Below, piece by piece: positions 1 to 64,000 of a DNA stretch of 64,000 nucleotides (its first letter is position 1; every line of letters begins with the position of its first letter). The translations under genes were made by a program, and so were the position numbers. The stretch is taken from contig NZ_CP014232.1 in assembly GCF_001553935.1 (NCBI RefSeq), positions 2,542,001 to 2,606,000 on the forward strand. Direction: 5' to 3'. The stretch is from Actinomyces oris (GTDB lineage Bacteria; Actinomycetota; Actinomycetes; Actinomycetales; Actinomycetaceae). The notes beneath the pieces are model-generated. The model saw only the letters and a program-made list of their open reading frames with translations. It did not search any database and was not told where the DNA came from.

Positions 1-284
1 TTTGGTAAGGTGGGTTATTTATGATTTGTGGCACGGGGGTTGCGTGCAGAAAGAATGTCGACCATGTGGGCTGCGCCTAGGGTGATCTGAAGCCATTGAC
101 TCGTGTTCTCCTCGTGGTCGAACTCGGTGGCGCATCACAGATGGTAGTTAATTTTTCTCGAAAAGATATGTCTGCGCTTGAAGGCCGTCCGGTCTCCGTG
201 GGATGTCGCCGGTGGCGGGCGCGTAGCAGATCGCGACGTGAGCCGAACATGACCTCGTCGCGTCGGTCATGGGAGGATGCTGCC

Positions 285-776
285 ATGGCATACCGCGACA
301 TCCGCATCATTGGCGACCCGATCCTGCGCACCGAGTGCGACTGGATCACTGACATCGATGACTCCGTCAAGGCTCTGGTTGAGGACCTGCTCGAGACGGT
401 CGATGAGGACGGCCGGGCCGGCCTGGCCGCCAATCAGATCGGGATCGGTCTGCGTGCCTTCTCCTGGAACATCGACGGCGAGATCGGCTACATCCTCAAC
501 CCCAAGATCGTCGAGGTCTCCAAGGACGAGTACCAGGACGGGGACGAGGGCTGCCTGTCAGTGCCGGGCCTGTGGTTCCCCACGGAGCGAGCGTGGTACG
601 CCCGGGCTGAGGGAGTGGACCTGGACGGCAAGGAAGTCGTCGTCGAGGGGGAGGAGCTCATGGCTCGTTGCATCCAGCACGAGTGCGACCACCTGGAGGG
701 CCACCTCTACCTCGACCGCCTCGACCGGAAGAACCGGGCCAAGGCGATGAAGGAGCTGCGGGCGCAGGGACTGTAA
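285..776 (+). CDS. def: Peptide deformylase
   Basis: Removes the N-formyl group from new proteins in the cytoplasm. The 163-residue product has the three deformylase motifs: GLAANQIG near residue 46, EGCLS with metal ligand C90, and HECDH at 132-136 (ligands H132 and H136, catalytic E133). The frame is open further upstream, but the ATG at 285 is chosen because GGGAGGA lies 7 bases before it and family similarity begins there. The motif-1 residues differ slightly from the textbook GxGxAAxQ, as in actinobacterial copies. It is monocistronic and followed by a strong hairpin terminator. The family assignment is certain from motifs. Confidence 0.95.
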
Positions 777-791
777 CGTCCCCAGGACGCG

Positions 792-837
792 AACCGGGTG
801 GGGCAACAGGTCACGAAACCTGTTGCCCCACCCGGTT
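792..837. terminator. Hairpin terminator between def and the DUF3145 gene
   Basis: A perfect 20-bp inverted repeat (792-811 with 818-837) surrounds a 6-base loop and runs into a short T tract. It separates the convergent deformylase and DUF3145 genes and probably stops transcription from both sides. Confidence 0.85.
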
Positions 838-873
838 TTCAGCAGGCGATGAGGCGTCCTATGTTCGGCGTTC

Positions 874-1374
874 CTAGCCGACGCGGTGCAGCCAGCGCAC
901 GGGCGCACCGGCTCCGGCGTAGCGGAAGGGCTCGAGCTCGTCGTCCCAGGCCTGCCCCAGAGCCAGATCGAGCTCGCGGCGCATCCTTTCAGGATCAGTC
1001 GCGTAGACGAGCGCGGCACGGATCCGGTCCTCGGGGACGACGACGTTGCCGTGAACATCCGTCTGGGCGTGGAAAATGCCCAGATCGGGGGTGTGGGACC
1101 AACGGCCGCCGTCGGTGCCGACACTCGCCTCCTCGGTCACCTCGTAGCGCAGGTTCGCCCAGCCGCGCAGGGCCGAGGCAAGGCTGGCTCCTGTTCCAGC
1201 AGGCCCCACCCAGCTGGTCTCGGCCCGCATCATGCCCCGAGCCGCAGGCTGCTCGGTCCAGTCCAGGTGGACACGCGAGCCGAGCACCTCGGCCGCTGCC
1301 CACTCGATGTGGGGGCAGAGCGCCCGAGGTGCTGAATGCACGAAAAGTACACCGCGGGTGTAGGCACCGATCAT
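874..1374 (-). CDS. DUF3145 family protein
   Basis: A 166-residue protein matching the actinobacterial DUF3145 family, whose function is not known. The N-terminus (TRGVLFVHSAP, then CPHIEWA) and the C-terminal half rich in Trp and Asp (ALGQAWDDELEPFR) are typical of the family. The ATG at 1374 is preceded by AGGAGG and begins with the conserved segment, so a longer frame from 1416 is not used. It lies downstream of fabF on the same strand with about 175 bases between, so linkage to the fatty-acid locus is possible but not shown. Confidence 0.8.
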   Translation of the reverse strand: MIGAYTRGVLFVHSAPRALCPHIEWAAAEVLGSRVHLDWTEQPAARGMMRAETSWVGPAGTGASLASALRGWANLRYEVTEEASVGTDGGRWSHTPDLGIFHAQTDVHGNVVVPEDRIRAALVYATDPERMRRELDLALGQAWDDELEPFRYAGAGAPVRWLHRVG

Positions 1375-1549
1375 GAGTATCGCCTCCTGGTTGGTTTCGA
1401 GATTCGCCTTCCCCAACGGTCTCGACCCGCAACCGGGCTCATGTCATGACGCACGCGGCATGCACGGCTTATTGTGCCTGACCATACCGGCCGGGTCCAG
1501 CGCCATGGGTCACAGGTGAGGTCTCATGGCGGCTCCCGCCCGAGCACGG

Positions 1550-2803
1550 CTACTGGCGGGCGAAAATTAGGGCGACGTTGTGCCCTCCGAAGCCGAAGGA
1601 GGTGCTGGCTGCGGCCGTCAGCCGGGGCAGGTCCCGGCCCTGCGGCCCGACGACGTCCAGCCCGAGCTGGGCCAGCTCCGGATCCACTCCGGCCGGCAGC
1701 AGCGTGGGCGGGGCCCAGCGCTCCCGCAGCGCCATGACGGTCAGCACCGCCTCCAGCCCCCCGGCCCCTCCCAGGAGGTGACCGGTGGCGGACTTCGTGG
1801 CGCTGACCGCCGCGTTCGGCACCGTTCTGGCCAGGACACCGGCCTCGACGACGTCGCCGGCAGGTGTCGAGGTGGCATGGGCGTTGACGTGCCCAACAGC
1901 GTCGGCGCCAAGGTCCGCGCGTTCCAGAGCCAGCTGCAGAGCTCGCTCTTGCTCCGCGCCAGATGGCTCCGGGCGTGCGACGTCGTAGGCATCGGCAGTC
2001 ACCCCTGAGCCCGCCAACACGGCCAGGACCCGTGCGCCACGGGCGATGGCGTGCCCAGCGCGCTCCAGAACAAGGATCCCGGCGCCCTCACCCAGGACGA
2101 AGCCGTCGCGGTCCGGGGCGAAGGGGCGGGAGGCGGTCTGCGGGTCGGCGTTGCGCGTGGACAGGGCCCGCATGGCGCCGAAGGCGGCCACGGTCATCGG
2201 GTGGAGGGCCGCATCCGTCCCCCCGGCCACGACGACGTCGGCCCGTCCCAGCGTGATGAGGTCCGCACCATAGGCGATTGCCTCGGCCCCGGAGGCGCAG
2301 GCCGAGACCGGAGCATGGATGCCGCCGTGGGCTCCCATCTCGATACCGACAGCGGCCGCCGGGGCGTTGGGCATGAGCGCTGGGACCGCCGTCGGCAGAA
2401 CCCGCCGGGGCCCCTTGTCCCTCAGCGTGTCCCAGGCCTCCATGACCGACAGGACCGGCCCCATGCCCGGGGAGACGGACACCGCTAGGCGCTGGGGGGC
2501 GACCTGCGGGGCCCCCGCTTGCTCCCAGGCCTGGCGGGCGGCCAGCAGTGCGCACTGACTGGCGCGGTCGAGGCGGCGCAGCTGGCGGGGCGGAAGCATC
2601 TCGGCAGGATCGACCGCCAGGGGGGCTCCGATCCGCACAGGCAGGTCATGGCTCTCGACCCACTCGTGCTCGAGGGTGCGAACCGCGCAGGTACCCTCGT
2701 GCAGGGCGCTCCAGGTGGACTCAATGTCCGCGCCCAGAGGATTGACGGTCCCCAGTCCGGTGACGACGACGTCGTCGGGGCGGCACTCGGCTTCCGGGCT
2801 CAT
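1550..2803 (-). CDS. fabF: Beta-ketoacyl-ACP synthase II
   Basis: Condenses malonyl-ACP with acyl-ACP in fatty-acid elongation. The 417 residues are the normal KAS II length. The thiolase-fold triad is visible: nucleophile C169 in SACASGAEA, H309 in NAHATSTPAGD and H342 in SATGHLLG, with a glycine-rich FGFGGHN near the C-terminus. It starts 8 bases after the acpP stop, so the two form an operon acpP-fabF. The usual partners fabD and fabH are not beside it. It could act on a specialised product, but the close link with acyl carrier protein and the FasR-like gene argues for primary fatty-acid synthesis. Confidence 0.93.
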   Translation of the reverse strand: MSPEAECRPDDVVVTGLGTVNPLGADIESTWSALHEGTCAVRTLEHEWVESHDLPVRIGAPLAVDPAEMLPPRQLRRLDRASQCALLAARQAWEQAGAPQVAPQRLAVSVSPGMGPVLSVMEAWDTLRDKGPRRVLPTAVPALMPNAPAAAVGIEMGAHGGIHAPVSACASGAEAIAYGADLITLGRADVVVAGGTDAALHPMTVAAFGAMRALSTRNADPQTASRPFAPDRDGFVLGEGAGILVLERAGHAIARGARVLAVLAGSGVTADAYDVARPEPSGAEQERALQLALERADLGADAVGHVNAHATSTPAGDVVEAGVLARTVPNAAVSATKSATGHLLGGAGGLEAVLTVMALRERWAPPTLLPAGVDPELAQLGLDVVGPQGRDLPRLTAAASTSFGFGGHNVALIFARQ

Positions 2804-2811
2804 GTGTGTCG

Positions 2812-3063
2812 TCAGGCCTTCTTGGAGGTCACCAGGTCGACCAGCGCTCCAACAGTAGGCAGGGTCGGGATGAGGGAGTCGTCCAGGGTTACACCGAAGC
2901 GCTCCTCAACCTGGGTGGCGATGGTTAGCAGACCCAGGGAGTCGACATCGAGGTCCTGGGCGAAAGTGGTGTCCCTAGTAATGTCCTTGGCGGCGACGCC
3001 GGACTCCTCGCTGACGATCTGGATGATGACGGACAGGACGTCGTCGTTGCTCTGCTCAGCCAT
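2812..3063 (-). CDS. acpP: Acyl carrier protein
   Basis: An 83-residue acidic carrier protein. The phosphopantetheine attachment site is S42 in the DVDSLGLL motif, the canonical DSL signature. It carries growing acyl chains for FabF, encoded immediately downstream. The ATG at 3063 is preceded by AGAAGGAG. The gene is probably first in the acpP-fabF transcript and lies downstream of a FasR-like regulator gene on the same strand, from which it is separated by a hairpin. Confidence 0.95.
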   Translation of the reverse strand: MAEQSNDDVLSVIIQIVSEESGVAAKDITRDTTFAQDLDVDSLGLLTIATQVEERFGVTLDDSLIPTLPTVGALVDLVTSKKA

Positions 3064-3244
3064 GGTGGCTCCTTCTGGCGCCGCGACGGAGTATCCAGGA
3101 TCCGTGACGGCGCTGTGACTCGATGATGGTTGTGGTTAGCCGGCGGCTGCGCCGCAGGTCAGATCATTGTCCCAGATGAGAAGGGGTGCTCCTGAACCAG
3201 TGGACCGCCAGGGTCGGTTTGCGGCCGGGGCACGGTCATAGCGC

Positions 3245-3287
3245 CACGACCGGACCTGTCCGAGGGTGACGGACGGGTCCGGTCGTG
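3245..3287 (-). terminator. Terminator after the FasR-like gene
   Basis: An 18-bp inverted repeat with one G-T pair (3245-3262 with 3270-3287) and a 7-base loop lies just downstream of the regulator stop codon on the minus strand. It separates the regulator from acpP, so acpP must have its own promoter in roughly 3064-3240. Confidence 0.75.
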
Positions 3288-3324
3288 AAGGAGTGGACGA
3301 GGGTGCGTATTAGGGCGCGGCGCG

Positions 3325-4524
3325 TCAGGCCTCCCGACTGACAGCCAGGCGGCCCACGATAATCGCCATGTGCAGCATGAGGCCGTCACGGGCGTTCGTT
3401 GCGTCCCAGCCGACCTGTTCACTGACCCGACCCAGGCGGTAGCGCACCGTGTTGGCGTGTACGAACAGGTTCCGGGCGGTGGCCTCCAGGCTCCCACCCA
3501 GTGCCAGGTAGGTGGCCACCGTACTCTCGAAGGGGTCGCCCATTTCGTGGAGGGGTGCGTGTACCAGATGAAGGATCTGCTCGCCGGCAAGCTCGTCGCC
3601 GGCCAGGAGCCGCTCGGGGAGGAGGTCGTCGGCATGAACCGGGTTGGGTGCCTCAGCCCAGCCGGGCAGGGCCCGTAGGCCGGCCAGGGCTGAGCGCAAC
3701 GATCGGCCCGCGTGCGAGATGCCGGGCACCACCGGGCCGACGACGGCCGACCCTCCCAGGCTGCCTGCCACCTGCATGGCCGCCTGGTCCACCAGCTGCT
3801 CAGCGGTGGCCTCTCGGCCGGAGTGCTTGGACGCCGGAACGTGGGTGGTCGGGCTGTCGCCCAGGACAATGAGGACGGAGTCTCCGCGCACGGATACCAG
3901 ACAGTCGCTGGCGAGGTTGCGGCACTCGTGACGCAACCTGGAGACACCGAGCGCATCAAGAGAGGTCTTGGCGGCGATCGCCACCACAGGACCGGTGCCG
4001 TTCCAGCCGGCAGTTCCCGCCCGGGTCGCGGCGTCCTCGGGGGCGTCGTGAAGCATCGCGTCGACCGCTACTGACTCCAACCGAGCATCCCAGGCGCCGC
4101 GGGCCTCAGCCGCACGGGCATACACCTCGGCCGCGGCGAAGCCAACGTCACGCCCGAAGGTCAGGACGAGGATGCGGACGGCGTCATGGTCCTCATCCGG
4201 CACGACGCGGGGAGCCTCGTCCACAACGACGTCGAGGACCGTGCGTACCAGAGCCAGGGTCTGCTCAAGGGTGATGACACCGGTTAGAGCAGCAGGGGCC
4301 ACGGAGAAGATCTGGGAGGGGACCAGCGGGGTCGAGGGGTCCTCCGCCGAGTCGACGAACATGGTGACGCCCAGACGGGCCACCGCAGCGATCTGGTCAC
4401 GCGAACCCTCCGGCAGGGTTCGGTAGAAATCATGGGCCGAACTGATGCGGTCCAGTGAGTGTTCAATAATTGTGTCCTGCGCCTGTCGCAGTGCAGACAC
4501 TCCCGGAGCGCTCAACTCATCCAT
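3325..4524 (-). CDS. FasR-like PucR-type transcriptional regulator
   Basis: A 399-residue protein with a C-terminal PucR/CdaR-type helix-turn-helix at about 345-367 (ATARNLFVHANTVRYRLGRV), a very typical motif. The N-terminal two thirds has no recognisable enzymatic motif. In Streptomyces a regulator of this architecture, FasR, sits upstream of the fabD-fabH-acpP-fabF cluster and activates it; the same position here suggests the same role, which is inference. The ATG at 4524 (MDELSAPG) fits the family; the frame is open further upstream but that part has no family features. No strong ribosome-binding site is seen. Confidence 0.8.
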   Translation of the reverse strand: MDELSAPGVSALRQAQDTIIEHSLDRISSAHDFYRTLPEGSRDQIAAVARLGVTMFVDSAEDPSTPLVPSQIFSVAPAALTGVITLEQTLALVRTVLDVVVDEAPRVVPDEDHDAVRILVLTFGRDVGFAAAEVYARAAEARGAWDARLESVAVDAMLHDAPEDAATRAGTAGWNGTGPVVAIAAKTSLDALGVSRLRHECRNLASDCLVSVRGDSVLIVLGDSPTTHVPASKHSGREATAEQLVDQAAMQVAGSLGGSAVVGPVVPGISHAGRSLRSALAGLRALPGWAEAPNPVHADDLLPERLLAGDELAGEQILHLVHAPLHEMGDPFESTVATYLALGGSLEATARNLFVHANTVRYRLGRVSEQVGWDATNARDGLMLHMAIIVGRLAVSREA

Positions 4525-4662
4525 GCTGTGGATGCTACCGACTGGAATATCCTGAGGACAGTAGGTTCCCGTTTGGCGCGGCGTGCGATCCGACACGAGT
4601 ATGTGTTGAAAATACGGGGATAACTGAGGGTGGTGTGTCGCGAGAACGGAGAGGATTACGCA

Positions 4663-4680
4663 GGTTACAATAGCGTAACC
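4663..4680. promoter_or_regulatory. Inverted repeat between the fasR-like gene and aspA
   Basis: GGTTAC-6-GTAACC is an exact 6-bp inverted repeat in the divergent promoter region. It could be an operator for either gene. It is about 140 bases from the regulator start and 110 bases from aspA. Confidence 0.4.
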
Positions 4681-4788
4681 ATTGTGGAAGCCATGGTATG
4701 TGAATCTGCAATGACCTGAATGTGTGCGTCGTATGCCAGCATGGAGACGCACAGGCAGGTGCCTAGCTAGACAACTCGGAGGCTCAGG

Positions 4789-6267
4789 ATGACGAAGGCA
4801 ACCCGCACAGAGGAAGATCTTCTTGGTGCACGGGAAGTTCCATTGGAAGCCTATTGGGGAATCCATACGCTGCGTGCGATGGAGAACTTCCAGATCTCTG
4901 GATCGGTGGTCGGTGATGAAGAGGCCTTTGTTCGCGGCATGGTGCAGGTGAAGAAGGCGTCAGCGTTAGCGAACGGTGACCTCGGGGCTCTTGACCCGGA
5001 GGTTGCTGGTGCGATTGTGTGGGCGTGTGACCAGGTGCTGGTTGCTGAGCGCTGCCTCGATCAGTTCCCAGTCGACCAGTTCCAGGGGGGTGCTGGGACC
5101 AGCGTCAACATGAATACCAACGAGGTGATCGCCAATCTCGCGCTGGAGTACCTGGGATACGCCAAGGGTCGTTATGACATCATCAACCCCAATGATCATG
5201 TCAACAAGTCCCAGTCGACGAACGACGCCTATCCGACCGGATTCCGTCTGGGGCTGTTCACCCTAGTCGCCTCGCTCGTCGAGGAGCTCGAGCGACTCAT
5301 CGTGTCGATGCGATCCAAGGGGAAGGAACTCGTCAATGTTCTGAAGATGGGACGTACCCAGCTTCAGGATGCGGTTCCGATGAGCCTAGGACAGGAGTTC
5401 GAGGCCTTCGCCGTTCTGCTGGAGGAGGAGGTGAGCCGGCTTCACAACAACGCCGCCCTACTTCTGGAGGTGAACCTCGGGGCCACGGCGATCGGCACAG
5501 GGCTCAACACGCCGCCGGACTATCAGAGCACTGTTGTCGGACGTCTGCGGGAGGTCACGGGGCTGGACATTCGAGGAGCGCATGACCTGCTGGAAGCCAC
5601 GAGTGACACGGGCGCCTACGTCTCGATGCACGCGGCGATCAAACGCCTGGCGGTGAAGCTGTCCAAGATCTGTAACGACCTGCGACTACTGTCCTCCGGA
5701 CCTCGTGCGGGGCTGGGGGAGATCCGGCTGCCTGAACGCCAGGCCGGTTCCTCCATCATGCCGGCCAAGGTCAATCCGGTCATCCCGGAGGTGGTGAACC
5801 AGGTCTGCTTCAAGGTCATCGGAAACGACGTGGCGCTGACCTTCGCCGCCGAGGCAGGGCAGCTTCAGCTCAACGTCATGGAACCGGTGATCGCCCAGAC
5901 CATCTTCGAGTCCATCAATCTGCTCACCCGCGGGATGTCAACCCTTCGGGAACTGTGCATCGTGGGGATCGAGGCCAATGAGGAGGTATGTCGTCGCAAT
6001 GTGCTGGACTCGATCGGAATCGTCACCTATCTCAATCCGGTGATCGGTCATCACAATGGCGACCTGGTGGGCCGTGAGTGCGCCCGTTCTGGACGCAGTG
6101 TGCGAGAGGTCGTGCTGGAGATGGGGCTGCTCGAGGAGTCTGTTCTTGACGAGATTCTCAGCCCGGAGAACCTTCTGCGTCCCCATTTCCGCGACTTGAA
6201 GGTCTACTCGGGATCCGACCCGTCGACTCCGCCGGTTGTGTCCACCGCTCCTGACTTGGGGGAGTAA
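4789..6267 (+). CDS. aspA: Aspartate ammonia-lyase
   Basis: Converts L-aspartate to fumarate and ammonia. At 492 residues it is the normal family length. The fumarase/aspartase signature [11 protein letters not shown] is at 320-330 and its Ser is the catalytic base of the family. [11 protein letters not shown] near 103 and [10 protein letters not shown] near 137 are the other conserved substrate-binding regions. The choice of aspartase over fumarase rests on overall sequence feel ([11 protein letters not shown]-terminus) and is good but not certain. GGAG precedes the ATG. In an anaerobe the fumarate made here can be an electron acceptor. Confidence 0.9.
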
Positions 6268-6278
6268 GGGGAATCTGT

Positions 6279-6336
6279 CTTCCGAGGGTCGGCGGGCGGT
6301 CAGCGGCTAGTTGCGCTGCCTCGCCGACGTCGGAAG
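6279..6336. terminator. Imperfect hairpin after aspA
   Basis: An imperfect long inverted repeat (6279-6294 with 6322-6336) with a wide loop lies between the convergent aspA and lipoprotein genes. It may serve as terminator for aspA. No T tract is clear. Confidence 0.45.
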
Positions 6337-6364
6337 GCTGCTTCCAGCTCTACCGCGAACGGCA

Positions 6365-7009
6365 TCACGAGAAGGATCGGCAGGAGCGGACGACAGGAGC
6401 GTGAACGTCCTTGCCGATGATGTTGAGCCCCTGTGGATCCACCTTCGCCTGTGGAGGCCTGGAGTGCCAGAAGACGTAATTCTGGCTGTCCCCGTCGTTG
6501 GAGCCGAACGTGACTTTATTGGAAGCGCCGATCCAGACCGTGTTGTCAAAGCCGTTGACGGTCAGTGAATCGATCTCCCCCTCGATGATGACCACGAGAC
6601 TTTGTGCGGTGATTTTTACGTCTCGTGCGCCCGCCGAGACCTTGACCACCTGATCGGTGGAGAGCTCGTTCGCGGTGACACTGACCTGGTCGGAGGCCGG
6701 CATGACCTTGGTGACCTGGGCCTCCGCCTGGGATCGGGTGTCTTCCGCGTCGTTGTCGGTCAGCTCGTCGTCGTAGTCCTGGATGTCGGAGGACGTGCAG
6801 TTGCCGTACTCCAGCGGATCCATGGGACTGGTGTCCTCCAGCTTCCCAGTGGGCTCTTCCTCAGCCTCCTGAGCGGCGGCGTCGTGGGTCTGGTCCGGCG
6901 GGGTAGAGGACGCCCCCCTTGCACCGGTCCAGCCGACCGAGCAACCGGACAGGGTCAGCAGGCATGCGGCCATGAAGGAGGTGGAGCGCAGGAGCGAAGA
7001 GCGGGACAA
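6365..7009 (-). CDS. DUF3060-type lipoprotein
   Basis: A 214-residue secreted lipoprotein. The N-terminus has charged residues, a hydrophobic stretch and a lipobox LSGC with C23 as the lipidated residue. A Glu/Asp/Thr-rich linker follows (about 45-95), then a repeat-like beta domain (about 105-200) with short hydrophobic turns such as NGFDNTVWIGAS, as in DUF3060 proteins of unknown function. It lies 108 bases downstream of aceE on the same strand but behind a strong hairpin, so it is probably transcribed separately. Confidence 0.75.
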   Translation of the reverse strand: MSRSSLLRSTSFMAACLLTLSGCSVGWTGARGASSTPPDQTHDAAAQEAEEEPTGKLEDTSPMDPLEYGNCTSSDIQDYDDELTDNDAEDTRSQAEAQVTKVMPASDQVSVTANELSTDQVVKVSAGARDVKITAQSLVVIIEGEIDSLTVNGFDNTVWIGASNKVTFGSNDGDSQNYVFWHSRPPQAKVDPQGLNIIGKDVHAPVVRSCRSFS

Positions 7010-7034
7010 GGAAGGACCTCATTCGGCAGACATG

Positions 7035-7078
7035 GTGGTGCCGGTGGAACACGGAAGACCGCGTTCCACCGGCACCAC
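7035..7078 (-). terminator. Terminator after aceE
   Basis: A 16-bp perfect inverted repeat (7035-7050 with 7063-7078) with a 12-base loop lies 40 bases downstream of the aceE stop, between it and the lipoprotein gene. Confidence 0.75.
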
Positions 7079-7117
7079 AATTGGTCAGTGCGTCCAACTA
7101 TAGCCGCACGGGGCGGA

Positions 7118-9871
7118 TCAGGACTCCCCTCCCTGGGACCCGGAGGTGCCTGCATTGACGTTGGTCAAGTCGTAGCGGGCAACGGCCTGGGCCAGGACGG
7201 AGCGGTCGAGGCGCCCCTGCTCCACCAGAGCCTGGAGGGCGCGCACCACCACCGACTGGGCGTCAATGAGGTAATGACGCCTGGCGGCGGCACGGGTGTC
7301 GGAGAATCCGAAGCCGTCAGCACCCAGGGTGTAGTAGTCGCCGGGCACCCAGGCACGGATCTGGTCGGGAACCAGGTGATCGTAGTCGCTGGTGGCGATG
7401 AAGGGGCCCGTGCTCTCGGAGAGCTTCTGCGTCAGGTAGGGGACCTGCCGCTCGCCGTCGGGAGCCAGGAAGTTGGCCTTCTCCACCTCCAGGGCCTGGC
7501 GCCGCAGCTCGTTCCAGCTGGTGACCGACCACGTGGCGGCACGCACGCCCCAGTCCTCGGCCAGGATGCGGCGGGCCTCCTCGATCCAGGGCACTCCTAC
7601 ACCGGAGGCCAGGAGCTGGACCTCGGGGCCCTCGCCGTCGGGGGCCTCGCTGATGCGGTGGATACCGCGCAGGATTCCCTCGACGTCGACGTTGTCGGGC
7701 TCGGCGGGCTGGTGGATCGGCTCGTTGTAGACGGTCAGGTAGTACATGACGTCTCGGTTGCGACCCGAGTCCGGTCCGTACCAGCGCTCCAGGGCGTCGC
7801 GCACAATGTGCCGGATCTCGTAGGCGTAGGCCGGGTCGTAGCTGACGACGGCGTCGTTGGTGGCCGCGATCATGGGGGAGTGGCCGTCCATGTGCTGGGT
7901 GCCCTCACCGGTCAAGGTGGTGCGCCCGGCTGTGGCTCCGATGATGAAGCCGCGGGTCAGCTGGTCGCCGGCGGCCCAGAACTGGTCGCCGGTGCGCTGG
8001 AAGCCGAACATCGAGTAGAAGATGTAGACCGGGATCATGGGCTCGCCGTGGGTGGCGTAGCTCGTGCCGGCCACCTGGAACAGGGAGACCGAACCGGCCT
8101 CGTTGATGCCCGTGTGCATGAGCTGACCGGAGGTGGACTCCCGGTAGGACAGCATCATGTCGGCGTCGACCGGCGTGTAGTTCTGACCCTGGGTGTTGAA
8201 AATCTTCTTGGTGGGGAAGAGCGACTCCAGCCCGAAGGTGCGCGACTCGTCCGGAACGATCGGGACGATGCGCCGACCGATGCCCTTGTCCTTGATGAGC
8301 TCCTTGAGCAGGCGCACGAAGGCCATCGTGGAGGCGACCTCCTGCTTGCCCGAGCCGCCCTTGAGGATGTCGTAGGTCTTGTCACCGGGCAGCTCGAGCT
8401 CGACGCCGGCATCGCGACGCTCGGGGATGAAGCCGCCGAGCTGGCGGCGCCGGTCCAGCATGTAGAGCAGCGAGGGGTCGTCGTTGGCCGGCCGGTAGTA
8501 CGGCGGCATCTTCGGGTTGGCCTCGAGCTGCTCGTCGGTGATCGGGATGTGGAGCCGGTCGCGCAGGGCCTTGAGGTCGTCCAGCGTCAGCTTCTTCATC
8601 TGGTGGGTGGCGTTACGGCCGGCGAAGTGGCCTCCCAGGAGGTAGCCCTTGACCGTGTGCGCGAGGATGACGGTGGGCTGGCCCTTGTGCTCCGTGGCCG
8701 CCTTGTAGGCGGCGTACATCTTGCGGTAGTCGTTGCCGCCGCGCTGCAGGGCCCAGATCTCGTCGTCCGTCCAGTCCTTGACGAGCTCGGCGGTGCGCGG
8801 GTCGCGGCCGAAGAAGTGCTCGCGGATGTAGGCGCCGTCGTTGGCCTTGAAGGTCTGGTAGTCGCCGTCGAGCGTCTCCATCATGAGGTGCTCGAGGGCG
8901 TGGTCCTTGTCCGCGGCGAGGAGCTGGTCCCAGCCGCGGCCCCAGATCACCTTGATGACGTTCCAGCCCGCGCCCTTGAAGAAGGCCTCGAGCTCCTGGA
9001 TGATCTTGCCGTTCCCGCGCACCGGTCCGTCGAGGCGCTGCAGGTTGCAGTTGATGACGAAGGTGAGGTTGTCCAGCTGCTGGCTGGCGGCCAGCTGCAG
9101 CATGCCGCGCGACTCGGGCTCGTCCATCTCACCGTCACCCAGGAAGGCCCAGGTGTGCTGCTGGGAGGTGTCCTTGATGCCGGCGCCCTGAAGGTACTTG
9201 TCGAACCAGGCCTGGTAGATGGCCTCAGCCGGGCCAAGGCCCATGGAGACGGTGGGGTACTCCCAGAAGTCCTCCATGCGACGCGGGTGGGGGTAGGAGG
9301 GCAGGCCGCGGCCACCGGCCGGGCGGGACTCCTCCTGGCGGAAGCCGTCCAGGTCGGCCTCGCTCAGACGGCCCTCGACGAAGGCGCGAGCGTAGTTACC
9401 CGGTGAGGCGTGGCCCTGGAAGAAGACGTGGTCGCCGCCGCCGGGGTGGTCCTTACCGCGGAAGAAGTGGTTGAAGCCGACCTCGTAGAGGGTCGCGGTC
9501 GAGGCGTAGGAAGAGATGTGTCCGCCGACCCCGACCCCGGGGCGCTGGGCACGGGTGACCATGACGGCGGCGTTCCAGCGCAGCCAGCGCCGGTAGGTGC
9601 GCTCGGCGCTCTCGTCACCGGGGAAGTAGGGCTCGTTGGCGACGTCGATGGTGTTGATGTACGGCGTCGTCGTCTCGGTGGGGACCGTGACGTTCTTCTG
9701 CCGGGCCTGAGCCAGCATGCTCAGCAGGATGTAGCGCGCACGCTTGGCGCCCTTGTCCGCGATGAGGGCATCGAGGGACTCGTGCCACTCCTTGGTCTCC
9801 TCTGGGTCGTTGTCGGTCACCTTCGTCAGGAGGCCGTCAATGAGCGGCGTGGAGTCACTGGTGGGGCTCAC
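7118..9871 (-). CDS. aceE: Pyruvate dehydrogenase E1 component, homodimeric type
   Basis: Decarboxylates pyruvate with thiamine diphosphate and passes the acetyl group to the lipoyl domains of E2. The 917 residues match the single-chain AceE class of actinobacteria and enterobacteria rather than the alpha/beta type. The thiamine motif begins [10 protein letters not shown] near residue 245. GTG at 9871 is used because AGGAAAGAGG stands just before it. E2 and E3 are not adjacent but lie at 45.9-49.1 kb, and lipoate synthesis genes lie at 37.8-39.6 kb. A strong hairpin follows the gene. Confidence 0.96.
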
Positions 9872-10268
9872 GGAATCCTCTTTCCTCGCGTCTGTGCGGA
9901 CGGCCCGAGCCTCATTGCGTACCGTGGCGCCGATGACGGCGTCGGCGTGCGCCTGAAGTCAGGTCGCTGTGGATGACGGCCCTAATCTACGACCTGCGAC
10001 GGCACGAACGCTGCACCCAACGGGAGGAAAGTCCCACCTCACGTATGATGTAGGCCACATAGCGGTGGGTTGATTTCGCTGTCGGGCGCTGTGGGCGTGG
10101 AGCCTCAAGCTGGTGACTGCACCAGAATCGACCTTCAAAGGAAAGTCCAAGGTAATCTGACGTGCGTGTTCACTTGCGCGGCTGGTGCCAGGTGCGGTGG
10201 GCTAGTACCTATCGCCTAACAGTGGGCGAGCGCTAGACGGGCTGGGCCCAGAAGGACGGTGTAAGGAC
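9872..10268. other. Divergent intergenic region aceE / DUF3052
   Basis: About 400 bases without a gene, holding the promoters of aceE and the DUF3052 gene. TATGAT at 10044-10049 on the plus strand could be a -10 element, which would leave a leader of more than 200 bases for the DUF3052 gene; no matching -35 was identified. No RNA motif was recognised. Confidence 0.5.
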
Positions 10269-10673
10269 GTGGCGAGTACAGCGGGTGGGGCTTTCGGCTT
10301 CGCCTCCGGTCTCATCATTCAGGAGTTCGGCTACGACGACGACGTCGACGAGACCTTGCGACAGGCCGTTGAGGCGGAGACCGGAACCGCTCTGGTGGAT
10401 GAGGACTACGAGGACGTGGCTGACTCGGCCATCGTGTGGTGGCGTGATGACGACGGTGACGTCGACGACCTCACCGACCTCCTCGTGGACGCCCAGGCCA
10501 ACCTTGACGGTGCAGGGCTCATCTGGGTGCTGACGCCCAAGGCACGTACCACCGGAGCCGTCCAGGCCGCCGAGGTGGAGGAGGCTGCCGCGACAGCCGG
10601 CATGCACGCGACCTCTGCCGCATCCATGGGGCAGCACTGGAGCGGTATCAGGGTCTCCAGCCGGGGGCGCTGA
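10269..10673 (+). CDS. DUF3052 family protein
   Basis: A 134-residue acidic protein matching the actinobacterial DUF3052 family. Recognisable features are the IIQEFGYDDDVDE segment near 16-28, the acidic middle part with SAIVWWRDDDGDVDDL near 53-68, and the GLIWVLTPKA segment near 83-92. The function is unknown; family members are often found near aceE in actinobacteria, as here, divergently placed. The start is GTG at 10269, with AAGGAC just before it. The Ala-rich C-terminal part looks like a flexible tail. Confidence 0.85.
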   Translation: MASTAGGAFGFASGLIIQEFGYDDDVDETLRQAVEAETGTALVDEDYEDVADSAIVWWRDDDGDVDDLTDLLVDAQANLDGAGLIWVLTPKARTTGAVQAAEVEEAAATAGMHATSAASMGQHWSGIRVSSRGR

Positions 10674-10838
10674 GGCGAGCCAATGGCCGCGCGGCGAGTT
10701 GCACCCTCAGTGCCGGAGATGAATTGGTGGCCCGTCCAGCGGAGGCGGTAAAGTCTCCGGCTGAGGCTGCCTACGCCCTCAATTGCCTGTGCAGGCACCG
10801 GAAGTTCGGGGAACGTGCTCCCGGCAGCGTCTGCACCC

Positions 10839-10914
10839 GGACCTGTAGCTCAGTTGGTAGAGCAACGCGTTTACACCGCGTCGGTCGTCGGTTCGAGTCC
10901 GGCCGGGTCCACCA
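10839..10914 (+). tRNA. tRNA-Val (anticodon UAC)
   Basis: A full cloverleaf of 76 bases with an encoded CCA end. The acceptor stem GGACCTG pairs with CGGGTCC with one G-T pair. The anticodon stem is ACGCG/CGCGT around loop TTTACAC, giving anticodon TAC. The T-arm has GGTTCGAGTCC. A serine recombinase gene on the opposite strand ends inside this gene, so its 3' side is a probable boundary of the island that follows. Confidence 0.95.
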
Positions 10915-12916
10915 CAAGCTCCGTATACGAACCCTTGGCCTGAGTAACAGGGGCAGGGGCCGAATCATCACCTGAATTGCATCGACGACGCCCGTCCACA
11001 TCGTGGACGGGCGTACTTGTTGTGGGTGCTGCACCCACCGCCGCTTGCTGCGCCGCCCATCGTAGCTGTCGGCTACCGAGTTGGTCGAAGGGTGAGGCCA
11101 GCTCTGCAGTGACGGCGGTGTGGCTCGCGGGATCGATGATGGAGATGGCGCTGCGGTGCACCGTATGCATCGAGCCTGGCTGCACGTCATCGTGGCCACC
11201 CTGAAATGCCGAGCCGCCCGACTGATCCCCAGCACCCTCATCGCAAGAAGAGGTCGCGCTCTCCGTTGTCTTCTCCACACTCTGCGTGGCGGCCGTCTGC
11301 CTACCAGCCACGGCGGCTCCGGCTCGTCGCCCTGCCTTCAGGCTGGTCTGTAGTGCTGGTGGTGGGATGATGGGGCGGCCATCTTCGTCCACCGCTGGAT
11401 TGACGAGGATGCGCTCGAAGAACACCTGGTTGAGCAGCTTCTTCAGGTGATCCGGTGCCGCCAGGTACAGCCGGTGGCAGTCCTCCAGGAGGTCGAGCGC
11501 CTGGGTGAGGTGCTGCTCCACCAGGGCGGCGTCGGCCGTGTAGCCGTCTAGATCGCGCTGGATCGCAAGGATGCCGCTGGTTACCTGGTCTTGTTCCTTC
11601 TTGAGAAGATCCAGGGGGATAGCTCCGGCGTAGTGGGCTTCGAGCAGCTTGTGGCGCCGGTCTTCTAGCTGTTGCTGCCGTGTAGTTAGGCGCTGGATGT
11701 CTTGCTGGCGGTTGGCCTGGATGTGTGCGAACTCCGCGCGCAGGTAGCGCTCGATCTCGCGGCGGTCATCGCTACTGAGCCGTATCTGCTGGTAGAGCTC
11801 GGCCACGCGGGCTTCCACCTCGTCGATGAGCACCGCCTTGAAGGTGCAGTCGTGCACCCGATGGCGGCGGGCGCATACGAAGTAATGGTAGGTGCCACTG
11901 GCACGCGAGGTGGCGTGCTGCACCAGCAGGCGGGCACCACACAGGCCGCAGACGATGGTGCTCTTGAGGTGATGATTGTGCGTACGCTGCCGCTCGCCGT
12001 TGGTATGAGCGGTCAGGATGTCTTGCACCGTCTGCCAGGTGGCGGCGTCCACGAGAGGCTTGTGCGCCCCAGCGTACTCCACGCCTTGGAAGGAGATGAC
12101 ACCCTTGTAGTAGGGGTTTCGCAGCAGCGTTTGCAAGAGTCTGACCGAGACAGGGTTGGCAGGCTTGCGGGCGGTTGGTGGGATGGTCAGCCCACGATTA
12201 TTGAGATGCTCCGCCAACCTCCGCACTGTCCAGTTACCCGCCGCATACTCGGTAAACGCCAGCCGCACCAGCGGTGCGCGCTCCTCATCCAAAGCGACCG
12301 TCCGAACCTCTCTCCCATGCTCATCCCGCCCCCGCACATTCACATACCCCAGCGGCGCCTTACCCAGTGTTCCGCCGTTTCTGGCTTTCTCGCCCATCCC
12401 CTTGATGACCTCATTAGCCAGGTTGCGGCTGTAGAACTCAGCGATGCTGCTCATAATGCCATGCAGCAGCATCCCACCAGGCGTCTGGTCGATGTTCTCC
12501 GACGTCGATACCAGCCGGACACCGGCGTCCTCGAAGGCCCGGTTGATCTCCACATCATCGGCTCGGTTGCGGGCTAACCGGTCCAGCTTGTGGACGATGA
12601 CGTAGTCGATGCCGCCGTCCTGTTTGAGGTAGGCCAGCATCTTCTGCAGCTCAGGACGGTTCGCGGAGCGGGCGGACTCACCACGGTCGGCGAACTCCTT
12701 CACCACCAGCGCACCCATCGACTGGGCTTTGCGCTTATTCGCTTCACGTTGAGCGGGTAGGGAGAAGCCTTCCTCGCTACCACCACGCTGGGCCTGCTCC
12801 CGGGTGGAGACGCGGATGTATGAGACGGCCCGCTTGGGAGTGAGCTGGGCGGCCATAGCCACAAATGGGTCAGCGCCGACTGCCGCTGCACCGCCTTGTG
12901 TTGATCCTGCTTCCAT
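10871..12916 (-). CDS. Large serine recombinase (site-specific integrase), C-terminus reading into tRNA-Val antisense
   Basis: A 681-residue large serine integrase. The resolvase domain has catalytic S37 in YIRVSTREQ and the HKLDRLARN motif near 109-117. A recombinase domain follows (about 185-300), then a zinc ribbon with C323, C326, C348 and C357, and a coiled-coil region around 365-480. The ATG at 12916 is preceded by AAAGGAGG. After about residue 545 the sequence is low in family features, and roughly the last 47 residues are antisense to the hairpin and tRNA-Val. The original stop codon was probably lost or displaced on integration; the enzyme may still work. It is the likely driver of the island. 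Confidence 0.9.
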   Translation of the reverse strand: MEAGSTQGGAAAVGADPFVAMAAQLTPKRAVSYIRVSTREQAQRGGSEEGFSLPAQREANKRKAQSMGALVVKEFADRGESARSANRPELQKMLAYLKQDGGIDYVIVHKLDRLARNRADDVEINRAFEDAGVRLVSTSENIDQTPGGMLLHGIMSSIAEFYSRNLANEVIKGMGEKARNGGTLGKAPLGYVNVRGRDEHGREVRTVALDEERAPLVRLAFTEYAAGNWTVRRLAEHLNNRGLTIPPTARKPANPVSVRLLQTLLRNPYYKGVISFQGVEYAGAHKPLVDAATWQTVQDILTAHTNGERQRTHNHHLKSTIVCGLCGARLLVQHATSRASGTYHYFVCARRHRVHDCTFKAVLIDEVEARVAELYQQIRLSSDDRREIERYLRAEFAHIQANRQQDIQRLTTRQQQLEDRRHKLLEAHYAGAIPLDLLKKEQDQVTSGILAIQRDLDGYTADAALVEQHLTQALDLLEDCHRLYLAAPDHLKKLLNQVFFERILVNPAVDEDGRPIIPPPALQTSLKAGRRAGAAVAGRQTAATQSVEKTTESATSSCDEGAGDQSGGSAFQGGHDDVQPGSMHTVHRSAISIIDPASHTAVTAELASPFDQLGSRQLRWAAQQAAVGAAPTTSTPVHDVDGRRRCNSGDDSAPAPVTQAKGSYTELVVDPAGLEPTTDAV
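10988..11014. terminator. Hairpin downstream of tRNA-Val
   Basis: A perfect 12-bp stem (10988-10999 with 11003-11014) with a 3-base loop lies about 75 bases after the tRNA. It probably terminates the tRNA transcript, and so chromosomal sequence may extend at least this far before the island begins. Confidence 0.65.
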
Positions 12917-13758
12917 ACACTCAATCCTCCTTTCGCTTACCCGTTTGTCCAGACATACGAGCCATCATGGCCGATGTCTCTTTCCATTGACGCTCAGAAT
13001 GCCCGCAAAGTCCAGTGCGAAGTGAAGAGGCACAGGGGGTGGAGAGTACACAGGAGAGGCTGCGAAGTACGGCGCGAGCGTGGTGCACCACTGGCTGGAA
13101 CGGCCTGCCATGCACCGCGCACCTCGCATTGGCGACGGCAGCATGCTGGGGAACCATCCGTGGCTCTACCTGGTCAGATCATGGGGTGAGAGCAGTGCCT
13201 GAGGTAGCAATCAGCAGGGAGAGCGAAGCGGCACTGGGTGACTGAAGAGCAGGAGGCTGTTGAGCTCCGTGGTAGCGGAGGTACCGAGTGACGTCATGAA
13301 CAGTACCGATACCTGTCTATAGGATACCGGCTGGCACCACGAAGGACCCAGCCAGGGCAGCTAACGGCCTAGCAGAGGCGACGCCACCGGGCGACAGTGG
13401 TCGCGCCTGGCCACGCAGCCAGCAGAGGAGGGGAGCCCGAGAAGGGGCACCCAGTCGCCGCCACAAAGCAGCACCAAACCGCCAGACAGCGCCGAAAGGT
13501 GTGAATGGTTGAGTGCAGCGATGCGTCGAGCGGGGCGTCTGGCGATGCGTCTTGAAGAGCAACTACTTAAAACTTCAAAAAAACTACTATGTCATCATAG
13601 GTGATGACTAAATTTTCTAAGATCGGTCACTAGTTCGGACTATGTGTCTGGCTCCGATTTTCATAAACTTGTTTTAGTTGGGCAGTATAGATGATATGGT
13701 GTGCGCAGATAGGCGTCGGCGCATTTTGCTGTCAGATGAAATGGAAGGATGTCGTAGG
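12917..13758. other. Non-coding stretch upstream of the recombinase
   Basis: About 840 bases with no convincing gene; short open frames lack ribosome-binding sites and family features. The first part is GC-rich; the last 200 bases turn AT-rich. A perfect palindrome GTCATCA-4-TGATGAC at 13591-13608 may be an operator. This could hold the recombinase promoter and an attachment-site remnant, but no repeat of the tRNA end was found in it. Confidence 0.4.
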
Positions 13759-14325
13759 ATGCAAAGACTAATAGCGGCAGCGACTATACTAACTGCCTTA
13801 ACGGCATTCACGTCCCTAATAACAACTTGGTATGTAATTCGTTTGGATGGCCAGAGATCGAAGAGTGACGCATTTTTTCGTCTCACAGCGGTTATCAATA
13901 GTGACGACATGAGGCGAAAGCGAGGGGAGGTGTACTCCCTGAATAGGAATGAATTCTCAAAGTGGACGCCTGAACAGCGGAGTGCTGTCGATGACTGGCT
14001 GGCTTGTCTGGATTTATCGTTGACACTATATAAAGCCAATGCAATTAATCGCGACATATACATGTATATGTTCGGTGACGTAACTCTACGTACCGTCTAT
14101 CAGGTTGTCCCATACTGTAACAGCGAAGTTGATGCTCGGGGCGATCAGTTCCTAATTCCGATGCGTTTAGCCATACCTGAAGTTGTTTCCAAATGGCGGT
14201 CTCTGGCTCACAAGAACAGATTTCCTTTACAGTTAACTGTGTCTCGAGAGTCTCAAATCAAAATTACTCCAGATAGCTTCGAAGGGGATGCAGCCTTAAA
14301 GTCTTTCTCTCAACTGCGTCATTAG
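13759..14325 (+). CDS. Hypothetical membrane-anchored protein of the island
   Basis: A 188-residue protein from the ATG at 13759, which has GGAAGG about 10 bases upstream; the same frame is open from 13678 and an ATG at 13741 is an alternative. A single hydrophobic helix covers about residues 3-23, followed by a soluble part rich in Arg, Asp and aromatic residues with no recognised motif. The layout (short anchor, then a helical domain) resembles DUF4760-like proteins, a weak comparison. Codon use is clearly AT-richer than the flanking chromosome, which supports recent transfer. Confidence 0.55.
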   Translation: MQRLIAAATILTALTAFTSLITTWYVIRLDGQRSKSDAFFRLTAVINSDDMRRKRGEVYSLNRNEFSKWTPEQRSAVDDWLACLDLSLTLYKANAINRDIYMYMFGDVTLRTVYQVVPYCNSEVDARGDQFLIPMRLAIPEVVSKWRSLAHKNRFPLQLTVSRESQIKITPDSFEGDAALKSFSQLRH

Positions 14326-14422
14326 TCTGACCCAGAACTCTTACCAAGAGCGCATTTTGATGCTGTGGTATAATTAGAATAATGTTAAAATGATTGTGTC
14401 CTTAAAAAGAGGAGTGTCCATC

Positions 14423-15229
14423 ATGCCCATCCACCAAGACTTTCTCACCACCACCCTCACCGCCGCCGCGAAGATTGCAGCTGCGAACTTTGGCAATCTC
14501 TCTCACTCGGTCAAGGTGGGAGATCGCAATCAAGTCCTGACAGAGACCGACCTGGAGATCGGCCATTTCCTGACGGACGCAATTCGCACAGCATACCCTG
14601 ACCATAATATCATCGACGAGGAGCTGGGCTGTATCGATAACGGGTCGCGCTACACCTGGGTGGTTGACCCGATCGATGGGACGAGTAACTTCGCGGTGGG
14701 GCTACCACAGTATGGCATTATGCTTGGGCTGCTCGATCACGACACACCAGTGGCTGGTGGCATAGCCCTGCCTGCCTTTGACGAGCTCTACGTTGCGACC
14801 AAGGGCGCGGGTGCCTGGTGTAATGATCAGAAAATCCATGTCTCGCGTGAAACCGACCTTGCTAATAGTCTCGTCGCCTATGGTATTGACGGCCACCCTG
14901 AGGATCCAGCCCGGACAAAGCGCGAGGCTGAACTGCTTGGTGCCATCATCCTCTCGATCCGTAATCTCCGCTCGTCTAATAGTGTCGTCGACCAAGCAAT
15001 GGTTGCGAAGGGTGCCTATGGTGCCTGCGCCAACCAAACGAGCAAGATCTGGGACAACGTCGCGCAGCAGATCATTATTGAGGAAGCAGGCGGCGTCTAT
15101 ACCGATATTGCTGGTAACTCCATGGATTACCACAACGCCCTGAACCGCTCTCACGAGAACTTTACCTGGCTGGCGGGAGCGCCGGAGCTGCATCGGCAGT
15201 TGGTGAGGGTGGTGGAGAAACCACAGTAG
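14423..15229 (+). CDS. Inositol monophosphatase family protein
   Basis: A 268-residue Mg-dependent sugar-phosphate phosphatase. Metal-binding motifs of the family are all present: the EELG segment with E67, the signature WVVDPIDGTSNF with D82 and D85, and KIWDNVAQ with D211 followed by EEAGG. The substrate cannot be told; inositol-1-phosphate, histidinol phosphate or PAP are all used by relatives. The ATG at 14423 follows AAAGAGGAG; an earlier in-frame ATG at 14390 lacks one. It stands alone in the island. Its base composition is intermediate between the AT-rich island genes and the chromosome. Confidence 0.85.
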   Translation: MPIHQDFLTTTLTAAAKIAAANFGNLSHSVKVGDRNQVLTETDLEIGHFLTDAIRTAYPDHNIIDEELGCIDNGSRYTWVVDPIDGTSNFAVGLPQYGIMLGLLDHDTPVAGGIALPAFDELYVATKGAGAWCNDQKIHVSRETDLANSLVAYGIDGHPEDPARTKREAELLGAIILSIRNLRSSNSVVDQAMVAKGAYGACANQTSKIWDNVAQQIIIEEAGGVYTDIAGNSMDYHNALNRSHENFTWLAGAPELHRQLVRVVEKPQ

Positions 15230-15693
15230 ATAACAGCAGATAAGAGCCACTATTTGAAGTTAATTCGGGAGTTTCTTTGATGAAATGAAATTTGAGTAGC
15301 GTTGAGTGAATTGATGCCACTAGCATGTTAATAGTTGCATACAATGTATGTTAGAGTGCATTCGTATTTTATGCGAAACAACTTGCAAACTGGTGACGGT
15401 TGAGATTTATTTGTAGGATGTTGGTCGGTCCGATCAATCTCATGTGATACGTGAGCGACTCAGTGTCCGTGCAGTGAACGTGAGTGGTTCCGCCGCCGAG
15501 TTGATTAATGAGCACCTGGAATGCTGTGGTTTTCGTTCGTCTCTCAGTGTATCCTCAGTACCCATGCTCGCTATGGAGATGCTGACCGTTGTACCGCGTT
15601 TTTCTTGACAGTAACTACGGTAACTGTTTTTGCCGGTTGGACAGGGGCAGATAATTATAAGAGTATTTGCTCGTGACATGAAGGGTATAGTCA
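15230..15693. other. AT-rich intergenic region of the island
   Basis: About 460 bases of AT-rich sequence with no convincing gene on either strand. A weak inverted repeat with arms ACAGT/ACTGT lies near 15610-15630 followed by a T run, possibly a terminator. Nothing else was recognised. Confidence 0.4.
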
Positions 15694-16290
15694 TTGAGTG
15701 TGTCAAATCGACTGAATAACTTAGATTGGGATTTTTGGAAATTTGCGTCACTCTGTTTGTTTGCGTTTGCTGTTATGGGGTGTTTCAATTCTTTCTACAG
15801 GAACGCCTTGAATGTTGTCTGTGGGGTGTGTAGTATGTGTATGCCATGGGTTTTGGCGATCATATATTATAAGAGTGATCGTGAATCTAAGATGAACGAG
15901 TATTGTGCGTTTATGATTTGCGTGTTGTCTATGGGGGTTCTGTGGGTAATCAACGACTATTTTATTGATTGTATTGTTGGTATCAGCAAACTAAAGTCGT
16001 CTGATAGTCGCGGACCGTGGTTTGCTCGGCTTATTATTAATTATGATGTCAACTCGGTTGCGACATTGTTTGTAGGGATCCAATGGTGTTTGCTATATGT
16101 GCTAAAGGGTTGTTTGCTTGGAGAATTTAAGGAACACGTCAAGAGGGTCAAGCGAGTGGGTTTTATGCTGCTGGGCACTCTCGTCAGCGCTTTGGGCTTG
16201 CCATGGGGTTTTCCTTTCTTGGTGGCTTTAGGGGAGTTATTTTTTTCTAGCCGCGATGATTTATTAGAGGTGAGCGGTGGTGGAAAGTAG
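15694..16290 (+). CDS. Hypothetical multi-spanning membrane protein of the island
   Basis: A 198-residue protein with four or five hydrophobic helices (about 16-35, 40-60, 70-90, 118-140 and 150-178), rich in Cys, Phe and Met, with no recognised domain. The start is uncertain: TTG at 15694 has AAGGG 8 bases before it, and GTG at 15700 is an alternative. The AT-rich base composition matches the gene at 13759 and differs from the chromosome, so it is a transferred gene. It could be an immunity or exclusion-type protein, but nothing in the sequence proves this. Confidence 0.5.
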   Translation: MSVSNRLNNLDWDFWKFASLCLFAFAVMGCFNSFYRNALNVVCGVCSMCMPWVLAIIYYKSDRESKMNEYCAFMICVLSMGVLWVINDYFIDCIVGISKLKSSDSRGPWFARLIINYDVNSVATLFVGIQWCLLYVLKGCLLGEFKEHVKRVKRVGFMLLGTLVSALGLPWGFPFLVALGELFFSSRDDLLEVSGGGK

Positions 16291-16448
16291 TTAGCTATTT
16301 TGACGAGAAGACTAAGGAGCTCACATAAACCATCTGACCCCTCCTCTGTTCTCCCTCAGCCCTCCCACCTTCCATCTGGTCCATCCCTCTGCTTCACTCT
16401 CCCCCCAATAGCCCCACCACTCACCAAAGGCCAAGGAAGGGGAGACCA

Positions 16449-16802
16449 ATGCAGCCAAAGACGGAAGACAACAAGAGACAGACATCACCAACCACCGACT
16501 GCCCAGCCTGGTGCATCGGCCACAACGCCGATGCACCAGACAAAGATGACGACCACCTCCACGAAGCCGCCCCAGCCCTCATACCCTGCATCACCCTAGA
16601 ACGCACCACCGATGAGACTGGCACCATCCACCATCACCCCACCGCCACCGAACTCACCCTAGTGCGCTACCAATACCCACACGACAGCGACACCTGGCTC
16701 TACATAGGCGACGGCTCCCACACTCACGGCCTCGACATCACCCTAGAGAGCGCCCGTCGGCTGGTGAGCACGCTGGCTCGGTATGTGGAAGATGAGGGGT
16801 GA
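16449..16802 (+). CDS. DUF6907 domain protein
   Basis: A 117-residue protein with the DUF6907 pattern: CPAWCIGHN near residue 18 (two Cys three residues apart, then His), a middle beta-rich part with TLVRYQY, and a helix near the end (LESARRLVSTLARYV). Such small proteins are common on actinobacterial mobile elements and prophages; their function is unknown, though the Cys/His residues suggest metal binding. The sequence is rich in His, Thr and Asp. It lies 158 bases after the membrane protein gene and is convergent with the HTH gene. Confidence 0.7.
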   Translation: MQPKTEDNKRQTSPTTDCPAWCIGHNADAPDKDDDHLHEAAPALIPCITLERTTDETGTIHHHPTATELTLVRYQYPHDSDTWLYIGDGSHTHGLDITLESARRLVSTLARYVEDEG

Positions 16803-16898
16803 GTGGGTTGCGGCTGGCTGAGCGACGTCGTTGCTGACAATGAGCGCGCCGTCTGCTGGTGGCGTTCGGCCTGGTGCTACACATCTGCTGTGTGCCGC

Positions 16899-17339
16899 TC
16901 ATGCAGCACCGGGTCTGGGACGCAGGGCAATGCCGGTGGTGTGGAGGTAGCGGCGGACGGTCTCGGCATGCACGCCGAACTGGCGGCCGATGGTGGCGCA
17001 GGACTGGCCGGCGAGGTAGTGCTGCTCGGCCTGGTGCTTCTGCTCGTCGCTCAAGCCACGTGGCCGGCAGGGGATGCCCCGAGCGGCGCGGAGGTCACTG
17101 ACCTGTTGCCTGCTGATGCCATAGCGCTGGCAGATCTCGCGTACTGGCGTGCTCTGCTGGTACAGGGTGATCACCTCATCCTTCTGCGCTGGCGTAAGGC
17201 GGGTGTGATGCTGGCGCAGGCGCTGAGGCGGGGGAGTGGCTATGGTGGTCGTAGTGGTTCTGTTGTCGGGTGGCAGCGTCTTGGCGAACTTCAGTAGTGT
17301 CTGCCAGTTCTTGGTGACAGAGGTAAGGAGGGCCACCAC
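16899..17339 (-). CDS. Tandem helix-turn-helix protein, recombinase-associated type
   Basis: A 146-residue protein from GTG 17339 (GTG 17336 is an alternative). After a short N-terminal helix and a Thr-rich linker it has two successive HTH units: about 57-90 (VREICQRYGISRQQVSDLRA) and about 100-135 (CATIGRQFGVHAETVRRYL). Such small double-HTH proteins, ending in a basic LRPRPG-like tail, are found beside serine recombinases in actinobacterial elements, where they may assist DNA binding. The frame stays open far upstream but only because it overlaps the DUF1266 gene out of frame. It starts 48 bases downstream of that gene. Confidence 0.6.
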   Translation of the reverse strand: MVALLTSVTKNWQTLLKFAKTLPPDNRTTTTTIATPPPQRLRQHHTRLTPAQKDEVITLYQQSTPVREICQRYGISRQQVSDLRAARGIPCRPRGLSDEQKHQAEQHYLAGQSCATIGRQFGVHAETVRRYLHTTGIALRPRPGAA

Positions 17340-17386
17340 AAGCTTCCGCCGCCCCGCCCCGTCGCGGACGCCGTTGGCGAGGTTCC

Positions 17387-18427
17387 TCAGGCGCGCTTGG
17401 CGAACCGGTGGCACTGGTCGGCATGGGTCCCGAAGTGCTGGGGGCGGTGCTGTCCGCGGACAATGACCTGATCGTCGACCCAGCGCTCCCACTGTGTGGC
17501 GTGCCTCCGCTCGCCAGCCCCCAGCGGCATCGCCACGCCGGCGTCGAGCAGGTCGTCGAGGATCAGGAACGAGGGCTCGGGAGTCTCGACGTCCCAGTCG
17601 ATGAGCCCCCATGGCCCGTCGGGGCTGAGGAGAACCAGCGAGCGGTTGAGATCGTGCAGGTCGTTGAAGTGCTCGTCCTTGCCACTCGTGGAGCTCCAGT
17701 ACCAGCGTGCCAGCCGGAACGACTCCGACACCTGCGTCCAGCTCCGATAACGCTCTCGCAGCCCCTGATCCAGGATCGCGAGCGTGTCCCAGGTCTCGTC
17801 CTCGGTCAGCCACCCCAGCGCGAATCCACAGCGCGTCAGCATGCCGGCACGCACCAGGTCCCAGGCGGAGAAGTCCACGTTGCGGATGTCGCGATCATTG
17901 TTGAGCATGCGCTCGAGGCGCCACAGTGTCTCTGCTGCGTCTGAGGATGACTCGGCAGTCTCTCGTAGTTCGTGGCGTTCGGCCTCCGCCAGGGAGGTGT
18001 CGACCCAGCGGGCGCGCTCGGCATCGAAACTGGTGCGGTGCCCGGAGGTGATGAGCCAGTGGACCTGGGAGAGAAGGTCGGCGCGCGAGCACACTCCCCA
18101 GTCGAGGGAGAGCATGGTGCGCGTGCCGTCAAGATCGGAGCAGGCGAGCCGGTCCCACGGGTCCCGGCGGCACAGGGAGTACGGCGCGCAGATCGCCAGG
18201 AGTCGCTCATGCGGGCCGGCGGTGAACTCGTCGGGCTCGGAGTGTCTGACGGGTCGATGATGCTCGGTGAGCTCATTCCATGTGGACTCCTCGCCCCGGT
18301 GCGGGGTTGAGGCTGCCTTATCGCGGCGCAAGCGTATTTTTTGATGGATTGATTTGGAGATCTCGACGGTGGCGATCACTCCAAAAACTACCAGCGCGGC
18401 GGAGAGGAGCAGGGTCTGCATGGACAT
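17387..18427 (-). CDS. DUF1266-like membrane-anchored protein
   Basis: A 346-residue protein with one N-terminal transmembrane helix (about 5-24) and a large cytoplasmic domain. The Trp-rich segments LSLDWGVCSRADLLSQVHWLI near 107-127, FSAWDLVRAGMLTRCGFALGWL near 185-206 and the YRSWTQVSESFRLARWYWSS part resemble DUF1266 proteins, whose function is unknown. The ATG at 18427 has no clear ribosome-binding site; an ATG at 18421 is possible. Its composition is chromosomal, so it may be the first gene outside the island, although it lies next to the HTH gene. Confidence 0.6.
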   Translation of the reverse strand: MSMQTLLLSAALVVFGVIATVEISKSIHQKIRLRRDKAASTPHRGEESTWNELTEHHRPVRHSEPDEFTAGPHERLLAICAPYSLCRRDPWDRLACSDLDGTRTMLSLDWGVCSRADLLSQVHWLITSGHRTSFDAERARWVDTSLAEAERHELRETAESSSDAAETLWRLERMLNNDRDIRNVDFSAWDLVRAGMLTRCGFALGWLTEDETWDTLAILDQGLRERYRSWTQVSESFRLARWYWSSTSGKDEHFNDLHDLNRSLVLLSPDGPWGLIDWDVETPEPSFLILDDLLDAGVAMPLGAGERRHATQWERWVDDQVIVRGQHRPQHFGTHADQCHRFAKRA

Positions 18428-18515
18428 GACGAGAATTGTGCAACATGTGAACAGGTGAGTGCCACATTGATGTGCACGCCTCGACTCAAGATTATTGAGT
18501 TGAATGCCTGTTTAT

Positions 18516-19688
18516 TTACAGACTGTTGATGAAAGCTTCGAGGCGCTTCATTCCTTCGTGCAGCTCGTCGCGAGAGGCCGCGTAGGACAGTCGAACGTGG
18601 GTGCGGGCCGTGGTCGTGGAGAAGTCCTGTCCCGGAGTAAGGGCCACATGAGCCTCCTCCAGGGCGCGGTGACAGAAGGTCTGGGCGTCAAGACCCGTGG
18701 AGGAGACGTCGAAGTAGACGTAGAAGGCGCCGTCGGGCAGGACCGGGACCGGAAGGCCGATGCGTTGCAGCCCGTCGAGCACGATGCTCCTGCGGGCGAG
18801 GAGCTCTTGTCTGCGTTGCTCGCACACGGAGATGGATTCGGGGGAGAAGGCCGCCAGCGCGGCCTGCTGAATAGGTGTCGAGGCGCACAGGAAGTAGTTC
18901 ACCGCCAGGTTCTCGGCGGGGGCTAACAGCTCCTCGGGAAGAATCGCCCAGCCCAGGCGCCATCCCGTCATCCCGAAGTACTTGGAGAAGGAGTTGATGA
19001 CGATCGCATCAGGATCGGCTTCCAGGACGGTGCGCGCAGGCCTGCCATCCTCGCCTGGATCAGCCAGGCCCAGGTAGATCTCGTCGACGATCCGCCAGGC
19101 ACTGCGTTCGCGCGCCAGCTCGCAGATCGATGCCAGCTCCTCGAAGGGGATGGATGTGCCTGTGGGGTTGGACGGGGTCGCCAGCATCACCGCGCTCGTC
19201 TGGGGAGTCCATGCCGCCTCGGCTGCGGCCCGGTCCATCTGGTATCGGCTGGCAGGACTGGTGGGGGCCAGAACGATCCGGCCGCCGTAGGTCTCCACCA
19301 GCTGCCGGTTGCAGGGGTAGGACGGATCAGCGATGACGACGTCGTCACCGGCCTGCGTGGTGGCGGCGGCCACCAGCAGGAGTGCCGACGACGCACCGGT
19401 GGTGACGACGATCCGAGCGGGATCGACCTCGACGCCGTGCCTGTCCCGGTAGAAATCCGCAATGGCCTCACGCAGTGCGAGCAGGCCCAGGGCGGGGGAG
19501 TAGGGCAGTGGCCGGCCGTCCATGACACGGCACATCTCCTCACGGACCGCGGGAGGGGCGCCGAAATCAGGCTCACCCAGGCTGAGCTTGGCAATCGAGT
19601 GGCCCTCCGCCTGGAGGACCCCGGCGCGTTCGCCGATGCTCATCGCATAGAAGGGCTGAGCGGCTGTGGCCCGGGCGGCGATCTTCAT
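18516..19688 (-). CDS. Class I/II pyridoxal-phosphate aminotransferase
   Basis: A 390-residue fold-type I aminotransferase. K236 in NSFSKYFGMTGWRLGW forms the internal aldimine, DPSYPC near 121 and the NPTGTS motif near 174 bind the cofactor and substrate, and a C-terminal Arg (THVRLSYA) binds the carboxylate. The substrate is probably aspartate or another amino acid, not decidable from sequence. ATG at 19688 follows AAGGAG; the frame remains open upstream only because it runs antisense to tRNA-Leu. It is not obviously in an operon. Confidence 0.9.
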   Translation of the reverse strand: MKIAARATAAQPFYAMSIGERAGVLQAEGHSIAKLSLGEPDFGAPPAVREEMCRVMDGRPLPYSPALGLLALREAIADFYRDRHGVEVDPARIVVTTGASSALLLVAAATTQAGDDVVIADPSYPCNRQLVETYGGRIVLAPTSPASRYQMDRAAAEAAWTPQTSAVMLATPSNPTGTSIPFEELASICELARERSAWRIVDEIYLGLADPGEDGRPARTVLEADPDAIVINSFSKYFGMTGWRLGWAILPEELLAPAENLAVNYFLCASTPIQQAALAAFSPESISVCEQRRQELLARRSIVLDGLQRIGLPVPVLPDGAFYVYFDVSSTGLDAQTFCHRALEEAHVALTPGQDFSTTTARTHVRLSYAASRDELHEGMKRLEAFINSL

Positions 19689-19814
19689 GACGACTCCTTG
19701 ACGCGGGGGCAGAACAGGACCAGTGTCCCCCTTCCGGTAGCGGGAGGGCAAAGGTGTGTTGATGGGACGCCGATGTGTCGAGAATCGGAGGTGAGGGTTT
19801 GTATAGCGATGCTG

Positions 19815-19899
19815 TGGTGCCTCCGGCGGGACTCGAACCCGCACGCCCGTAGGCAGCGACTTTTAAGGTCGCGGTGTCTACCGATTCCACCACGGAGGC
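19815..19899 (-). tRNA. tRNA-Leu (anticodon UAA)
   Basis: An 85-base class II tRNA on the minus strand with an encoded CCA. The acceptor stem GCCTCCG pairs with CGGAGGC, the anticodon stem is GCGAC/GTCGC around CTTAAAA, giving TAA, and there is a long variable arm as expected for leucine. The T-loop GGTTCGAGTCC is standard. Confidence 0.95.
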
Positions 19900-19937
19900 G
19901 AGAAGCGCCCCCAATATGTGAATAAAAGGGGCGTCAG

Positions 19938-20029
19938 TACCCCCACTGGGATTCGAACCCAGGACCTTGTGTTTATCAGACACGATACGAGGTATAAGCT
20001 CGCTGCTCTAACCGCTGAGCTATGGGGGC
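19938..20029 (-). tRNA. tRNA with anticodon UAU and long variable arm (predicted Ile, unusual)
   Basis: The acceptor stem GCCCCCA pairs with TGGGGGT, with a G-U first pair. The D arm GCTC/GAGC, the anticodon stem GCGAG/CTCGT around CTTATAC and the T arm CTGGG/CCCAG around TTCGAAT all fold well. The anticodon TAT would read AUA (isoleucine). The variable region is 24 bases with a GTGT/ACAC stem, as in Leu, Ser or Tyr tRNAs but not normal Ile. No CCA is encoded. It lies 39 bases upstream of tRNA-Leu on the same strand. It may be a functional odd tRNA or a decaying copy. Confidence 0.75.
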
Positions 20030-20233
20030 GCGGCCACCGCATCGACGGCGTCGAGGAGGCAGACGCTGCCGGCACCGGCGGGGCCAACAGCGCGGAAGTA
20101 GGTTACCCCAAATGGTGGCCGCGTCGGTCGTTTTCCCCACTGTGTTCCGTCAGGCATGCCCTCGCACAGGCTCTGTGGTCCTCCGGGTCCGCCAGGTCTG
20201 AGGAACTGCCCTCCCTACCGCTAGCCTGGTCGC

Positions 20234-21136
20234 ATGAGTCACACTCCTGCACCCGCATCTCCCGAGGCTGGACGCGAGCCCTCGCCCCGCACTCCGGAAG
20301 GCCACCTGACCGTCGGTGACGTCGTCGCCCTCGTGGAGGCCGCCGCACCTCCCGGCCTGGCCGCCTCCTGGGACTCCAACGGGCTCATCTGCGGCGACCC
20401 CGCCGAGCCGGTGCGCAGCATCCTGCTGGCCGTCGACCCGGTGACAGCCGTCGTCGAGGAGGCTATCGACGCCGGTGTCGACATGGTTATCACCCACCAC
20501 CCCCTCTACCTGCGCGGTACCGACCACGTCGCGGCCACCGACCCCAAGGGCCGCACCGTCCACCGCCTCATCCGGGCCGGCATCGCGCTCCTCAACGCCC
20601 ACACCAGCCTCGACGCCGCCCACGGGGGAGTGGCTGACGCCCTGGCCGAGCGCGTCGGTCTCGTCTCCACCGTCCCCCTCGAGCCCGACCCCGCCTCCCC
20701 GGATCAGGGTATCGGACGGATCGGCACGCTCCCGCAACCCGTCACTTTGCGCCAGCTCGCTGAGGACGTCGCCGCTGCCCTGCCCGACTCCGCCCCCGGC
20801 CTCCTCGTGGGCGGGGACCTGGACGCCGTCGTCGAACGCATTGCCGTCTCAGGTGGGGCGGGCGACTCTCTCCTGCAACGGGCCCGGCAGGCCGGAGCCG
20901 ACGTGTTCCTCACCGCCGACCTGCGCCACCACCCCGCTTCCGAGCACCTGGAGGACGGCCGCCCCTACCTCCTGTGCGGCACCCACTGGGCCACCGAGTG
21001 GGTCGGCCTGGAGCCCCTGGCCCGCAGGCTCACTGAAGGTGCCCACGCCTGCGGAGCCTCGCTGTCCGTCCAGGTCTCCCGTATTGTCACGGACCCGTGG
21101 GCGCTGCGCCTGCCCACCGGACCTGACCGGGCATGA
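20234..21136 (+). CDS. NIF3-family dinuclear-metal protein
   Basis: A 300-residue protein of the Nif3/YbgI (GTP cyclohydrolase 1 type 2-like) family. Metal ligands are visible in ITHHPLYLRG (H88, H89) and NAHTSLDAAHGG (H123, D127), with a further metal-binding part near the C-terminus (TADLRHHPASEH and HWATEW). The enzymatic role in bacteria is not settled. The first 20 residues, rich in Pro and Ala, precede the family homology. ATG at 20234 has no strong ribosome-binding site. A coiled-coil gene follows 46 bases later on the same strand, a usual pairing in actinobacteria. Confidence 0.88.
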   Translation: MSHTPAPASPEAGREPSPRTPEGHLTVGDVVALVEAAAPPGLAASWDSNGLICGDPAEPVRSILLAVDPVTAVVEEAIDAGVDMVITHHPLYLRGTDHVAATDPKGRTVHRLIRAGIALLNAHTSLDAAHGGVADALAERVGLVSTVPLEPDPASPDQGIGRIGTLPQPVTLRQLAEDVAAALPDSAPGLLVGGDLDAVVERIAVSGGAGDSLLQRARQAGADVFLTADLRHHPASEHLEDGRPYLLCGTHWATEWVGLEPLARRLTEGAHACGASLSVQVSRIVTDPWALRLPTGPDRA

Positions 21137-21182
21137 GAGGATTCGCAGCAACAACGTGTACGCACCTGAAGGAGCACCCGCC

Positions 21183-21917
21183 GTGACAAGCGCCCCTATC
21201 GCCCAGCAGCGCCTTCTCATCGACCTGCAGGACCTCGACTCCCGCCTGGCACGGCTGCGTCACGAGCGCAAGCACCTTCCGGTCCTCACCCGTATCGAGG
21301 CGGTCATTGAGCGCCTCAAAGTCAACAAGCGCGCAGCCATCCAGGCCGAGGCCGCCCTTGACGAAGCCAAGAAGCAGGCCACCCGTAGCGAGGACGAGGT
21401 CGGTCAGGTTGTGCGCCGGGCTGAGGTGCTGCGCGAGCGTCTCCACTCCGGAACCAGCGCGGCCCGCGACCTCTCCGCCATCCAGGGGGAGATCGACCAG
21501 CTCGGCCAACGCCAGTCAGCCTTGGAGGAGGCGCAGATCCTGGCGATGGAGGCGCTCGACTCCGCCCGGCAGGAGGCAGAACGCCTCAGCCAGGAGGAGT
21601 CGGAGATCCGTGCGGCCGGCCGTGAGCTCACCGCCAAGCGTGATGCCGAGTTCGCCCGACTCGATGAGGAGATCGACTCCCTGGAGAACCAGCGGGCAGA
21701 CTTGGCTGGGACCATTGAGGCACCTCTCCTGGCCGACTATGAGGCCGTCCGCACCTCCACCGGTGGGCTCGGCGCCGTTGCCATGAGGGGCCGCACTGTT
21801 GAGGGCGGCGCTGTCGAGATCAGCCCCCAGGAGCTGGCCCGTATTGTGGCCGCCCCGGCCGAGGAAGTCATCCACGCCGAGGAGAACGACGTCATCATCG
21901 TGCGTATGGATATCTGA
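21183..21917 (+). CDS. Coiled-coil protein of the C4 zinc-ribbon family, cysteines missing
   Basis: A 244-residue protein: an almost continuous coiled coil (about 10-185) rich in Glu, Arg and Gln, then a C-terminal segment (GAVAMRGRTVEGGAVEISPQ) that aligns in position with the CxxC...CxxC zinc ribbon of its family. All four expected cysteines are absent, so it cannot bind zinc the same way. GTG at 21183 follows AAGGAG. It is probably cotranscribed with the NIF3 gene. The family's role is not firmly known; it is often annotated as a nucleic-acid-binding protein. Confidence 0.75.
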   Translation: MTSAPIAQQRLLIDLQDLDSRLARLRHERKHLPVLTRIEAVIERLKVNKRAAIQAEAALDEAKKQATRSEDEVGQVVRRAEVLRERLHSGTSAARDLSAIQGEIDQLGQRQSALEEAQILAMEALDSARQEAERLSQEESEIRAAGRELTAKRDAEFARLDEEIDSLENQRADLAGTIEAPLLADYEAVRTSTGGLGAVAMRGRTVEGGAVEISPQELARIVAAPAEEVIHAEENDVIIVRMDI

Positions 21918-21951
21918 CGGCGGCCGCGTCTGAAGTCGGCCGTCACCGGCT

Positions 21952-22761
21952 TCAGCGAGTCACCAAAGTAAGTACCCGTCGCCCCTGCCGGTCCGGCTCG
22001 CAGACCTCGACGTCGTCGATGCCCTTTAGGCCCCGGGCGACACTCGCAACGTCATCCACCTGTGCGTGCTCAGGCACGGATTCGGCGGCGACGGCTCTGA
22101 GGAGCTCTCCGGTGAGCAGTCCGCGAGCGTGCTTGGCCATGTGGGAGACCACCTTGCGCGAACCGTTGTCGGCGGTGCGCACCACGCGCACGCTGACGAC
22201 CTCAACGCCGTCGCGCGCGGACGGCTTCCACGCGGCCGCATAGTCCGCCGACCGGCAGTCCACCACCAGTCCCTGCGCAGCCATCTCAGTGAGCGACGAC
22301 GCCAGGTGCTGCTTCCAGAACGCAGGCAGGCGCCCCGGCCCGGGCAGGGACGTGCCCATCGACAGGCGGTGGTCGGGTACCAGGTCAGTGGGGGACAGGA
22401 TGCCCCACAGTCCCGAGAGAACAACACAGTGGCGCTCCAGAGCAGCCCGGCCGGCCGCCTCCTCGGCGATCGAGTCGAGCCGGGCGGCCTCGTACAGGAC
22501 CCCGGTGAACAGCTGATGGGCGGGGACACAGGGTGAGGTCTCCAGCACTAGGTTCGTTCCCACCTGCTCGGCGCTGCGCGGCCCCAGCCCCAGGACGGAG
22601 GCCGCCTCATCGCTCCGGCTCACCTCAGCCAGCGCGGACATCACCTCGCGGCGCGCAGCAGTGAGCCTGTCCGCGTCCAGGAGCGAGTCAAGATCCAGTG
22701 ATGGTCCACTGGTAGGAGCAGTCTTTCCCTCAGAGGGAGGAAGCAGGATGAGCACCCGCAC
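21952..22761 (-). CDS. yaaA: Peroxide stress protein YaaA
   Basis: A 269-residue protein of the YaaA (DUF328) family, which in E. coli lowers free iron under hydrogen peroxide and has a DNA-binding fold. Hallmarks are ILLPPSEGKT at the N-terminus, GLWGILSPTDLVPDHRLSMG near 117-136, the YAAAWKP segment and the HMAKHARGLLTGEL motif near 207-220. The length is close to the family norm. GTG at 22761 is the start. It is convergent with the coiled-coil gene, with only about 35 bases between them. Confidence 0.88.
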   Translation of the reverse strand: MRVLILLPPSEGKTAPTSGPSLDLDSLLDADRLTAARREVMSALAEVSRSDEAASVLGLGPRSAEQVGTNLVLETSPCVPAHQLFTGVLYEAARLDSIAEEAAGRAALERHCVVLSGLWGILSPTDLVPDHRLSMGTSLPGPGRLPAFWKQHLASSLTEMAAQGLVVDCRSADYAAAWKPSARDGVEVVSVRVVRTADNGSRKVVSHMAKHARGLLTGELLRAVAAESVPEHAQVDDVASVARGLKGIDDVEVCEPDRQGRRVLTLVTR

Positions 22762-22844
22762 ATGATAGGCGGCTCCCGGGAAGTCAGGGTCCCGACGGCG
22801 GACGCGTCCCCGTGCTGTTGCACCACGGCGCTACACTAACCCGT

Positions 22845-23241
22845 GCGGACGAGCCGACCGGGCGGCCGCGGTACCGCCACCGCCTTCATAACGGTGGCGG
22901 GCTGAGGAACGTCCGGGCTCCACAGAGCAGGGCGGTGGCTAACGGCCACTCGGGGTGACCCGCGGGACAGTGCCACAGAGAGCAGACCGCCCATCGGACA
23001 CCGGTGGGTAAGGGTGAAAGGGTGGGGTAAGAGCCCACCAGCGCGGCGGGTGACCGTCGCGGCTCGGTAAACCCCGCCCGGAGCAAGACCGCACAGCTGG
23101 CGCTTGAAGGCTGCTCGCCCGAGTCAGCGGGTAGGTCGCATGAGGCCGCTGGCAACAGCGGTCCAAGATGAATGGTCGCCACCGCCCAGGCCGGTAACGG
23201 CGGGCGGCAACAGAACCCGGCGTACAGGTCGGCTCGTCCGC
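22845..23241 (+). ncRNA. rnpB: RNase P RNA (class A)
   Basis: A 397-base RNA whose ends form a perfect 15-bp P1 helix (22845-22859 with 23227-23241). The universally conserved GAGGAA-GTCCGGGCT segment is near 22910-22926 and the ACAGAACCCGGCGTACAGG segment near 23209-23228. Together these identify the catalytic RNA of RNase P, which trims tRNA 5' ends. TACACT at 22832-22837 is a suitable -10 element. Confidence 0.96.
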
Positions 23242-23260
23242 ACGAGAGAACGTGTGGAAA

Positions 23261-23298
23261 CGGCTGTGGCCCGCCAGGATCCTGGCGGGCCACAGCCG
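23261..23298. terminator. Perfect palindromic terminator between rnpB and the membrane protein gene
   Basis: An 18-bp perfect inverted repeat with only AT between the arms (23261-23278 and 23281-23298). It sits between the convergent rnpB and membrane protein genes and can act in both directions. Confidence 0.75.
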
Positions 23299-23328
23299 AC
23301 GTCGTATGAGGTGGATGGTGGTGTGGCG

Positions 23329-24516
23329 TTACTTCGCCGCCACGTAGACCTCATTCTTGTTGTCCACCTGAGAGAAAGCGCTCACCGCGAAGGCGCCCTT
23401 CTTCTCATTGGCGGCGGACTCGTCAACGAGGAAGACGAAATCGCCCTTCGCCTTGCCTCCGTCGCGGGGCATGCTTTGGCGGCTGAAGAGTGACTCCCCG
23501 CCGATAAGCAGCTCCGATTCTGCCGTGTTTCCGTCGTGGGTGAAACCGATCTTCAGATCGTACCCATCGAACTGTCCTTGACCGTGGTAGGTGATCTCAA
23601 CGGGAACGCGAATATACACCTTGCCGGCAGGGGGCTCCTTGTAGCTGTACTGGTTCGTGGCAGCCTTGATGGACTCAGTGGCGTTCCACTCGACATCCCC
23701 GAAGGTGACGTCCACTGATGCCTTAGGGTCGTCGTCGTACTTGCCTGCATTCAGGGTGATTGCACCGGCCTTGGGGTCGATGGGGTCCTTCTCGCTTGAG
23801 CCGGGGCCATTACTGCCCGACTTGCCGGTCTTCTTCGGATCCGGGCTGTCGGTCTCGTCAGAGTCACTCGACTTCTTGTCGGAGTCGGGGGCGGACTTCT
23901 TCTGGTGGTTCGGCTCCGAGCTTGAGGTGCTGTCCGCCTTGTTGTCGGACTCACTGGAATCGCCCTTGAACAAGAAGATGCCACCGATGACCAGAACGAC
24001 CACGACGACTGCAGCAATACCGGTCCAGAACCACCACTGCTGAGTCAGCGGCTTGGAGCCATTGCCGGAGCCGGCCGGAGCGGCGGCATTGGGCTGCCAC
24101 CCGCCGGTGGGAGGCTGCATGCCTCCGGCAGCCCCCTGGGGCTGGAAGGGCGTGGGCGACTGGGCGTAGTCCATGTTGGCCGCGTAAGGGCTGCCCCCAG
24201 TTGCGGGAGCGCCGGCATAGTCTCCTGAGGGAGCGGATGCCGACATGCCTGTCGGGTCGGCAACCTGTGAGGCAGTGCCCAACGAGGCCGTCGGGGCGGT
24301 CGACACCGCCTGGGTCGGAGCCCATGCCGGATCTGTCTCGGTGGTGTCACCTGCGGCCGAGGCAGCTGAGGCGCTGGAGGCGGCGGAGTCGTCGACCCAG
24401 ATCTGCCAGCCCTCAGGAGCCGGTCCCCAGGCCGGGTCGGGCTGCCAGCCTGCAGGCGGTTCGAAGCCCTCGGGTGGCGCGGGCCAGTTCGGCGGTGGAT
24501 TGAAGCGCAAAGCCAT
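23329..24516 (-). CDS. Trp/Pro-rich single-pass membrane protein with extracytoplasmic domain
   Basis: A 395-residue protein. The N-terminal 60 residues have the actinobacterial GWQPDPAWGPAPEGWQIWV motif (positions about 23-41), followed by a low-complexity Ala/Thr/Pro region. One transmembrane helix spans about 162-184. A Ser/Asp/Lys-rich linker (185-250) leads to a beta-rich extracytoplasmic domain (about 255-395) like DUF4352, often seen in surface or telokin-like proteins. The ATG at 24516 has a GGAGG before it. The function is unknown. It is not in an obvious operon. Confidence 0.65.
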   Translation of the reverse strand: MALRFNPPPNWPAPPEGFEPPAGWQPDPAWGPAPEGWQIWVDDSAASSASAASAAGDTTETDPAWAPTQAVSTAPTASLGTASQVADPTGMSASAPSGDYAGAPATGGSPYAANMDYAQSPTPFQPQGAAGGMQPPTGGWQPNAAAPAGSGNGSKPLTQQWWFWTGIAAVVVVVLVIGGIFLFKGDSSESDNKADSTSSSEPNHQKKSAPDSDKKSSDSDETDSPDPKKTGKSGSNGPGSSEKDPIDPKAGAITLNAGKYDDDPKASVDVTFGDVEWNATESIKAATNQYSYKEPPAGKVYIRVPVEITYHGQGQFDGYDLKIGFTHDGNTAESELLIGGESLFSRQSMPRDGGKAKGDFVFLVDESAANEKKGAFAVSAFSQVDNKNEVYVAAK

Positions 24517-24689
24517 GAGAACCTCCGGGAGGAAATAAACAGGGAGAAACCCGCATGGGCTTCCTGGGCAGAATAGAGATGTCCGCTACCCAAGGACCCT
24601 ACGTCGTCACCTTATCGCGAGGCAACGTGACGCCGCTCGACCGTCCTGGATGTGGATGGGTAGCCATACCCAATGCCTCACCCAATGCC

Positions 24690-25619
24690 TCAAGGCAGGG
24701 TGAGCACGTCGGCGCCGTCCTCGGTCACCACGAGCGTGTGCTCGAACTGCGCAGTACGGGAACGGTCCTTAGTGACCACCGTCCAGCCGTCGTCCCACTG
24801 CTCCCACTCGATGCCACCCAGGGTGAGCATCGGCTCGATGGTGAACACCATGCCCGTCTCGATGACGTCGTCGTGCAGGGGAGCGGCGTCGTAGTGGGGG
24901 ATGATGAGGCCGGAGTGGAACGCCTCGCCGACGCCGTGTCCGGTGTAGTCGCGCACCACCCCGTAGTCGAAGCGCTTGGCGTAGGCCTCGATGACGCGGC
25001 CGATGACATTGACCTCGCGACCCGGCTTGACGGCCTTGATGCCCCGCTCCATCGCGGTGCGGGTGCGCTCGATGAGCAGCTCCGTCTCGCGATCGACCTC
25101 GCCGACGGCGTAGGTGGCGTTCGTGTCGCCGTGGACCCCGCCGATGTAGGCGGTGACGTCAAGATTGATGAGGTCTCCCTCGTTCAAGCGGGTCGAGTCC
25201 GGGATGCCGTGGCAGATGACCTCATTGATCGAGGTGCAGATCGACTTGGGGAAACCCATGTAGCCCAGGCACGAGGGGTAGGCGCCGTGGTCGCACAGGT
25301 ACTCGTGGGCGATCCGGTCGAGCTCATCGGTGCTCACCCCCGGGGCGATCGCCGTGGCAGCCTCGGCCAGGGCGCGGGCGGCCAGTCGCCCCGCGACCCT
25401 GATCCGCTCGATCGTCTCGGCATCCTTGATCTCCGAGGCCGTGACGCGCTCGGGGCCGTCGTGGAACATGTACTCGGGGCGTGCGATGGACGCAGGCACA
25501 TGACGCTCAGGACTGAGCGTCCCGGGAGTCAGCGTGCCACGCGGCGCGCGGTCGGCCAGTGAGACCGAGGACGCAGGGGAAGCCGAAGAAGTCATGGTCG
25601 TAAGCATAGAAGGAGGCAT
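24690..25619 (-). CDS. map: Methionine aminopeptidase, type I
   Basis: Removes initiator methionine after deformylation. Metal ligands of the fold are seen in [19 protein letters not shown] (two Asp), GHGVGEAFH (His), IEPML (Glu) and FEHT (Glu). The 309 residues include an N-terminal extension of about 45 residues before the core, rich in Ser and Ala, as in the actinobacterial longer class. The start is uncertain: 25619, 25607 and 25595 are in-frame ATGs, none with a well-placed ribosome-binding site. It lies 81 bases after panB on the same strand. Confidence 0.92.
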
Positions 25620-25700
25620 CCGGTTCGCGGGACCTTCCCTCCGGCCAGTGGTTCAGGGCCTCCGCCATGACGCTGTGGGTCTTGTCACGGTCAGAAGCCG

Positions 25701-26546
25701 TCAGGAGCTGAACCAGTGCTTCTCCGCGGGGAAGGACTCCTCGCGTACCGCGGTCCCGTAGTCGGCGGCCGCCTGCCTGAGGGCCTCGCCGACTTGTCCG
25801 AACTGGTGGGCGAAGCGCGGAGACCAGTCCGTCATCCCGGCCATGTCCGTCCACACCAGGACCTGACCGTCGCAGCGCGCGCCAGCGCCGATACCGATCG
25901 TGGGGATCGTGAGCGACTCGGTGACGCGCGCGGCCAGGGGCTCGGGCACCATCTCCAGGACCAGGGCGACCGCCCCCGCTTCGGCCAGTGCTTGCGCGTC
26001 GGCCAGCAGCACGTCAGCGGCCTCGCCACGGCCCTGAACCCGGAAGCCGCCGAGCATGTTGACGCTCTGTGGAGTGAACCCCAGGTGCCCCACCACCGGA
26101 ATGCCCGCCTGGGCCAGTGCCCTCACGCTGGCTGCCCGGGGGCTGCCGCCCTCGAGCTTGACGGCATTGGCCCCGGCCTTCATGAGACGTACCGCGCTGG
26201 CCAGTGCCTGCTCGGGACCGGCCTCGTACGTGCCGAAGGGGAGGTCGGCCACAACCAGGGCGCGCTTGGTCGCCCTGGCCACCGAGCGGGTGGCCACTAC
26301 CATCTCGTCAAGCTCCACCGGCAGCGTGGAGTCATGCCCCAGCATGACGTTGCCGATGGAGTCGCCCACCAGCAGCAGGTCGGTTCCCGCCGCATCCAGG
26401 ATCTGGGCGGTCACGGCGTCGTAGGCGGTGAGCATGACCAGCTTGGTGCCGTCCTTCTTGGCAGCCGCCAGGTGATGAACGCGCACGGGCTTACCGCCTG
26501 CGACGACGGGAGCGGACGTACCGTAAGGGGACTCGGGTGTAGCCAT
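25701..26546 (-). CDS. panB: Ketopantoate hydroxymethyltransferase
   Basis: Makes ketopantoate from 2-oxoisovalerate and methylene-tetrahydrofolate, the first committed step of pantothenate and CoA synthesis. The 281 residues cover a complete TIM barrel with the family motifs MLTAYDAVTAQ near 38, LLVGDSIGNVMLGHDST near 58 (Mg ligand Asp), KLEGG near 129 and GHLGFTPQ near 153. The ATG at 26546 is used. It is divergent from glnA2. No other pan gene is nearby. Confidence 0.95.
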   Translation of the reverse strand: MATPESPYGTSAPVVAGGKPVRVHHLAAAKKDGTKLVMLTAYDAVTAQILDAAGTDLLLVGDSIGNVMLGHDSTLPVELDEMVVATRSVARATKRALVVADLPFGTYEAGPEQALASAVRLMKAGANAVKLEGGSPRAASVRALAQAGIPVVGHLGFTPQSVNMLGGFRVQGRGEAADVLLADAQALAEAGAVALVLEMVPEPLAARVTESLTIPTIGIGAGARCDGQVLVWTDMAGMTDWSPRFAHQFGQVGEALRQAAADYGTAVREESFPAEKHWFSS

Positions 26547-26748
26547 GGCATGAGGCTACCCGAGGTGTTGCAGTGCGCCTGCGCGTCGGACGGGCCACTG
26601 ACCTTCCTCTGACCTCCTTCGCCGTGGGCGTTGTCCGAAACCTGCCTGACGCACCCGCGCACTAGGCTGGACCAAGCAGAACGTCTCAGGCGCAAGAACG
26701 CCGGCCACGCCGTCGGCCCGCTGCCGCACCCCACGCTGAGGAGGCACC

Positions 26749-28080
26749 ATGGACAAGCAGCAGGAGTACGTGCTCCGAGCCATCGAGGAACGCGACATCA
26801 GCTTCATCCGCCTGTGGTTCACCGACGTCTCCGGACAGCTCAAGTCCGTGGCCATCGCACCGGCCGAGGTCGAGAGCGCCTTCGAGGAGGGCATCGGCTT
26901 CGACGGATCGGCGATCGAGGGACTGACGCGCGTCTTCGAGTCCGACATGCTCCTGGCCCCCGACCCCTCCACCTTCCAGATGCTGCCCTGGCGGGACGGG
27001 GACAACGGCGTGGCCCGCATGTTCTGCGATGTCCTCACGCCCGACGGCGAGCCCGCCCGCACCGACCCGCGCTCCGTGCTCGAGCGTCAGCTAGCTCGGG
27101 TCGCCGAGGCCGGCTTCACCTGCTACATCCACCCGGAGATCGAGTTCTACCTGGTCAACCGTGACGCCGACGGGCGCATCCGCCCCACTGACGACGCCGG
27201 CTACTTCGACCACGTGCCCGGGGGCACCGCCCACGACTTCCGCCGCCAGGCCATCCTCATGCTCGAGCAGATGGGGATCTCGGTGCAGTTCTCCCACCAT
27301 GAGGGTGGCCCTGGCCAGAACGAGATCGATCTGCGCTTCGCCGACGCCCTGTCCATGGCGGACAACATCATGACCTTCCGCGCCGTCGTGGAGGAGGTGG
27401 CACTCAAGGAAGGCTGCTTGGCTACCTTCATGCCCAAGCCCTTCCCCGACCAGTTTGGCTCGGGCATGCACACCCACTTCTCCCTGTTCGAGGGCGACCG
27501 CAACGCCTTCTTCGACCCCTCCGGCCAGTACCAGCTCTCCGCCACCGGTCGCTCCTTCATCGCCGGCCTGCTGCACCACGCCTCGGAGATCACGGCTGTC
27601 ACCAACCAGCACGTCAACTCCTACAAGCGCCTGTGGGGAGGGGATGAGGCTCCCAGCTACGTGTGCTGGGGCCACAACAACCGCTCCGCCCTGGTGCGCG
27701 TGCCCATGCACAAGCCCGGCAAGGCCCAGTCCGCGCGCGTGGAGTTCCGCGGCATCGACTCCTCGGCCAACCCCTACCTGGCTTACGCGGTCATCCTGGC
27801 AGCGGGGCTCAAGGGCATCGAGGAGGGCTACGAGCTTCCCCCCGAGGCCGAGGACGACGTGTGGGCACTGTCCGAGATGGAGCGCAAGGCCCTGGGGATC
27901 CACGCCCTGCCCACCTCCCTCAAGAGCGCGGTGGCCGCCATGGAGCGCTCCGACTTGGTGGCTGACACCTTTGGTGAGGACACCTTCGAGTTCTTCCTGC
28001 GCAACAAGCGCCGCGAGTACCGGGCCTACGACGCCCAGGTCACCGACTTCGAGATCAGCCAGTTCTTCCCGCGAGCCTGA
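26749..28080 (+). CDS. glnA2: Glutamine synthetase, GlnA2 type
   Basis: Class I glutamine synthetase, 443 residues. GFDGSAIEG near 49, the beta-barrel EIEFYL segment, the HHEGGPGQNEIDLRF motif and the PKP metal/ATP segment are present. It matches the mycobacterial GlnA2 layout: the adenylylation loop of GlnA1 is shortened and the tyrosine position is occupied by Trp in EDDVWALS, so it should not be regulated by adenylylation. GAGGAGG precedes the ATG. It stands 18 bases upstream of glnE and is probably cotranscribed. Confidence 0.92.
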   Translation: MDKQQEYVLRAIEERDISFIRLWFTDVSGQLKSVAIAPAEVESAFEEGIGFDGSAIEGLTRVFESDMLLAPDPSTFQMLPWRDGDNGVARMFCDVLTPDGEPARTDPRSVLERQLARVAEAGFTCYIHPEIEFYLVNRDADGRIRPTDDAGYFDHVPGGTAHDFRRQAILMLEQMGISVQFSHHEGGPGQNEIDLRFADALSMADNIMTFRAVVEEVALKEGCLATFMPKPFPDQFGSGMHTHFSLFEGDRNAFFDPSGQYQLSATGRSFIAGLLHHASEITAVTNQHVNSYKRLWGGDEAPSYVCWGHNNRSALVRVPMHKPGKAQSARVEFRGIDSSANPYLAYAVILAAGLKGIEEGYELPPEAEDDVWALSEMERKALGIHALPTSLKSAVAAMERSDLVADTFGEDTFEFFLRNKRREYRAYDAQVTDFEISQFFPRA

Positions 28081-28098
28081 GCACAGCGGGAGATAGCC

Positions 28099-31000
28099 GT
28101 GAGAGACCGCAGCGAGAAGCGCGCGCCGATCGGATCACCCTCCCGGCACAGCTCCTCGCCCAGGACCCTGCTGCTGCGGGCCGGATTCCACGACGCCGCT
28201 CGTGCCGGAAGGCTTCTGGGCGACCCGGCGCTGCTGCCCTTCCTTTTGGACGATCCTCAGAGCGACGATGTCGGCGAAGAGGGTGTCATCCCCGGCGGAT
28301 TCGCCTCAGCGGACCGCTCCAGGCGGCCGGGCGGCCGACCTGCCGAGGTGCGGCTCGGACCGGCGCGTGAGGAGCTCATCGACTCCCTGGCTCTCACCTC
28401 GGATCCTGACATGGCTCTGCTCAGCCTTGTCCGGCTCGCCGAGGCCGCGGCCACCGCCGAATCGGGCCACCTGGCTTCGGCGGGTGGTGTCGAGGCAGGG
28501 TGCACGACGAGGCCGGCAGTACTTCTGCGGAGCGTCATGAGCGAACCGGCCGCAGGGCCGCGTGAGCACAGACGCCGCCTGCTGGCGGTCCTGGGCGCCT
28601 CGCAGGCCCTGGGCGACTTCCTCGTGGCCCATCCCGAGCACCTCACCGCGCTCGCGCCTGACAGGGCGTGGGACGCTCCGCAGGAGCCCAGTGCCGGTGA
28701 GGCGCTGCGACGGGCGGTGGGCGACGTGCTGGGGCGGGCAGACGCCGCGGATGCGGCCCCCTCGGACAGCGATAAGGGACCCTCGCAGCCGGGAGACGCT
28801 GCCGTCGGCCGGGCGACCGCGGCGCTGCGACGCGCCTACCGGGACCGGCTCACGGCGATCGTCGCCGATGACCTCACCAGCGCCGACCCGATCGAGCACG
28901 TCCCCACCGTGTGCCGCCGCATGACCGCTCTGGCCGACGCTGCCCTGGACGCGGCCTTGCTCGTGGCCCGTGCCGCCGTCGGACCGCGGGCCGATGAGGT
29001 GGCCCTTGCCGTGATCGCCATGGGAAAGACGGGGGCCCGAGAGCTCAACTACGTCTCGGACGTCGACGTCGTCTACGTCGTCGGCCCCGCCCACGATCCA
29101 CATGACGTTCAGGAGCCGATCAGCGAGGAGCAGCTCGTGGAGGTCGGCACGCACCTGGCCACCGAGCTCGCCCACGTCGTCTCCGCCACCGCGCCCGAGC
29201 CGCCCCTGTGGCCACTGGACACGGCGCTACGGCCTGAGGGCAAGGACGGTGCGCTCGTGCGCACTCTCGATTCCCACCTGGCCTACTACCGCAGATGGGC
29301 CGCCTCCTGGGAGTTCCAGGCCCTGCTCAAGGCCAGGGCCTGCGCCGGGGACCTCGAGGTCGGCGCCCGCTACGAGCAGGGCGTCGCACCCTTTGTGTGG
29401 GAGGCCAGCCGACGGGAGAACTTCGTCGAGGACGCCCGGGCCATGCGGCGCCGGGTGGAGAAGGAGTCCGTGCCACGCGGCGGAGTGGACCGGCGTATCA
29501 AGCTGGGCCCTGGGGGACTGCGGGACGTCGAGTTCACCGTCCAGCTCCTCCAGCTCGTCCATGGCCGTTCCGACGAGAGTCTGCGCGTGCGCGGCACCCT
29601 GGAGGCCCTCGACGCTCTCAGCGCGGGCGGATACGTCAGCCGCACCGATGCCGCGGCCTTGAGCGGCTGCTACAAGGCCCTGCGGCTGCTGGAGCATCGC
29701 AGCCAGCTCTTCCGGCTGCGCCGCACCCACAACCTTCCTGACAAGGAGGAGGATCTGCGCCGCATCGAGCGGGGCGTCAGCAACTGCCTGGGCCACGCAG
29801 ACAGCCTCTGGGAGGACTTCAAGGACCTGCGTCGGCGGGTACGGGCCCTCCACCAGGAGATCTACTACCGTCCCCTGCTGGCCTTCGCGGCCGCCCTCAG
29901 CGCCGATGAGATGGCTCTGAGTCCTCAGGCGGCGCGCGAGCGTCTTGCCGCCGTCGGCTACGCGGACCCCGACGGCGCCCTGCGCCACATCCAGGCCCTC
30001 ACCGAGGGGGTCAGTCGTCGCGCCGCGATCCAGCGCCAGCTGTTGCCGGTCATCATCGGCTGGATCGGTGAGGGAGCCGACCCCGACTTCGGTCTGCTCT
30101 CCTTCCGGCGGCTGTCTGAGGCCATTGGGGGCTCGCACTGGTACCTGGCCATGCTGCGGGACTCCCCGGTGGCGGCACGCAGACTGTGTCAGGTCCTTTC
30201 CAGCGCACACTGGGCCACCGAACGCCTCGCGGAGTTCCCCGAGTCCATCGCCTGGCTCGACGACGACGGCGAGCTCGCCCCCCGCCGATCCGGTGCCCTG
30301 GCGGAGGAGATCGCCGCCGTCCTGCGCCGTCGCAGCCTGACCGGCCCCGATGACGCTGCTCTTACCGAGCAGGCACTCGAGGCGGTCCAGGCGATCCTGA
30401 GAGTGCGCGCCCGTGAGGAAGTGCGTGCCTCACTGGCGGACTGCCTGGACGGCATCGACCCTGAACGCACCGCCTCCATCCTCTCCGACGCTACCGACGC
30501 GGTCCTGGAGGGGGCACTGACCGTGGCCACCGGTCTGGTCATCGCCCAGCGCGACGGGGTGGAGGCAGTCTCCGCGGGGCCCGACGCAGGCGGGTGCTGG
30601 CAGGCCGCTCGCGCCCGCCACGCCATCATCGCCATGGGGCGCCTGGGAGGTCGCGAGATCGGGTACGCCTCCGACGCGGACGTCCTCTTCGTTCACCAGG
30701 TCCGTGACGGGGCGGGGGAGGAGGCCGCCGCACAAGAGGCCGAGGCCGTCGCCAAGCAGGTCATGGGACTGCTGGCCGCGGCGCTCCCGCACCCCCTTGA
30801 GGTGGACTGCGGCCTGCGGCCGGAGGGCCGCAACGGTGTCATGAGCCGCTCGCTGGACGCCTACCGCGAGTACTACGGCCGGTGGTCCGCCCTGTGGGAG
30901 CGCCAGGCGCTGTTGCGCGCCCGTCCCTGCAGCGGAGACCGCGAACTGGGCCGGCGCTTCGAGGAGCTCGTCAACCCGTTGCGCTGGGCGCAGAAGGGAC

Positions 31001-31713
31001 TGGCGCCCCAGGACCTGCGGGAGATCCGCAGGATCAAGGCGCGGGTGGAGGCCGAGCGCCTGCCCCGGGGCATCAACCCGGCTCGCCATCTCAAGCTCGG
31101 CCCCGGGGGGCTCAGTGACGTGGAATGGAGCGCCCAAGTGCTTCAGCTCGCCCACGCCGGCCGGATACCCCAGCTTCGGACCACCTCGACCGTCGGCGCG
31201 CTCCAGGCCGCGGTTCAGGCGGGGGTCCTGAGCGCGGACGACGGAGGAGAGCTGATCGCGGCCTGGATCCTGGCCAGCCGCCTGCGCTCGGCGATCGTCC
31301 TGGGAACCGGACGCGCCTCGGGGCCGCGCTCCCAGGTCCTCCCCATCCAGATTCGGGAGATCCGCCTGGTGGGGCGCCTCATCGGCCTGGGTGCGGGCAG
31401 GGAGCGAGAGCTCGAGGATCTTTACCGCCGCAGTGCCCGCCACGCGCGCGCAGTGGCCGAGCGCATTGTCTTCGCCGACGCCGCCGCCCACGGCTCGACC
31501 GTCTCGGCGCCGTCGAGCACTGCGTCGGCGGCTCAGCCGCACAGCCTGAAGTCGCCGTCGCGTTCATCAGGAACGTCCCGGAGCCCTCACGCACAGTCCC
31601 GTCGGGATTCCGGGACGGCAGCCTCCAAGAGCACCAGTTCCAAGGGCTCCAGGCGGGTGAACCGCCCCCGTGCTACCAGAAGGCGGCCGGAGGGGCCCTA
31701 TCCCTGGAGTTGA
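28099..31713 (+). CDS. glnE: Glutamine synthetase adenylyltransferase/adenylyl-removing enzyme
   Basis: Adds or removes AMP on glutamine synthetase in answer to nitrogen status. The 1204 residues include two nucleotidyltransferase domains, with the paired motifs AMGKTGARELNYVSDVD near 304-320 and AMGRLGGREIGYASDAD near 847-863. The helix-rich middle part joins them. The last 70 residues (Ser/Arg/Pro-rich) extend beyond the usual end and are probably disordered. GTG at 28099 follows GGGAGA. The target is expected to be GlnA1 at 35-36.7 kb, which has the acceptor tyrosine. Confidence 0.95.
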   Translation: MRDRSEKRAPIGSPSRHSSSPRTLLLRAGFHDAARAGRLLGDPALLPFLLDDPQSDDVGEEGVIPGGFASADRSRRPGGRPAEVRLGPAREELIDSLALTSDPDMALLSLVRLAEAAATAESGHLASAGGVEAGCTTRPAVLLRSVMSEPAAGPREHRRRLLAVLGASQALGDFLVAHPEHLTALAPDRAWDAPQEPSAGEALRRAVGDVLGRADAADAAPSDSDKGPSQPGDAAVGRATAALRRAYRDRLTAIVADDLTSADPIEHVPTVCRRMTALADAALDAALLVARAAVGPRADEVALAVIAMGKTGARELNYVSDVDVVYVVGPAHDPHDVQEPISEEQLVEVGTHLATELAHVVSATAPEPPLWPLDTALRPEGKDGALVRTLDSHLAYYRRWAASWEFQALLKARACAGDLEVGARYEQGVAPFVWEASRRENFVEDARAMRRRVEKESVPRGGVDRRIKLGPGGLRDVEFTVQLLQLVHGRSDESLRVRGTLEALDALSAGGYVSRTDAAALSGCYKALRLLEHRSQLFRLRRTHNLPDKEEDLRRIERGVSNCLGHADSLWEDFKDLRRRVRALHQEIYYRPLLAFAAALSADEMALSPQAARERLAAVGYADPDGALRHIQALTEGVSRRAAIQRQLLPVIIGWIGEGADPDFGLLSFRRLSEAIGGSHWYLAMLRDSPVAARRLCQVLSSAHWATERLAEFPESIAWLDDDGELAPRRSGALAEEIAAVLRRRSLTGPDDAALTEQALEAVQAILRVRAREEVRASLADCLDGIDPERTASILSDATDAVLEGALTVATGLVIAQRDGVEAVSAGPDAGGCWQAARARHAIIAMGRLGGREIGYASDADVLFVHQVRDGAGEEAAAQEAEAVAKQVMGLLAAALPHPLEVDCGLRPEGRNGVMSRSLDAYREYYGRWSALWERQALLRARPCSGDRELGRRFEELVNPLRWAQKGLAPQDLREIRRIKARVEAERLPRGINPARHLKLGPGGLSDVEWSAQVLQLAHAGRIPQLRTTSTVGALQAAVQAGVLSADDGGELIAAWILASRLRSAIVLGTGRASGPRSQVLPIQIREIRLVGRLIGLGAGRERELEDLYRRSARHARAVAERIVFADAAAHGSTVSAPSSTASAAQPHSLKSPSRSSGTSRSPHAQSRRDSGTAASKSTSSKGSRRVNRPRATRRRPEGPYPWS

Positions 31714-31809
31714 CCGGGGCGCAGATCGCAGCGGGCACAGGCCTGTGGGCGATGAGGATCGCACCGTCGTCGTGGGTCCTCGCTCTGCGAACCTGGCAGA
31801 CTTGCTGCC

Positions 31810-32463
31810 GTGAGGCTCATTCTTGTACGCCACGGTCGCACCGAGGCCAATGTCATGCAGGCACTCGACACCGCCTTCCCTGGAAATCCCCTGGATGAGG
31901 TGGGGCTGGAGCAGGCCGACGGATTGCCGGACCGTTTGGGCATGGCCGGCCTCCTCCACGGGCTGGGGTCGCTGTGGGTCTCCCCGATCCTGCGCGCCAG
32001 GCAGACCATCGCCCCCATCGAGGCCGCCACCGGCCTGAGCGCCACTGTCGACTCGGGACTGCGTGAGGTGTTGGCCGCCGACCTGGAGATGAACACCGAC
32101 GCGCGCTCGGTGGCCTGCTACGTGGACACCACCCGGGCCTGGATGGCGGGGCGCCCCGCCTGCCGCATCCCCGGCTCCCCGGAGGACGGACACGACACGC
32201 TTCAACGCTTCGACAAGGCCGTCAGCCGCATCTGTGAGCAGGCCGCCGGGGCGGGGGACTCATCGGCCCTGATCGTCTCCCACGGCACCGCGCTGCGCCT
32301 GTGGACCTCCCTGAGGGCCGCAGCTGGAGGCGGCGTGGACCCGCTGTGGGTCGCTGACCGCCCCATGCACAACACCGGGATCACCGTTGTCGACGGCGAT
32401 CCCGGTGGTGGGTGGAGCCTGACCTCCTGGGATGACGGGGCCTGGGACCAGACCCCCTCCTGA
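31810..32463 (+). CDS. Histidine phosphatase family protein
   Basis: A 217-residue phosphoglycerate-mutase-like enzyme. The phospho-histidine motif RHGRTEAN is at residues 7-14, Arg of the SPILRARQT segment and the second catalytic His in VSHGTALRLW complete the active site. The family spans cofactor-dependent mutases and broad phosphatases; the actual substrate is unknown. GTG at 31810. It is convergent with the ABC transporter genes and follows glnE by about 95 bases. Confidence 0.85.
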   Translation: MRLILVRHGRTEANVMQALDTAFPGNPLDEVGLEQADGLPDRLGMAGLLHGLGSLWVSPILRARQTIAPIEAATGLSATVDSGLREVLAADLEMNTDARSVACYVDTTRAWMAGRPACRIPGSPEDGHDTLQRFDKAVSRICEQAAGAGDSSALIVSHGTALRLWTSLRAAAGGGVDPLWVADRPMHNTGITVVDGDPGGGWSLTSWDDGAWDQTPS

Positions 32464-32476
32464 ACCGGCCTGCCCC

Positions 32477-33277
32477 CTACAGGACCGAGGAGAGGAAGGC
32501 CCGGGTGCGCTCGGCCTGCGGGTTGTCCAGGACCTCCACGGGGTCACCGGACTCGCAGATGACACCGCCGTCCATGAAGATCAGCTGATCACCCACCTCC
32601 CGGGCGAAGCCCATCTCATGGGTGACCACGACCATCGTCATGCCGGAGGCGGCGAGGTCCTGCATCACCTGCAGGACCTCGCCGACCAGTTCGGGATCCA
32701 GCGCGGAGGTCGGCTCGTCGAAGAGCATGAGCTCAGGGTCCATGGCCAGAGCCCGGGCGATCGCCACCCGCTGCTGCTGACCACCGGAGAGCTGGGAGGG
32801 GTAGTGCTCGAGGCGATCCCCGAGCCCCACCCGCTCCAGCAGCTCGATGCCGCGCTCACGGGCCTTGGCCTTCGGAGTCTTCTTGACCATGACCGGTGCC
32901 TCCATGACGTTCTGGAGAGCTGTCATGTGGGGGAAGAGGTTGAAACGCTGGAAGACCATGCCGATCTTGGCGCGCTGAGCAGCACGGGCCTTGTCCGACA
33001 GGGCGTGCAGCTCGGCGCGACCACCGCGCTCGACCTCACGCATCCCGATGAGCTCGCCGTCGACCTTGACCCGGCCGGCGTCGATGGACTCCAGCTCATT
33101 GATGCAGCGCAGCAGTGTCGACTTTCCCGAGCCCGACGGGCCGATGAGAACCGTCACCGAGCCGGGTGGGACGATGAGATCGATGCCCCGCAGCACGTGC
33201 AGCTCACCGAAGAACTTGTGCAGGGCGCTGATCTCGACCTTGGGCGTAGCGGCTGCCGCCTGGGCGGATGTGCTCAT
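32477..33277 (-). CDS. Amino-acid ABC transporter ATP-binding protein
   Basis: A 266-residue ATPase of the polar-amino-acid (GlnQ/HisP-like) class. Walker [10 protein letters not shown] lies at about 46-54, signature LSGGQQQR near 174 and Walker [15 protein letters not shown] near 194, followed by the switch His in VVVTHEMG. It is the last gene of a three-gene operon; its ATG overlaps the permease stop by four bases. The neighbouring glutamine synthetase gene suggests glutamine or glutamate as substrate, an inference. Confidence 0.93.
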
Positions 33278-34239
33278 GGGGTGACCTCCAGGAAGGGATC
33301 GTCCTTGGTGGTGTGCGCATCGAGGATGGCCTGCTGGCGGGCCGACAGGCCCCGGCCCGAGGAGCCGGAGGACTTGTCAGAGTCGAAGCCCTTGCCGTAA
33401 TAGCGCTCGATGTAGTGCTGTCCCACCATGAGGATCGAGGTGATGATGATGTACCAGATGGCCGCGACCAGAAGCAGCGGAATGATCTGGTAGGTCAGCG
33501 ACGCGTAGGAGTTGGTGACGAAGGTCAGATCCAGGGTGAAGGGGACCGCCAGGACCAAGGAGGTCGTCTTGAGCATGGAGATCGTCTCGTTGCCGGTGGG
33601 CGGAACGATGACCCTCATCGCCTGGGGCAGGACGATCCTGCGCAGGATCTGGCCCCTGCTCATGCCCAGGGCTCCGGCGGCCTCGCTCTGGCCCTTGTCC
33701 ACCGAGTTCAGGCCCGAGCGGACGATCTCGGACAGATAGGCGCCCTCGTTGATGCCCAGCCCCAGGACCGCCGCGACGAAGGGGGTGAAGACCGTCGTCG
33801 TCTTGAAGGTCAGCAGCTCGGGGCCGAAGGGGATTCCCAGACTCAGCTTCTGGTAGAGCGCGGACAGCGCCCCCCAGAAGACCAGCTGGGTGTAGATCGG
33901 GGTGCCGCGGAAGAACCACAGGTAGGCCAGTGCCACCCAGCGCAGGACCGGGTTTGAGGATTGGCGCAGGATCGCCGTGGTGACCGCTAGCACGATGCCG
34001 ATGGCCATCGCCATGAAGGTCAGCAGCAGCGTCCAGCCGACGGCCTTGACCACGTGGACCTCACGCAGGAAGAACCAGACCGTGGACCAGTGGAACTTCT
34101 CATTGGTGACCAGCCCGTGGATGAGCATGGCCCCCAGGATCGTGACGATCGCGGCACTGATCCACGTCCCCGGGCGGGGGACGGGCTTGGGGTTGTTGAG
34201 GACGACCTTGTCGTCCTCGGAAACGGGTGAGGCGCTCAC
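33274..34239 (-). CDS. Amino-acid ABC transporter permease
   Basis: A 321-residue inner-membrane permease of the HisM/GlnP type with a cytoplasmic N-terminus, about five or six membrane helices and the EAA-like loop [25 protein letters not shown] near 190-215, which contacts the ATPase. GTG at 34239 follows GAAGGAG and lies 3 bases after the binding-protein stop. The C-terminal 40 residues are a soluble basic tail. Both permease halves are presumably made from this one gene as a homodimer. Confidence 0.92.
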
Positions 34240-34242
34240 GGC

Positions 34243-35163
34243 TCACTCCTTCACTGCGGGATTGAGTTCTGCGGTGGTCAGGGCGGCGTCCTTCACGCCC
34301 CAGTTGTCCAGGATCTTCTGCCAGATGCCGTGGTCCATGAGGTACTGGATGGCGGCCTGGATCGCGGCGGTGAACTGCGGATCGGCCTTGGCGGTCACTA
34401 CCCCCTGGGGGGCGGCGTCCTCGATCTCCCCGAGGGTGACGATCTGACCGTCGGTCAGCTCGACGGCGTAGCCGGCCACGGTGGAGTCGGAGTAGGTGGC
34501 GTCGATGGTGCCGCCCACCAGGCCGGTGGTGGCCTCGGACTGCTTGGAGTAGGAACGCACGGACAGAACCGGCTTGCCCGCCTGCGCGCACTTGTCGGCG
34601 GCGTCGCGCATGGTGGTCTCCTGGGCGGTACCCACCTGGACGCCGATGGTCCGCCCGCACAGCTGGAGGTGGTCGGAGGACTCGACGCCCTTGGGGTTGC
34701 CGGCCTGGACGTTGAATCGCGAGCCCACGTTGATGTAGGCGGTCATGTCGACCTCCGCGGTACGTTCGGGGGTGACGGTGAAGGAGGAGATGCCGGCGTC
34801 GTACTTCGAGCCGATCGAGGCGATGATGGAGTCGAACTCGGCGGTGTGCACCTTGCCCTTGACGCCCAGGACGGCGGCGATCGCGTTGGTCAGGTCGACG
34901 TCGTAGCCCACGGCCGTGCCCGAGGGGTCGAGGAACTCGGCCGGCGCGTAGTCCGTGGAGGCGGCCACGTCGAGGACGCCGTCCTCGAGGGCGCCCTGAG
35001 GGAGCTTGGCAATGATGTCGGGCTGCGCCTGGATCGACGAGGTGTCGAAGGAGTGGATCTGCGAGCTCCGGTTCGCGTTCCAGTCAGCGGCGTTGGTGCA
35101 TCCGCTGAGGACCAGGCAGGCGGTGGCTGCCAGCCCGAGGGAGGCGTGATGGCGGATCCTCAT
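34243..35163 (-). CDS. Amino-acid ABC transporter substrate-binding lipoprotein
   Basis: A 306-residue SBP family 3 protein. It has a lipobox LSGC with C22, then the two lobes typical of solute-binding proteins for polar amino acids, with a DYAPAEFLDPSGTAVGYDVDLTNAI segment near 70-95 and VGTAQETTMRDAADKC near 175-190. ATG at 35163 is used because GAGGAG precedes it; the frame is open further up. It is first in the operon with the permease and ATPase. The ligand is not decidable from the sequence. Confidence 0.92.
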   Translation of the reverse strand: MRIRHHASLGLAATACLVLSGCTNAADWNANRSSQIHSFDTSSIQAQPDIIAKLPQGALEDGVLDVAASTDYAPAEFLDPSGTAVGYDVDLTNAIAAVLGVKGKVHTAEFDSIIASIGSKYDAGISSFTVTPERTAEVDMTAYINVGSRFNVQAGNPKGVESSDHLQLCGRTIGVQVGTAQETTMRDAADKCAQAGKPVLSVRSYSKQSEATTGLVGGTIDATYSDSTVAGYAVELTDGQIVTLGEIEDAAPQGVVTAKADPQFTAAIQAAIQYLMDHGIWQKILDNWGVKDAALTTAELNPAVKE

Positions 35164-35256
35164 CGTGGGATCTCCTCTTCGGAGTGGATCAAGACAGAGA
35201 AAGAATATCCGCAATGCAGTATAGATATGCAAGTCGGGAGGGTGGCGTATAGCACG

Positions 35257-35300
35257 ACGGCGGCCCTGAGCCTCGTGTGTAGGAGGCTCAGGGCCGCCGT
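35257..35300 (-). terminator. Terminator after glnA1
   Basis: An 18-bp perfect stem (35257-35274 with 35283-35300) and an 8-base loop lie just downstream of the glnA1 stop on the minus strand, between it and the transporter operon. Confidence 0.85.
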
Positions 35301-35318
35301 CTGAGCTGGGTCAGCGGC

Positions 35319-36743
35319 TCACAGGTCGTAGTAGAGCTGGAACTCGTAGGGGTGGGGGCGCAGCCGCAGCGGCTCGATCTCGTTGGTGCGCTTGTACTCG
35401 ATCCAGGTCTCGATGAGGTCGGGGGTGAAGACGTCTCCCTCGGTGAGGAAGTCGTGGTCGTCCTCCAGTGCCTCCAGCGCCTGGTCCAGGCTGTCGGGGA
35501 GCTTGTCGATGTCGAAGTACTCCTCGGGAGCCAGCTCGTAGAGGTCCTTGTCGATGGGCTCGCGGGGCTCGATGCGGTTGCGGATTCCGTCAATACCGGC
35601 CATGAGGACGGCCGCGAAGCACAGGTAGGGGTTGGAGGAGGGATCCGGCACCCGGTACTCCACTCGCTTGGCCTTGGGGGAGGAGCCGGTGACCGGGATG
35701 CGGATGCAGGCCGAGCGGTTGCGGGCCGAGTAGACCAGGTTGACCGGCGCCTCGAAGCCGGGGACCAGGCGGTGGAAGGAGTTCACCGACGGGTTGGTGA
35801 AGGCCAGCAGCGCCGGGGCGTGGGCCAGGATCCCACCGATGTACCAGCGGGCGAGGTCCGAGAGCTGGCCGTAGCCCCGCTCGTCGAAGAACAGCGGCTT
35901 GCCGTCCTTCCACAGCGAGTGGTGGGTGTGCATGCCCGAGCCGTTGTCGCCGAAGATCGGCTTGGGCATGAAGGTGGCCGTCTTGCCGTTGCGCCAGGCC
36001 TCGTTCTTGATGATGTACTTGAACTTCATCATGTCGTCGCCCGCGGCGAGCAGGGAGCTGAATCGGTAGTTGATCTCCTGCTGTCCGGCAGTGCCGACCT
36101 CGTGATGAGCCCGTTCGATCTCCAGTCCGGAGGCGAGGCAGGTACGGACCATGCGGTCCCGGATATCGGCCATCTGATCGTTGGGGGAGACGGGGAAGTA
36201 GCCGCCCTTGAAAGCGGTCTTGTACCCCTTGTTGCCGCCCTCCTCCTCTCGCCCGGTGTTCCAGGCCGCCTCGCAGGAGTCGATGGCGTAGAAGGACTCG
36301 GCTGGTGAGGCCTCGTAGCGCACCGAGTCGAAGAGGTAGAACTCGGCCTCGGCCCCGATGTAGCAGGTGTCAGCGATTCCGGTGGAGCGCAGGTAGTCCT
36401 CGGCCTTGGCGGCGATCGAGCGGGGGTCGCGGGAGTAGACCTCGTCCGTGAAGGGATCGACGATCGAGAAGTTGACGACCAGGGTCTTCTCCTCGCGGAA
36501 CGGGTCCAGGAATGCGGTGGTCACATCGGGAACCAGCTTCATATCTGACTCGTGGATCGCGGTGAAGCCTCGGATCGATGAGCCGTCAAACATCAGGCCG
36601 TCAGTGAGTGCCTCATCCTTGAAGGCCGCCACAGGAATAGTGAAGTGCTGCATGACGCCGGGTAGGTCACAGAACCGCACATCGACCAGCGCGACATTCT
36701 CCTTCTCGATGAACGTCAGTGCCTCGGATGCGTCCTTGAACAT
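35319..36743 (-). CDS. glnA1: Glutamine synthetase, GlnA1 type (adenylylatable)
   Basis: Main ammonium-assimilating enzyme, 474 residues, class I-beta. [10 protein letters not shown] near 51, EAEFYLF near 132, the [16 protein letters not shown] stretch at 213-228 and the ATP segment [19 protein letters not shown] at 254-272 are all present. The adenylylation site is Y402 in [14 protein letters not shown] at 36743 has GGAGGAG before it. Regulation by GlnE is expected from this tyrosine and from glnE in the same region. It has its own terminator. Confidence 0.95.
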
Positions 36744-36924
36744 ATCTCCTCCAAGTGGGAACGGCGCACATACTCCACACGTATGCACTGCGGCTGACAA
36801 CGGCCACTATATTGACGCTACCGTGACAAAGGAATGGCGTCAGTGTTGCCTGAGTGTTTCGCCCGTTCATCGCTGGGCCTCAGTGACTCCGGCAGGGCTC
36901 TGAGTGATGGGAGATGGAGGTGGG

Positions 36925-36951
36925 GCGGGTGCTGAGAGAGTCAGCGCCCGC
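36925..36951 (-). terminator. Hairpin at the end of the DUF4191 gene
   Basis: A 10-bp stem with one G-T pair (36925-36934 with 36942-36951) overlaps the stop codon of the DUF4191 gene. It could end that transcript before glnA1. Confidence 0.5.
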
Positions 36952-37660
36952 GCATGGCACGGCGGTCGGGGCGGACCCGATTGGGATCGATGTGCTTGGG
37001 GATCGGCAGGTTCTTGCCGGCCATCGACGTCAGACGCTTGGAGACCTGCGTGATCTCGCTGTCAGTCAGTGACGTGGGCTTGGTCGGGAGCTGGCGCAGT
37101 GTCTTGGACAGGTCGGTCAGGCGTACCTGGCCGGCGTCAGTGCCCACCTGAAGGGTGTGGATGGGAACGGTCGACAGCAGCCGATGGACCTTTCGCTCCT
37201 CCTCGGCCAACATGCGTCGGGTGCGGGTGCTGGGTCCCTCCGCGATGAGAACGACACCGGGGCGTCCCACCAGCCGCCACACGAGGTCCTGGTCCTTGGT
37301 GAAGGCCACGGGCTCGGGCTCCACAAACCAGCCCCGACCGATCTGGTCCAGAACGGCCTTCGCCGCTCCTGGCATTCCCTCGATCTGGGAGAAGGAAGCA
37401 CGGCGCACCACGACTGACAGAATGACCATGTCGATCGTGAGCGCCATGAGGATGCCCACCATCAGCCAGTACCACAGGGACAGTCCGTAGCCGAAGGAGA
37501 CAGCGGCCCCCAGGGCGAGGCAGGTGGCGAGTACCGCCAGCATCACCCATCCGATCCACGGGTAGCTCCGCCGCGAGATCGTGTAGGAGTCCTTGATGTT
37601 CTGAAGGTACTGAGCCAGCCGGCGCTTCTTCTTCGGCTGGGGGGACTGGGCACTACTCAC
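36941..37660 (-). CDS. DUF4191 membrane protein
   Basis: A 239-residue protein of the actinobacterial DUF4191 family. A basic N-terminus is followed by two close transmembrane helices (about 38-58 and 65-85) and a cytoplasmic domain with GWFVEPEPVAF, DLVWRLVGRPGVVLI and a basic C-terminus. The function is unknown; family genes regularly neighbour lipA, as here. The start is uncertain: GTG at 37660 is used, but an ATG at 37696 in the same frame is possible and neither has a good ribosome-binding site. Confidence 0.8.
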   Translation of the reverse strand: MSSAQSPQPKKKRRLAQYLQNIKDSYTISRRSYPWIGWVMLAVLATCLALGAAVSFGYGLSLWYWLMVGILMALTIDMVILSVVVRRASFSQIEGMPGAAKAVLDQIGRGWFVEPEPVAFTKDQDLVWRLVGRPGVVLIAEGPSTRTRRMLAEEERKVHRLLSTVPIHTLQVGTDAGQVRLTDLSKTLRQLPTKPTSLTDSEITQVSKRLTSMAGKNLPIPKHIDPNRVRPDRRAMRGR

Positions 37661-37771
37661 GGGCACACCATAGACGACGTTGGTGCGCCGGCACACATGG
37701 TCTCGCCGTCAGCGTGGCAGGCCGGTGCGCACCGGGAACCCGGTCGGCTGCGTGGGACCCGCGCCTCGCCT

Positions 37772-38803
37772 TCAGCAGGCGGCGGCGAGGTGGGGGTGGG
37801 CCCCTAGCAGGGCCGACGCCTCCTGGCGGGCGGTGGCCGGCTCGGCGAGCTGCGAGAGGTGCTCGGGGATGGGGCGGCCGCGCTTGACCATGGCCCGTCC
37901 CCACAGCATGCCGGCGCGGTAGGAGGAACGCACCATGGGGCCGCTCATGACGGCGGCGAACCCGATCTCCTCGGCCAGGCGGCTGAGATCCACGAACTCC
38001 TGGGGTTTGACCCAGCGGTCAACGGGGTGGTGCAGCTTGGAGGGGCGCAGGTACTGGGTGATGGTGAGGATGTCGCAGCGCGCCTCCACCAGGGCGGCCA
38101 TGGCCGCCTCGATCTCGTCACGGGTCTCGCCCATGCCCAGGATGAGGTTGGACTTGGTGACCAGTCCTGCCTCCGCGGCGGCCGTGATGACGTCGAGGCT
38201 GCCCTGGTAGGAGAAGGCCGGCCGGATCCGCTTGAAGATGCGCGGGACCGTCTCCAGGTTGTGGCCGAGAACCTCGGGGCGCGAGGAGAAGACGTCCTCA
38301 AGCGCGTCGGGGTTTCCCTTGAAGTCGGGGATGAGCAGCTCGACACCGGTGCCCGGCGAGAGCTCGTGCACCTGGCGGGCGGTCTCGGCGTAGAGCCAGG
38401 CACCGCCGTCGGGACGGTCGTCGCGGGCCACCCCGGTGACGGTGGCGTAGCGCAGGTCCATCTCCTTGATCGAGACTGCCACGCGCCTGGGCTCATCGAC
38501 GTCGTACTCGGTGGGACGTCCGGTGGCGATGTCGCAGAAGTCGCAACGTCGGGTGCACATCTCGCCACCCACCAGGAAGGTGGCCTCACGGTCGTTCCAG
38601 CACTCGTAGATGTTGGGGCAGTTGGCCTCAGCACACACCGTGTGCAGGCTCTTCTCCCTCACCAGGCCGCGGACCTCCTGGTAGGTGTCGGAGACGACGG
38701 CGCGGGTGCGCAGCCAGTCGGGCTTGGACTCAATGGGGGTCTGGGCATTGCGCGCCTCAACCCGCAAGAGCTTACGTCCCTCAGGGGCCACGGTGGTGCT
38801 CAC
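37772..38803 (-). CDS. lipA: Lipoyl synthase
   Basis: Radical SAM enzyme that inserts two sulfurs into protein-bound octanoyl groups. The sacrificial auxiliary cluster is held by C57, C62 and C68 ([12 protein letters not shown]) and the radical SAM cluster by C83, C87 and C90 (CTRRCDFC). A C-terminal RSSY motif (VRSSYRAG) gives the last auxiliary-cluster ligand. The length of 343 is normal. GTG at 38803 follows GAGGAGAGG. Its products modify the E2 subunit encoded at 46-47.7 kb. Confidence 0.96.
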
Positions 38804-38894
38804 GTCTACCTCTCCTCGCTGACGACGGTTCCACGGTGAGTCTAGTACTCCCCCGAGGTTTATAGGACCTCCGGCCTAGGAGTGAGGCCTGTTG

Positions 38895-39596
38895 TCACGT
38901 GGCATCCGCCACCAAGGGAGTCAGATGGTTCTCCAGAGCGCAGACCAGAGCATCCGCGGGGGCGCTGGTCTCCAGATGCCTGCCGGTCTCTGCTGTCAGT
39001 GAGGTCACGCCGGCGTCGTCGATTCCGCAGGGAATGATGCGATCCAGGGAGAAGGCCTCCAGGTCGGGGTCGACGTTCAGGCCGATCCCGTGCATGGTCA
39101 CGCCGCGGGCGACCCTCACCCCTAGAGCGCAGATCTTGCGCTCGGGGCGCACAAGCTGATCCGCCTCGCCCGCGGCTTCAGGATCGGCCGGCAGCCAGAC
39201 CCCGGAGCGCCCCTCAACACGGATCGTCTCCAGTCCGTAGAGGTCGCACAGGTCAATGACGGCGGCCTCCAGGGCCCGTACGTAGCGGATGACGTCAATG
39301 GGTTGGGTCAGGTGCAGGATCGGGTACACGGTCAGCTGTCCGGGCCCGTGCCAGGTGGTCTTGCCGCCACGGTCCACGTCGACCACCGGTACGTGACCGG
39401 GCTCGACGACGTCGGCGCTGGGCCGCTCCCAGGAGTGGGCCCTCCTGCCGACGGTGTAGACCGGCTCGTGCTCCACGAGCAGGAGCGTGGAGGGGCGACG
39501 TCCCTCGGCGACTTCACCGTGAAGATCCTTCTGCCGCTGCCAGCCCTCATGGAAGGGGATGAGCCGGGAACCGAGCTTCATGTCCTCACGCAGCAC
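38895..39596 (-). CDS. lipB: Octanoyltransferase
   Basis: Moves octanoyl from acyl carrier protein to lipoyl domains, the step before LipA. The 233 residues show the family motifs RGGKTTWHGPGQL near 76-88, GRSGVWL near 129-135 and KICALGVRVARGVTMHG starting at K154 (catalytic Lys); C190 in IPCGI is the acyl-thioester residue. ATG at 39596 may alternatively be 39581. It lies upstream of lipA on the same strand, about 90 bases apart, so lipB-lipA-DUF4191 may be one unit. Confidence 0.95.
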   Translation of the reverse strand: MLREDMKLGSRLIPFHEGWQRQKDLHGEVAEGRRPSTLLLVEHEPVYTVGRRAHSWERPSADVVEPGHVPVVDVDRGGKTTWHGPGQLTVYPILHLTQPIDVIRYVRALEAAVIDLCDLYGLETIRVEGRSGVWLPADPEAAGEADQLVRPERKICALGVRVARGVTMHGIGLNVDPDLEAFSLDRIIPCGIDDAGVTSLTAETGRHLETSAPADALVCALENHLTPLVADAT

Positions 39597-39683
39597 GGGC
39601 GCAGTCTACGTGACCACAACCGGCACTCGAGCCCGAGTTATCCACAGGCCGGTCGAAAGGGCTGGTCATTCCGGAGTGCCGTG

Positions 39684-41429
39684 ATGACCATGGAGTGTAT
39701 GAGCCCGACGACGTGCCCCCGCCCTGCCGACCGCTCTCGAGACGGTGCCTCCAACCGTGCCAGGCCCCGGCGCCGTCACCTGTCCTTCCGTCGGCCCCGG
39801 CCTCGGCGTGTCGGCTCCCCTCGCGCAGCCTCGCTGCCTCCCTCCGACGCGGAGCCGAGCATTCCCGACTCGGCACTCAGCACCCTGTCGCAGCAGGGCT
39901 ACACCGTTGGTGAGGTCATGGGGCGCTCGACCGCCTCCAGCGCCCCTCGCCGTGGGCTGGACGGACAGGGGCGTGACGTGGTCATCCGGGTCGTCGACCT
40001 GCCCCACGGACGTGCTGGAGCCATAGTCCTGCGGCGCTTGGCCGATCTGCGCGTCCTGCGCCACCCTGGCCTGGTGACCGTGCGGGAGGTGGTCTCGCTG
40101 CCCGACAACCGGGCAGGCGTCATCATGGACCTCGTTGAAGGGGCGGGACTCGACGTGGTCCTGGGGGCGCGAGGACGGCTGAACGTCTCCTGGCTGGCCA
40201 CGCTCCTGGACGTTCTGGGCTCGGCACTGGCCTACCTGCACGAGCATGGAGCGACCCACGGGGACGTATCTGCCGGCAACGTCCTGGTGGCCGCTGATGG
40301 ACATCCGGTCCTTGTTGACCTACTGGGCTCCGCCATGGAGACGGGTACACAGGAGTATGCCGCGCCGGAACGTCTCACCGGTGCCCCGGCGTCCTCTGCC
40401 GGTGACGTCTACGCCCTGGCCCGTCTGCTGACCGAGTGCGCGGGACAGGGTGGCACTGCCTCCCGGCGCCTGGCGGGAATCCTGACTGACGCGCTGGCCG
40501 AGGATCCCGCTGACCGTCCCAGTGCTCGGGACCTGGCGGCCCGAGCGCCTCAGCTGGGGCAGGCCTCACCCATTGAGCTGCCCGACGGCGCCCGCCTGGC
40601 TGCCGGCTCCCTGCGAGCAGCGGCCCGCACCCCGACTCGCACGGTCGGTTCCAGGCTCAGTCTCAGAGCGGGGGCAGGTTCCCGGCTGAGAACGAAGGGC
40701 GCGCCTCGGAAGGAGGTCGGTAGCGCCAACAGCACCGGGCGGGGGCCCGCGGCCATACGCTGGGGGAGAAGGGCAGTAGCAGGGCGCAGACGCACACGCG
40801 TCTGGGGACTTGCGGCGGTGGTGCTGGTGGCCATCAGCCTGGCCGCCTGGGGACCGGCCAAAGCCCTGGTCTCGCACAGGCCCGCGTGGGCGCTCGGCGC
40901 AGTCGCAAGCCCGTCAAGCCCTGCGCAATCGTCGGCGTCCGCCAGCGCTGGTGCCCTTCCTGTAGGCAGCCCGTCTCCCGCCACCACCGGGAGCTCAACC
41001 GTGAGGGCGTCGACGCCGACTCCTGGAGGGGACGGAGCCGCCGACATGGTCAGTGTCGTCGTCGGACTGGCCGATGCTCGCGACCGGGCTCTCATGGCCG
41101 GTGATGCCATCGCTCTAGCGGCTACGACAGTACCTGGGTCGCCCGCGGCACAGGCTGACACACAGGTTCTCACTGAGCTGCTCGACTCCGGTGAAGGCGT
41201 CGGGGGGCTGCATACCTCCATCAGCCAGGTCGCTGAGATGAGGCTGCCTGACGACGCGGCGGAGCAGTGGGCCGGCGCGAGAGCGGTCCAGGTGACGCTG
41301 TCTCAAAGCGCCTCAACGCGTTCGGGACCTGCGGGAACGCGGACAGTTCCGGCCCTCCAGTCCCGCAGGGTTGTGCTCATCGTCGTCCCGGAGCCGTGGC
41401 GAGTGGCCGACATCCGTACCGTGGAGTGA
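39684..41429 (+). CDS. Atypical serine/threonine kinase-like membrane protein
   Basis: A 581-residue protein with a kinase-fold N-terminal domain (about 65-290), a Ser/Ala/Arg-rich linker, one transmembrane helix (about 373-392) and an extracytoplasmic part rich in Ser, Thr and Pro followed by a small domain. The catalytic loop is HGDVSAGN (H192, D194, N199), but DFG is replaced by DLL, the glycine-rich loop is not recognisable and the usual Lys is Arg in VVIRVVDL. It is therefore likely an inactive or weakly active pseudokinase acting as a scaffold or sensor. ATG 39684 has CGGAG before it; GTG 39681 or ATG 39699 are alternatives. Confidence 0.65.
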   Translation: MTMECMSPTTCPRPADRSRDGASNRARPRRRHLSFRRPRPRRVGSPRAASLPPSDAEPSIPDSALSTLSQQGYTVGEVMGRSTASSAPRRGLDGQGRDVVIRVVDLPHGRAGAIVLRRLADLRVLRHPGLVTVREVVSLPDNRAGVIMDLVEGAGLDVVLGARGRLNVSWLATLLDVLGSALAYLHEHGATHGDVSAGNVLVAADGHPVLVDLLGSAMETGTQEYAAPERLTGAPASSAGDVYALARLLTECAGQGGTASRRLAGILTDALAEDPADRPSARDLAARAPQLGQASPIELPDGARLAAGSLRAAARTPTRTVGSRLSLRAGAGSRLRTKGAPRKEVGSANSTGRGPAAIRWGRRAVAGRRRTRVWGLAAVVLVAISLAAWGPAKALVSHRPAWALGAVASPSSPAQSSASASAGALPVGSPSPATTGSSTVRASTPTPGGDGAADMVSVVVGLADARDRALMAGDAIALAATTVPGSPAAQADTQVLTELLDSGEGVGGLHTSISQVAEMRLPDDAAEQWAGARAVQVTLSQSASTRSGPAGTRTVPALQSRRVVLIVVPEPWRVADIRTVE

Positions 41430-41475
41430 GCTACCTGCCGGACGCGGAATGGGGTGGATGCGGCCCCCGCGGTGC

Positions 41476-43743
41476 TCAGTAGGGCTCGGTCAGGACCGAC
41501 GTGTAGCCCTCGCGGTCGAGCACGTCTCGTGCTTCTGCCACCATCGCCGCTGAACCGCACAGGTAGACGTCCGTGCACTCGGGGTCGAGCTGGAGGTCGT
41601 GAGCGAGTGCGGTGAGGGCCTGGGTGACTCGTCCGTGGAACGCGTCCGGAGCCTCCTGGCGGCTCAGGCAGCGCACGACGGTTCCCGGCATCGGAGAGCC
41701 GATCCTGGTGGTCAGGTCCTCCTCCTGGTAGCGGCACCCGAAGAGCAGAATGTCGCGCTCCAGGCCGGCAGCCTGACCGAACATGGCCAGCATGGGCGCG
41801 ATACCCGTGCCAGTGGCGATGAACAGACGGCGCCTGCCCGAGTCGACGAGCCCGAAGCCTCCCAGGGGCAGCTCCACCACTGTCTGCGCGCCCGTGTCCG
41901 CGTTCTCAATGAACCGGGATCCCCGACCGCCTGTCCGGGTGGAGATGAGCAGACGAAGACGATCCTCCTCCAGCCCCGCGATCGAGTAGTCACGCCATGC
42001 GTCATCGCCCACGTGCAGACGGGCGAACTGCCCCGGCGCCCACGAGCCGATACTGCCGTCCAACTGCAGCTCCGCCTCCCACACGCTGGGAGTCAGACGC
42101 CGTTTGGCGACCAGGGTGGCGAGGTGCTTACCCTCGGGTAGCGCGTGCTCCGCGCGAGACTCAGGAGCCTCGGGCCTCTCGCGCAGGGCGGAGGCGATGG
42201 TGGGATACCCGCGAGGCCCAAGGACCTGGCACGCGGCTGCGACTCCGCCCATCATGGCTCCCATGATGCCTGCGCTCCCGGCATCCTGGCCGGAGAGGAA
42301 CAGGCCCGAAACGGCTGTGCGTGGCCCCAGAGGCCGAGACCGGAACCTCAGCGGAGTGGCCGGAGGTCCGTAGAAGGCCCCGGCGGGATGAGCGGTGTAG
42401 TGCTCGTAGGTCAAAGGAGTGGAGGTCTCCACGTAGTCCACGAGCTCGGTCAGCCCCGGAGCCGCGCTCTCAGCCAGCTCCAGCATGCCTCGGGCGATGT
42501 GCTCCTTGAGAACGGAGTACTCGGGGCCGCGGTTTTCTCGGGGCTGCTCGGCCCACTGCCGGAAGGCCCGCGCGTCACAGAAGGAGATGAGCTCGGCGGT
42601 ATGCGGGGACTCGCCTGACTTCAGGGAGGGAAAGGAGACGAACACGTCATGCAGGTGTCCCTCGAGCAGCGAATCGCTGCAGCGTTGTGCACCCTCGTGA
42701 TCGAGGTCCCGGTTGATCCAGATGTTGCCGCCATCGATGCCGATGCTGCGCGGGTCGTCACGCAGGCGCAGGAACACGGTGACCGCGGACGTACCCGTAC
42801 CCAGGTGCTCCAGCGTGCGGCGCGCGGGCCCGGTGCGCCGCCCGATCTCACCGAATGTGGGCAGCAGGCGGTTGAAGGTGTTGGAGGCGCCGATGGCGGA
42901 GACGATGACCGGGGCGCGGTAGACGCGTTCGCGGACCTGGGCGCCTCGGTGGTCCATGACGCGGACCCCGACCGCCGTCCCGTTCTCGGTGAGGATCTCG
43001 GTGACCTCCTGCCCGACGCGGACAGCGCCTCCGGCCTGCTCAATGCCCTTCTCGAAGGTGCGGGCGATCCGCGCGCTCCCACCGCGGGGGAACCAGGCGC
43101 CCTCGAGGTAGTGGGAGACGATCAGCGCGTGCACGGCAAAGGCCGATCGGGACGGCGGCAGGCCGTAGTCCCCCCACTGACTGGCCAGGACGGCCTTGAG
43201 CCTGGGGGAGCGGAAGTGGGCATCCAGATACGCCTTCGTCGTCTGAGTGGCTCGACGGCCTCCCAGGCGCTGGGCTGCCCTGAGCAGCGAGGCCGCAGGC
43301 CGGGGGACCATCCCCTGGATGAAGCCCAGCGTCGCCCACCGTGTCACCCGGCGAACATCCTGGAAGTAGCGGTGAATGGCTCTGGCCTCCTGCGGGAATG
43401 CGTCAACCAGGTCGCGCTCGTACCGAAGCGGATCGCTGCTGACACGCAGCTCCACGCCCGGGTAGACGAACCTGTCGTAGGAGTCGGGCATGCGGTTCCA
43501 CTCCAGCTCGCCGCCGGAGAGGTAGTCGAAGTAGGCGCGGCCCTGGCTTCCGGGACCGAGCTGACCGATGTAGTGCACCCCCACGTCCCAGGAGGCGCCG
43601 TCACGCCGGAAGGTGTGCGTCAGTCCGCCCGGTTCCGTATGCCGCTCCAGGACCAGAACTCGCTTGCCGCCGGCCTGCGCCAGCAGGCCGGCAGTCGTCA
43701 GGCCTCCAATACCCGAACCAATCACGATGACGTCGTAGGACAT
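41476..43743 (-). CDS. Fusion of retinol-saturase/phytoene-desaturase-like oxidoreductase and ferredoxin-reductase-like domain
   Basis: A 755-residue protein. Residues 1-500 form a FAD-dependent amine-oxidase-type fold like phytoene desaturases and retinol saturases: FAD motif VIGSGIGGLTTAG near 8-20, then an ERHTEPGGLTHTF segment and a C-terminal GLFLSGQDAGSAGIMGAM. Residues about 525-755 form a ferredoxin-NADP reductase-like domain with the flavin motif RDYSIAG near 582 and the NAD(P) motif GTGIAPML near 643. The fusion may carry its own electron supply. ATG 43743 follows GGAGGGG. It is divergent from a TetR gene; the operator overlaps its promoter. The substrate is unknown. Confidence 0.75.
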   Translation of the reverse strand: MSYDVIVIGSGIGGLTTAGLLAQAGGKRVLVLERHTEPGGLTHTFRRDGASWDVGVHYIGQLGPGSQGRAYFDYLSGGELEWNRMPDSYDRFVYPGVELRVSSDPLRYERDLVDAFPQEARAIHRYFQDVRRVTRWATLGFIQGMVPRPAASLLRAAQRLGGRRATQTTKAYLDAHFRSPRLKAVLASQWGDYGLPPSRSAFAVHALIVSHYLEGAWFPRGGSARIARTFEKGIEQAGGAVRVGQEVTEILTENGTAVGVRVMDHRGAQVRERVYRAPVIVSAIGASNTFNRLLPTFGEIGRRTGPARRTLEHLGTGTSAVTVFLRLRDDPRSIGIDGGNIWINRDLDHEGAQRCSDSLLEGHLHDVFVSFPSLKSGESPHTAELISFCDARAFRQWAEQPRENRGPEYSVLKEHIARGMLELAESAAPGLTELVDYVETSTPLTYEHYTAHPAGAFYGPPATPLRFRSRPLGPRTAVSGLFLSGQDAGSAGIMGAMMGGVAAACQVLGPRGYPTIASALRERPEAPESRAEHALPEGKHLATLVAKRRLTPSVWEAELQLDGSIGSWAPGQFARLHVGDDAWRDYSIAGLEEDRLRLLISTRTGGRGSRFIENADTGAQTVVELPLGGFGLVDSGRRRLFIATGTGIAPMLAMFGQAAGLERDILLFGCRYQEEDLTTRIGSPMPGTVVRCLSRQEAPDAFHGRVTQALTALAHDLQLDPECTDVYLCGSAAMVAEARDVLDREGYTSVLTEPY

Positions 43744-43760
43744 CCTTGACCCCTCCAATG

Positions 43761-43808
43761 ACTAGACAGTGTCAAGTCAGCATAGCAGTCAACTGGACAA
43801 TGTCTAGT
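43761..43808. promoter_or_regulatory. TetR operator between the fusion gene and tetR
   Basis: A 13-bp near-perfect inverted repeat (43761-43773 with 43796-43808, one mismatch, arms ACTAGACAGTGTC-like) is centred between the two divergent starts. The position is typical for an autoregulatory TetR site controlling both genes. Confidence 0.7.
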
Positions 43809-43830
43809 AGTTCGGTTCTAGACTCGTCCC

Positions 43831-44451
43831 ATGACCTCTGAAACGACAGGCAACTCCGGGCGCCGCGGCGGCCGAGACCTGCGCTCCGAGCTGCTGCGAA
43901 CCAGCAGGGAGCTCCTCGACGAATCCGGCCCCAGCGCCTTGAGCATGCGGGAGGTCGCGCGCCGCGCCGGCTGCACGCACCAGGCGCCTTACCACTACTT
44001 CGCAAATCGCGAGGCCATCCTGGCTGCCTTGGTGTGTGAGGGTTTCGATGAGCTCGCGGACAGGCTCGCTGTGGCGCACGAGGGACTTGGGAGTGTGGAT
44101 CTGCATGCGGTCCTGGTGGCCTCGGGGAACGCCTACGTTGAGTTTGCGCTACGTCACCCCGGAGTGTTCCGGGTGATGTTCCGACCCGACGTCTGCGATC
44201 CCGAGCGCTTCCCGGAGGTGGTGGAGGCCGGTGAGCGTGCGCGTCATGAGCTGGCCCGTCTGGCGAAGGCCGTGATGGGCGATGGTGCTCAGCTCGAGGT
44301 GGAGGTGCTGATCTGGTCCGGAGTGCACGGCCTGGCATCACTGCTCCTCGACGGCCCCTTGGCGGGCGAGTTCAGCTCCATAGAGGATCGCATCGACTTC
44401 GCTCGCGGCGTCGTCGGTCTTGCTGGGGTGCCCGAGGTTGGCAGGGGCTGA
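43831..44451 (+). CDS. TetR/AcrR-family transcriptional regulator
   Basis: A 206-residue repressor. The N-terminal HTH (about 20-65) has SMREVARRAGCTHQAPYHYFANREAILAALV, the usual TetR signature, and the C-terminal ligand-binding part is all-helical with a FRVMFRPDVCDPERF segment. It is divergent from the flavoprotein fusion gene and very likely represses it and itself through the inverted repeat between them. The ligand is probably the substrate or product of that enzyme; this is inference. Confidence 0.9.
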   Translation: MTSETTGNSGRRGGRDLRSELLRTSRELLDESGPSALSMREVARRAGCTHQAPYHYFANREAILAALVCEGFDELADRLAVAHEGLGSVDLHAVLVASGNAYVEFALRHPGVFRVMFRPDVCDPERFPEVVEAGERARHELARLAKAVMGDGAQLEVEVLIWSGVHGLASLLLDGPLAGEFSSIEDRIDFARGVVGLAGVPEVGRG

Positions 44452-44540
44452 GGGGGCGGAATCGGCATAGCGGCTGGTGGGTGACGGAAGTGGAAAGGTG
44501 TTCGTTCTCCTGACTGAATGTCCTTGTCGGAGATGAGTAG

Positions 44541-44580
44541 CAACATGGGTTGACAAAGTAGTTTCGTCAACCTAGGTTGC
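44541..44580 (+). promoter_or_regulatory. Promoter with paired operator-like palindromes for the HTH gene
   Basis: TTGACA (44550-44555) and TAGGTT (44573-44578) are 17 bases apart, which places the expected transcription start at or next to the ATG at 44585, so the message may be leaderless. Two 12-bp CAAC...GGTTG palindromes (44541-44552 and 44569-44580), 28 bases apart, overlap these elements and look like operators for the small HTH protein. Confidence 0.6.
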
Positions 44581-44584
44581 TCGT

Positions 44585-44827
44585 ATGGATGCGCTCACCG
44601 CAGCCACTGAGGCTGCTAACACCACTCGCCCCGAGGACGGGCTACGAGCCGTGGCGGCTCTGCGACGACTGACGGACAGCCTTGAGCTTGCGCAGGTCGA
44701 GGCCGCTCTACGTGCGGGCATGGGTTGGAGCGAGATCGCCTCCTGTCTTGGAGTCTCTCGTCAGGCAGTCCACAAGAAGTACGCCAAGCGAGTTCAGCCC
44801 GGTCTGGCCCCGACCAGAAGGAGATGA
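44585..44827 (+). CDS. Small helix-turn-helix protein
   Basis: An 80-residue DNA-binding protein with one HTH near residues 48-68 (WSEIASCLGVSRQAVHKKYA), a type that resembles the HTH of sigma-70 region 4 or of plasmid regulators. The N-terminus is a short helix bundle. It overlaps the start region of the next gene by four bases (ATGA), so the two are translated together. Such HTH genes paired with Clp-N-domain genes are common in actinobacteria. It may regulate its own promoter through the two palindromes just upstream. No ribosome-binding site is seen, consistent with a leaderless transcript. Confidence 0.75.
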   Translation: MDALTAATEAANTTRPEDGLRAVAALRRLTDSLELAQVEAALRAGMGWSEIASCLGVSRQAVHKKYAKRVQPGLAPTRRR

Positions 44828-44829
44828 CG

Positions 44830-45804
44830 ATGCCCGCCGTTGACCACTACCTGACCTGGCTCAGCGCCATGCACGCGGAAGCCGCACGCCTTCGCCACCG
44901 GGAGGTCGAGCTGGAGCACATGCTCCTCGGTCTCCTCGCCCAAGGCGGGACGGCTGCAGCCGTCTTGGCGGCCCGGGGCGTGACTCTCACGCGAGCGCGT
45001 GCCGCCATTAAGGAGATGGCTGATACGGACTTTGCTCGCGTGGGCATCAGCCTTCCCGACGCCCTCAGACCTGAGCCGATCTCAGCCGAAGAGCTGACCG
45101 CGGAGGCGGGAGGAGAGATTCCCCTTTCGGACACTGCCGCCGAGTTCATTGACAACAAGGGGACTTCGTTCAACTCCAGCGCTCAGGCTCTGCAAGCCCT
45201 CATCTCCTCATCCACCGTCTCGCTCCAGTCGCCGGTCGTCAGGCTTCTTGCTCACTGCGGAGTTGATGTCGACTGCCTGCGCACCGAGCTCAGTGAGATA
45301 GCGGCCGACAAGGAACCGGCTCGGGGACGCTACCGGATGACTGATGAGTACCGTGGGTACGGCCTGGACCGGGAGCTGAGCCAGGAACGCTTCATCTCCG
45401 CCTCGGTGGCTCAGCTGGCCGCACTACTGAGGGACCCGGATCGGCTCACGTGGTGGGCCCTGCCTCGACAGCAGCTGGTTGAGGTTCTTTCCGACGGCGC
45501 CGTGCAGAGGGTGGAGGGGCGACGTCGGACCCTCTTCCTGAGGTGGCGGCTGGAGACGGCCGTGGACACGAGGGTTACCTGGTCGTGCACCGTCGTCTCA
45601 GGGCGTCGCGACGGTGAGGTGGCCTTCGTGAAGGATCTGCACCTGATCGAGGCGCCAGGTGGCACTCGTGTCCGTCTGGTTCTGGCGCATCGCACATGGG
45701 GGCGGCTGGGGGAGCTGGTCTACCCGATCGTCTGGCGCTGGACTCGTCTGGGGCTGGAGAACACGCTCACCGGTATCGCACGGGCTGCAGCGGAGGACTC
45801 CTGA
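44830..45804 (+). CDS. Clp N-terminal domain / SRPBCC-like protein
   Basis: A 324-residue protein. Residues about 1-160 resemble the double Clp-N repeat that binds substrates in Clp ATPases (RLRHREVELEHMLLGLLAQGG near 20-40, then SSAQALQALISSS near 117), but no ATPase domain follows. The C-terminal part (about 180-324) looks like an SRPBCC-type ligand-binding fold (GLDRELSQERFISASVAQLAALL, then TWWALPRQQLVEV). ATG at 44830 is favoured because AAGGAG ends 6 bases upstream; ATG 44824 is also possible. It is cotranscribed with the HTH gene. The function is unknown. Confidence 0.65.
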   Translation: MPAVDHYLTWLSAMHAEAARLRHREVELEHMLLGLLAQGGTAAAVLAARGVTLTRARAAIKEMADTDFARVGISLPDALRPEPISAEELTAEAGGEIPLSDTAAEFIDNKGTSFNSSAQALQALISSSTVSLQSPVVRLLAHCGVDVDCLRTELSEIAADKEPARGRYRMTDEYRGYGLDRELSQERFISASVAQLAALLRDPDRLTWWALPRQQLVEVLSDGAVQRVEGRRRTLFLRWRLETAVDTRVTWSCTVVSGRRDGEVAFVKDLHLIEAPGGTRVRLVLAHRTWGRLGELVYPIVWRWTRLGLENTLTGIARAAAEDS

Positions 45805-45880
45805 GGCGAGCCGCGAGGCCGGGAACTGGCCGTGGGTTGTCGTATGCCCGAGTACAGGACCCGATAGCCCGGGTACAACG

Positions 45881-45917
45881 AACGGGGCCCCGCACCGTGA
45901 TGGTGCGGGGCCCCGTT
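45881..45917. terminator. Terminator after the E2 gene
   Basis: A perfect 16-bp stem (45881-45896 with 45902-45917) with a 5-base loop between the convergent Clp-N gene and the E2 gene, able to act on both. Confidence 0.85.
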
Positions 45918-45946
45918 GTTGACGGCCTAGCGGGCCGAGCGCAGGC

Positions 45947-47662
45947 TCACAGACCCAGCTCGCCGCCGAAGTCGCCCTCCTCAAGGCGCTTCTTGACCGT
46001 CATGAGGTAGCGGGCCGCGTCCGCGCCGTCCACCAGTCGGTGGTCGTAGGACAGGGCCAGGTAGCACACCGAGCGGATGGCGATGACCTCGCCGCCGTCG
46101 GCATCCTTGATGACGCGCGGCTGGCGCTGGATAGCGCCCAGCCCCAGGATCGCGACCTCCGGCTGGTTGATGATCGGGGTGTCGAACAGGGCACCGCCGC
46201 TGCCGGTGTTGGTGATCGTGAAGGTCGAGCCGCTGAGCTCATCGGGGTTGACCTTGTTGTCCCGGGTGCGGGCGGCCAGGTCGTTGATGCGCTTGGCCAG
46301 CCCGGGGATGTTGAGGTCGCCGGCGTTCTTGACCACCGGCACGAGCAGGCCGCGCGGCGTGTCCACCGCGATGCCGACGTGCTCGACATCGTGGTAGGTG
46401 ACGTTCTTGCCCTCGATGGAGGCGTTGATCTTCGGGTGGGCCTTGAGGGCCTCCGTGGCCGCCTGGACGAAGAAGGGCAGGAAGGTGAGCTTGGTGCCGT
46501 TCTTGGCCAGGAAGTCGTTCTTCGCGCGGGCCCGCAGCGCGGCCACACGAGTCACATCCACCTCGACGACGGTGGTCAGCTGGGCGGAGGTCTGCAGGGA
46601 GTCGATCATGCGATCGGCGATGACCTGACGCAGTCGGCTCATCTTCTCCGTGCGGCCGCGCAGGGTGGTGTCCACCTCGGGCTTGGCCGAGGCCGGCTTG
46701 GCCGCGGCGGCAGGCACCGACGCCTCAGCAGCCGGGGCCGGGGCGGCTGCCGCAGCGCGGGCCTCCTCAGCGGCCTTGGCAGCAGCCTCCACGTCCTGCT
46801 TGCGGATGCGTCCGCCCACACCCGTACCGGTGACGGTGGACAGGTCCACACCCTTGTCCTTGGCGAGCTTGCGCACGATCGGCGTGACGTAGGAACCCGA
46901 GGCTCCAGAGCTCACCGGGGCGGCGGCTGCAGGCGCCTCGGTCGCAGCCGGGGCAGCGGGGGTCGGGGCCTCAGCGGCCGGGGCCGGGGCGGGAGCCGGG
47001 GGCTCGGGTGCGGCCTGCGGCGCGGGGGCGGCCGGGGCCGGGGCGGAGCCCGCCTCGGAGGGGTCGCCGATGATGGCCAGGACGGTGCCGACCTCGACGG
47101 TCTCGTCCTCGGGGACGCGGATCTCCAGCAGGACGCCGGATGCGGGGGAGGGGACCTCGGTGTCGACCTTGTCGGTGGCGACCTCCAGCAGGGGCTCGTC
47201 GGCCTCGACGGTGTCTCCCACGGCCTTGAGCCAGGAGGAGACCGTCCCCTCGGTGACGGACTCACCCAGGGCCGGCATCGTCACCTCAGTGCCCTCGGCC
47301 GAGCCGCCGGCCTGCGGGGCGGCGGGGGTCGGGGCCTCAGCGGCCGGGGCCGGGGCGGGAGCCGGGGGCTCGGGTGCGGCCTGCGGCGCGGGGGCGGCCG
47401 GGGCCGGGGCGGAGCCCGCCTCGGAGGGGTCGCCGATGATGGCCAGGACGGTGCCGACCTCGACGGTCTCGTCCTCGGGGACGCGGATCTCCAGCAGGAC
47501 GCCGGATGCGGGGGAGGGGACCTCGGTGTCGACCTTGTCGGTGGCGACCTCCAGCAGGGGCTCGTCGGCCTCGACGGTGTCTCCCACGGCCTTGAGCCAG
47601 GAGGAGACCGTCCCCTCGGTGACGGACTCACCCAGAGCGGGCATCTTCACGGACTCTGACAT
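45947..47662 (-). CDS. Dihydrolipoamide acyltransferase (E2) with two lipoyl domains
   Basis: Core of the pyruvate dehydrogenase complex, 571 residues. Two almost identical lipoyl domains (about 1-82 and 124-205, lipoylation sites K43 and K165 in ATDKVDTEV) are joined by Ala/Pro-rich linkers. A peripheral subunit-binding domain follows (about 260-297, [16 protein letters not shown]) and then the catalytic domain with H541 and D545 in [12 protein letters not shown]. Pyruvate is favoured as substrate because aceE, lpd and lipAB are in the window; annotation as SucB-type E2 is common for actinobacteria and cannot be excluded. It lies upstream of nothing else in the unit except lpd. Confidence 0.9.
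46956..47635. repeat. Duplicated lipoyl-domain segment, 314 bp identical
   Basis: Positions 46956-47269 and 47322-47635 are identical over 314 bases at a spacing of 366 bases (122 codons). The repeat covers a whole lipoyl domain and linker. Recombination between copies could delete or add a domain. Confidence 0.9.
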
Positions 47663-47692
47663 TGCTGTCTTCCTTACTCTCGTCTAGCTGGA

Positions 47693-49066
47693 TCAGCCGT
47701 GGTTGTGCAGCGGCTTGCCGGCGAGGGCCATGGCGGCCTCGCCGAGGGTCTCGTTCTGGGTGGGGTGGGCGTGGACCAGGGCGGCGACGTCGTCGGCGTC
47801 GGCCTCCCAGGACACCATAAGCTGGCCCTCACCCACCTGCTCGCCCATGCGGGCGCCGATGGCGTGGAAGCCCAGGATCGGGCCGTCCTTGAGGGAGACG
47901 AGCTTGACGAAGCCCTGCGTCCCCAGGATCTGGCTCTTGGCGTTGCCGGCCACGTTGAACTCGGCGGAGGTGATGTTCTCCTTGCCGTGGATCTCGGCGG
48001 CCTTGGCCTCCGACAGCCCCACCGAGGCGATCTCGGGCTCGCAGAAGGTCACCTTGGGGACCAGGACGTCGTCGACCGGGGTCGGGTCCAGGCCCGCGAT
48101 CTTCTCCGCCACAACGATGCCCTGGGCGAAGCCGCGGTGGGCGAGCTGGACGCCGGGGACGATGTCACCCACGGCCCACACGCCCGGGACGTTGGTGCGG
48201 CCGTACTCGTCGGCCAGGACGAAGCCGCGGTCCATGGCGACCCCGACCTCCTCGTAGCCGAGGTTGGCGGTCGCCGGTCCGCGGCCCACGGCGATGAGGA
48301 GGACCTCGGCCTCGTGGGTCTTGCCATCCTGGGTGCGCACGGTCACCCCGCCGTCGTGGCGCTCGACCGACTCGAACATCGTGTTGGTGCGGAAGGTGAT
48401 CTTGCGCTTGCGGAAGGCGCGCTCGAGCTGCTTGGAGATCGCCTCGTCCTCGTTGGGCACCAGGTGGGGCAGTCCCTCGATGATGGTGACCTGGCTGCCC
48501 ATGGAGGCCCAGGCCGAGGCGAACTCCACCCCGATGACGCCGCCGCCCAGGATCACTGCCGAGGCGGGGACGTGGTCCATCTCCAGGGCCTCCTCGGAGG
48601 TGATGACGCCTCCGGAGATCTCCTGGCCGATGGTCTTGGAGTAGGAGCCGGAGGCAAGGACCACGTTGCGGCCGGTGATGCGACGGCCGTCAACTTCGAC
48701 GGCGTCGGCGGCCACCAAACGTCCCCACCCCTGGATCAGGTCGATGCCCCGCGAGGACACCAGGCCCTCCAGGCCCTTGTGCATCCGCGAGACGATGCTG
48801 TTCTTGTACTTCTGGACGCCAGGCATGTCCACGCCCTCGAAGGCGGCCTTGATACCCACCGTGGCGGCCTCGCGCACGGCATCGGCGGTCTCGGCGGCGT
48901 GCAGCAGGGCCTTGGTGGGCACGCAGCCGCGGTGGAGGCAGGTGCCCCCCAGCTTGTCCGCCTCGATCAGGGCGACCTTGAGGCCCAGTTGGGCGCCACG
49001 CAGGGCGGCGGCGTAGCCCCCTGATCCCGCGCCCAGAATGACCATGTCGTAGACGGTCTCTGTCAC
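47693..49066 (-). CDS. lpd: Dihydrolipoamide dehydrogenase (E3)
   Basis: Reoxidises the lipoyl groups with NAD. The 457 residues have the FAD motif ILGAGSGGYAAA near 10-21, redox-active C43 and C48 in GGTCLHRGCVPTK, an NAD motif VILGGGVIGVEFAS near 175-190 and the C-terminal His-Glu dyad (HAHPTQNE). GTG at 49066 with AAGGAGTGAG before it is preferred to a longer frame. It is upstream of the E2 gene with about 30 bases between, so lpd-E2 is one transcript. Confidence 0.95.
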   Translation of the reverse strand: MTETVYDMVILGAGSGGYAAALRGAQLGLKVALIEADKLGGTCLHRGCVPTKALLHAAETADAVREAATVGIKAAFEGVDMPGVQKYKNSIVSRMHKGLEGLVSSRGIDLIQGWGRLVAADAVEVDGRRITGRNVVLASGSYSKTIGQEISGGVITSEEALEMDHVPASAVILGGGVIGVEFASAWASMGSQVTIIEGLPHLVPNEDEAISKQLERAFRKRKITFRTNTMFESVERHDGGVTVRTQDGKTHEAEVLLIAVGRGPATANLGYEEVGVAMDRGFVLADEYGRTNVPGVWAVGDIVPGVQLAHRGFAQGIVVAEKIAGLDPTPVDDVLVPKVTFCEPEIASVGLSEAKAAEIHGKENITSAEFNVAGNAKSQILGTQGFVKLVSLKDGPILGFHAIGARMGEQVGEGQLMVSWEADADDVAALVHAHPTQNETLGEAAMALAGKPLHNHG

Positions 49067-49231
49067 GAACTCACTCCTTGTTGGTTGGTCACGTCGCCCA
49101 CGGAGGGCGGCTCGGCACGGGGCCATTGTTCCACCTGAAGAGGGAGTGCAGGAGCCACGGGGGTTGCTGTTTAGGGACCAGAGTCCTGAAAACGGGGTGA
49201 GACGCATCACCGTTCATGGGTGGTTCCGGCA

Positions 49232-49276
49232 ACGAGCCGTGCCGGGGCGCTCGTATGAGGCCCCGGCACGGCTCGT
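49232..49276 (-). terminator. Terminator after pepA
   Basis: A 17-bp perfect stem (49232-49248 with 49260-49276) with an 11-base loop directly downstream of the leucyl aminopeptidase stop, before lpd. Confidence 0.85.
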
Positions 49277-49304
49277 CGTCAACTCACCTCCGCTGGACGC
49301 GGGC

Positions 49305-51239
49305 TCAGGAAAGGATGCTGACCTCGGCGGACAGCGAACGGAGCAGCTCCACCAGGGTGGAGACCCCCATACCCGTCCCGCCGGTCGGAGTCAGGCCCCA
49401 GGGAGAGGAGTCGTTGTAGGCGGGACCGGCGATGTCGAGGTGGGCCCACGGCCGGCGCCCGACGAACTCGCGCAGGAACAGCCCGGCCGAGAGCATCCCG
49501 CCGGCACGCGAGCCGACCTTGGTGTTGCGCAGGTCGGCGAAGGGCGAGTCCAGGGTGGCGCGCAGGTGCGCCGGCAGCGGCATCGGCCAGAAGGACTCCC
49601 CGGCCCGCTGCGCCGCGGCGACGACCTCCTCGCGAAGGTCCGGTGTCCCCATGACGGCGGCCACGTGGTCGCCCAGGGCCACGATCTGCGCCCCGGTGAG
49701 GGTGGCCACGTCCAGGACGGCATCGGGCTCCTCCGTGACGGCCCGTGCCAGGGCGTCGGCCATGACCAGGCGCCCCTCGGCGTCGGTGTTGGTCACCTCC
49801 ACGGTGGTGCCGTCGAACATCGTGATGACGTCGCTGGGGCGCTGGGCGTCGGCGCCGGGCATGTTCTCGGCCAGCGCCAGCCACGCGGTGACGCGGATGG
49901 GAAGCGCCAGGCGCGCGGCCGTGACGATGGCGCCCAGCACGGTGGCGGCCCCCGCCATGTCGGACTTCATCTCCGGCATGGAGGAGGCCGGCTTGAGGGA
50001 CAGACCGCCGGAGTCGAAGGTGATGCCCTTGCCGATGAGGGCTACGTGCTTGGGGCGGACGGCTGCTCCGTCGCCCTCGGCCTGTGAGCCCGCCTGCCCG
50101 CCGGAGGCCTTGGCCGCGTGCTCCGGCGACCACTCCAGACGGACCAGGCGCGCCGGGTGCACCGAGCCCTGAGCCACGCCGAGGATCCCCCCGAAGCCCT
50201 GCTCGACCAGCGCGGGGGCGTCCCAGATTTCAACGCGGATGCCGGCCTCCTGCCCGGCTGCGCGGGCCCTCTCGGCGAAGACCTCCGGAGTCAGCCGGTT
50301 CGGAGGCTCGTTGACCAGATCCCGGGTCAGTGCCGTGGCCTGGGCCAGCGCCAGGGCTCCCGCCAGCGCCTCCTGCCCCTCGGGGGTGTCGGCCAGGGAG
50401 GAGACGATGGAGATGCTCGTGAGCGGCGAGGTCCGCGTCGAGGTCTTCTCCTGCCCGGGGCGGTCCTCATTCTTCGTCGCGTTCCAGGAGTAGGCGCCCA
50501 GAGCGGCTCCGTGTGCGACGGCGGCGAGCTGCTCCTCGCAGAGGGCGGGCAGTGCCAGGACGGCGGAGTCGGTCCCGGCCAGTGCTCGGGTGGCGCGTCC
50601 GGCGGCTCGACGCAGGAGGCCGGTCTGGTCATAGCCCAGCGCGGCCTCGTCGTCGGCGGTCATGGCGAGAGGGTCGGTGTCGGCCCAGCCCGTTCCGACG
50701 CCGACCACGAGGATCGTCGCCGGCCCCCGGTAGCCCTGGGTGGTCACCGCCGAGGAGGGCAGGCGCACCACCGAGTCCTGGGCACCTGAGAAACCCAGAG
50801 CCGGTAGCAGAGTCACCAGAGCGTTGACGTCCAGGCCCTCCAGGGCGGTGCTCGAGGGTGGCTCGAGGCCCTCCAGGAGAATCTCGGGGGCCTTGGCCCC
50901 GTCCCGGCCCGGCGCTGCGGCCAGGACGAGCACCTCGGCCTCGGTGCTGGAGGCGTCCTCAGGCTCGAGGCCGCAAGCCTCGTCGGATCCGCTGCCCGTG
51001 GCACTGCCGGTGTCGCCCTCCCGAGCCTGGGAGGCCTCGGAGTCGGAGTCCTGCTTCAGGTCCTGCCCGGTGACGTCGGTCCCTGCCGAACCGGCCCCGT
51101 CCCCGGCTTCGGGAGCCTCGGAGCTCTCGGTTTCCTCAACCGTGTCAACCTCGGCCTGACTGCTGAGGTCGGTATCCTTGCGATCATCCTCCACCGAGGC
51201 GCGTGCGTTCAGGGATTTGGTCAACTTAATGGTGCTCAC
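49305..51239 (-). CDS. pepA: Leucyl aminopeptidase (cytosolic, PepA type) with acidic insertion
   Basis: Zinc/manganese aminopeptidase, 644 residues from GTG 51239, larger than the usual 500. Active-site motifs KGITFDSGGLSLK near 423 and NTDAEGRLVMADALA near 500 are present. Between about residues 15 and 100 there is an inserted Glu/Asp/Ser-rich stretch before the normal N-terminal domain. No ribosome-binding site precedes the GTG; ATG 51308 in the same frame is an alternative but overlaps the divergent gene start region. The acidic part may be a targeting or interaction region. Confidence 0.88.
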   Translation of the reverse strand: MSTIKLTKSLNARASVEDDRKDTDLSSQAEVDTVEETESSEAPEAGDGAGSAGTDVTGQDLKQDSDSEASQAREGDTGSATGSGSDEACGLEPEDASSTEAEVLVLAAAPGRDGAKAPEILLEGLEPPSSTALEGLDVNALVTLLPALGFSGAQDSVVRLPSSAVTTQGYRGPATILVVGVGTGWADTDPLAMTADDEAALGYDQTGLLRRAAGRATRALAGTDSAVLALPALCEEQLAAVAHGAALGAYSWNATKNEDRPGQEKTSTRTSPLTSISIVSSLADTPEGQEALAGALALAQATALTRDLVNEPPNRLTPEVFAERARAAGQEAGIRVEIWDAPALVEQGFGGILGVAQGSVHPARLVRLEWSPEHAAKASGGQAGSQAEGDGAAVRPKHVALIGKGITFDSGGLSLKPASSMPEMKSDMAGAATVLGAIVTAARLALPIRVTAWLALAENMPGADAQRPSDVITMFDGTTVEVTNTDAEGRLVMADALARAVTEEPDAVLDVATLTGAQIVALGDHVAAVMGTPDLREEVVAAAQRAGESFWPMPLPAHLRATLDSPFADLRNTKVGSRAGGMLSAGLFLREFVGRRPWAHLDIAGPAYNDSSPWGLTPTGGTGMGVSTLVELLRSLSAEVSILS

Positions 51240-51308
51240 GTTGTGAATAGTAACGTTCTGGCATTGGTTGGAGGTTGAACCGGTGCTGCGCGTGCCGAAG
51301 GTCATCAC

Positions 51309-51881
51309 ATGGAAAGGTCGTTCCTCATGGACGAGCGCTCATCGGTACGTCCGGTTCAAGACACCCGTCGTCCCGCATACGGGTGGGGGCGGATTCTGGT
51401 CGGTGTCTTCGCCGTCTTCGGGGCGATTCTTCTCATCCCCTCTCTGACCACGCTGCTGAGAAGCCCCGACGAGGAGCCCGCGGTGTGGTCCCTCAACCTC
51501 CTGGGGGGCGGTCTGTACATCCTGCTGGCCGTCTGCGTGGCCCACAACGGGCGCCGGATGCGCAACATCGGTTGGATGTGCCTGGGGGCACTGGCCACCA
51601 TGGCGGTGCTCATCGGCATCCTCACCCTGCCCGCCTCCTCTCCTGCCGAGCTCAGCGACTTGGTGTGGGCGCACTGGGGCCGGTCCCGGTGGTACCTGCC
51701 TGCGATCCTCCCGGTGGTCGCCGCTGCGTGGATGTGGATGTCTGACCCCCGGCGCATCGTGGCCAACGCCGAGCGCATCACCGAGCTGTCCGACACCCTC
51801 ACCGAGAGCATCACCGAGAAGGCCCGGGCGGTCCAGGAGGGCCGGACTCACAAGACTCTGCGCAGTGGCCGGGACCGGTGA
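51309..51881 (+). CDS. Small integral membrane protein
   Basis: A 190-residue protein with four predicted membrane helices (about 25-45, 62-80, 88-108 and 128-145) and a charged C-terminal helix (about 150-175) that looks amphipathic. No domain is recognised. ATG at 51309 has GAAGG 8 bases upstream; ATG 51327 is an alternative. It starts 69 bases from the pepA GTG on the opposite strand, so the two share one regulatory region. The function is unknown. Confidence 0.65.
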   Translation: MERSFLMDERSSVRPVQDTRRPAYGWGRILVGVFAVFGAILLIPSLTTLLRSPDEEPAVWSLNLLGGGLYILLAVCVAHNGRRMRNIGWMCLGALATMAVLIGILTLPASSPAELSDLVWAHWGRSRWYLPAILPVVAAAWMWMSDPRRIVANAERITELSDTLTESITEKARAVQEGRTHKTLRSGRDR

Positions 51882-51927
51882 GGCGCGCCCTGAACGGCTC
51901 CTGAGCGCATCGAGCCCCGGTGGGCTC

Positions 51928-53877
51928 TCACCGGCGTCGGGAACGGCGCGAGCTGCGCTGGCTGATACGGCTGATGCGGCTGATCCTTCCGATTCTGCGC
52001 GGAGGAACAGGGCGGGAGTGCCACTTGTCCTGAAGCCGTGAGCCCCAGGAGGTGTAGGCGGCGGCAGCGGCGCGGGCCTGGGCCTGGACCTCGTAGACCC
52101 GTTCAACGACGATCCTCTGGGACACCCAGCCCACCAGCTCCTCCGCGCCGGAGCCTTCGGCGCGGGCGACTACTGGAAGCCCTTCCAGGCGCGTATCGGT
52201 CAGGGCCTGAAGCACGTCGGTCGCCTCGTCCTCGCAGTGCAGACGGTCACGGACCAGCGACAGGTCCGCCACTGTCGCCGGCCGCGCAGAGGCGTCGTCG
52301 GACTGCTCGCTCAGGAGCGCTCCGGCGAGCTGGGCGGCCGTCACGCAGCCAAGCAGCTCGTCTGCTCCGTTCTGTCCGGCAACGACCACGGGCAGGGCTG
52401 AGAGACCACGCCGGCTCATCACAAAGGCGGCCTGGTTGAGCGGCGCCGTGGACTGGATCGTGGCGGGTGGGTCCCCCATGAGCCGCCTGGCGCGGGTTCG
52501 CCCCAGGAGCGTGGTGGACATCGGATCCTCGACATCCTCTCCGCGACGACGCAGCTCCTCGGTGAACAACGTGCCGCGCGAGAGGAACCTACTGATGAAG
52601 GTGGCCAGTACCGTGGCCAGCATGAGGGGCACCAGGAGCGCGTGCTGCCCGGTCATCTCGATGATGAGCAGGACCGCCGTCATCGGGGCGCGAGCCGCAC
52701 CGGCAAAGACCGCGCCCATGCCGATGACCCCGAAGACCCCGGCGGCAGGCGCGTAACTGGGAGCCACGAGTGTGCCAAAGGCAGCGCCGAGCGTCCCGCC
52801 GATGAACAGGGACGGGGCGAACACCCCGCCGACGAAACCCATCCCCAGGGTCAAGGAGGTCGCCAGCATCTTGGCCACACACAGCACCAGCAGCAGCGTC
52901 AGGGCGTAGCGTCCCGCCAGCGCCCGGTTGAGAGCGGCTGATGACTCGCCGTACATCTCGGGCAGAACCAGCACGGTTGCGCCGACCGCCAGCCCGCCAA
53001 TGCCCGGGCGTGCCCAGATCGGTACACCCAACCGCTGCCAGGCGCGGGTCAGGGCGTCGAGGATGACGAAGCGAAGACGCATGAAGCCGATACCGACGCC
53101 TCCGCCGACGATGCCCAGCAGCGCGACCCAGCCCAGCTGGGCGTCACCGGACAGGTCCAGGTAGGGCAGTGACAGCGACAGTGTCGTTCCCAGCAGGTGG
53201 TGCGACAGGACGGTCGAGGACACGCAGGCCAGGACGATGACGATGAAGGCGTCGGCACTGAAGCCCATGAGGATGACCTCCAGGGCGAAGAAGGCCCCCG
53301 CCAGTGGTGCGTTGAAGGCGGAGGCGATGCCGGCGGCCGTTCCGGCGGCTGCCAGATGACGGATCGAGGACCGGCGCAGCCGCAGCCCCCGTCCGATGAT
53401 GCTTGCCGTCGACGCGCCCAGCTCTGCTATCGGCCCCTCCGGGCCGACTGAGCCCCCGCCACCGATCGTCAGCGCGGCCGACGTCGTCGCGGCCAGAGCC
53501 GGCAGGGGCGCCATGGTGCCGTCGCCGTGACGAGTTGACCAGATGACGCCGGCCACCCCGTGACCCGTGGGTGTCCGACCCAGCCGGGACATCAACGGTC
53601 CTGTCAGCAGACCGGAGAGCACCGGGGCGACCAGGACGAACCACACCCCCAACGGCGCCAGGAGCCCGACTGAGGGCCCCATCGACAGGGTGTAGTCGTC
53701 GGCTCCGCTCAGGAGCTGGGACCAGGCGTCGATCCCCAGCCGGAACAGCACCGCACCCAGCCCCGAAGCGAGTCCTACCACCACCGCCAGGATGTAGAGG
53801 CCGAAGCGATGATGGCGGAAGAGGCTGCCTGTGCGCCGTGACAGGGGGGCAGACAGCCTCTCCCAGACGCGATCCAT
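51928..53877 (-). CDS. ClC-family chloride channel/transporter with CBS domains
   Basis: A 649-residue ClC protein. It has about a dozen hydrophobic helices and the filter motif GGGSVGPEGPIAELG near 140-154, whose Glu (GPEGP) is the gating residue, which favours an exchanger or gated channel. Two CBS domains occupy about 465-600 and are expected to sense nucleotides. The C-terminal tail is basic with a repeated RIS pattern. ATG at 53877 overlaps the stop of the S9 peptidase by one base (TGATG), so the two are translationally coupled. Confidence 0.9.
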   Translation of the reverse strand: MDRVWERLSAPLSRRTGSLFRHHRFGLYILAVVVGLASGLGAVLFRLGIDAWSQLLSGADDYTLSMGPSVGLLAPLGVWFVLVAPVLSGLLTGPLMSRLGRTPTGHGVAGVIWSTRHGDGTMAPLPALAATTSAALTIGGGGSVGPEGPIAELGASTASIIGRGLRLRRSSIRHLAAAGTAAGIASAFNAPLAGAFFALEVILMGFSADAFIVIVLACVSSTVLSHHLLGTTLSLSLPYLDLSGDAQLGWVALLGIVGGGVGIGFMRLRFVILDALTRAWQRLGVPIWARPGIGGLAVGATVLVLPEMYGESSAALNRALAGRYALTLLLVLCVAKMLATSLTLGMGFVGGVFAPSLFIGGTLGAAFGTLVAPSYAPAAGVFGVIGMGAVFAGAARAPMTAVLLIIEMTGQHALLVPLMLATVLATFISRFLSRGTLFTEELRRRGEDVEDPMSTTLLGRTRARRLMGDPPATIQSTAPLNQAAFVMSRRGLSALPVVVAGQNGADELLGCVTAAQLAGALLSEQSDDASARPATVADLSLVRDRLHCEDEATDVLQALTDTRLEGLPVVARAEGSGAEELVGWVSQRIVVERVYEVQAQARAAAAAYTSWGSRLQDKWHSRPVPPRRIGRISRISRISQRSSRRSRRR

Positions 53878-55901
53878 CAGTGCAGGTTCTCCACCTTGAC
53901 CGTAAAGGTCTCCTCGTCCTGCCCCTCGGCCTCGGAGGAAGCGGCGCCGATCCTCCACACCTGGCGGTAGAAGCTCAGCTCGGCCTCATAACGCCGCCGG
54001 ATGTTCGCCGCCAGACGGAAGCCGTGGCCCTCACCCTGGAAGACCTCGAGGGCCACTGGGGCGCCGGCCTCCTTGAGGGCCTGGTACATGGCGGTGGCCT
54101 GCTCTGCCGGGACGATCGGATCCTCCGAGCCCTGGATGAGCAGCAGCGGGACGTTGATGTCCTCGATGTGGTTGATGGGGCTGCGCTCATCGAGTACCGG
54201 GTCGTCGATGTCCTGCGTGCCCATGAGCTGACCGATGTAGTGCGACTCGAACTTGTGGGTGGTGCGCACCAGCCTCTTGAGATCGGTCACGCCGAAGCAG
54301 GAGCTGGCCGCGGTGAACACGGAGGAACGGGTGATGGCCGACAGCACCGTGAAGCCCCCGGCCGAACCTCCGCGGATCGCCATACGGCGCGGGTCCACCA
54401 GCCCGGCGTCGACCAGGTGCTGGGCCCCGTTGACACAGTCGTCGACGTCGTAGATGCCCCACTTGCCCTCCAGGGCCTTGCGGTAGCCAGTCCCGTAACC
54501 CATGGAGCCGCGGTAGTTGACGTCCAAGTAGCCGAAGCCCCGGCTGGTCCAGTACTGGATACGCAGGTCATAGCCGGGGACGGCCGTGGCGGTCGGACCG
54601 CCGTGGACGTTGACGATCAGTGGCGCCAGCTCGCCGTCGGGGCCCGTGTGAGAGGCCGAGGTCGGCGGGTAGTAGAAGCCGTGGGCGGTGGCGCCGTCAC
54701 TGGTGGGCCAGGAGACCGGCTCGGGGAAGGACACTCCGGTGCCCTCGGGCACGAACTCGCCTGAGCCGCGCAGCACCTGCACGGCGCCGTTCTTGACCTC
54801 CACGATGCTGGGCATCGACATCTCGTTGGAGGCCAGCATGACGACGCGACCCGCGTTGGAGGCGACGTTGCCGATCGGCTGCCACCCCACGTTCCACTCC
54901 TCAAGCTCCCCGTTGGCGAGCTTGATGGTCCCCAGGTGCGAGACCGCGTTACGAGCCCAGGAGGTGATGATGTGCTCGGAGTCAAGGACGTCAAAGGAAT
55001 GCGGCCCCAGCTGCCAGGCCGGGGTGGTGAAGGTGGCTTCGGCCGGGTGCAGTGGCCGGGTGCGCAGCCTCTCCGACCAGCCGGTGCGGTTGGTGCCGCG
55101 CACCGGGAAGCCCTCGGTGCGATAGAGGTTCCAGAAGCCTGAGGCGTTGGAGCCGTGCACCAGCTCGCACTCCTCGGTCCATCGGGGCTCGGAGACCGAG
55201 TGCCCGTTGCCGCCGTCCACCAGCGTCTGCTCGCCCAGGGTCCCGTCCGGGCCGAGGTCCCCCACGTGCAGGCTGGCGTTGTCCCACGGCATCCCCGGGT
55301 GGTCCCAGGTGATCCAGGCCAGGTGCTCGCCGTCGGGGGACAGTGTCGGGGCGACCACGAAGTCCGTGCCCGACACCAGTGTGCGCACGCGGGAGTCATC
55401 GCGGGCGGCCGAGCCGTCCAGGGGAATTGCGACCAGGGTGTTCACGGCCTCGCCGCCGCCTCGGTGGTCCTCGCGGACGGCGTAGACCAGGCCCCGGCCC
55501 GTGTCGATCTCCAGGTCGCCGTGTCGCACGTCCCCGTAGATCGTGAGCGGGACCAGGCCTCGCATGCGGTGCGCCACGTCGTACCGGTAGAGGCGCCCGT
55601 CCCCGGCGTGCGAGACCACGATGATCCCGCTGTCGACGGCGTAGGCCCGTCCTCCGTACTCGTGCACCCGGGTGCGCACATCGACCAGCTCGTCGGCGGG
55701 TGTCAGCGGAAGCACCTCGCCGATCTGGCCGTCGCCGTTGCGGCGGAGCAGTACGTTGCGGCCGGCCTGTGAGGCGCGCTGCTCCACCCAGTAGGTGTCT
55801 GCGCCGTCCACACGGACCTGGGAGAGCAGGACCGTCCGGGTCGTGATGGTGCCTGGAGTGATGGGCGAGGGCCAGGTACCGAAAGGGGCTGTGGTGCTCA
55901 T
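53877..55901 (-). CDS. S9 family serine peptidase (prolyl oligopeptidase-like)
   Basis: A 674-residue peptidase with an N-terminal beta-propeller (about 10-420) and a C-terminal alpha/beta-hydrolase domain. The nucleophile is the Ser in RGGSAGGFTVL near 510, with Asp in QGSEDPIVPAEQ and His in GEGHGFR completing the triad. No signal peptide is seen, so it should be cytoplasmic. ATG at 55901 follows AGGAGGAACC; the frame is open upstream without features. It precedes the ClC gene, overlapping by one base, and is divergent from dxs. Confidence 0.9.
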   Translation of the reverse strand: MSTTAPFGTWPSPITPGTITTRTVLLSQVRVDGADTYWVEQRASQAGRNVLLRRNGDGQIGEVLPLTPADELVDVRTRVHEYGGRAYAVDSGIIVVSHAGDGRLYRYDVAHRMRGLVPLTIYGDVRHGDLEIDTGRGLVYAVREDHRGGGEAVNTLVAIPLDGSAARDDSRVRTLVSGTDFVVAPTLSPDGEHLAWITWDHPGMPWDNASLHVGDLGPDGTLGEQTLVDGGNGHSVSEPRWTEECELVHGSNASGFWNLYRTEGFPVRGTNRTGWSERLRTRPLHPAEATFTTPAWQLGPHSFDVLDSEHIITSWARNAVSHLGTIKLANGELEEWNVGWQPIGNVASNAGRVVMLASNEMSMPSIVEVKNGAVQVLRGSGEFVPEGTGVSFPEPVSWPTSDGATAHGFYYPPTSASHTGPDGELAPLIVNVHGGPTATAVPGYDLRIQYWTSRGFGYLDVNYRGSMGYGTGYRKALEGKWGIYDVDDCVNGAQHLVDAGLVDPRRMAIRGGSAGGFTVLSAITRSSVFTAASSCFGVTDLKRLVRTTHKFESHYIGQLMGTQDIDDPVLDERSPINHIEDINVPLLLIQGSEDPIVPAEQATAMYQALKEAGAPVALEVFQGEGHGFRLAANIRRRYEAELSFYRQVWRIGAASSEAEGQDEETFTVKVENLH

Positions 55902-56254
55902 GGTTCCTCCTGGAGGGCAGTCCTGAGGGGCGGTCGGGCGATCAGGAACGACGCCGCGGATCGGTGGGCGCGGACGGTTCGACGCCCAAGGCATACAGTA
56001 CGTGCTCAGCCGTGACCCGCGTGACACGCGGCCGCACAGTGGTCGGGTCGGCTCTATGCTGAGCACCCTTGGATCGCTTAGAAGCGTCGGTCCGGGAAGC
56101 CTGGCGGTCCCCGGGCCCGGGAAGGAGACTCCTGGGAAGACCCCTTCGCCTCGTCAACGGCTACCCTGTCCCGAGTGCCGCTTCAGCGACCCGCCGCGGC
56201 TCGCTCTTGAGCGACACGAACAACTCGTCACCACCTTCGACAAGGAGGCGCACC
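55902..56254. other. Divergent intergenic region, S9 peptidase / dxs
   Basis: About 350 bases between divergent genes. It should hold both promoters. A TACAGT-like element lies near 55996 but no complete promoter could be named. Open frames in it lack family features. Confidence 0.5.
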
Positions 56255-58315
56255 GTGCCAGCAGCTGCCGAGCGCCCGGCAGGGCCCGCCGGACAGACCG
56301 GCAAGGCGCTCCTGCCCTGCGTGCGCAAGCCCGCCGACCTCGATCGGCTCACCAGCGAGCAGCTGGTGACGCTCGCCTCGGAGATCCGCCAGCATCTTGT
56401 CGCCTCAGTGGCGCGCACCGGCGGCCACCTCGGCCCCAACCTCGGGGTCGTCGAGCTGACGATCGCGCTGCACCGCACCTTCCGCTCCCCGCGGGACACC
56501 ATCGTGTTCGACACCGGCCACCAGGCCTACGTCCACAAGCTGCTCACCGGTCGTCAGGACTTCACCCATCTGCGCGAGCGCGGCGGCCTGTCCGGCTACC
56601 CCTCACGGGCCGAGTCCGTCCACGACGTCGTGGAGAACTCCCACGCCTCCACCTCCCTGTCCTGGGCCGACGGCATCGCCCGGGCCAACCACCTGCAGGG
56701 CCACGACGAGCGCCATGTCGTCGCCGTCATCGGGGACGGGGCCATGACCGGGGGAATGGCCTGGGAGGCCCTGGACAACATCGCCGACTCCTCGGACCGC
56801 CACCTGGTCATCGTCGTCAACGACAACGGCCGCTCCTACGCCCCCACCATCGGGGGACTGGCCCACCACCTCGACGCGCTGCGCACCAATCCCGGCTACG
56901 AGCGTGTCCTGTCCGGGGTCAAGCGGACGCTCCTGTCGCAGGGCGTCCCCGGCCGGGCCGCCTTCGACGCCCTGCACGGACTCAAGCGGGGGCTCAAGGA
57001 CGTCCTGGTTCCCTCGGCCTTCTTTGAGGATCTGGGGATCAAGTACACCGGACCGGTCGACGGCCACGACATCACGGCCGTCGAGTTCGCCCTTACTCGT
57101 GCCCGCGAGTATGCCGAGCCGGTCATCGTCCACGTCATCACCGAGAAGGGGCGGGGCTACACCCCGGCCGAGGAGCACGTCCCCGACCGCTTCCACGCGG
57201 TGGGCCAGATTCATCCCGAGACCGGCTTGCCGGTGGTGGCCGAGCGCTTCGGCTGGACCGCCGTCTTCGCCGAGGAGATCGTCTCCCTGGCCCGAGGTGA
57301 TGACAGGATCGTCGGGGTCACCGCCGCCATGCAGGCCCCGGTGGGCCTCCAGCCCCTGGCCGATGAGATGCCGACGCGGGTCATCGACGTCGGCATCGCC
57401 GAGCAGCACGCGCTGACCTTCTCCGCCGGCCTCGCCTTCGCCGGCATGCACCCGGTGGTCGCCCTCTACGCCACCTTCCTCAACCGCGCCTTCGACCAGG
57501 TGCTCATGGATGTCGCTCTGCACCGGGCCGGAGTGACGATCGTCCTGGACCGGGCCGGAATCACGGGAACTGACGGGGCCAGCCACAATGGCATGTGGGA
57601 CATGGCGCTGTTGGCGCACGTTCCTGGTCTGCGCCTGGCGGCCCCCCGCGACGAGGCGACGCTGCGCGAGAGCCTGCGCACAGCCGTGAGCACTGACGAT
57701 TCCCCCACCGTCGTGCGCTACCCCAAGGGCGCGCTGCCCGAGCCCCTGACCGCGTTGCGACGCCTCGGTCCGGGGGCGGAAGAAGCGCAGTGCGGCGAGG
57801 AGCCGGTGCTCAAGGAGACGCCGCCGCCCGCGAGCTCCTTCGACGTCGTCGATGTCCTGCTCGAGAACCGCTCGCCGGCTGGCGGCGCGCGGATCCTGCT
57901 GGTGGGTGTGGGTGCCATGGCCACCGAGGCATACGAGGCCGGCAGGCTCCTTGAGCAGGAGGGGTACGCCGTCACCGTGGTGCATCCGCACTGGGTGATT
58001 CCGGCCCCGGCTCCTCTCGTGGCGGCCGCTGCAGATGTTGATGTCGTCGTCGTGGTCGAGGACGGTCTGGTCGAAGGCGGTATTGGTTCCCAGCTGCGTG
58101 ACGCGGTCGAGGAGTACCGGGCCGATCACAGTGGTACCGGGGGCTGGCCGGTCTTCCGTCGCATCGGCGTGCCGCGACAGTTCGTCGACACGGCCACCCG
58201 TGCTCAGCTGATGGAGGACTTCGGTATGCGCGCGGCCGATATCGCCCGGGCGGCCCGCAGAGCCGCCGACAGCGTCTCTGGCACCTGCACCGACCAGGAC
58301 CTTAGGGCTGAGTAG
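56255..58315 (+). CDS. dxs: 1-deoxy-D-xylulose-5-phosphate synthase
   Basis: First enzyme of the MEP isoprenoid pathway, joining pyruvate and glyceraldehyde 3-phosphate with thiamine diphosphate. The 686 residues have the Dxs features TGGHLGPNLGVVELTIALH near 54, the thiamine motif GDGAMTGGMAWEA near 165-177 and the transketolase-like GVTAAMQAPVGLQ segment. GTG at 56255 is chosen over longer frames because AAGGAGG lies 6 bases before it and the family begins soon after (PADLDRL). It is monocistronic as far as seen. Confidence 0.94.
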   Translation: MPAAAERPAGPAGQTGKALLPCVRKPADLDRLTSEQLVTLASEIRQHLVASVARTGGHLGPNLGVVELTIALHRTFRSPRDTIVFDTGHQAYVHKLLTGRQDFTHLRERGGLSGYPSRAESVHDVVENSHASTSLSWADGIARANHLQGHDERHVVAVIGDGAMTGGMAWEALDNIADSSDRHLVIVVNDNGRSYAPTIGGLAHHLDALRTNPGYERVLSGVKRTLLSQGVPGRAAFDALHGLKRGLKDVLVPSAFFEDLGIKYTGPVDGHDITAVEFALTRAREYAEPVIVHVITEKGRGYTPAEEHVPDRFHAVGQIHPETGLPVVAERFGWTAVFAEEIVSLARGDDRIVGVTAAMQAPVGLQPLADEMPTRVIDVGIAEQHALTFSAGLAFAGMHPVVALYATFLNRAFDQVLMDVALHRAGVTIVLDRAGITGTDGASHNGMWDMALLAHVPGLRLAAPRDEATLRESLRTAVSTDDSPTVVRYPKGALPEPLTALRRLGPGAEEAQCGEEPVLKETPPPASSFDVVDVLLENRSPAGGARILLVGVGAMATEAYEAGRLLEQEGYAVTVVHPHWVIPAPAPLVAAAADVDVVVVVEDGLVEGGIGSQLRDAVEEYRADHSGTGGWPVFRRIGVPRQFVDTATRAQLMEDFGMRAADIARAARRAADSVSGTCTDQDLRAE

Positions 58316-58701
58316 GGCACGAGTAGGGCAATGGAGGCGGCGCCTCGGCTCCGGTTCCCCGCACGGTAACAGGAATCCGATGGGACACCTGTCCTAATCA
58401 TTCCGATAGGTTGATGCGCTGGGAACGCGGCCCCATTCGTCTTCGTTGTCGAAGGCTGGAGGGAGTTGGTGGCTGGTGGCGGAGATTCTCCTGAGGAGTC
58501 GATACAGGGACTTATGTCCTGGATTGCGAGGGCCGTGATCGACCTGTGAGTCATCTAACCGGCTCTTCTTGGGACCAGCGACCCACAAGCCATTCTCTGA
58601 GTTCTAGTCTGAGATCGACGGCGCGCCGATGTGCCGCCTCGCCTCGCAAAGGGCGATCACAACCGGGTGGCTCTCCGGTCACCCACATGAGGAGGGCACG
58701 G
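58316..58701. other. Long upstream region of pflB
   Basis: About 385 bases without a gene between dxs and pflB, holding the pflB promoter and possibly a structured leader. Short inverted repeats are near 58488-58498 (CTCCT/AGGAG) and 58508-58520. No known riboswitch or Fnr/Rex consensus was recognised. Confidence 0.45.
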
Positions 58702-60816
58702 ATGACCACTGAGGTCACAACATCTGCCACCACGGCGAGCGGCAATGACGCCTGGGAGGGCTTCGGCACCGGACCGTGGACCGAGGACATTGACGTCCGC
58801 GACTTCATCCAGCGCAACTACACCCCCTACGACGGCGACGCCTCGTTCCTTGCCGACGCCACGGACAAGACCCTGCGTCTGTGGGACACCCTGGAGAAGA
58901 ACTACCTCTCCGAGGAGCGCAAGGTCCGCATCCTCGACGTCGACACCCACACCCCCGCCGACATCGACGCATTCCCGGCCGGCTACATCAGCGAGGACGA
59001 CGATGTCATCGTTGGCCTGCAGACCGACTCCCCGCTGCGTCGCGCCATGATGCCCAACGGCGGCTGGCGCATGGTGGAGACCGCCATCAAGGAGGCGGGC
59101 AAGGAGGTCGACCCCGAGGTCAAGAAGATCTTCACCCGCTACCGCAAGACCCACAACGACGCGGTCTTCGACATCTACACCCCGCGCATCCGCGCGGCGC
59201 GCTCGAGCCACATCATCACCGGTCTGCCCGACGCCTACGGCCGCGGCCGCATCATCGGTGACTACCGCCGCGTGGCGCTCTACGGCGTCGACTTCCTCAT
59301 CGAGCAGAAGCAGAAGGCCAAGGACGCCGTGGCGGACAAGCCCTTCTCCGAGCACTGGGCCCGCTACCGCGAGGAGCACTCCGAGCAGATCAAGGCGCTC
59401 AAGAAGCTCAAGGTCATGGCTCAGACCTACGGCTACGACATCTCCGGCCCGGCCAAGAATGCCCACGAGGCGGTCCAGTGGACCTACTTCGCCTACCTGG
59501 CCTCCGTGAAGTCCCAGGACGGCGCCGCCATGAGCATCGGTCGGCTCTCCGGCTTCTTGGACATCTACTTCGAGCGGGACCTGCGCAACGGGGTCATCGA
59601 CGAGACCCGCGCCCAGGAGCTCATCGACAACATCGTCATGAAGCTGCGCATCACCCGCTTCCTGCGCACCATCGACTACGACCAGATCTTCTCCGGCGAC
59701 CCCTACTGGGCCACCTGGTCCGACGCCGGTTTCGGTGAGGACGGTCGCGCCCTGGTCACCAAGACCTCCTTCCGTCTGCTGCAGACCCTGCGCAACCTCG
59801 GTCCTGCCCCGGAGCCGAACATCACGATCTTCTGGGACGAGAACCTGCCGCAGGGCTACAAGGACTTCTGCGCCCTCATCTCGATTACGACCTCCTCCAT
59901 CCAGTACGAGGCCGACGAGCAGATCCGTGAGCACTGGGGCGACGACGCCGCGATCGCCTGCTGCGTGTCCCCGATGCGCGTGGGCAAGCAGATGCAGTTC
60001 TTCGGTGCCCGCGTCAACTCCGCCAAGGCCCTGCTCTACGCCATCAACGGTGGTCGTGACGAGATGACCGGCAAGCAGGTCGTCACCGGCCTGCCCGGCA
60101 TCGAGGGCGACGGCCCCCTCGACTTCGACGAGGTCTGGGACAAGTACGAGAAGATGCTCGACTGGGTGGTGGCCACCTACGTTGAGGCCCTCAACATCAT
60201 CCACTACTGCCACGACCGCTACGCCTACGAGTCCATCGAGATGGCGCTGCACGACTCCGACATCGTGCGCACCATGGGTTGCGGCATCGCCGGTCTGTCG
60301 ATCGTGGCCGACTCGCTGGCGGCCATCAAGTACGCCAAGGTCACCCCGGTTCGCGACGAGACCGGCCTGGTGGTCGACTACGTCACCGAGGGCGACTTCC
60401 CGATCTACGGCAACGACGACGACCGCGCCGACGACATCGCCGCCACCGTGGTCCACACGATCATGTCCAAGATCAAGGCCCAGCCCTTCTACCGGGACGC
60501 CATCCCGACCCAGTCGGTGCTGACGATCACCTCCAACGTGGTCTACGGCAAGGCAACCGGCTCCTTCCCCTCGGGGCACCAGAAGGGCACCCCCTTCTCT
60601 CCCGGAGCCAACCCGGAGAACGGGATGGACACCCACGGCATGGTTGCCTCGATGCTCAGTGTCGGCAAGCTCGACTACAACGACGCCCTCGACGGCATCT
60701 CGCTGACCAACACGATCACCCCGCAGGGACTGGGTCGCACGCTCGACGAGCGCGTCGCCAACCTTGTGGGCATTCTCGATGCCGGCTTCGTCCCCGACGA
60801 CTGCGCCGAGATCTGA
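58702..60816 (+). CDS. pflB: Formate C-acetyltransferase large chain lacking the glycyl-radical domain
   Basis: Converts pyruvate and CoA to acetyl-CoA and formate without oxygen. The 704 residues cover the whole barrel with the active-site pair C420-C421 in [14 protein letters not shown]. Typical formate lyases are about 760 residues and end in a glycyl-radical segment; this one stops just after [12 protein letters not shown], with no RVSGYAV motif. That segment is encoded by the next gene, 76 bases downstream. ATG at 58702 follows AGGAGG; a longer frame from 58546 has no family features. The first of three genes pflB-grcA-like-pflA. Confidence 0.92.
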
Positions 60817-60892
60817 TCGAGCCGCTCAATCCGGCCGATCACACCGCAGCAATTTCCACACATCGATCACATCACCTCAGAAAGGGGCCACC

Positions 60893-61138
60893 ATGGCCAC
60901 GTACGAAGAGCGCCTCGCCTCCATGAAGGCACAGCGTCAGGACAACGGCGGCGTCAAGGGCCTGTACCACGCCAACATCAACGTCCTGGACCGCAACACC
61001 CTCGAGGACGCGATGGAGCACCCGGAGAACTACCCGAACCTCACGGTTCGCGTCTCCGGCTACGCCGTCAACTTCGTCAAGCTGACTCGCGAGCAGCAGC
61101 TTGACGTCCTCCACCGCACCTTCCACTCCCAGGCCTGA
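60893..61138 (+). CDS. Separate glycyl-radical subunit of pyruvate formate-lyase (GrcA-like)
   Basis: An 81-residue protein consisting of the glycyl-radical domain alone: [14 protein letters not shown] at 28-41 and the radical segment [20 protein letters not shown] at 53-72 with radical G56. This is the C-terminal end of a normal formate lyase and resembles the autonomous radical cofactor GrcA (YfiD) of E. coli. Since the large chain has no such domain, this protein is probably essential rather than a repair spare. A gap of 76 bases follows pflB, with AAAGGGG before ATG 60893. pflA follows 23 bases later. Confidence 0.92.
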
Positions 61139-61161
61139 GCCCTGGAGCACGGCGAGCGGTC

Positions 61162-62037
61162 ATGACGCAGACCACGACGACCGTGCGCGACGGCGGTCGG
61201 GACCAGGACTTCCTGGCCCCGGCCGCTCGCTTGCGCGGTGCGGGCATCGGCGGGCTCGAGGAGCTGACGGATCTTCAACGCTCGGAACGCCTGGCTCGGA
61301 TGCGCGATGGCGAGCTGGGCTCGATCCACTCCTGGGAGCTCGTGACCGCGGTGGACGGCCCCGGCACCCGGATGACGGTCTTCCTCAACGGATGCCCCCT
61401 GCGGTGCCAGTACTGCCACAATCCCGACACCTTCCTCATGAAGGACGGGGAACCGGTGGAGGCCTCGGAGCTTCTCCGCCGCATGCGCCGCTACCGGGGG
61501 GTGTTCCGCGCGTCCAAGGGCGGGATCACGCTGTCGGGCGGTGAGGTCCTCATGCAGCCGGCCTTCGCGGGCAAGCTCCTGGCCGGGGCCAAGAAGATGG
61601 GCATCCACACCTGCATCGACACCTCAGGATTCCTGGGTGCCAATGCCAGTGACGAGATGCTCGATAACATCGACCTGGTCCTGCTCGACGTCAAGAGCGG
61701 TGACGAGGAGACCTACAAGAAGGTGACGGGGCGCTCCCTGGCCCCGACCATCACCTTCGGTGACCGTCTGGCAGCCAAAGGGATCGAGATCTGGGCCCGG
61801 TTCGTGCTGGTTCCAGACCTGACGGACGCCCCTGAGAACGTCCACAACGTGGCCCGAATCATCGAGCGCTGGGGCTCGGTCAGCCGCGTCGAGGTGCTGC
61901 CCTTCCACCAGATGGGTACCGACAAGTGGGACGCCCTGGGACTGACGTACCAGCTTCGTGACACCAGGCCCCCGGAGCCGGAACTGGTGGAGTCCACTCG
62001 CGCCATCTTCCGTTCCTACGGCTTCGAGGTCCACTGA
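61162..62037 (+). CDS. pflA: Pyruvate formate-lyase activating enzyme
   Basis: Radical SAM enzyme that makes the glycyl radical on G56 of the small subunit. The 291 residues begin with a 55-residue extension, then the cluster motif C78, C82 and C85 (GCPLRCQYCHNP). The rest is the PflA-type barrel with SGGEVLMQP near 128 and the LLDVKSGDEETYKKVTG segment near 173-189. ATG 61162 has GAGCGG before it. It is the last gene of the pfl operon and convergent with the RNase D-like gene. Confidence 0.95.
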   Translation: MTQTTTTVRDGGRDQDFLAPAARLRGAGIGGLEELTDLQRSERLARMRDGELGSIHSWELVTAVDGPGTRMTVFLNGCPLRCQYCHNPDTFLMKDGEPVEASELLRRMRRYRGVFRASKGGITLSGGEVLMQPAFAGKLLAGAKKMGIHTCIDTSGFLGANASDEMLDNIDLVLLDVKSGDEETYKKVTGRSLAPTITFGDRLAAKGIEIWARFVLVPDLTDAPENVHNVARIIERWGSVSRVEVLPFHQMGTDKWDALGLTYQLRDTRPPEPELVESTRAIFRSYGFEVH

Positions 62038-62092
62038 GGCCAGCGAAGGTCACTGGTTTCTCGAGCCGAGCTCCTCTGAGGAGAATCACGTC

Positions 62093-62124
62093 GTGCGCCG
62101 TCCACGTCACCGTGGGCGGCGCAC
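62093..62124. terminator. Hairpin between pflA and the RNase D-like gene
   Basis: A 14-bp stem with one wobble pair (62093-62106 with 62111-62124) and a 4-base loop lies between the convergent genes. Confidence 0.65.
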
Positions 62125-62147
62125 TGTGGTATGCGCGTGATGGCGCG

Positions 62148-63524
62148 TCAGCCCAGTGCTGCGGCGAGAGCGGGGGAGGCCTGCTCGATTTGCCACGGTC
62201 TGGCCCCCATGGCGACCAGACGCTCACTGATCTCCTGAGCAGTGACTCTGCCGGTACGACCGGCCTCGATCTCCGCGCCGAGGTCCCAAGCTAGATGACG
62301 TTGGCACTCCGGGGTCAGGAGGAGTTCCTGGGGCACGCGGATCTCCTCAGCGTGCTGTCTGATGGCCGCGCGTACCTCGGTCAGCCGCTCGGCGGCCGCG
62401 GCGTGGTGACGCTGCCAGGAGCGCGGATGGGGGAGCTCGCCGGGCGCCAGTGGTGCGCGGGTGGGGGGAAGCTCGTCGTCGGGCAGCTCCAGGGCGCGTT
62501 CGATGGCTCTCCACCAGCGCTCCTGGTTCTGGCGGGCCTGACGGGAGGAGAACTCCTTGAGGGCACTCATCTTGCGTCGTGACCGGGGCCGGGCGACGGC
62601 GGCGGCGACCAGTGCCTGGTGGGGGAGGACCTTGGAGGGGGTGCGGTCGAGCTCTGCGGCCAGCTGCTCGCGCGAGTTCCACAGCTCGCGCAGGATGGCG
62701 AGTGAGCGGGGGGATCGCACGGAGCTTCCTGCTCGCGGGGTCTTGCGCCATGGGTCGACCTTGGCGGGTTTGGCCGGCTTGGTGCGCACGTGCTCGAACT
62801 CCTGGGCGGCCCACTGGTCCTTGCCGGCCGCCTCGAGCTCGGTGGCCAGAGCATCGCGCAGGTCAATGAGCAGCTCGACGTCGAGGGCGGCGTAGGTGAG
62901 CCAGGAGGCGGGCAGGGGCCGGGTGGACCAGTCCGCGGCCGCGTGGTCCTTGGCCAGGCGCAGGCCCAGGGTCTCCTCGATGACGGCGCCGAGCCCGACG
63001 TGCTGCCGGCCCAGGAGGCGGGCCGCCAGCTCGGTGTCGAACAGGGAAGCGGCCTTCAGGCCGCGTGCGGTCAGGCAGGGGATGTCCTGGTCGGCGGCAT
63101 GGAGGATCCACTCGGGTCCGTCGAGGGCTGTGGCCAGCTCGGTCAGGGGCCCGGCGGTGACCGGATCGATGAGCAGGGTGCCGACGCCGTCCCGGCGCAG
63201 CTGGATGAGGTAGGCGTCCTGTCCGTAGCGGAAGCCGGAGGCTCGTTCGGCGTCGACGGCGACGGGGCCCCGACCGGCCGCCAGGAGCTGAGCGGCTCGG
63301 TTCAGCTGGGTGGGGGTGGCGGTGATCTCAGGGAGCCCGTCCTTGGGACGGGGGTAGTCGACGATGTCGTGCGGATTGATGGGGTGATCTGTTGTGCCAG
63401 GGGGGACGGCTGGGCGGGGCACGGCCGAGGAAGCAGTTGGGCGGGGCACGGCCGAGGAAGCAGTTGGGCGGGGCACGGCCGAGGAAGCAACTGGGCGGGG
63501 CACGCCGGTGCGGCGGGGCGTCAC
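62148..63524 (-). CDS. RNase D-like 3'-5' exonuclease with HRDC domain
   Basis: A 458-residue protein with a DEDD exonuclease domain (about 65-240; D91 and E93 in VAVDAERASG, D147 in the HAADQDI motif, and the Tyr/Asp of YAALDVELL) and a C-terminal HRDC domain (about 280-370) that binds nucleic acid. The family trims RNA or DNA 3' ends. The N-terminal 45 residues are a repeat (PRPTASSAV in three to four copies) encoded by a 27-bp tandem repeat. GTG at 63524 overlaps the stop of the DUF3000 gene by four bases, so the two form an operon. Confidence 0.9.
   Translation of the reverse strand: MTPRRTGVPRPVASSAVPRPTASSAVPRPTASSAVPRPAVPPGTTDHPINPHDIVDYPRPKDGLPEITATPTQLNRAAQLLAAGRGPVAVDAERASGFRYGQDAYLIQLRRDGVGTLLIDPVTAGPLTELATALDGPEWILHAADQDIPCLTARGLKAASLFDTELAARLLGRQHVGLGAVIEETLGLRLAKDHAAADWSTRPLPASWLTYAALDVELLIDLRDALATELEAAGKDQWAAQEFEHVRTKPAKPAKVDPWRKTPRAGSSVRSPRSLAILRELWNSREQLAAELDRTPSKVLPHQALVAAAVARPRSRRKMSALKEFSSRQARQNQERWWRAIERALELPDDELPPTRAPLAPGELPHPRSWQRHHAAAAERLTEVRAAIRQHAEEIRVPQELLLTPECQRHLAWDLGAEIEAGRTGRVTAQEISERLVAMGARPWQIEQASPALAAALG
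63412..63503. repeat. 27-bp tandem repeat in the RNase D gene
   Basis: Three full copies (63412-63438, 63439-63465 and 63466-63492, the third with two changes) plus 11 bases of a fourth. Each encodes nine residues of the pattern VPRPTASSA. Confidence 0.9.
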
Positions 63525-64000
63525 CTTCCGGCTCCGGCGAGAGTGAGGGGGTGGACTGCGGCCGGTTCATGGCCGGAGGCGACCAGCAGGAGTTCGTGCC
63601 AGGCGGTGAGGTGGGGGCCGAGCTGGGGGGTCGTGGGGGACCAGGACGCCCGGATCTCGGCGTGGGCGCATGAGTCGGTGAGGGTCAGCCCACCGAAGGT
63701 CTCGGACAGTACCCTGGTGACGGTTCCGACCAGTGAGTGGTAGCCGGCGCGGGAGTCCTCCAGGCCGTCGGTGAGCCAGCTCCAGGCGGCAGACTCGAAG
63801 ACGGGGTCCATGCCGATCTCGTCGTCGATGCGGGCGCGCGCCTGCACGACGATGCGGAAGTCCCCGTCCCAGGCCTCCTGGCCGTCGGGGTCGTGCAGGA
63901 CGACGAAGCGTCCGGTGGCCACGGGGGTGGCGCCGACTGTCTCCACGGTTTCGGCGCTCAGGGCGGCGGAGTAGGGGGCCAGCTTCTTGGGGGCGGGCAC
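63521..64000 (-). CDS. DUF3000 family protein, N-terminally cut by the window edge
   Basis: At least 159 residues of a DUF3000 protein, an actinobacterial family of unknown function that regularly precedes the RNase D gene. Conserved segments include KLAPYSAALSAE near 6-17, AWDGDFRIVVQARARIDDE near 43-61 and SAHAEIRASWSPTTPQLGPHLTAWHELL-like text near 115-140. Family members have about 30 more residues before this, so the true start lies beyond 64000; the GTG at 64000 is probably internal. It overlaps the exonuclease gene by four bases. Confidence 0.8.
   Translation of the reverse strand: MPAPKKLAPYSAALSAETVETVGATPVATGRFVVLHDPDGQEAWDGDFRIVVQARARIDDEIGMDPVFESAAWSWLTDGLEDSRAGYHSLVGTVTRVLSETFGGLTLTDSCAHAEIRASWSPTTPQLGPHLTAWHELLLVASGHEPAAVHPLTLAGAGR

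Follow-up and report, generated by a model that had tools for sequence, protein, structure and literature searches.

Oxygen cleaves the pyruvate formate-lyase (PFL) of Escherichia coli at its radical glycine, and the small protein YfiD/GrcA provides a new glycyl-radical domain, as described in the parts of two studies on which we draw here (PMC8683613, PMC12338860). In vivo, E. coli PflB lacking the radical glycine (G734A) produced formate when GrcA was present but not in its absence (PMC12338860). Furthermore, a truncated enzyme, tPFL (residues 1-695), reached 0.5 µM radical with YfiD and 2.7 µM with YfiD 61-127, and cPFL with YfiD reached 15.9 µM, the activity of the activated tPFL complex being little affected (PMC8683613). 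The locus of Actinomyces oris analyzed here places the radical glycine on a gene product of its own.

Results

A PFL locus encoding two chains

The window (the whole stretch of 64,000 nucleotides of A. oris DNA that was analyzed) carries the genes for a PFL large chain, a small glycyl-radical chain, and the activase PflA in a row (Table 1), with 23 bases between the end of the small gene and the start of pflA. The lengths, coordinates, and spacings on which the original prediction was built (704 residues, 76 bases, 81 residues, 23 bases, and pflA) were all correct. Sequence and family models also bore out that the large chain keeps Cys420-Cys421, its sole Cys-Cys pair, and stops short of the glycyl-radical domain, and Gly56 of the small chain was found in RVSGYAV as described. 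The small gene had been said to encode just that domain, which calls for amendment, since a conserved N-terminal motif, missing from all 54 full-length enzymes compared, is also present.

Table 1. Features of the split PFL locus (positions in the window)
Feature	Positions	Strand	Remarks
PFL large chain	58702..60816	+	ATG 58702 to stop 60816; 704 aa; without glycyl-radical domain
Cys420-Cys421 codons, catalytic pair	59959..59964	+	E. coli counterpart C418/C419 (PMC12338860, consulted in part)
Stretch with S519, A581, T582, H585, I601, candidate docking patch for small chain	60256..60504	+	Split-specific residues
76-base gap, large stop to small start	60817..60892	+	Intergenic
Shine-Dalgarno-like AGAAAGGGG	60879-60887	+	Within gap before small gene
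Small glycyl-radical chain, 81 aa	60893..61138	+	NCBIfam GrcA2, 166.2 bits, cut-off 145
Small-chain N-terminal motif T[YF]xERLxxMKAxR, residues 3-15	60899..60937	+	Conservation, 81 distinct small chains
Gly56 codon, predicted glycyl-radical site in RVSGYAV	61058..61060	+	Sequence alignment
pflA, radical-SAM activase, 291 aa	61162..62037	+	TIGR02493, 301.8 bits, cut-off 231.75
pflA motif CPLRCQYC	61393-61416	+	Sequence

The two chains are complementary: of the 744 positions of TIGR01255, 1-681 fall to the large chain and 680-742 to the small one, and the pair spans the model. Alone, the large chain scores 991.5 bits, less than 3 bits under the cut-off of 994.2, and no single chain covers the whole length. 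The adjacent catalytic cysteines typical of this family (C420-C421) and a neighboring PFL-type activase (TIGR02493) are present, and the glycyl-radical loop is found on the separate 81-residue chain instead of on the same chain. PF01228 is divided internally, with positions 1-65 in the large chain and 65-106 in the small chain. Aligned to E. coli PflB, residue 696 of the large chain corresponds to E. coli 693 and residue 18 of the small chain to E. coli 696; the similarity of the large chain to E. coli PFL stops at 696, just past the helix preceding the last barrel strand. The small chain belongs to GrcA2 (NF008341) and scores below the cut-offs of GrcA3 (NF038360; 98.5 bits versus 158) and of E. 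coli-type GrcA (TIGR04365; 84.6 bits versus 170); the full-length PFL that goes with an E. coli-type GrcA is absent from the genome. In databases, such small proteins are named GrcA, GrcA2, or formate acetyltransferase, and the NCBIfam name GrcA2 is modeled on the E. coli spare-part protein.

The genome is a single contig of 3,042,917 bases (3.04 Mb), listed as 100% complete. PF02901 has a single match in it and PF01228 has two, each of them at this locus; the genome-wide domain matches contain no other PFL or further PF01228 domain and hence no second, full-length pfl gene. Since nothing else in the genome can supply the radical, the small chain must be an obligate subunit, which supports the original prediction on this point. 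The large- and small-chain genes lie in different frames, their starts being 2191 bases apart. In a scan of the plus strand, the gap between them (60817-60892) contained no promoter-like or terminator-like match; because the same scan found no promoter-like match upstream of the large gene either, the missing promoter before the small gene says little.

Distribution in the genus and beyond

The layout extends genus-wide and beyond. All 49 genus genomes contained a PF02901 match and the small gene, and in each the two hits share contig and strand and are separated by 326 to 487 bases, so that within the genus the split form always has the small gene beside it. Given that the two genes are out of frame and that the layout recurs across the genus, a single sequencing or assembly error cannot explain the split. 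A second, distant glycyl radical enzyme, with 43-46% identity to the small chain over the radical domain, was present in 8 of the 49 genomes; it was PFL2-like in the one case checked (L005) and broken in at least two genomes (G023 and G028). A ninth genome (G014) had an additional PF02901 fragment at a contig end.

We then classified loci with a PFL match above 800 bits plus a radical domain, drawn from the best 80 of at least 586 named loci, 60 further stretches, and the loci of the window and the genus. The resulting 154 loci comprised 99 split, 54 full-length, and 1 fused form, counts that are not a census, since loci were picked for holding a radical domain; they represent 149 distinct core sequences, with five identical pairs that are each probably one genome taken twice. 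In the split loci, the distance from the large-chain stop to the small-chain start ranged from -4 to 219 bases (median, 62), and an activase match lay on the same strand in 96 of the 99, the other three having none in the stretch examined. Split forms occur in Actinomyces, Schaalia, Trueperella, Arcanobacterium, Actinotignum, Varibaculum, and others, as well as in Corynebacterium, Propionibacterium, Brachybacterium, and Dermabacter, and related full-length forms in Cellulomonas, Sanguibacter, Rarobacter, Tessaracoccus, and Bifidobacterium.

PF01228 matches were found in at least 196 of 213 genomes at the family level, in 45 of 394 genomes evenly drawn from the class, and in at least 54 of 296 evenly drawn from the phylum. 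In the class draw, three genomes (G000, G293, and G588) had the split pattern and the others a single match of full-length type, except for G313 with two full-length matches, G548 with a match to positions 1-99 in a shorter frame, and G220 with a piece at a contig end. The G220 piece was considered as a lone small gene and set aside as a cut-off gene, since its start coincides with the contig end. The one extra PF01228 match that was identified in another genus (L113) belongs to an anaerobic ribonucleotide reductase.

A conserved N-terminal motif and a candidate patch

R7, M11, and R15 never vary among the 81 distinct small chains of the 99 split loci (81/81), and T3, E6, L8, K12, and A13 are conserved at 84% or more; residues 23-32 are conserved at 95% or more, and the radical domain is mostly near-invariant. 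The pattern R-x3-M-x3-R lies upstream of the radical loop in 99/99 split loci and in the fused form, whereas none of the 54 full-length chains contains it; for the longer pattern T[YF]xER[LMV]xxMKxxR, the counts are 78/99 split and 0/54 full-length. A possible origin of the motif as a duplicate of the helix preceding the last strand was unsupported by profile alignment: in the pinned alignment, p was 0.016 when no column was retained, 0.15 when two anchor-adjacent columns were, and 0.37 when five were, and only one of the five choices of comparison segment ranked the helix highest within the full-length enzyme, in a tie. We also discarded an ERLxxM-like motif at the N terminus of the activase as a feature exclusive to split lineages; the strict pattern precedes the conserved site in 28/63 split versus 0/15 full-length loci in which that site was recognized, but near variants are found at the same position in full-length lineages.

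On the large chain, S519, A581, T582, H585, and I601 distinguish the 100 split-type rows (99 split forms plus the fusion) from the full-length rows of either group (25 and 29), with at least one of the five residues missing in 11 of the 100, at 581, 582, or 585 in 7 of these 11. Three of the residues lie within 100 degrees on one helix in the model of the fused form, and a permutation of the clustering with seven columns gave 0.0026; when the full-length rows were pooled, 12 split-specific columns were obtained. Several other clades taken as controls also have at least three clade-specific columns within five residues, most of them with at least 16 columns overall, and because such clusters occur in controls, the five residues are only a lead to a putative docking site for the small chain.

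A fused form and its structural model

Corynebacterium sp. Marseille-P4321 (L067) has TAC where three relatives have the stop codon TAA, and its frame runs through the gap into the small gene to give one open frame of 827 residues, a fusion that may be real or may be a sequencing error. Folded at 801 residues with an alignment of 69 rows (itself and 20 full-length, 24 large, and 24 small chains), it gave a model with a pLDDT of 80.6 and a pTM of 0.85. Against E. coli 2pfl_A, 749 residues aligned at 1.9 Å, with model residues 5-801 on chain residues 4-759, which indicates that the small part occupies the place of the C-terminal domain in this model, one likely biased by the fused input and by the full-length enzymes in the alignment; the training set of AlphaFold2 probably included E. 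coli PFL as well. The linker (residues 692-726) has a pLDDT below 50, and the added helix (residues 724-737) is of low confidence, with block means of about 50.

A second split at a different site

In families f60 and f81 of the phylum draw, 12 of the 13 genomes with any match, among the matches listed, have short radical-domain frames. At all 12 loci, the large chain ends earlier than in Actinomyces and the small chain includes the preceding helix; a further stretch, examined for one additional short frame (G727), contained a distant radical domain only (L185). At one of the 12 (L183), the large chain matches TIGR01255 positions 1-665 and the small chain, a GrcA3 (165.7 bits; cut-off, 158), positions 664-744. 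We take the hosts for Olsenella and relatives, the named relatives of this type being Olsenella and Thermophilibacter. The 12 loci form one clade in the tree (support, 100), far from the Actinomyces type and with full-length enzymes between. The large chain of PDB entry 38LB is of this second type, and the match continues into its odd tail; a predicted protein of 718 residues is identical to it over the 678 residues compared. Thus, a structure of a PFL chain devoid of the radical domain exists; among the literature matches listed, no paper on 38LB was found. A second split with a different cut in Olsenella-like relatives implies that PFL was probably cut at least twice, and the split enzyme seems to have arisen at least twice.

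The Actinomyces-type split forms and their full-length relatives constitute one clade (support, 100), within which full-length forms lie among split forms; a single Actinomyces-type split clade was not rejected by the AU test (p = 0.447), and the tree of the radical domain, with 58 columns, has little resolution. In Silvimonas terrae (L108), a full-length PFL, a free copy of the radical domain of 61 residues, and pflA stand in a row. The copy is identical to the enzyme's own radical domain at 51/60 residues and 136/180 bases, and the stretch before the last strand of the full-length PFL is lengthened. An intermediate between full-length and split enzymes would be expected to look like this, although S. 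terrae belongs to a different phylum. Together, the split, fused, and Silvimonas forms suggest a putative order of events in which the domain was duplicated, the main chain lost its end, and the parts now and then became joined again.

Discussion

We consider it very probable that the window encodes an obligate two-chain pyruvate formate-lyase, which best explains the data as a whole, including the following steps. The large chain would provide the active-site cysteines and substrate binding and would be unable to form the glycyl radical, while the small chain would contribute the last barrel strand, the glycyl loop, and the C-terminal helix. Once the small chain has docked on the large chain, PflA would install the radical on Gly56, from which it would move to the large-chain cysteines, a transfer between chains for which E. 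coli GrcA offers a precedent; the large chain would then cleave pyruvate with CoA to give acetyl-CoA and formate, its predicted activity. The poor activation reported for tPFL with YfiD means that in E. coli splitting the enzyme at this position with nothing added does not work well, which counts against our proposal. By the same token, the natural split needs something that restores binding of the small chain, and the conserved N-terminal motif is the best candidate. From its conservation, we propose that the motif docks the small chain on the large chain and stands in for the lost covalent tether, probably by contacting the patch around S519, A581, T582, H585, and I601.

Actinomyces naeslundii secretes formate, and the authors who report this see in it a confirmation of the PFL route (PMC6493303). 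Strain NCTC 10301 of this species (L033) and genome G018 have PFL chains that do not differ over the part compared, and the one PFL match of G018 is of the split type. Formate secretion is no proof of a PFL origin, and the strain used in the study, as far as the consulted part of PMC6493303 goes, may differ from the genomes examined here.

How the split came about, and what it is good for, admits several readings. Neutral fission is a real possibility, to which we give slightly less than half of our credence: a free copy of the domain would have made that of the main chain dispensable, and its loss would have locked in the two-chain state without any advantage. The gene row of S. terrae has the layout expected of the intermediate, and the fused Corynebacterium form, if real, represents a state able to change again; nevertheless, the conservation of the added motif and the existence of two distinct cut sites point to some use, and Silvimonas is not closely related.

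As an addition to the two-chain enzyme, the small chain might be a replaceable radical subunit, such that oxygen destroys only this chain, which is then swapped while the large chain is kept. We regard this as possible but rather doubtful. It draws on the oxygen cut at the glycine of PFL and on the restoration of activity by GrcA-type proteins (PMC8683613, PMC12338860, each consulted in part). Against it, the sequence gives no sign of exchange. Actinomyces, Corynebacterium, and Dermabacter, which carry split forms, are largely facultative, as the idea would have it, but the Olsenella-like hosts of the second split are anaerobes, and Cellulomonas and Sanguibacter, which are facultative, have related full-length enzymes. 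Given the separate split in Olsenella-like relatives, no advantage linked to life on teeth or mucosa has to be invoked either. A reading that joins these elements would have two or more cuts of PFL, at different sites, each leaving an obligate chain for catalysis and an exchangeable one for the radical. In the Actinomyces type, a new N-terminal docking helix and a patch to match it on the large chain would then restore the affinity and activation missing from the corresponding laboratory split, and the oxygen-sensitive radical would be a consumable subunit (a genetically fixed spare-part repair). On balance, this joint reading appears unlikely to us, though worth stating.

That the small protein is only a spare part, i.e., a GrcA cofactor serving to repair an intact PFL, is suggested by its NCBIfam label, "autonomous glycyl radical cofactor GrcA2," and is very improbable, because the genome has no intact PFL, only one PF02901 match and two PF01228 pieces, and the large chain lacks the radical glycine. 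An assembly error, a frameshift, or a decaying pseudogene, for which we found no supporting evidence, can be dismissed with near certainty given the layout in 49/49 genus genomes and at 99 split loci and the purifying selection on the small chain (pS of 0.16-0.30 versus pN of 0.021-0.060 in 7 pairs). Large-chain pN values were left out, those of six of the seven pairs being invalidated by insertions or deletions that had not been aligned.

A natural two-chain PFL makes radical installation, transfer between chains, and oxygen damage separable for testing, and how enzyme fission evolves can be tested with the two cut sites, the fused relative, and the full-length enzyme beside which a free copy stands. 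The name also deserves correction, since an obligate subunit is currently called a repair cofactor; with two cut sites and an added putative docking motif, however, the matter is more than a fix of annotation. If the small chain is exchangeable, it would offer a design for oxygen-recoverable glycyl radical enzymes.

Comparison with known systems

Among the literature matches listed, consulted as titles and beginnings of abstracts and with most subscription journals outside the search, an obligate split PFL is undescribed, and earlier reports may exist. Likewise, the words GrcA2 and GrcA3 occur in no paper of the literature collection searched, which covers few of the subscription journals, and the literature search found no biochemistry of the pair of large and small chains.

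E. coli PflB (TIGR01255; PDB 1H16/2PFL) can be aligned with the window enzyme over its full length and shares the Cys pair and the RVSGYAV loop, but it carries the radical glycine on the main chain whereas in the window enzyme a second chain bears it. E. coli GrcA/YfiD (TIGR04365; PDB 6OWR) is likewise a free glycyl-radical domain acting in trans (PMC8683613). However, GrcA repairs a full-length enzyme, whereas the radical of the window enzyme can come from the small chain alone, and in place of the disordered N-terminal half that the consulted part of PMC8683613 describes for GrcA, the small chain has a short conserved motif. The complex of tPFL (1-695) with YfiD 61-127 is cut nearly where the natural split falls, but it is artificial and poorly activated, and it is devoid of the natural N-terminal motif (PMC8683613, in part). 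The Olsenella-like split PFL with GrcA3 (NF038360) also consists of a large chain without the radical domain and a separate small chain; it is cut before the helix (665/664) and not after it (681/680) as in the Actinomyces type, and it differs in the N terminus of its small chain and in the cysteine-bearing tails of its large chain. Finally, the small chain of the window is a member of NCBIfam GrcA2 (NF008341), a family labeled as a cofactor, the model output being silent on a partner PFL without a radical domain. The NCBI families GrcA2 and GrcA3, the chemistry of PFL, and the partner proteins are thus already known, and the obligate split is a new variant built on this known chemistry.

Variants of the split locus and other glycyl radical enzymes

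Three locus stretches from other genomes depart from the arrangement of a large chain, a separate small radical chain and pflA. In the fused form of Corynebacterium, the position of the stop codon reads TAC and the original ATG of the small gene is still present inside the fusion. The second pflA of A. provencensis, together with the fragment matching the small gene's end, looks like a partial tandem duplication. In Silvimonas terrae, the full-length PflB carries additional residues ahead of the last strand.

Variant arrangements in other genomes
Feature	Locus stretch and coordinates	Organism
In-frame fusion of large and small chains	L067:1335-3737	Corynebacterium sp. Marseille-P4321
Additional pflA copy; in front of it, a fragment that matches the end of the small gene	L044:3387-6344	Actinomyces provencensis
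Full-length pflB, then free radical-domain gene (61 aa), then pflA	L108:1344-4849	Silvimonas terrae

A further glycyl radical enzyme was found in 8 of the 49 genus genomes (L004-L008, L013, L015 and G028), and the one checked among these eight is PFL2-like; the reading frame of this second enzyme is broken in genomes G023 and G028.

In the window itself, the start of the reverse-strand frame at 62148-63524 encodes TASSAVPRP repeats (about 63400-63510).

Split PFL of a second type, cut earlier and with GrcA3 as its small chain, was observed in stretches L173-L184 (families f60 and f81), and all 12 large-chain tails bear at least two cysteines close to the C-terminal end, e.g., CDCC or CGCC. Among known structures, the formate acetyltransferase chains of PDB 38LA and 38LB (687 and 739 residues) gave no radical-domain match, and a natural protein is matched by 38LB.
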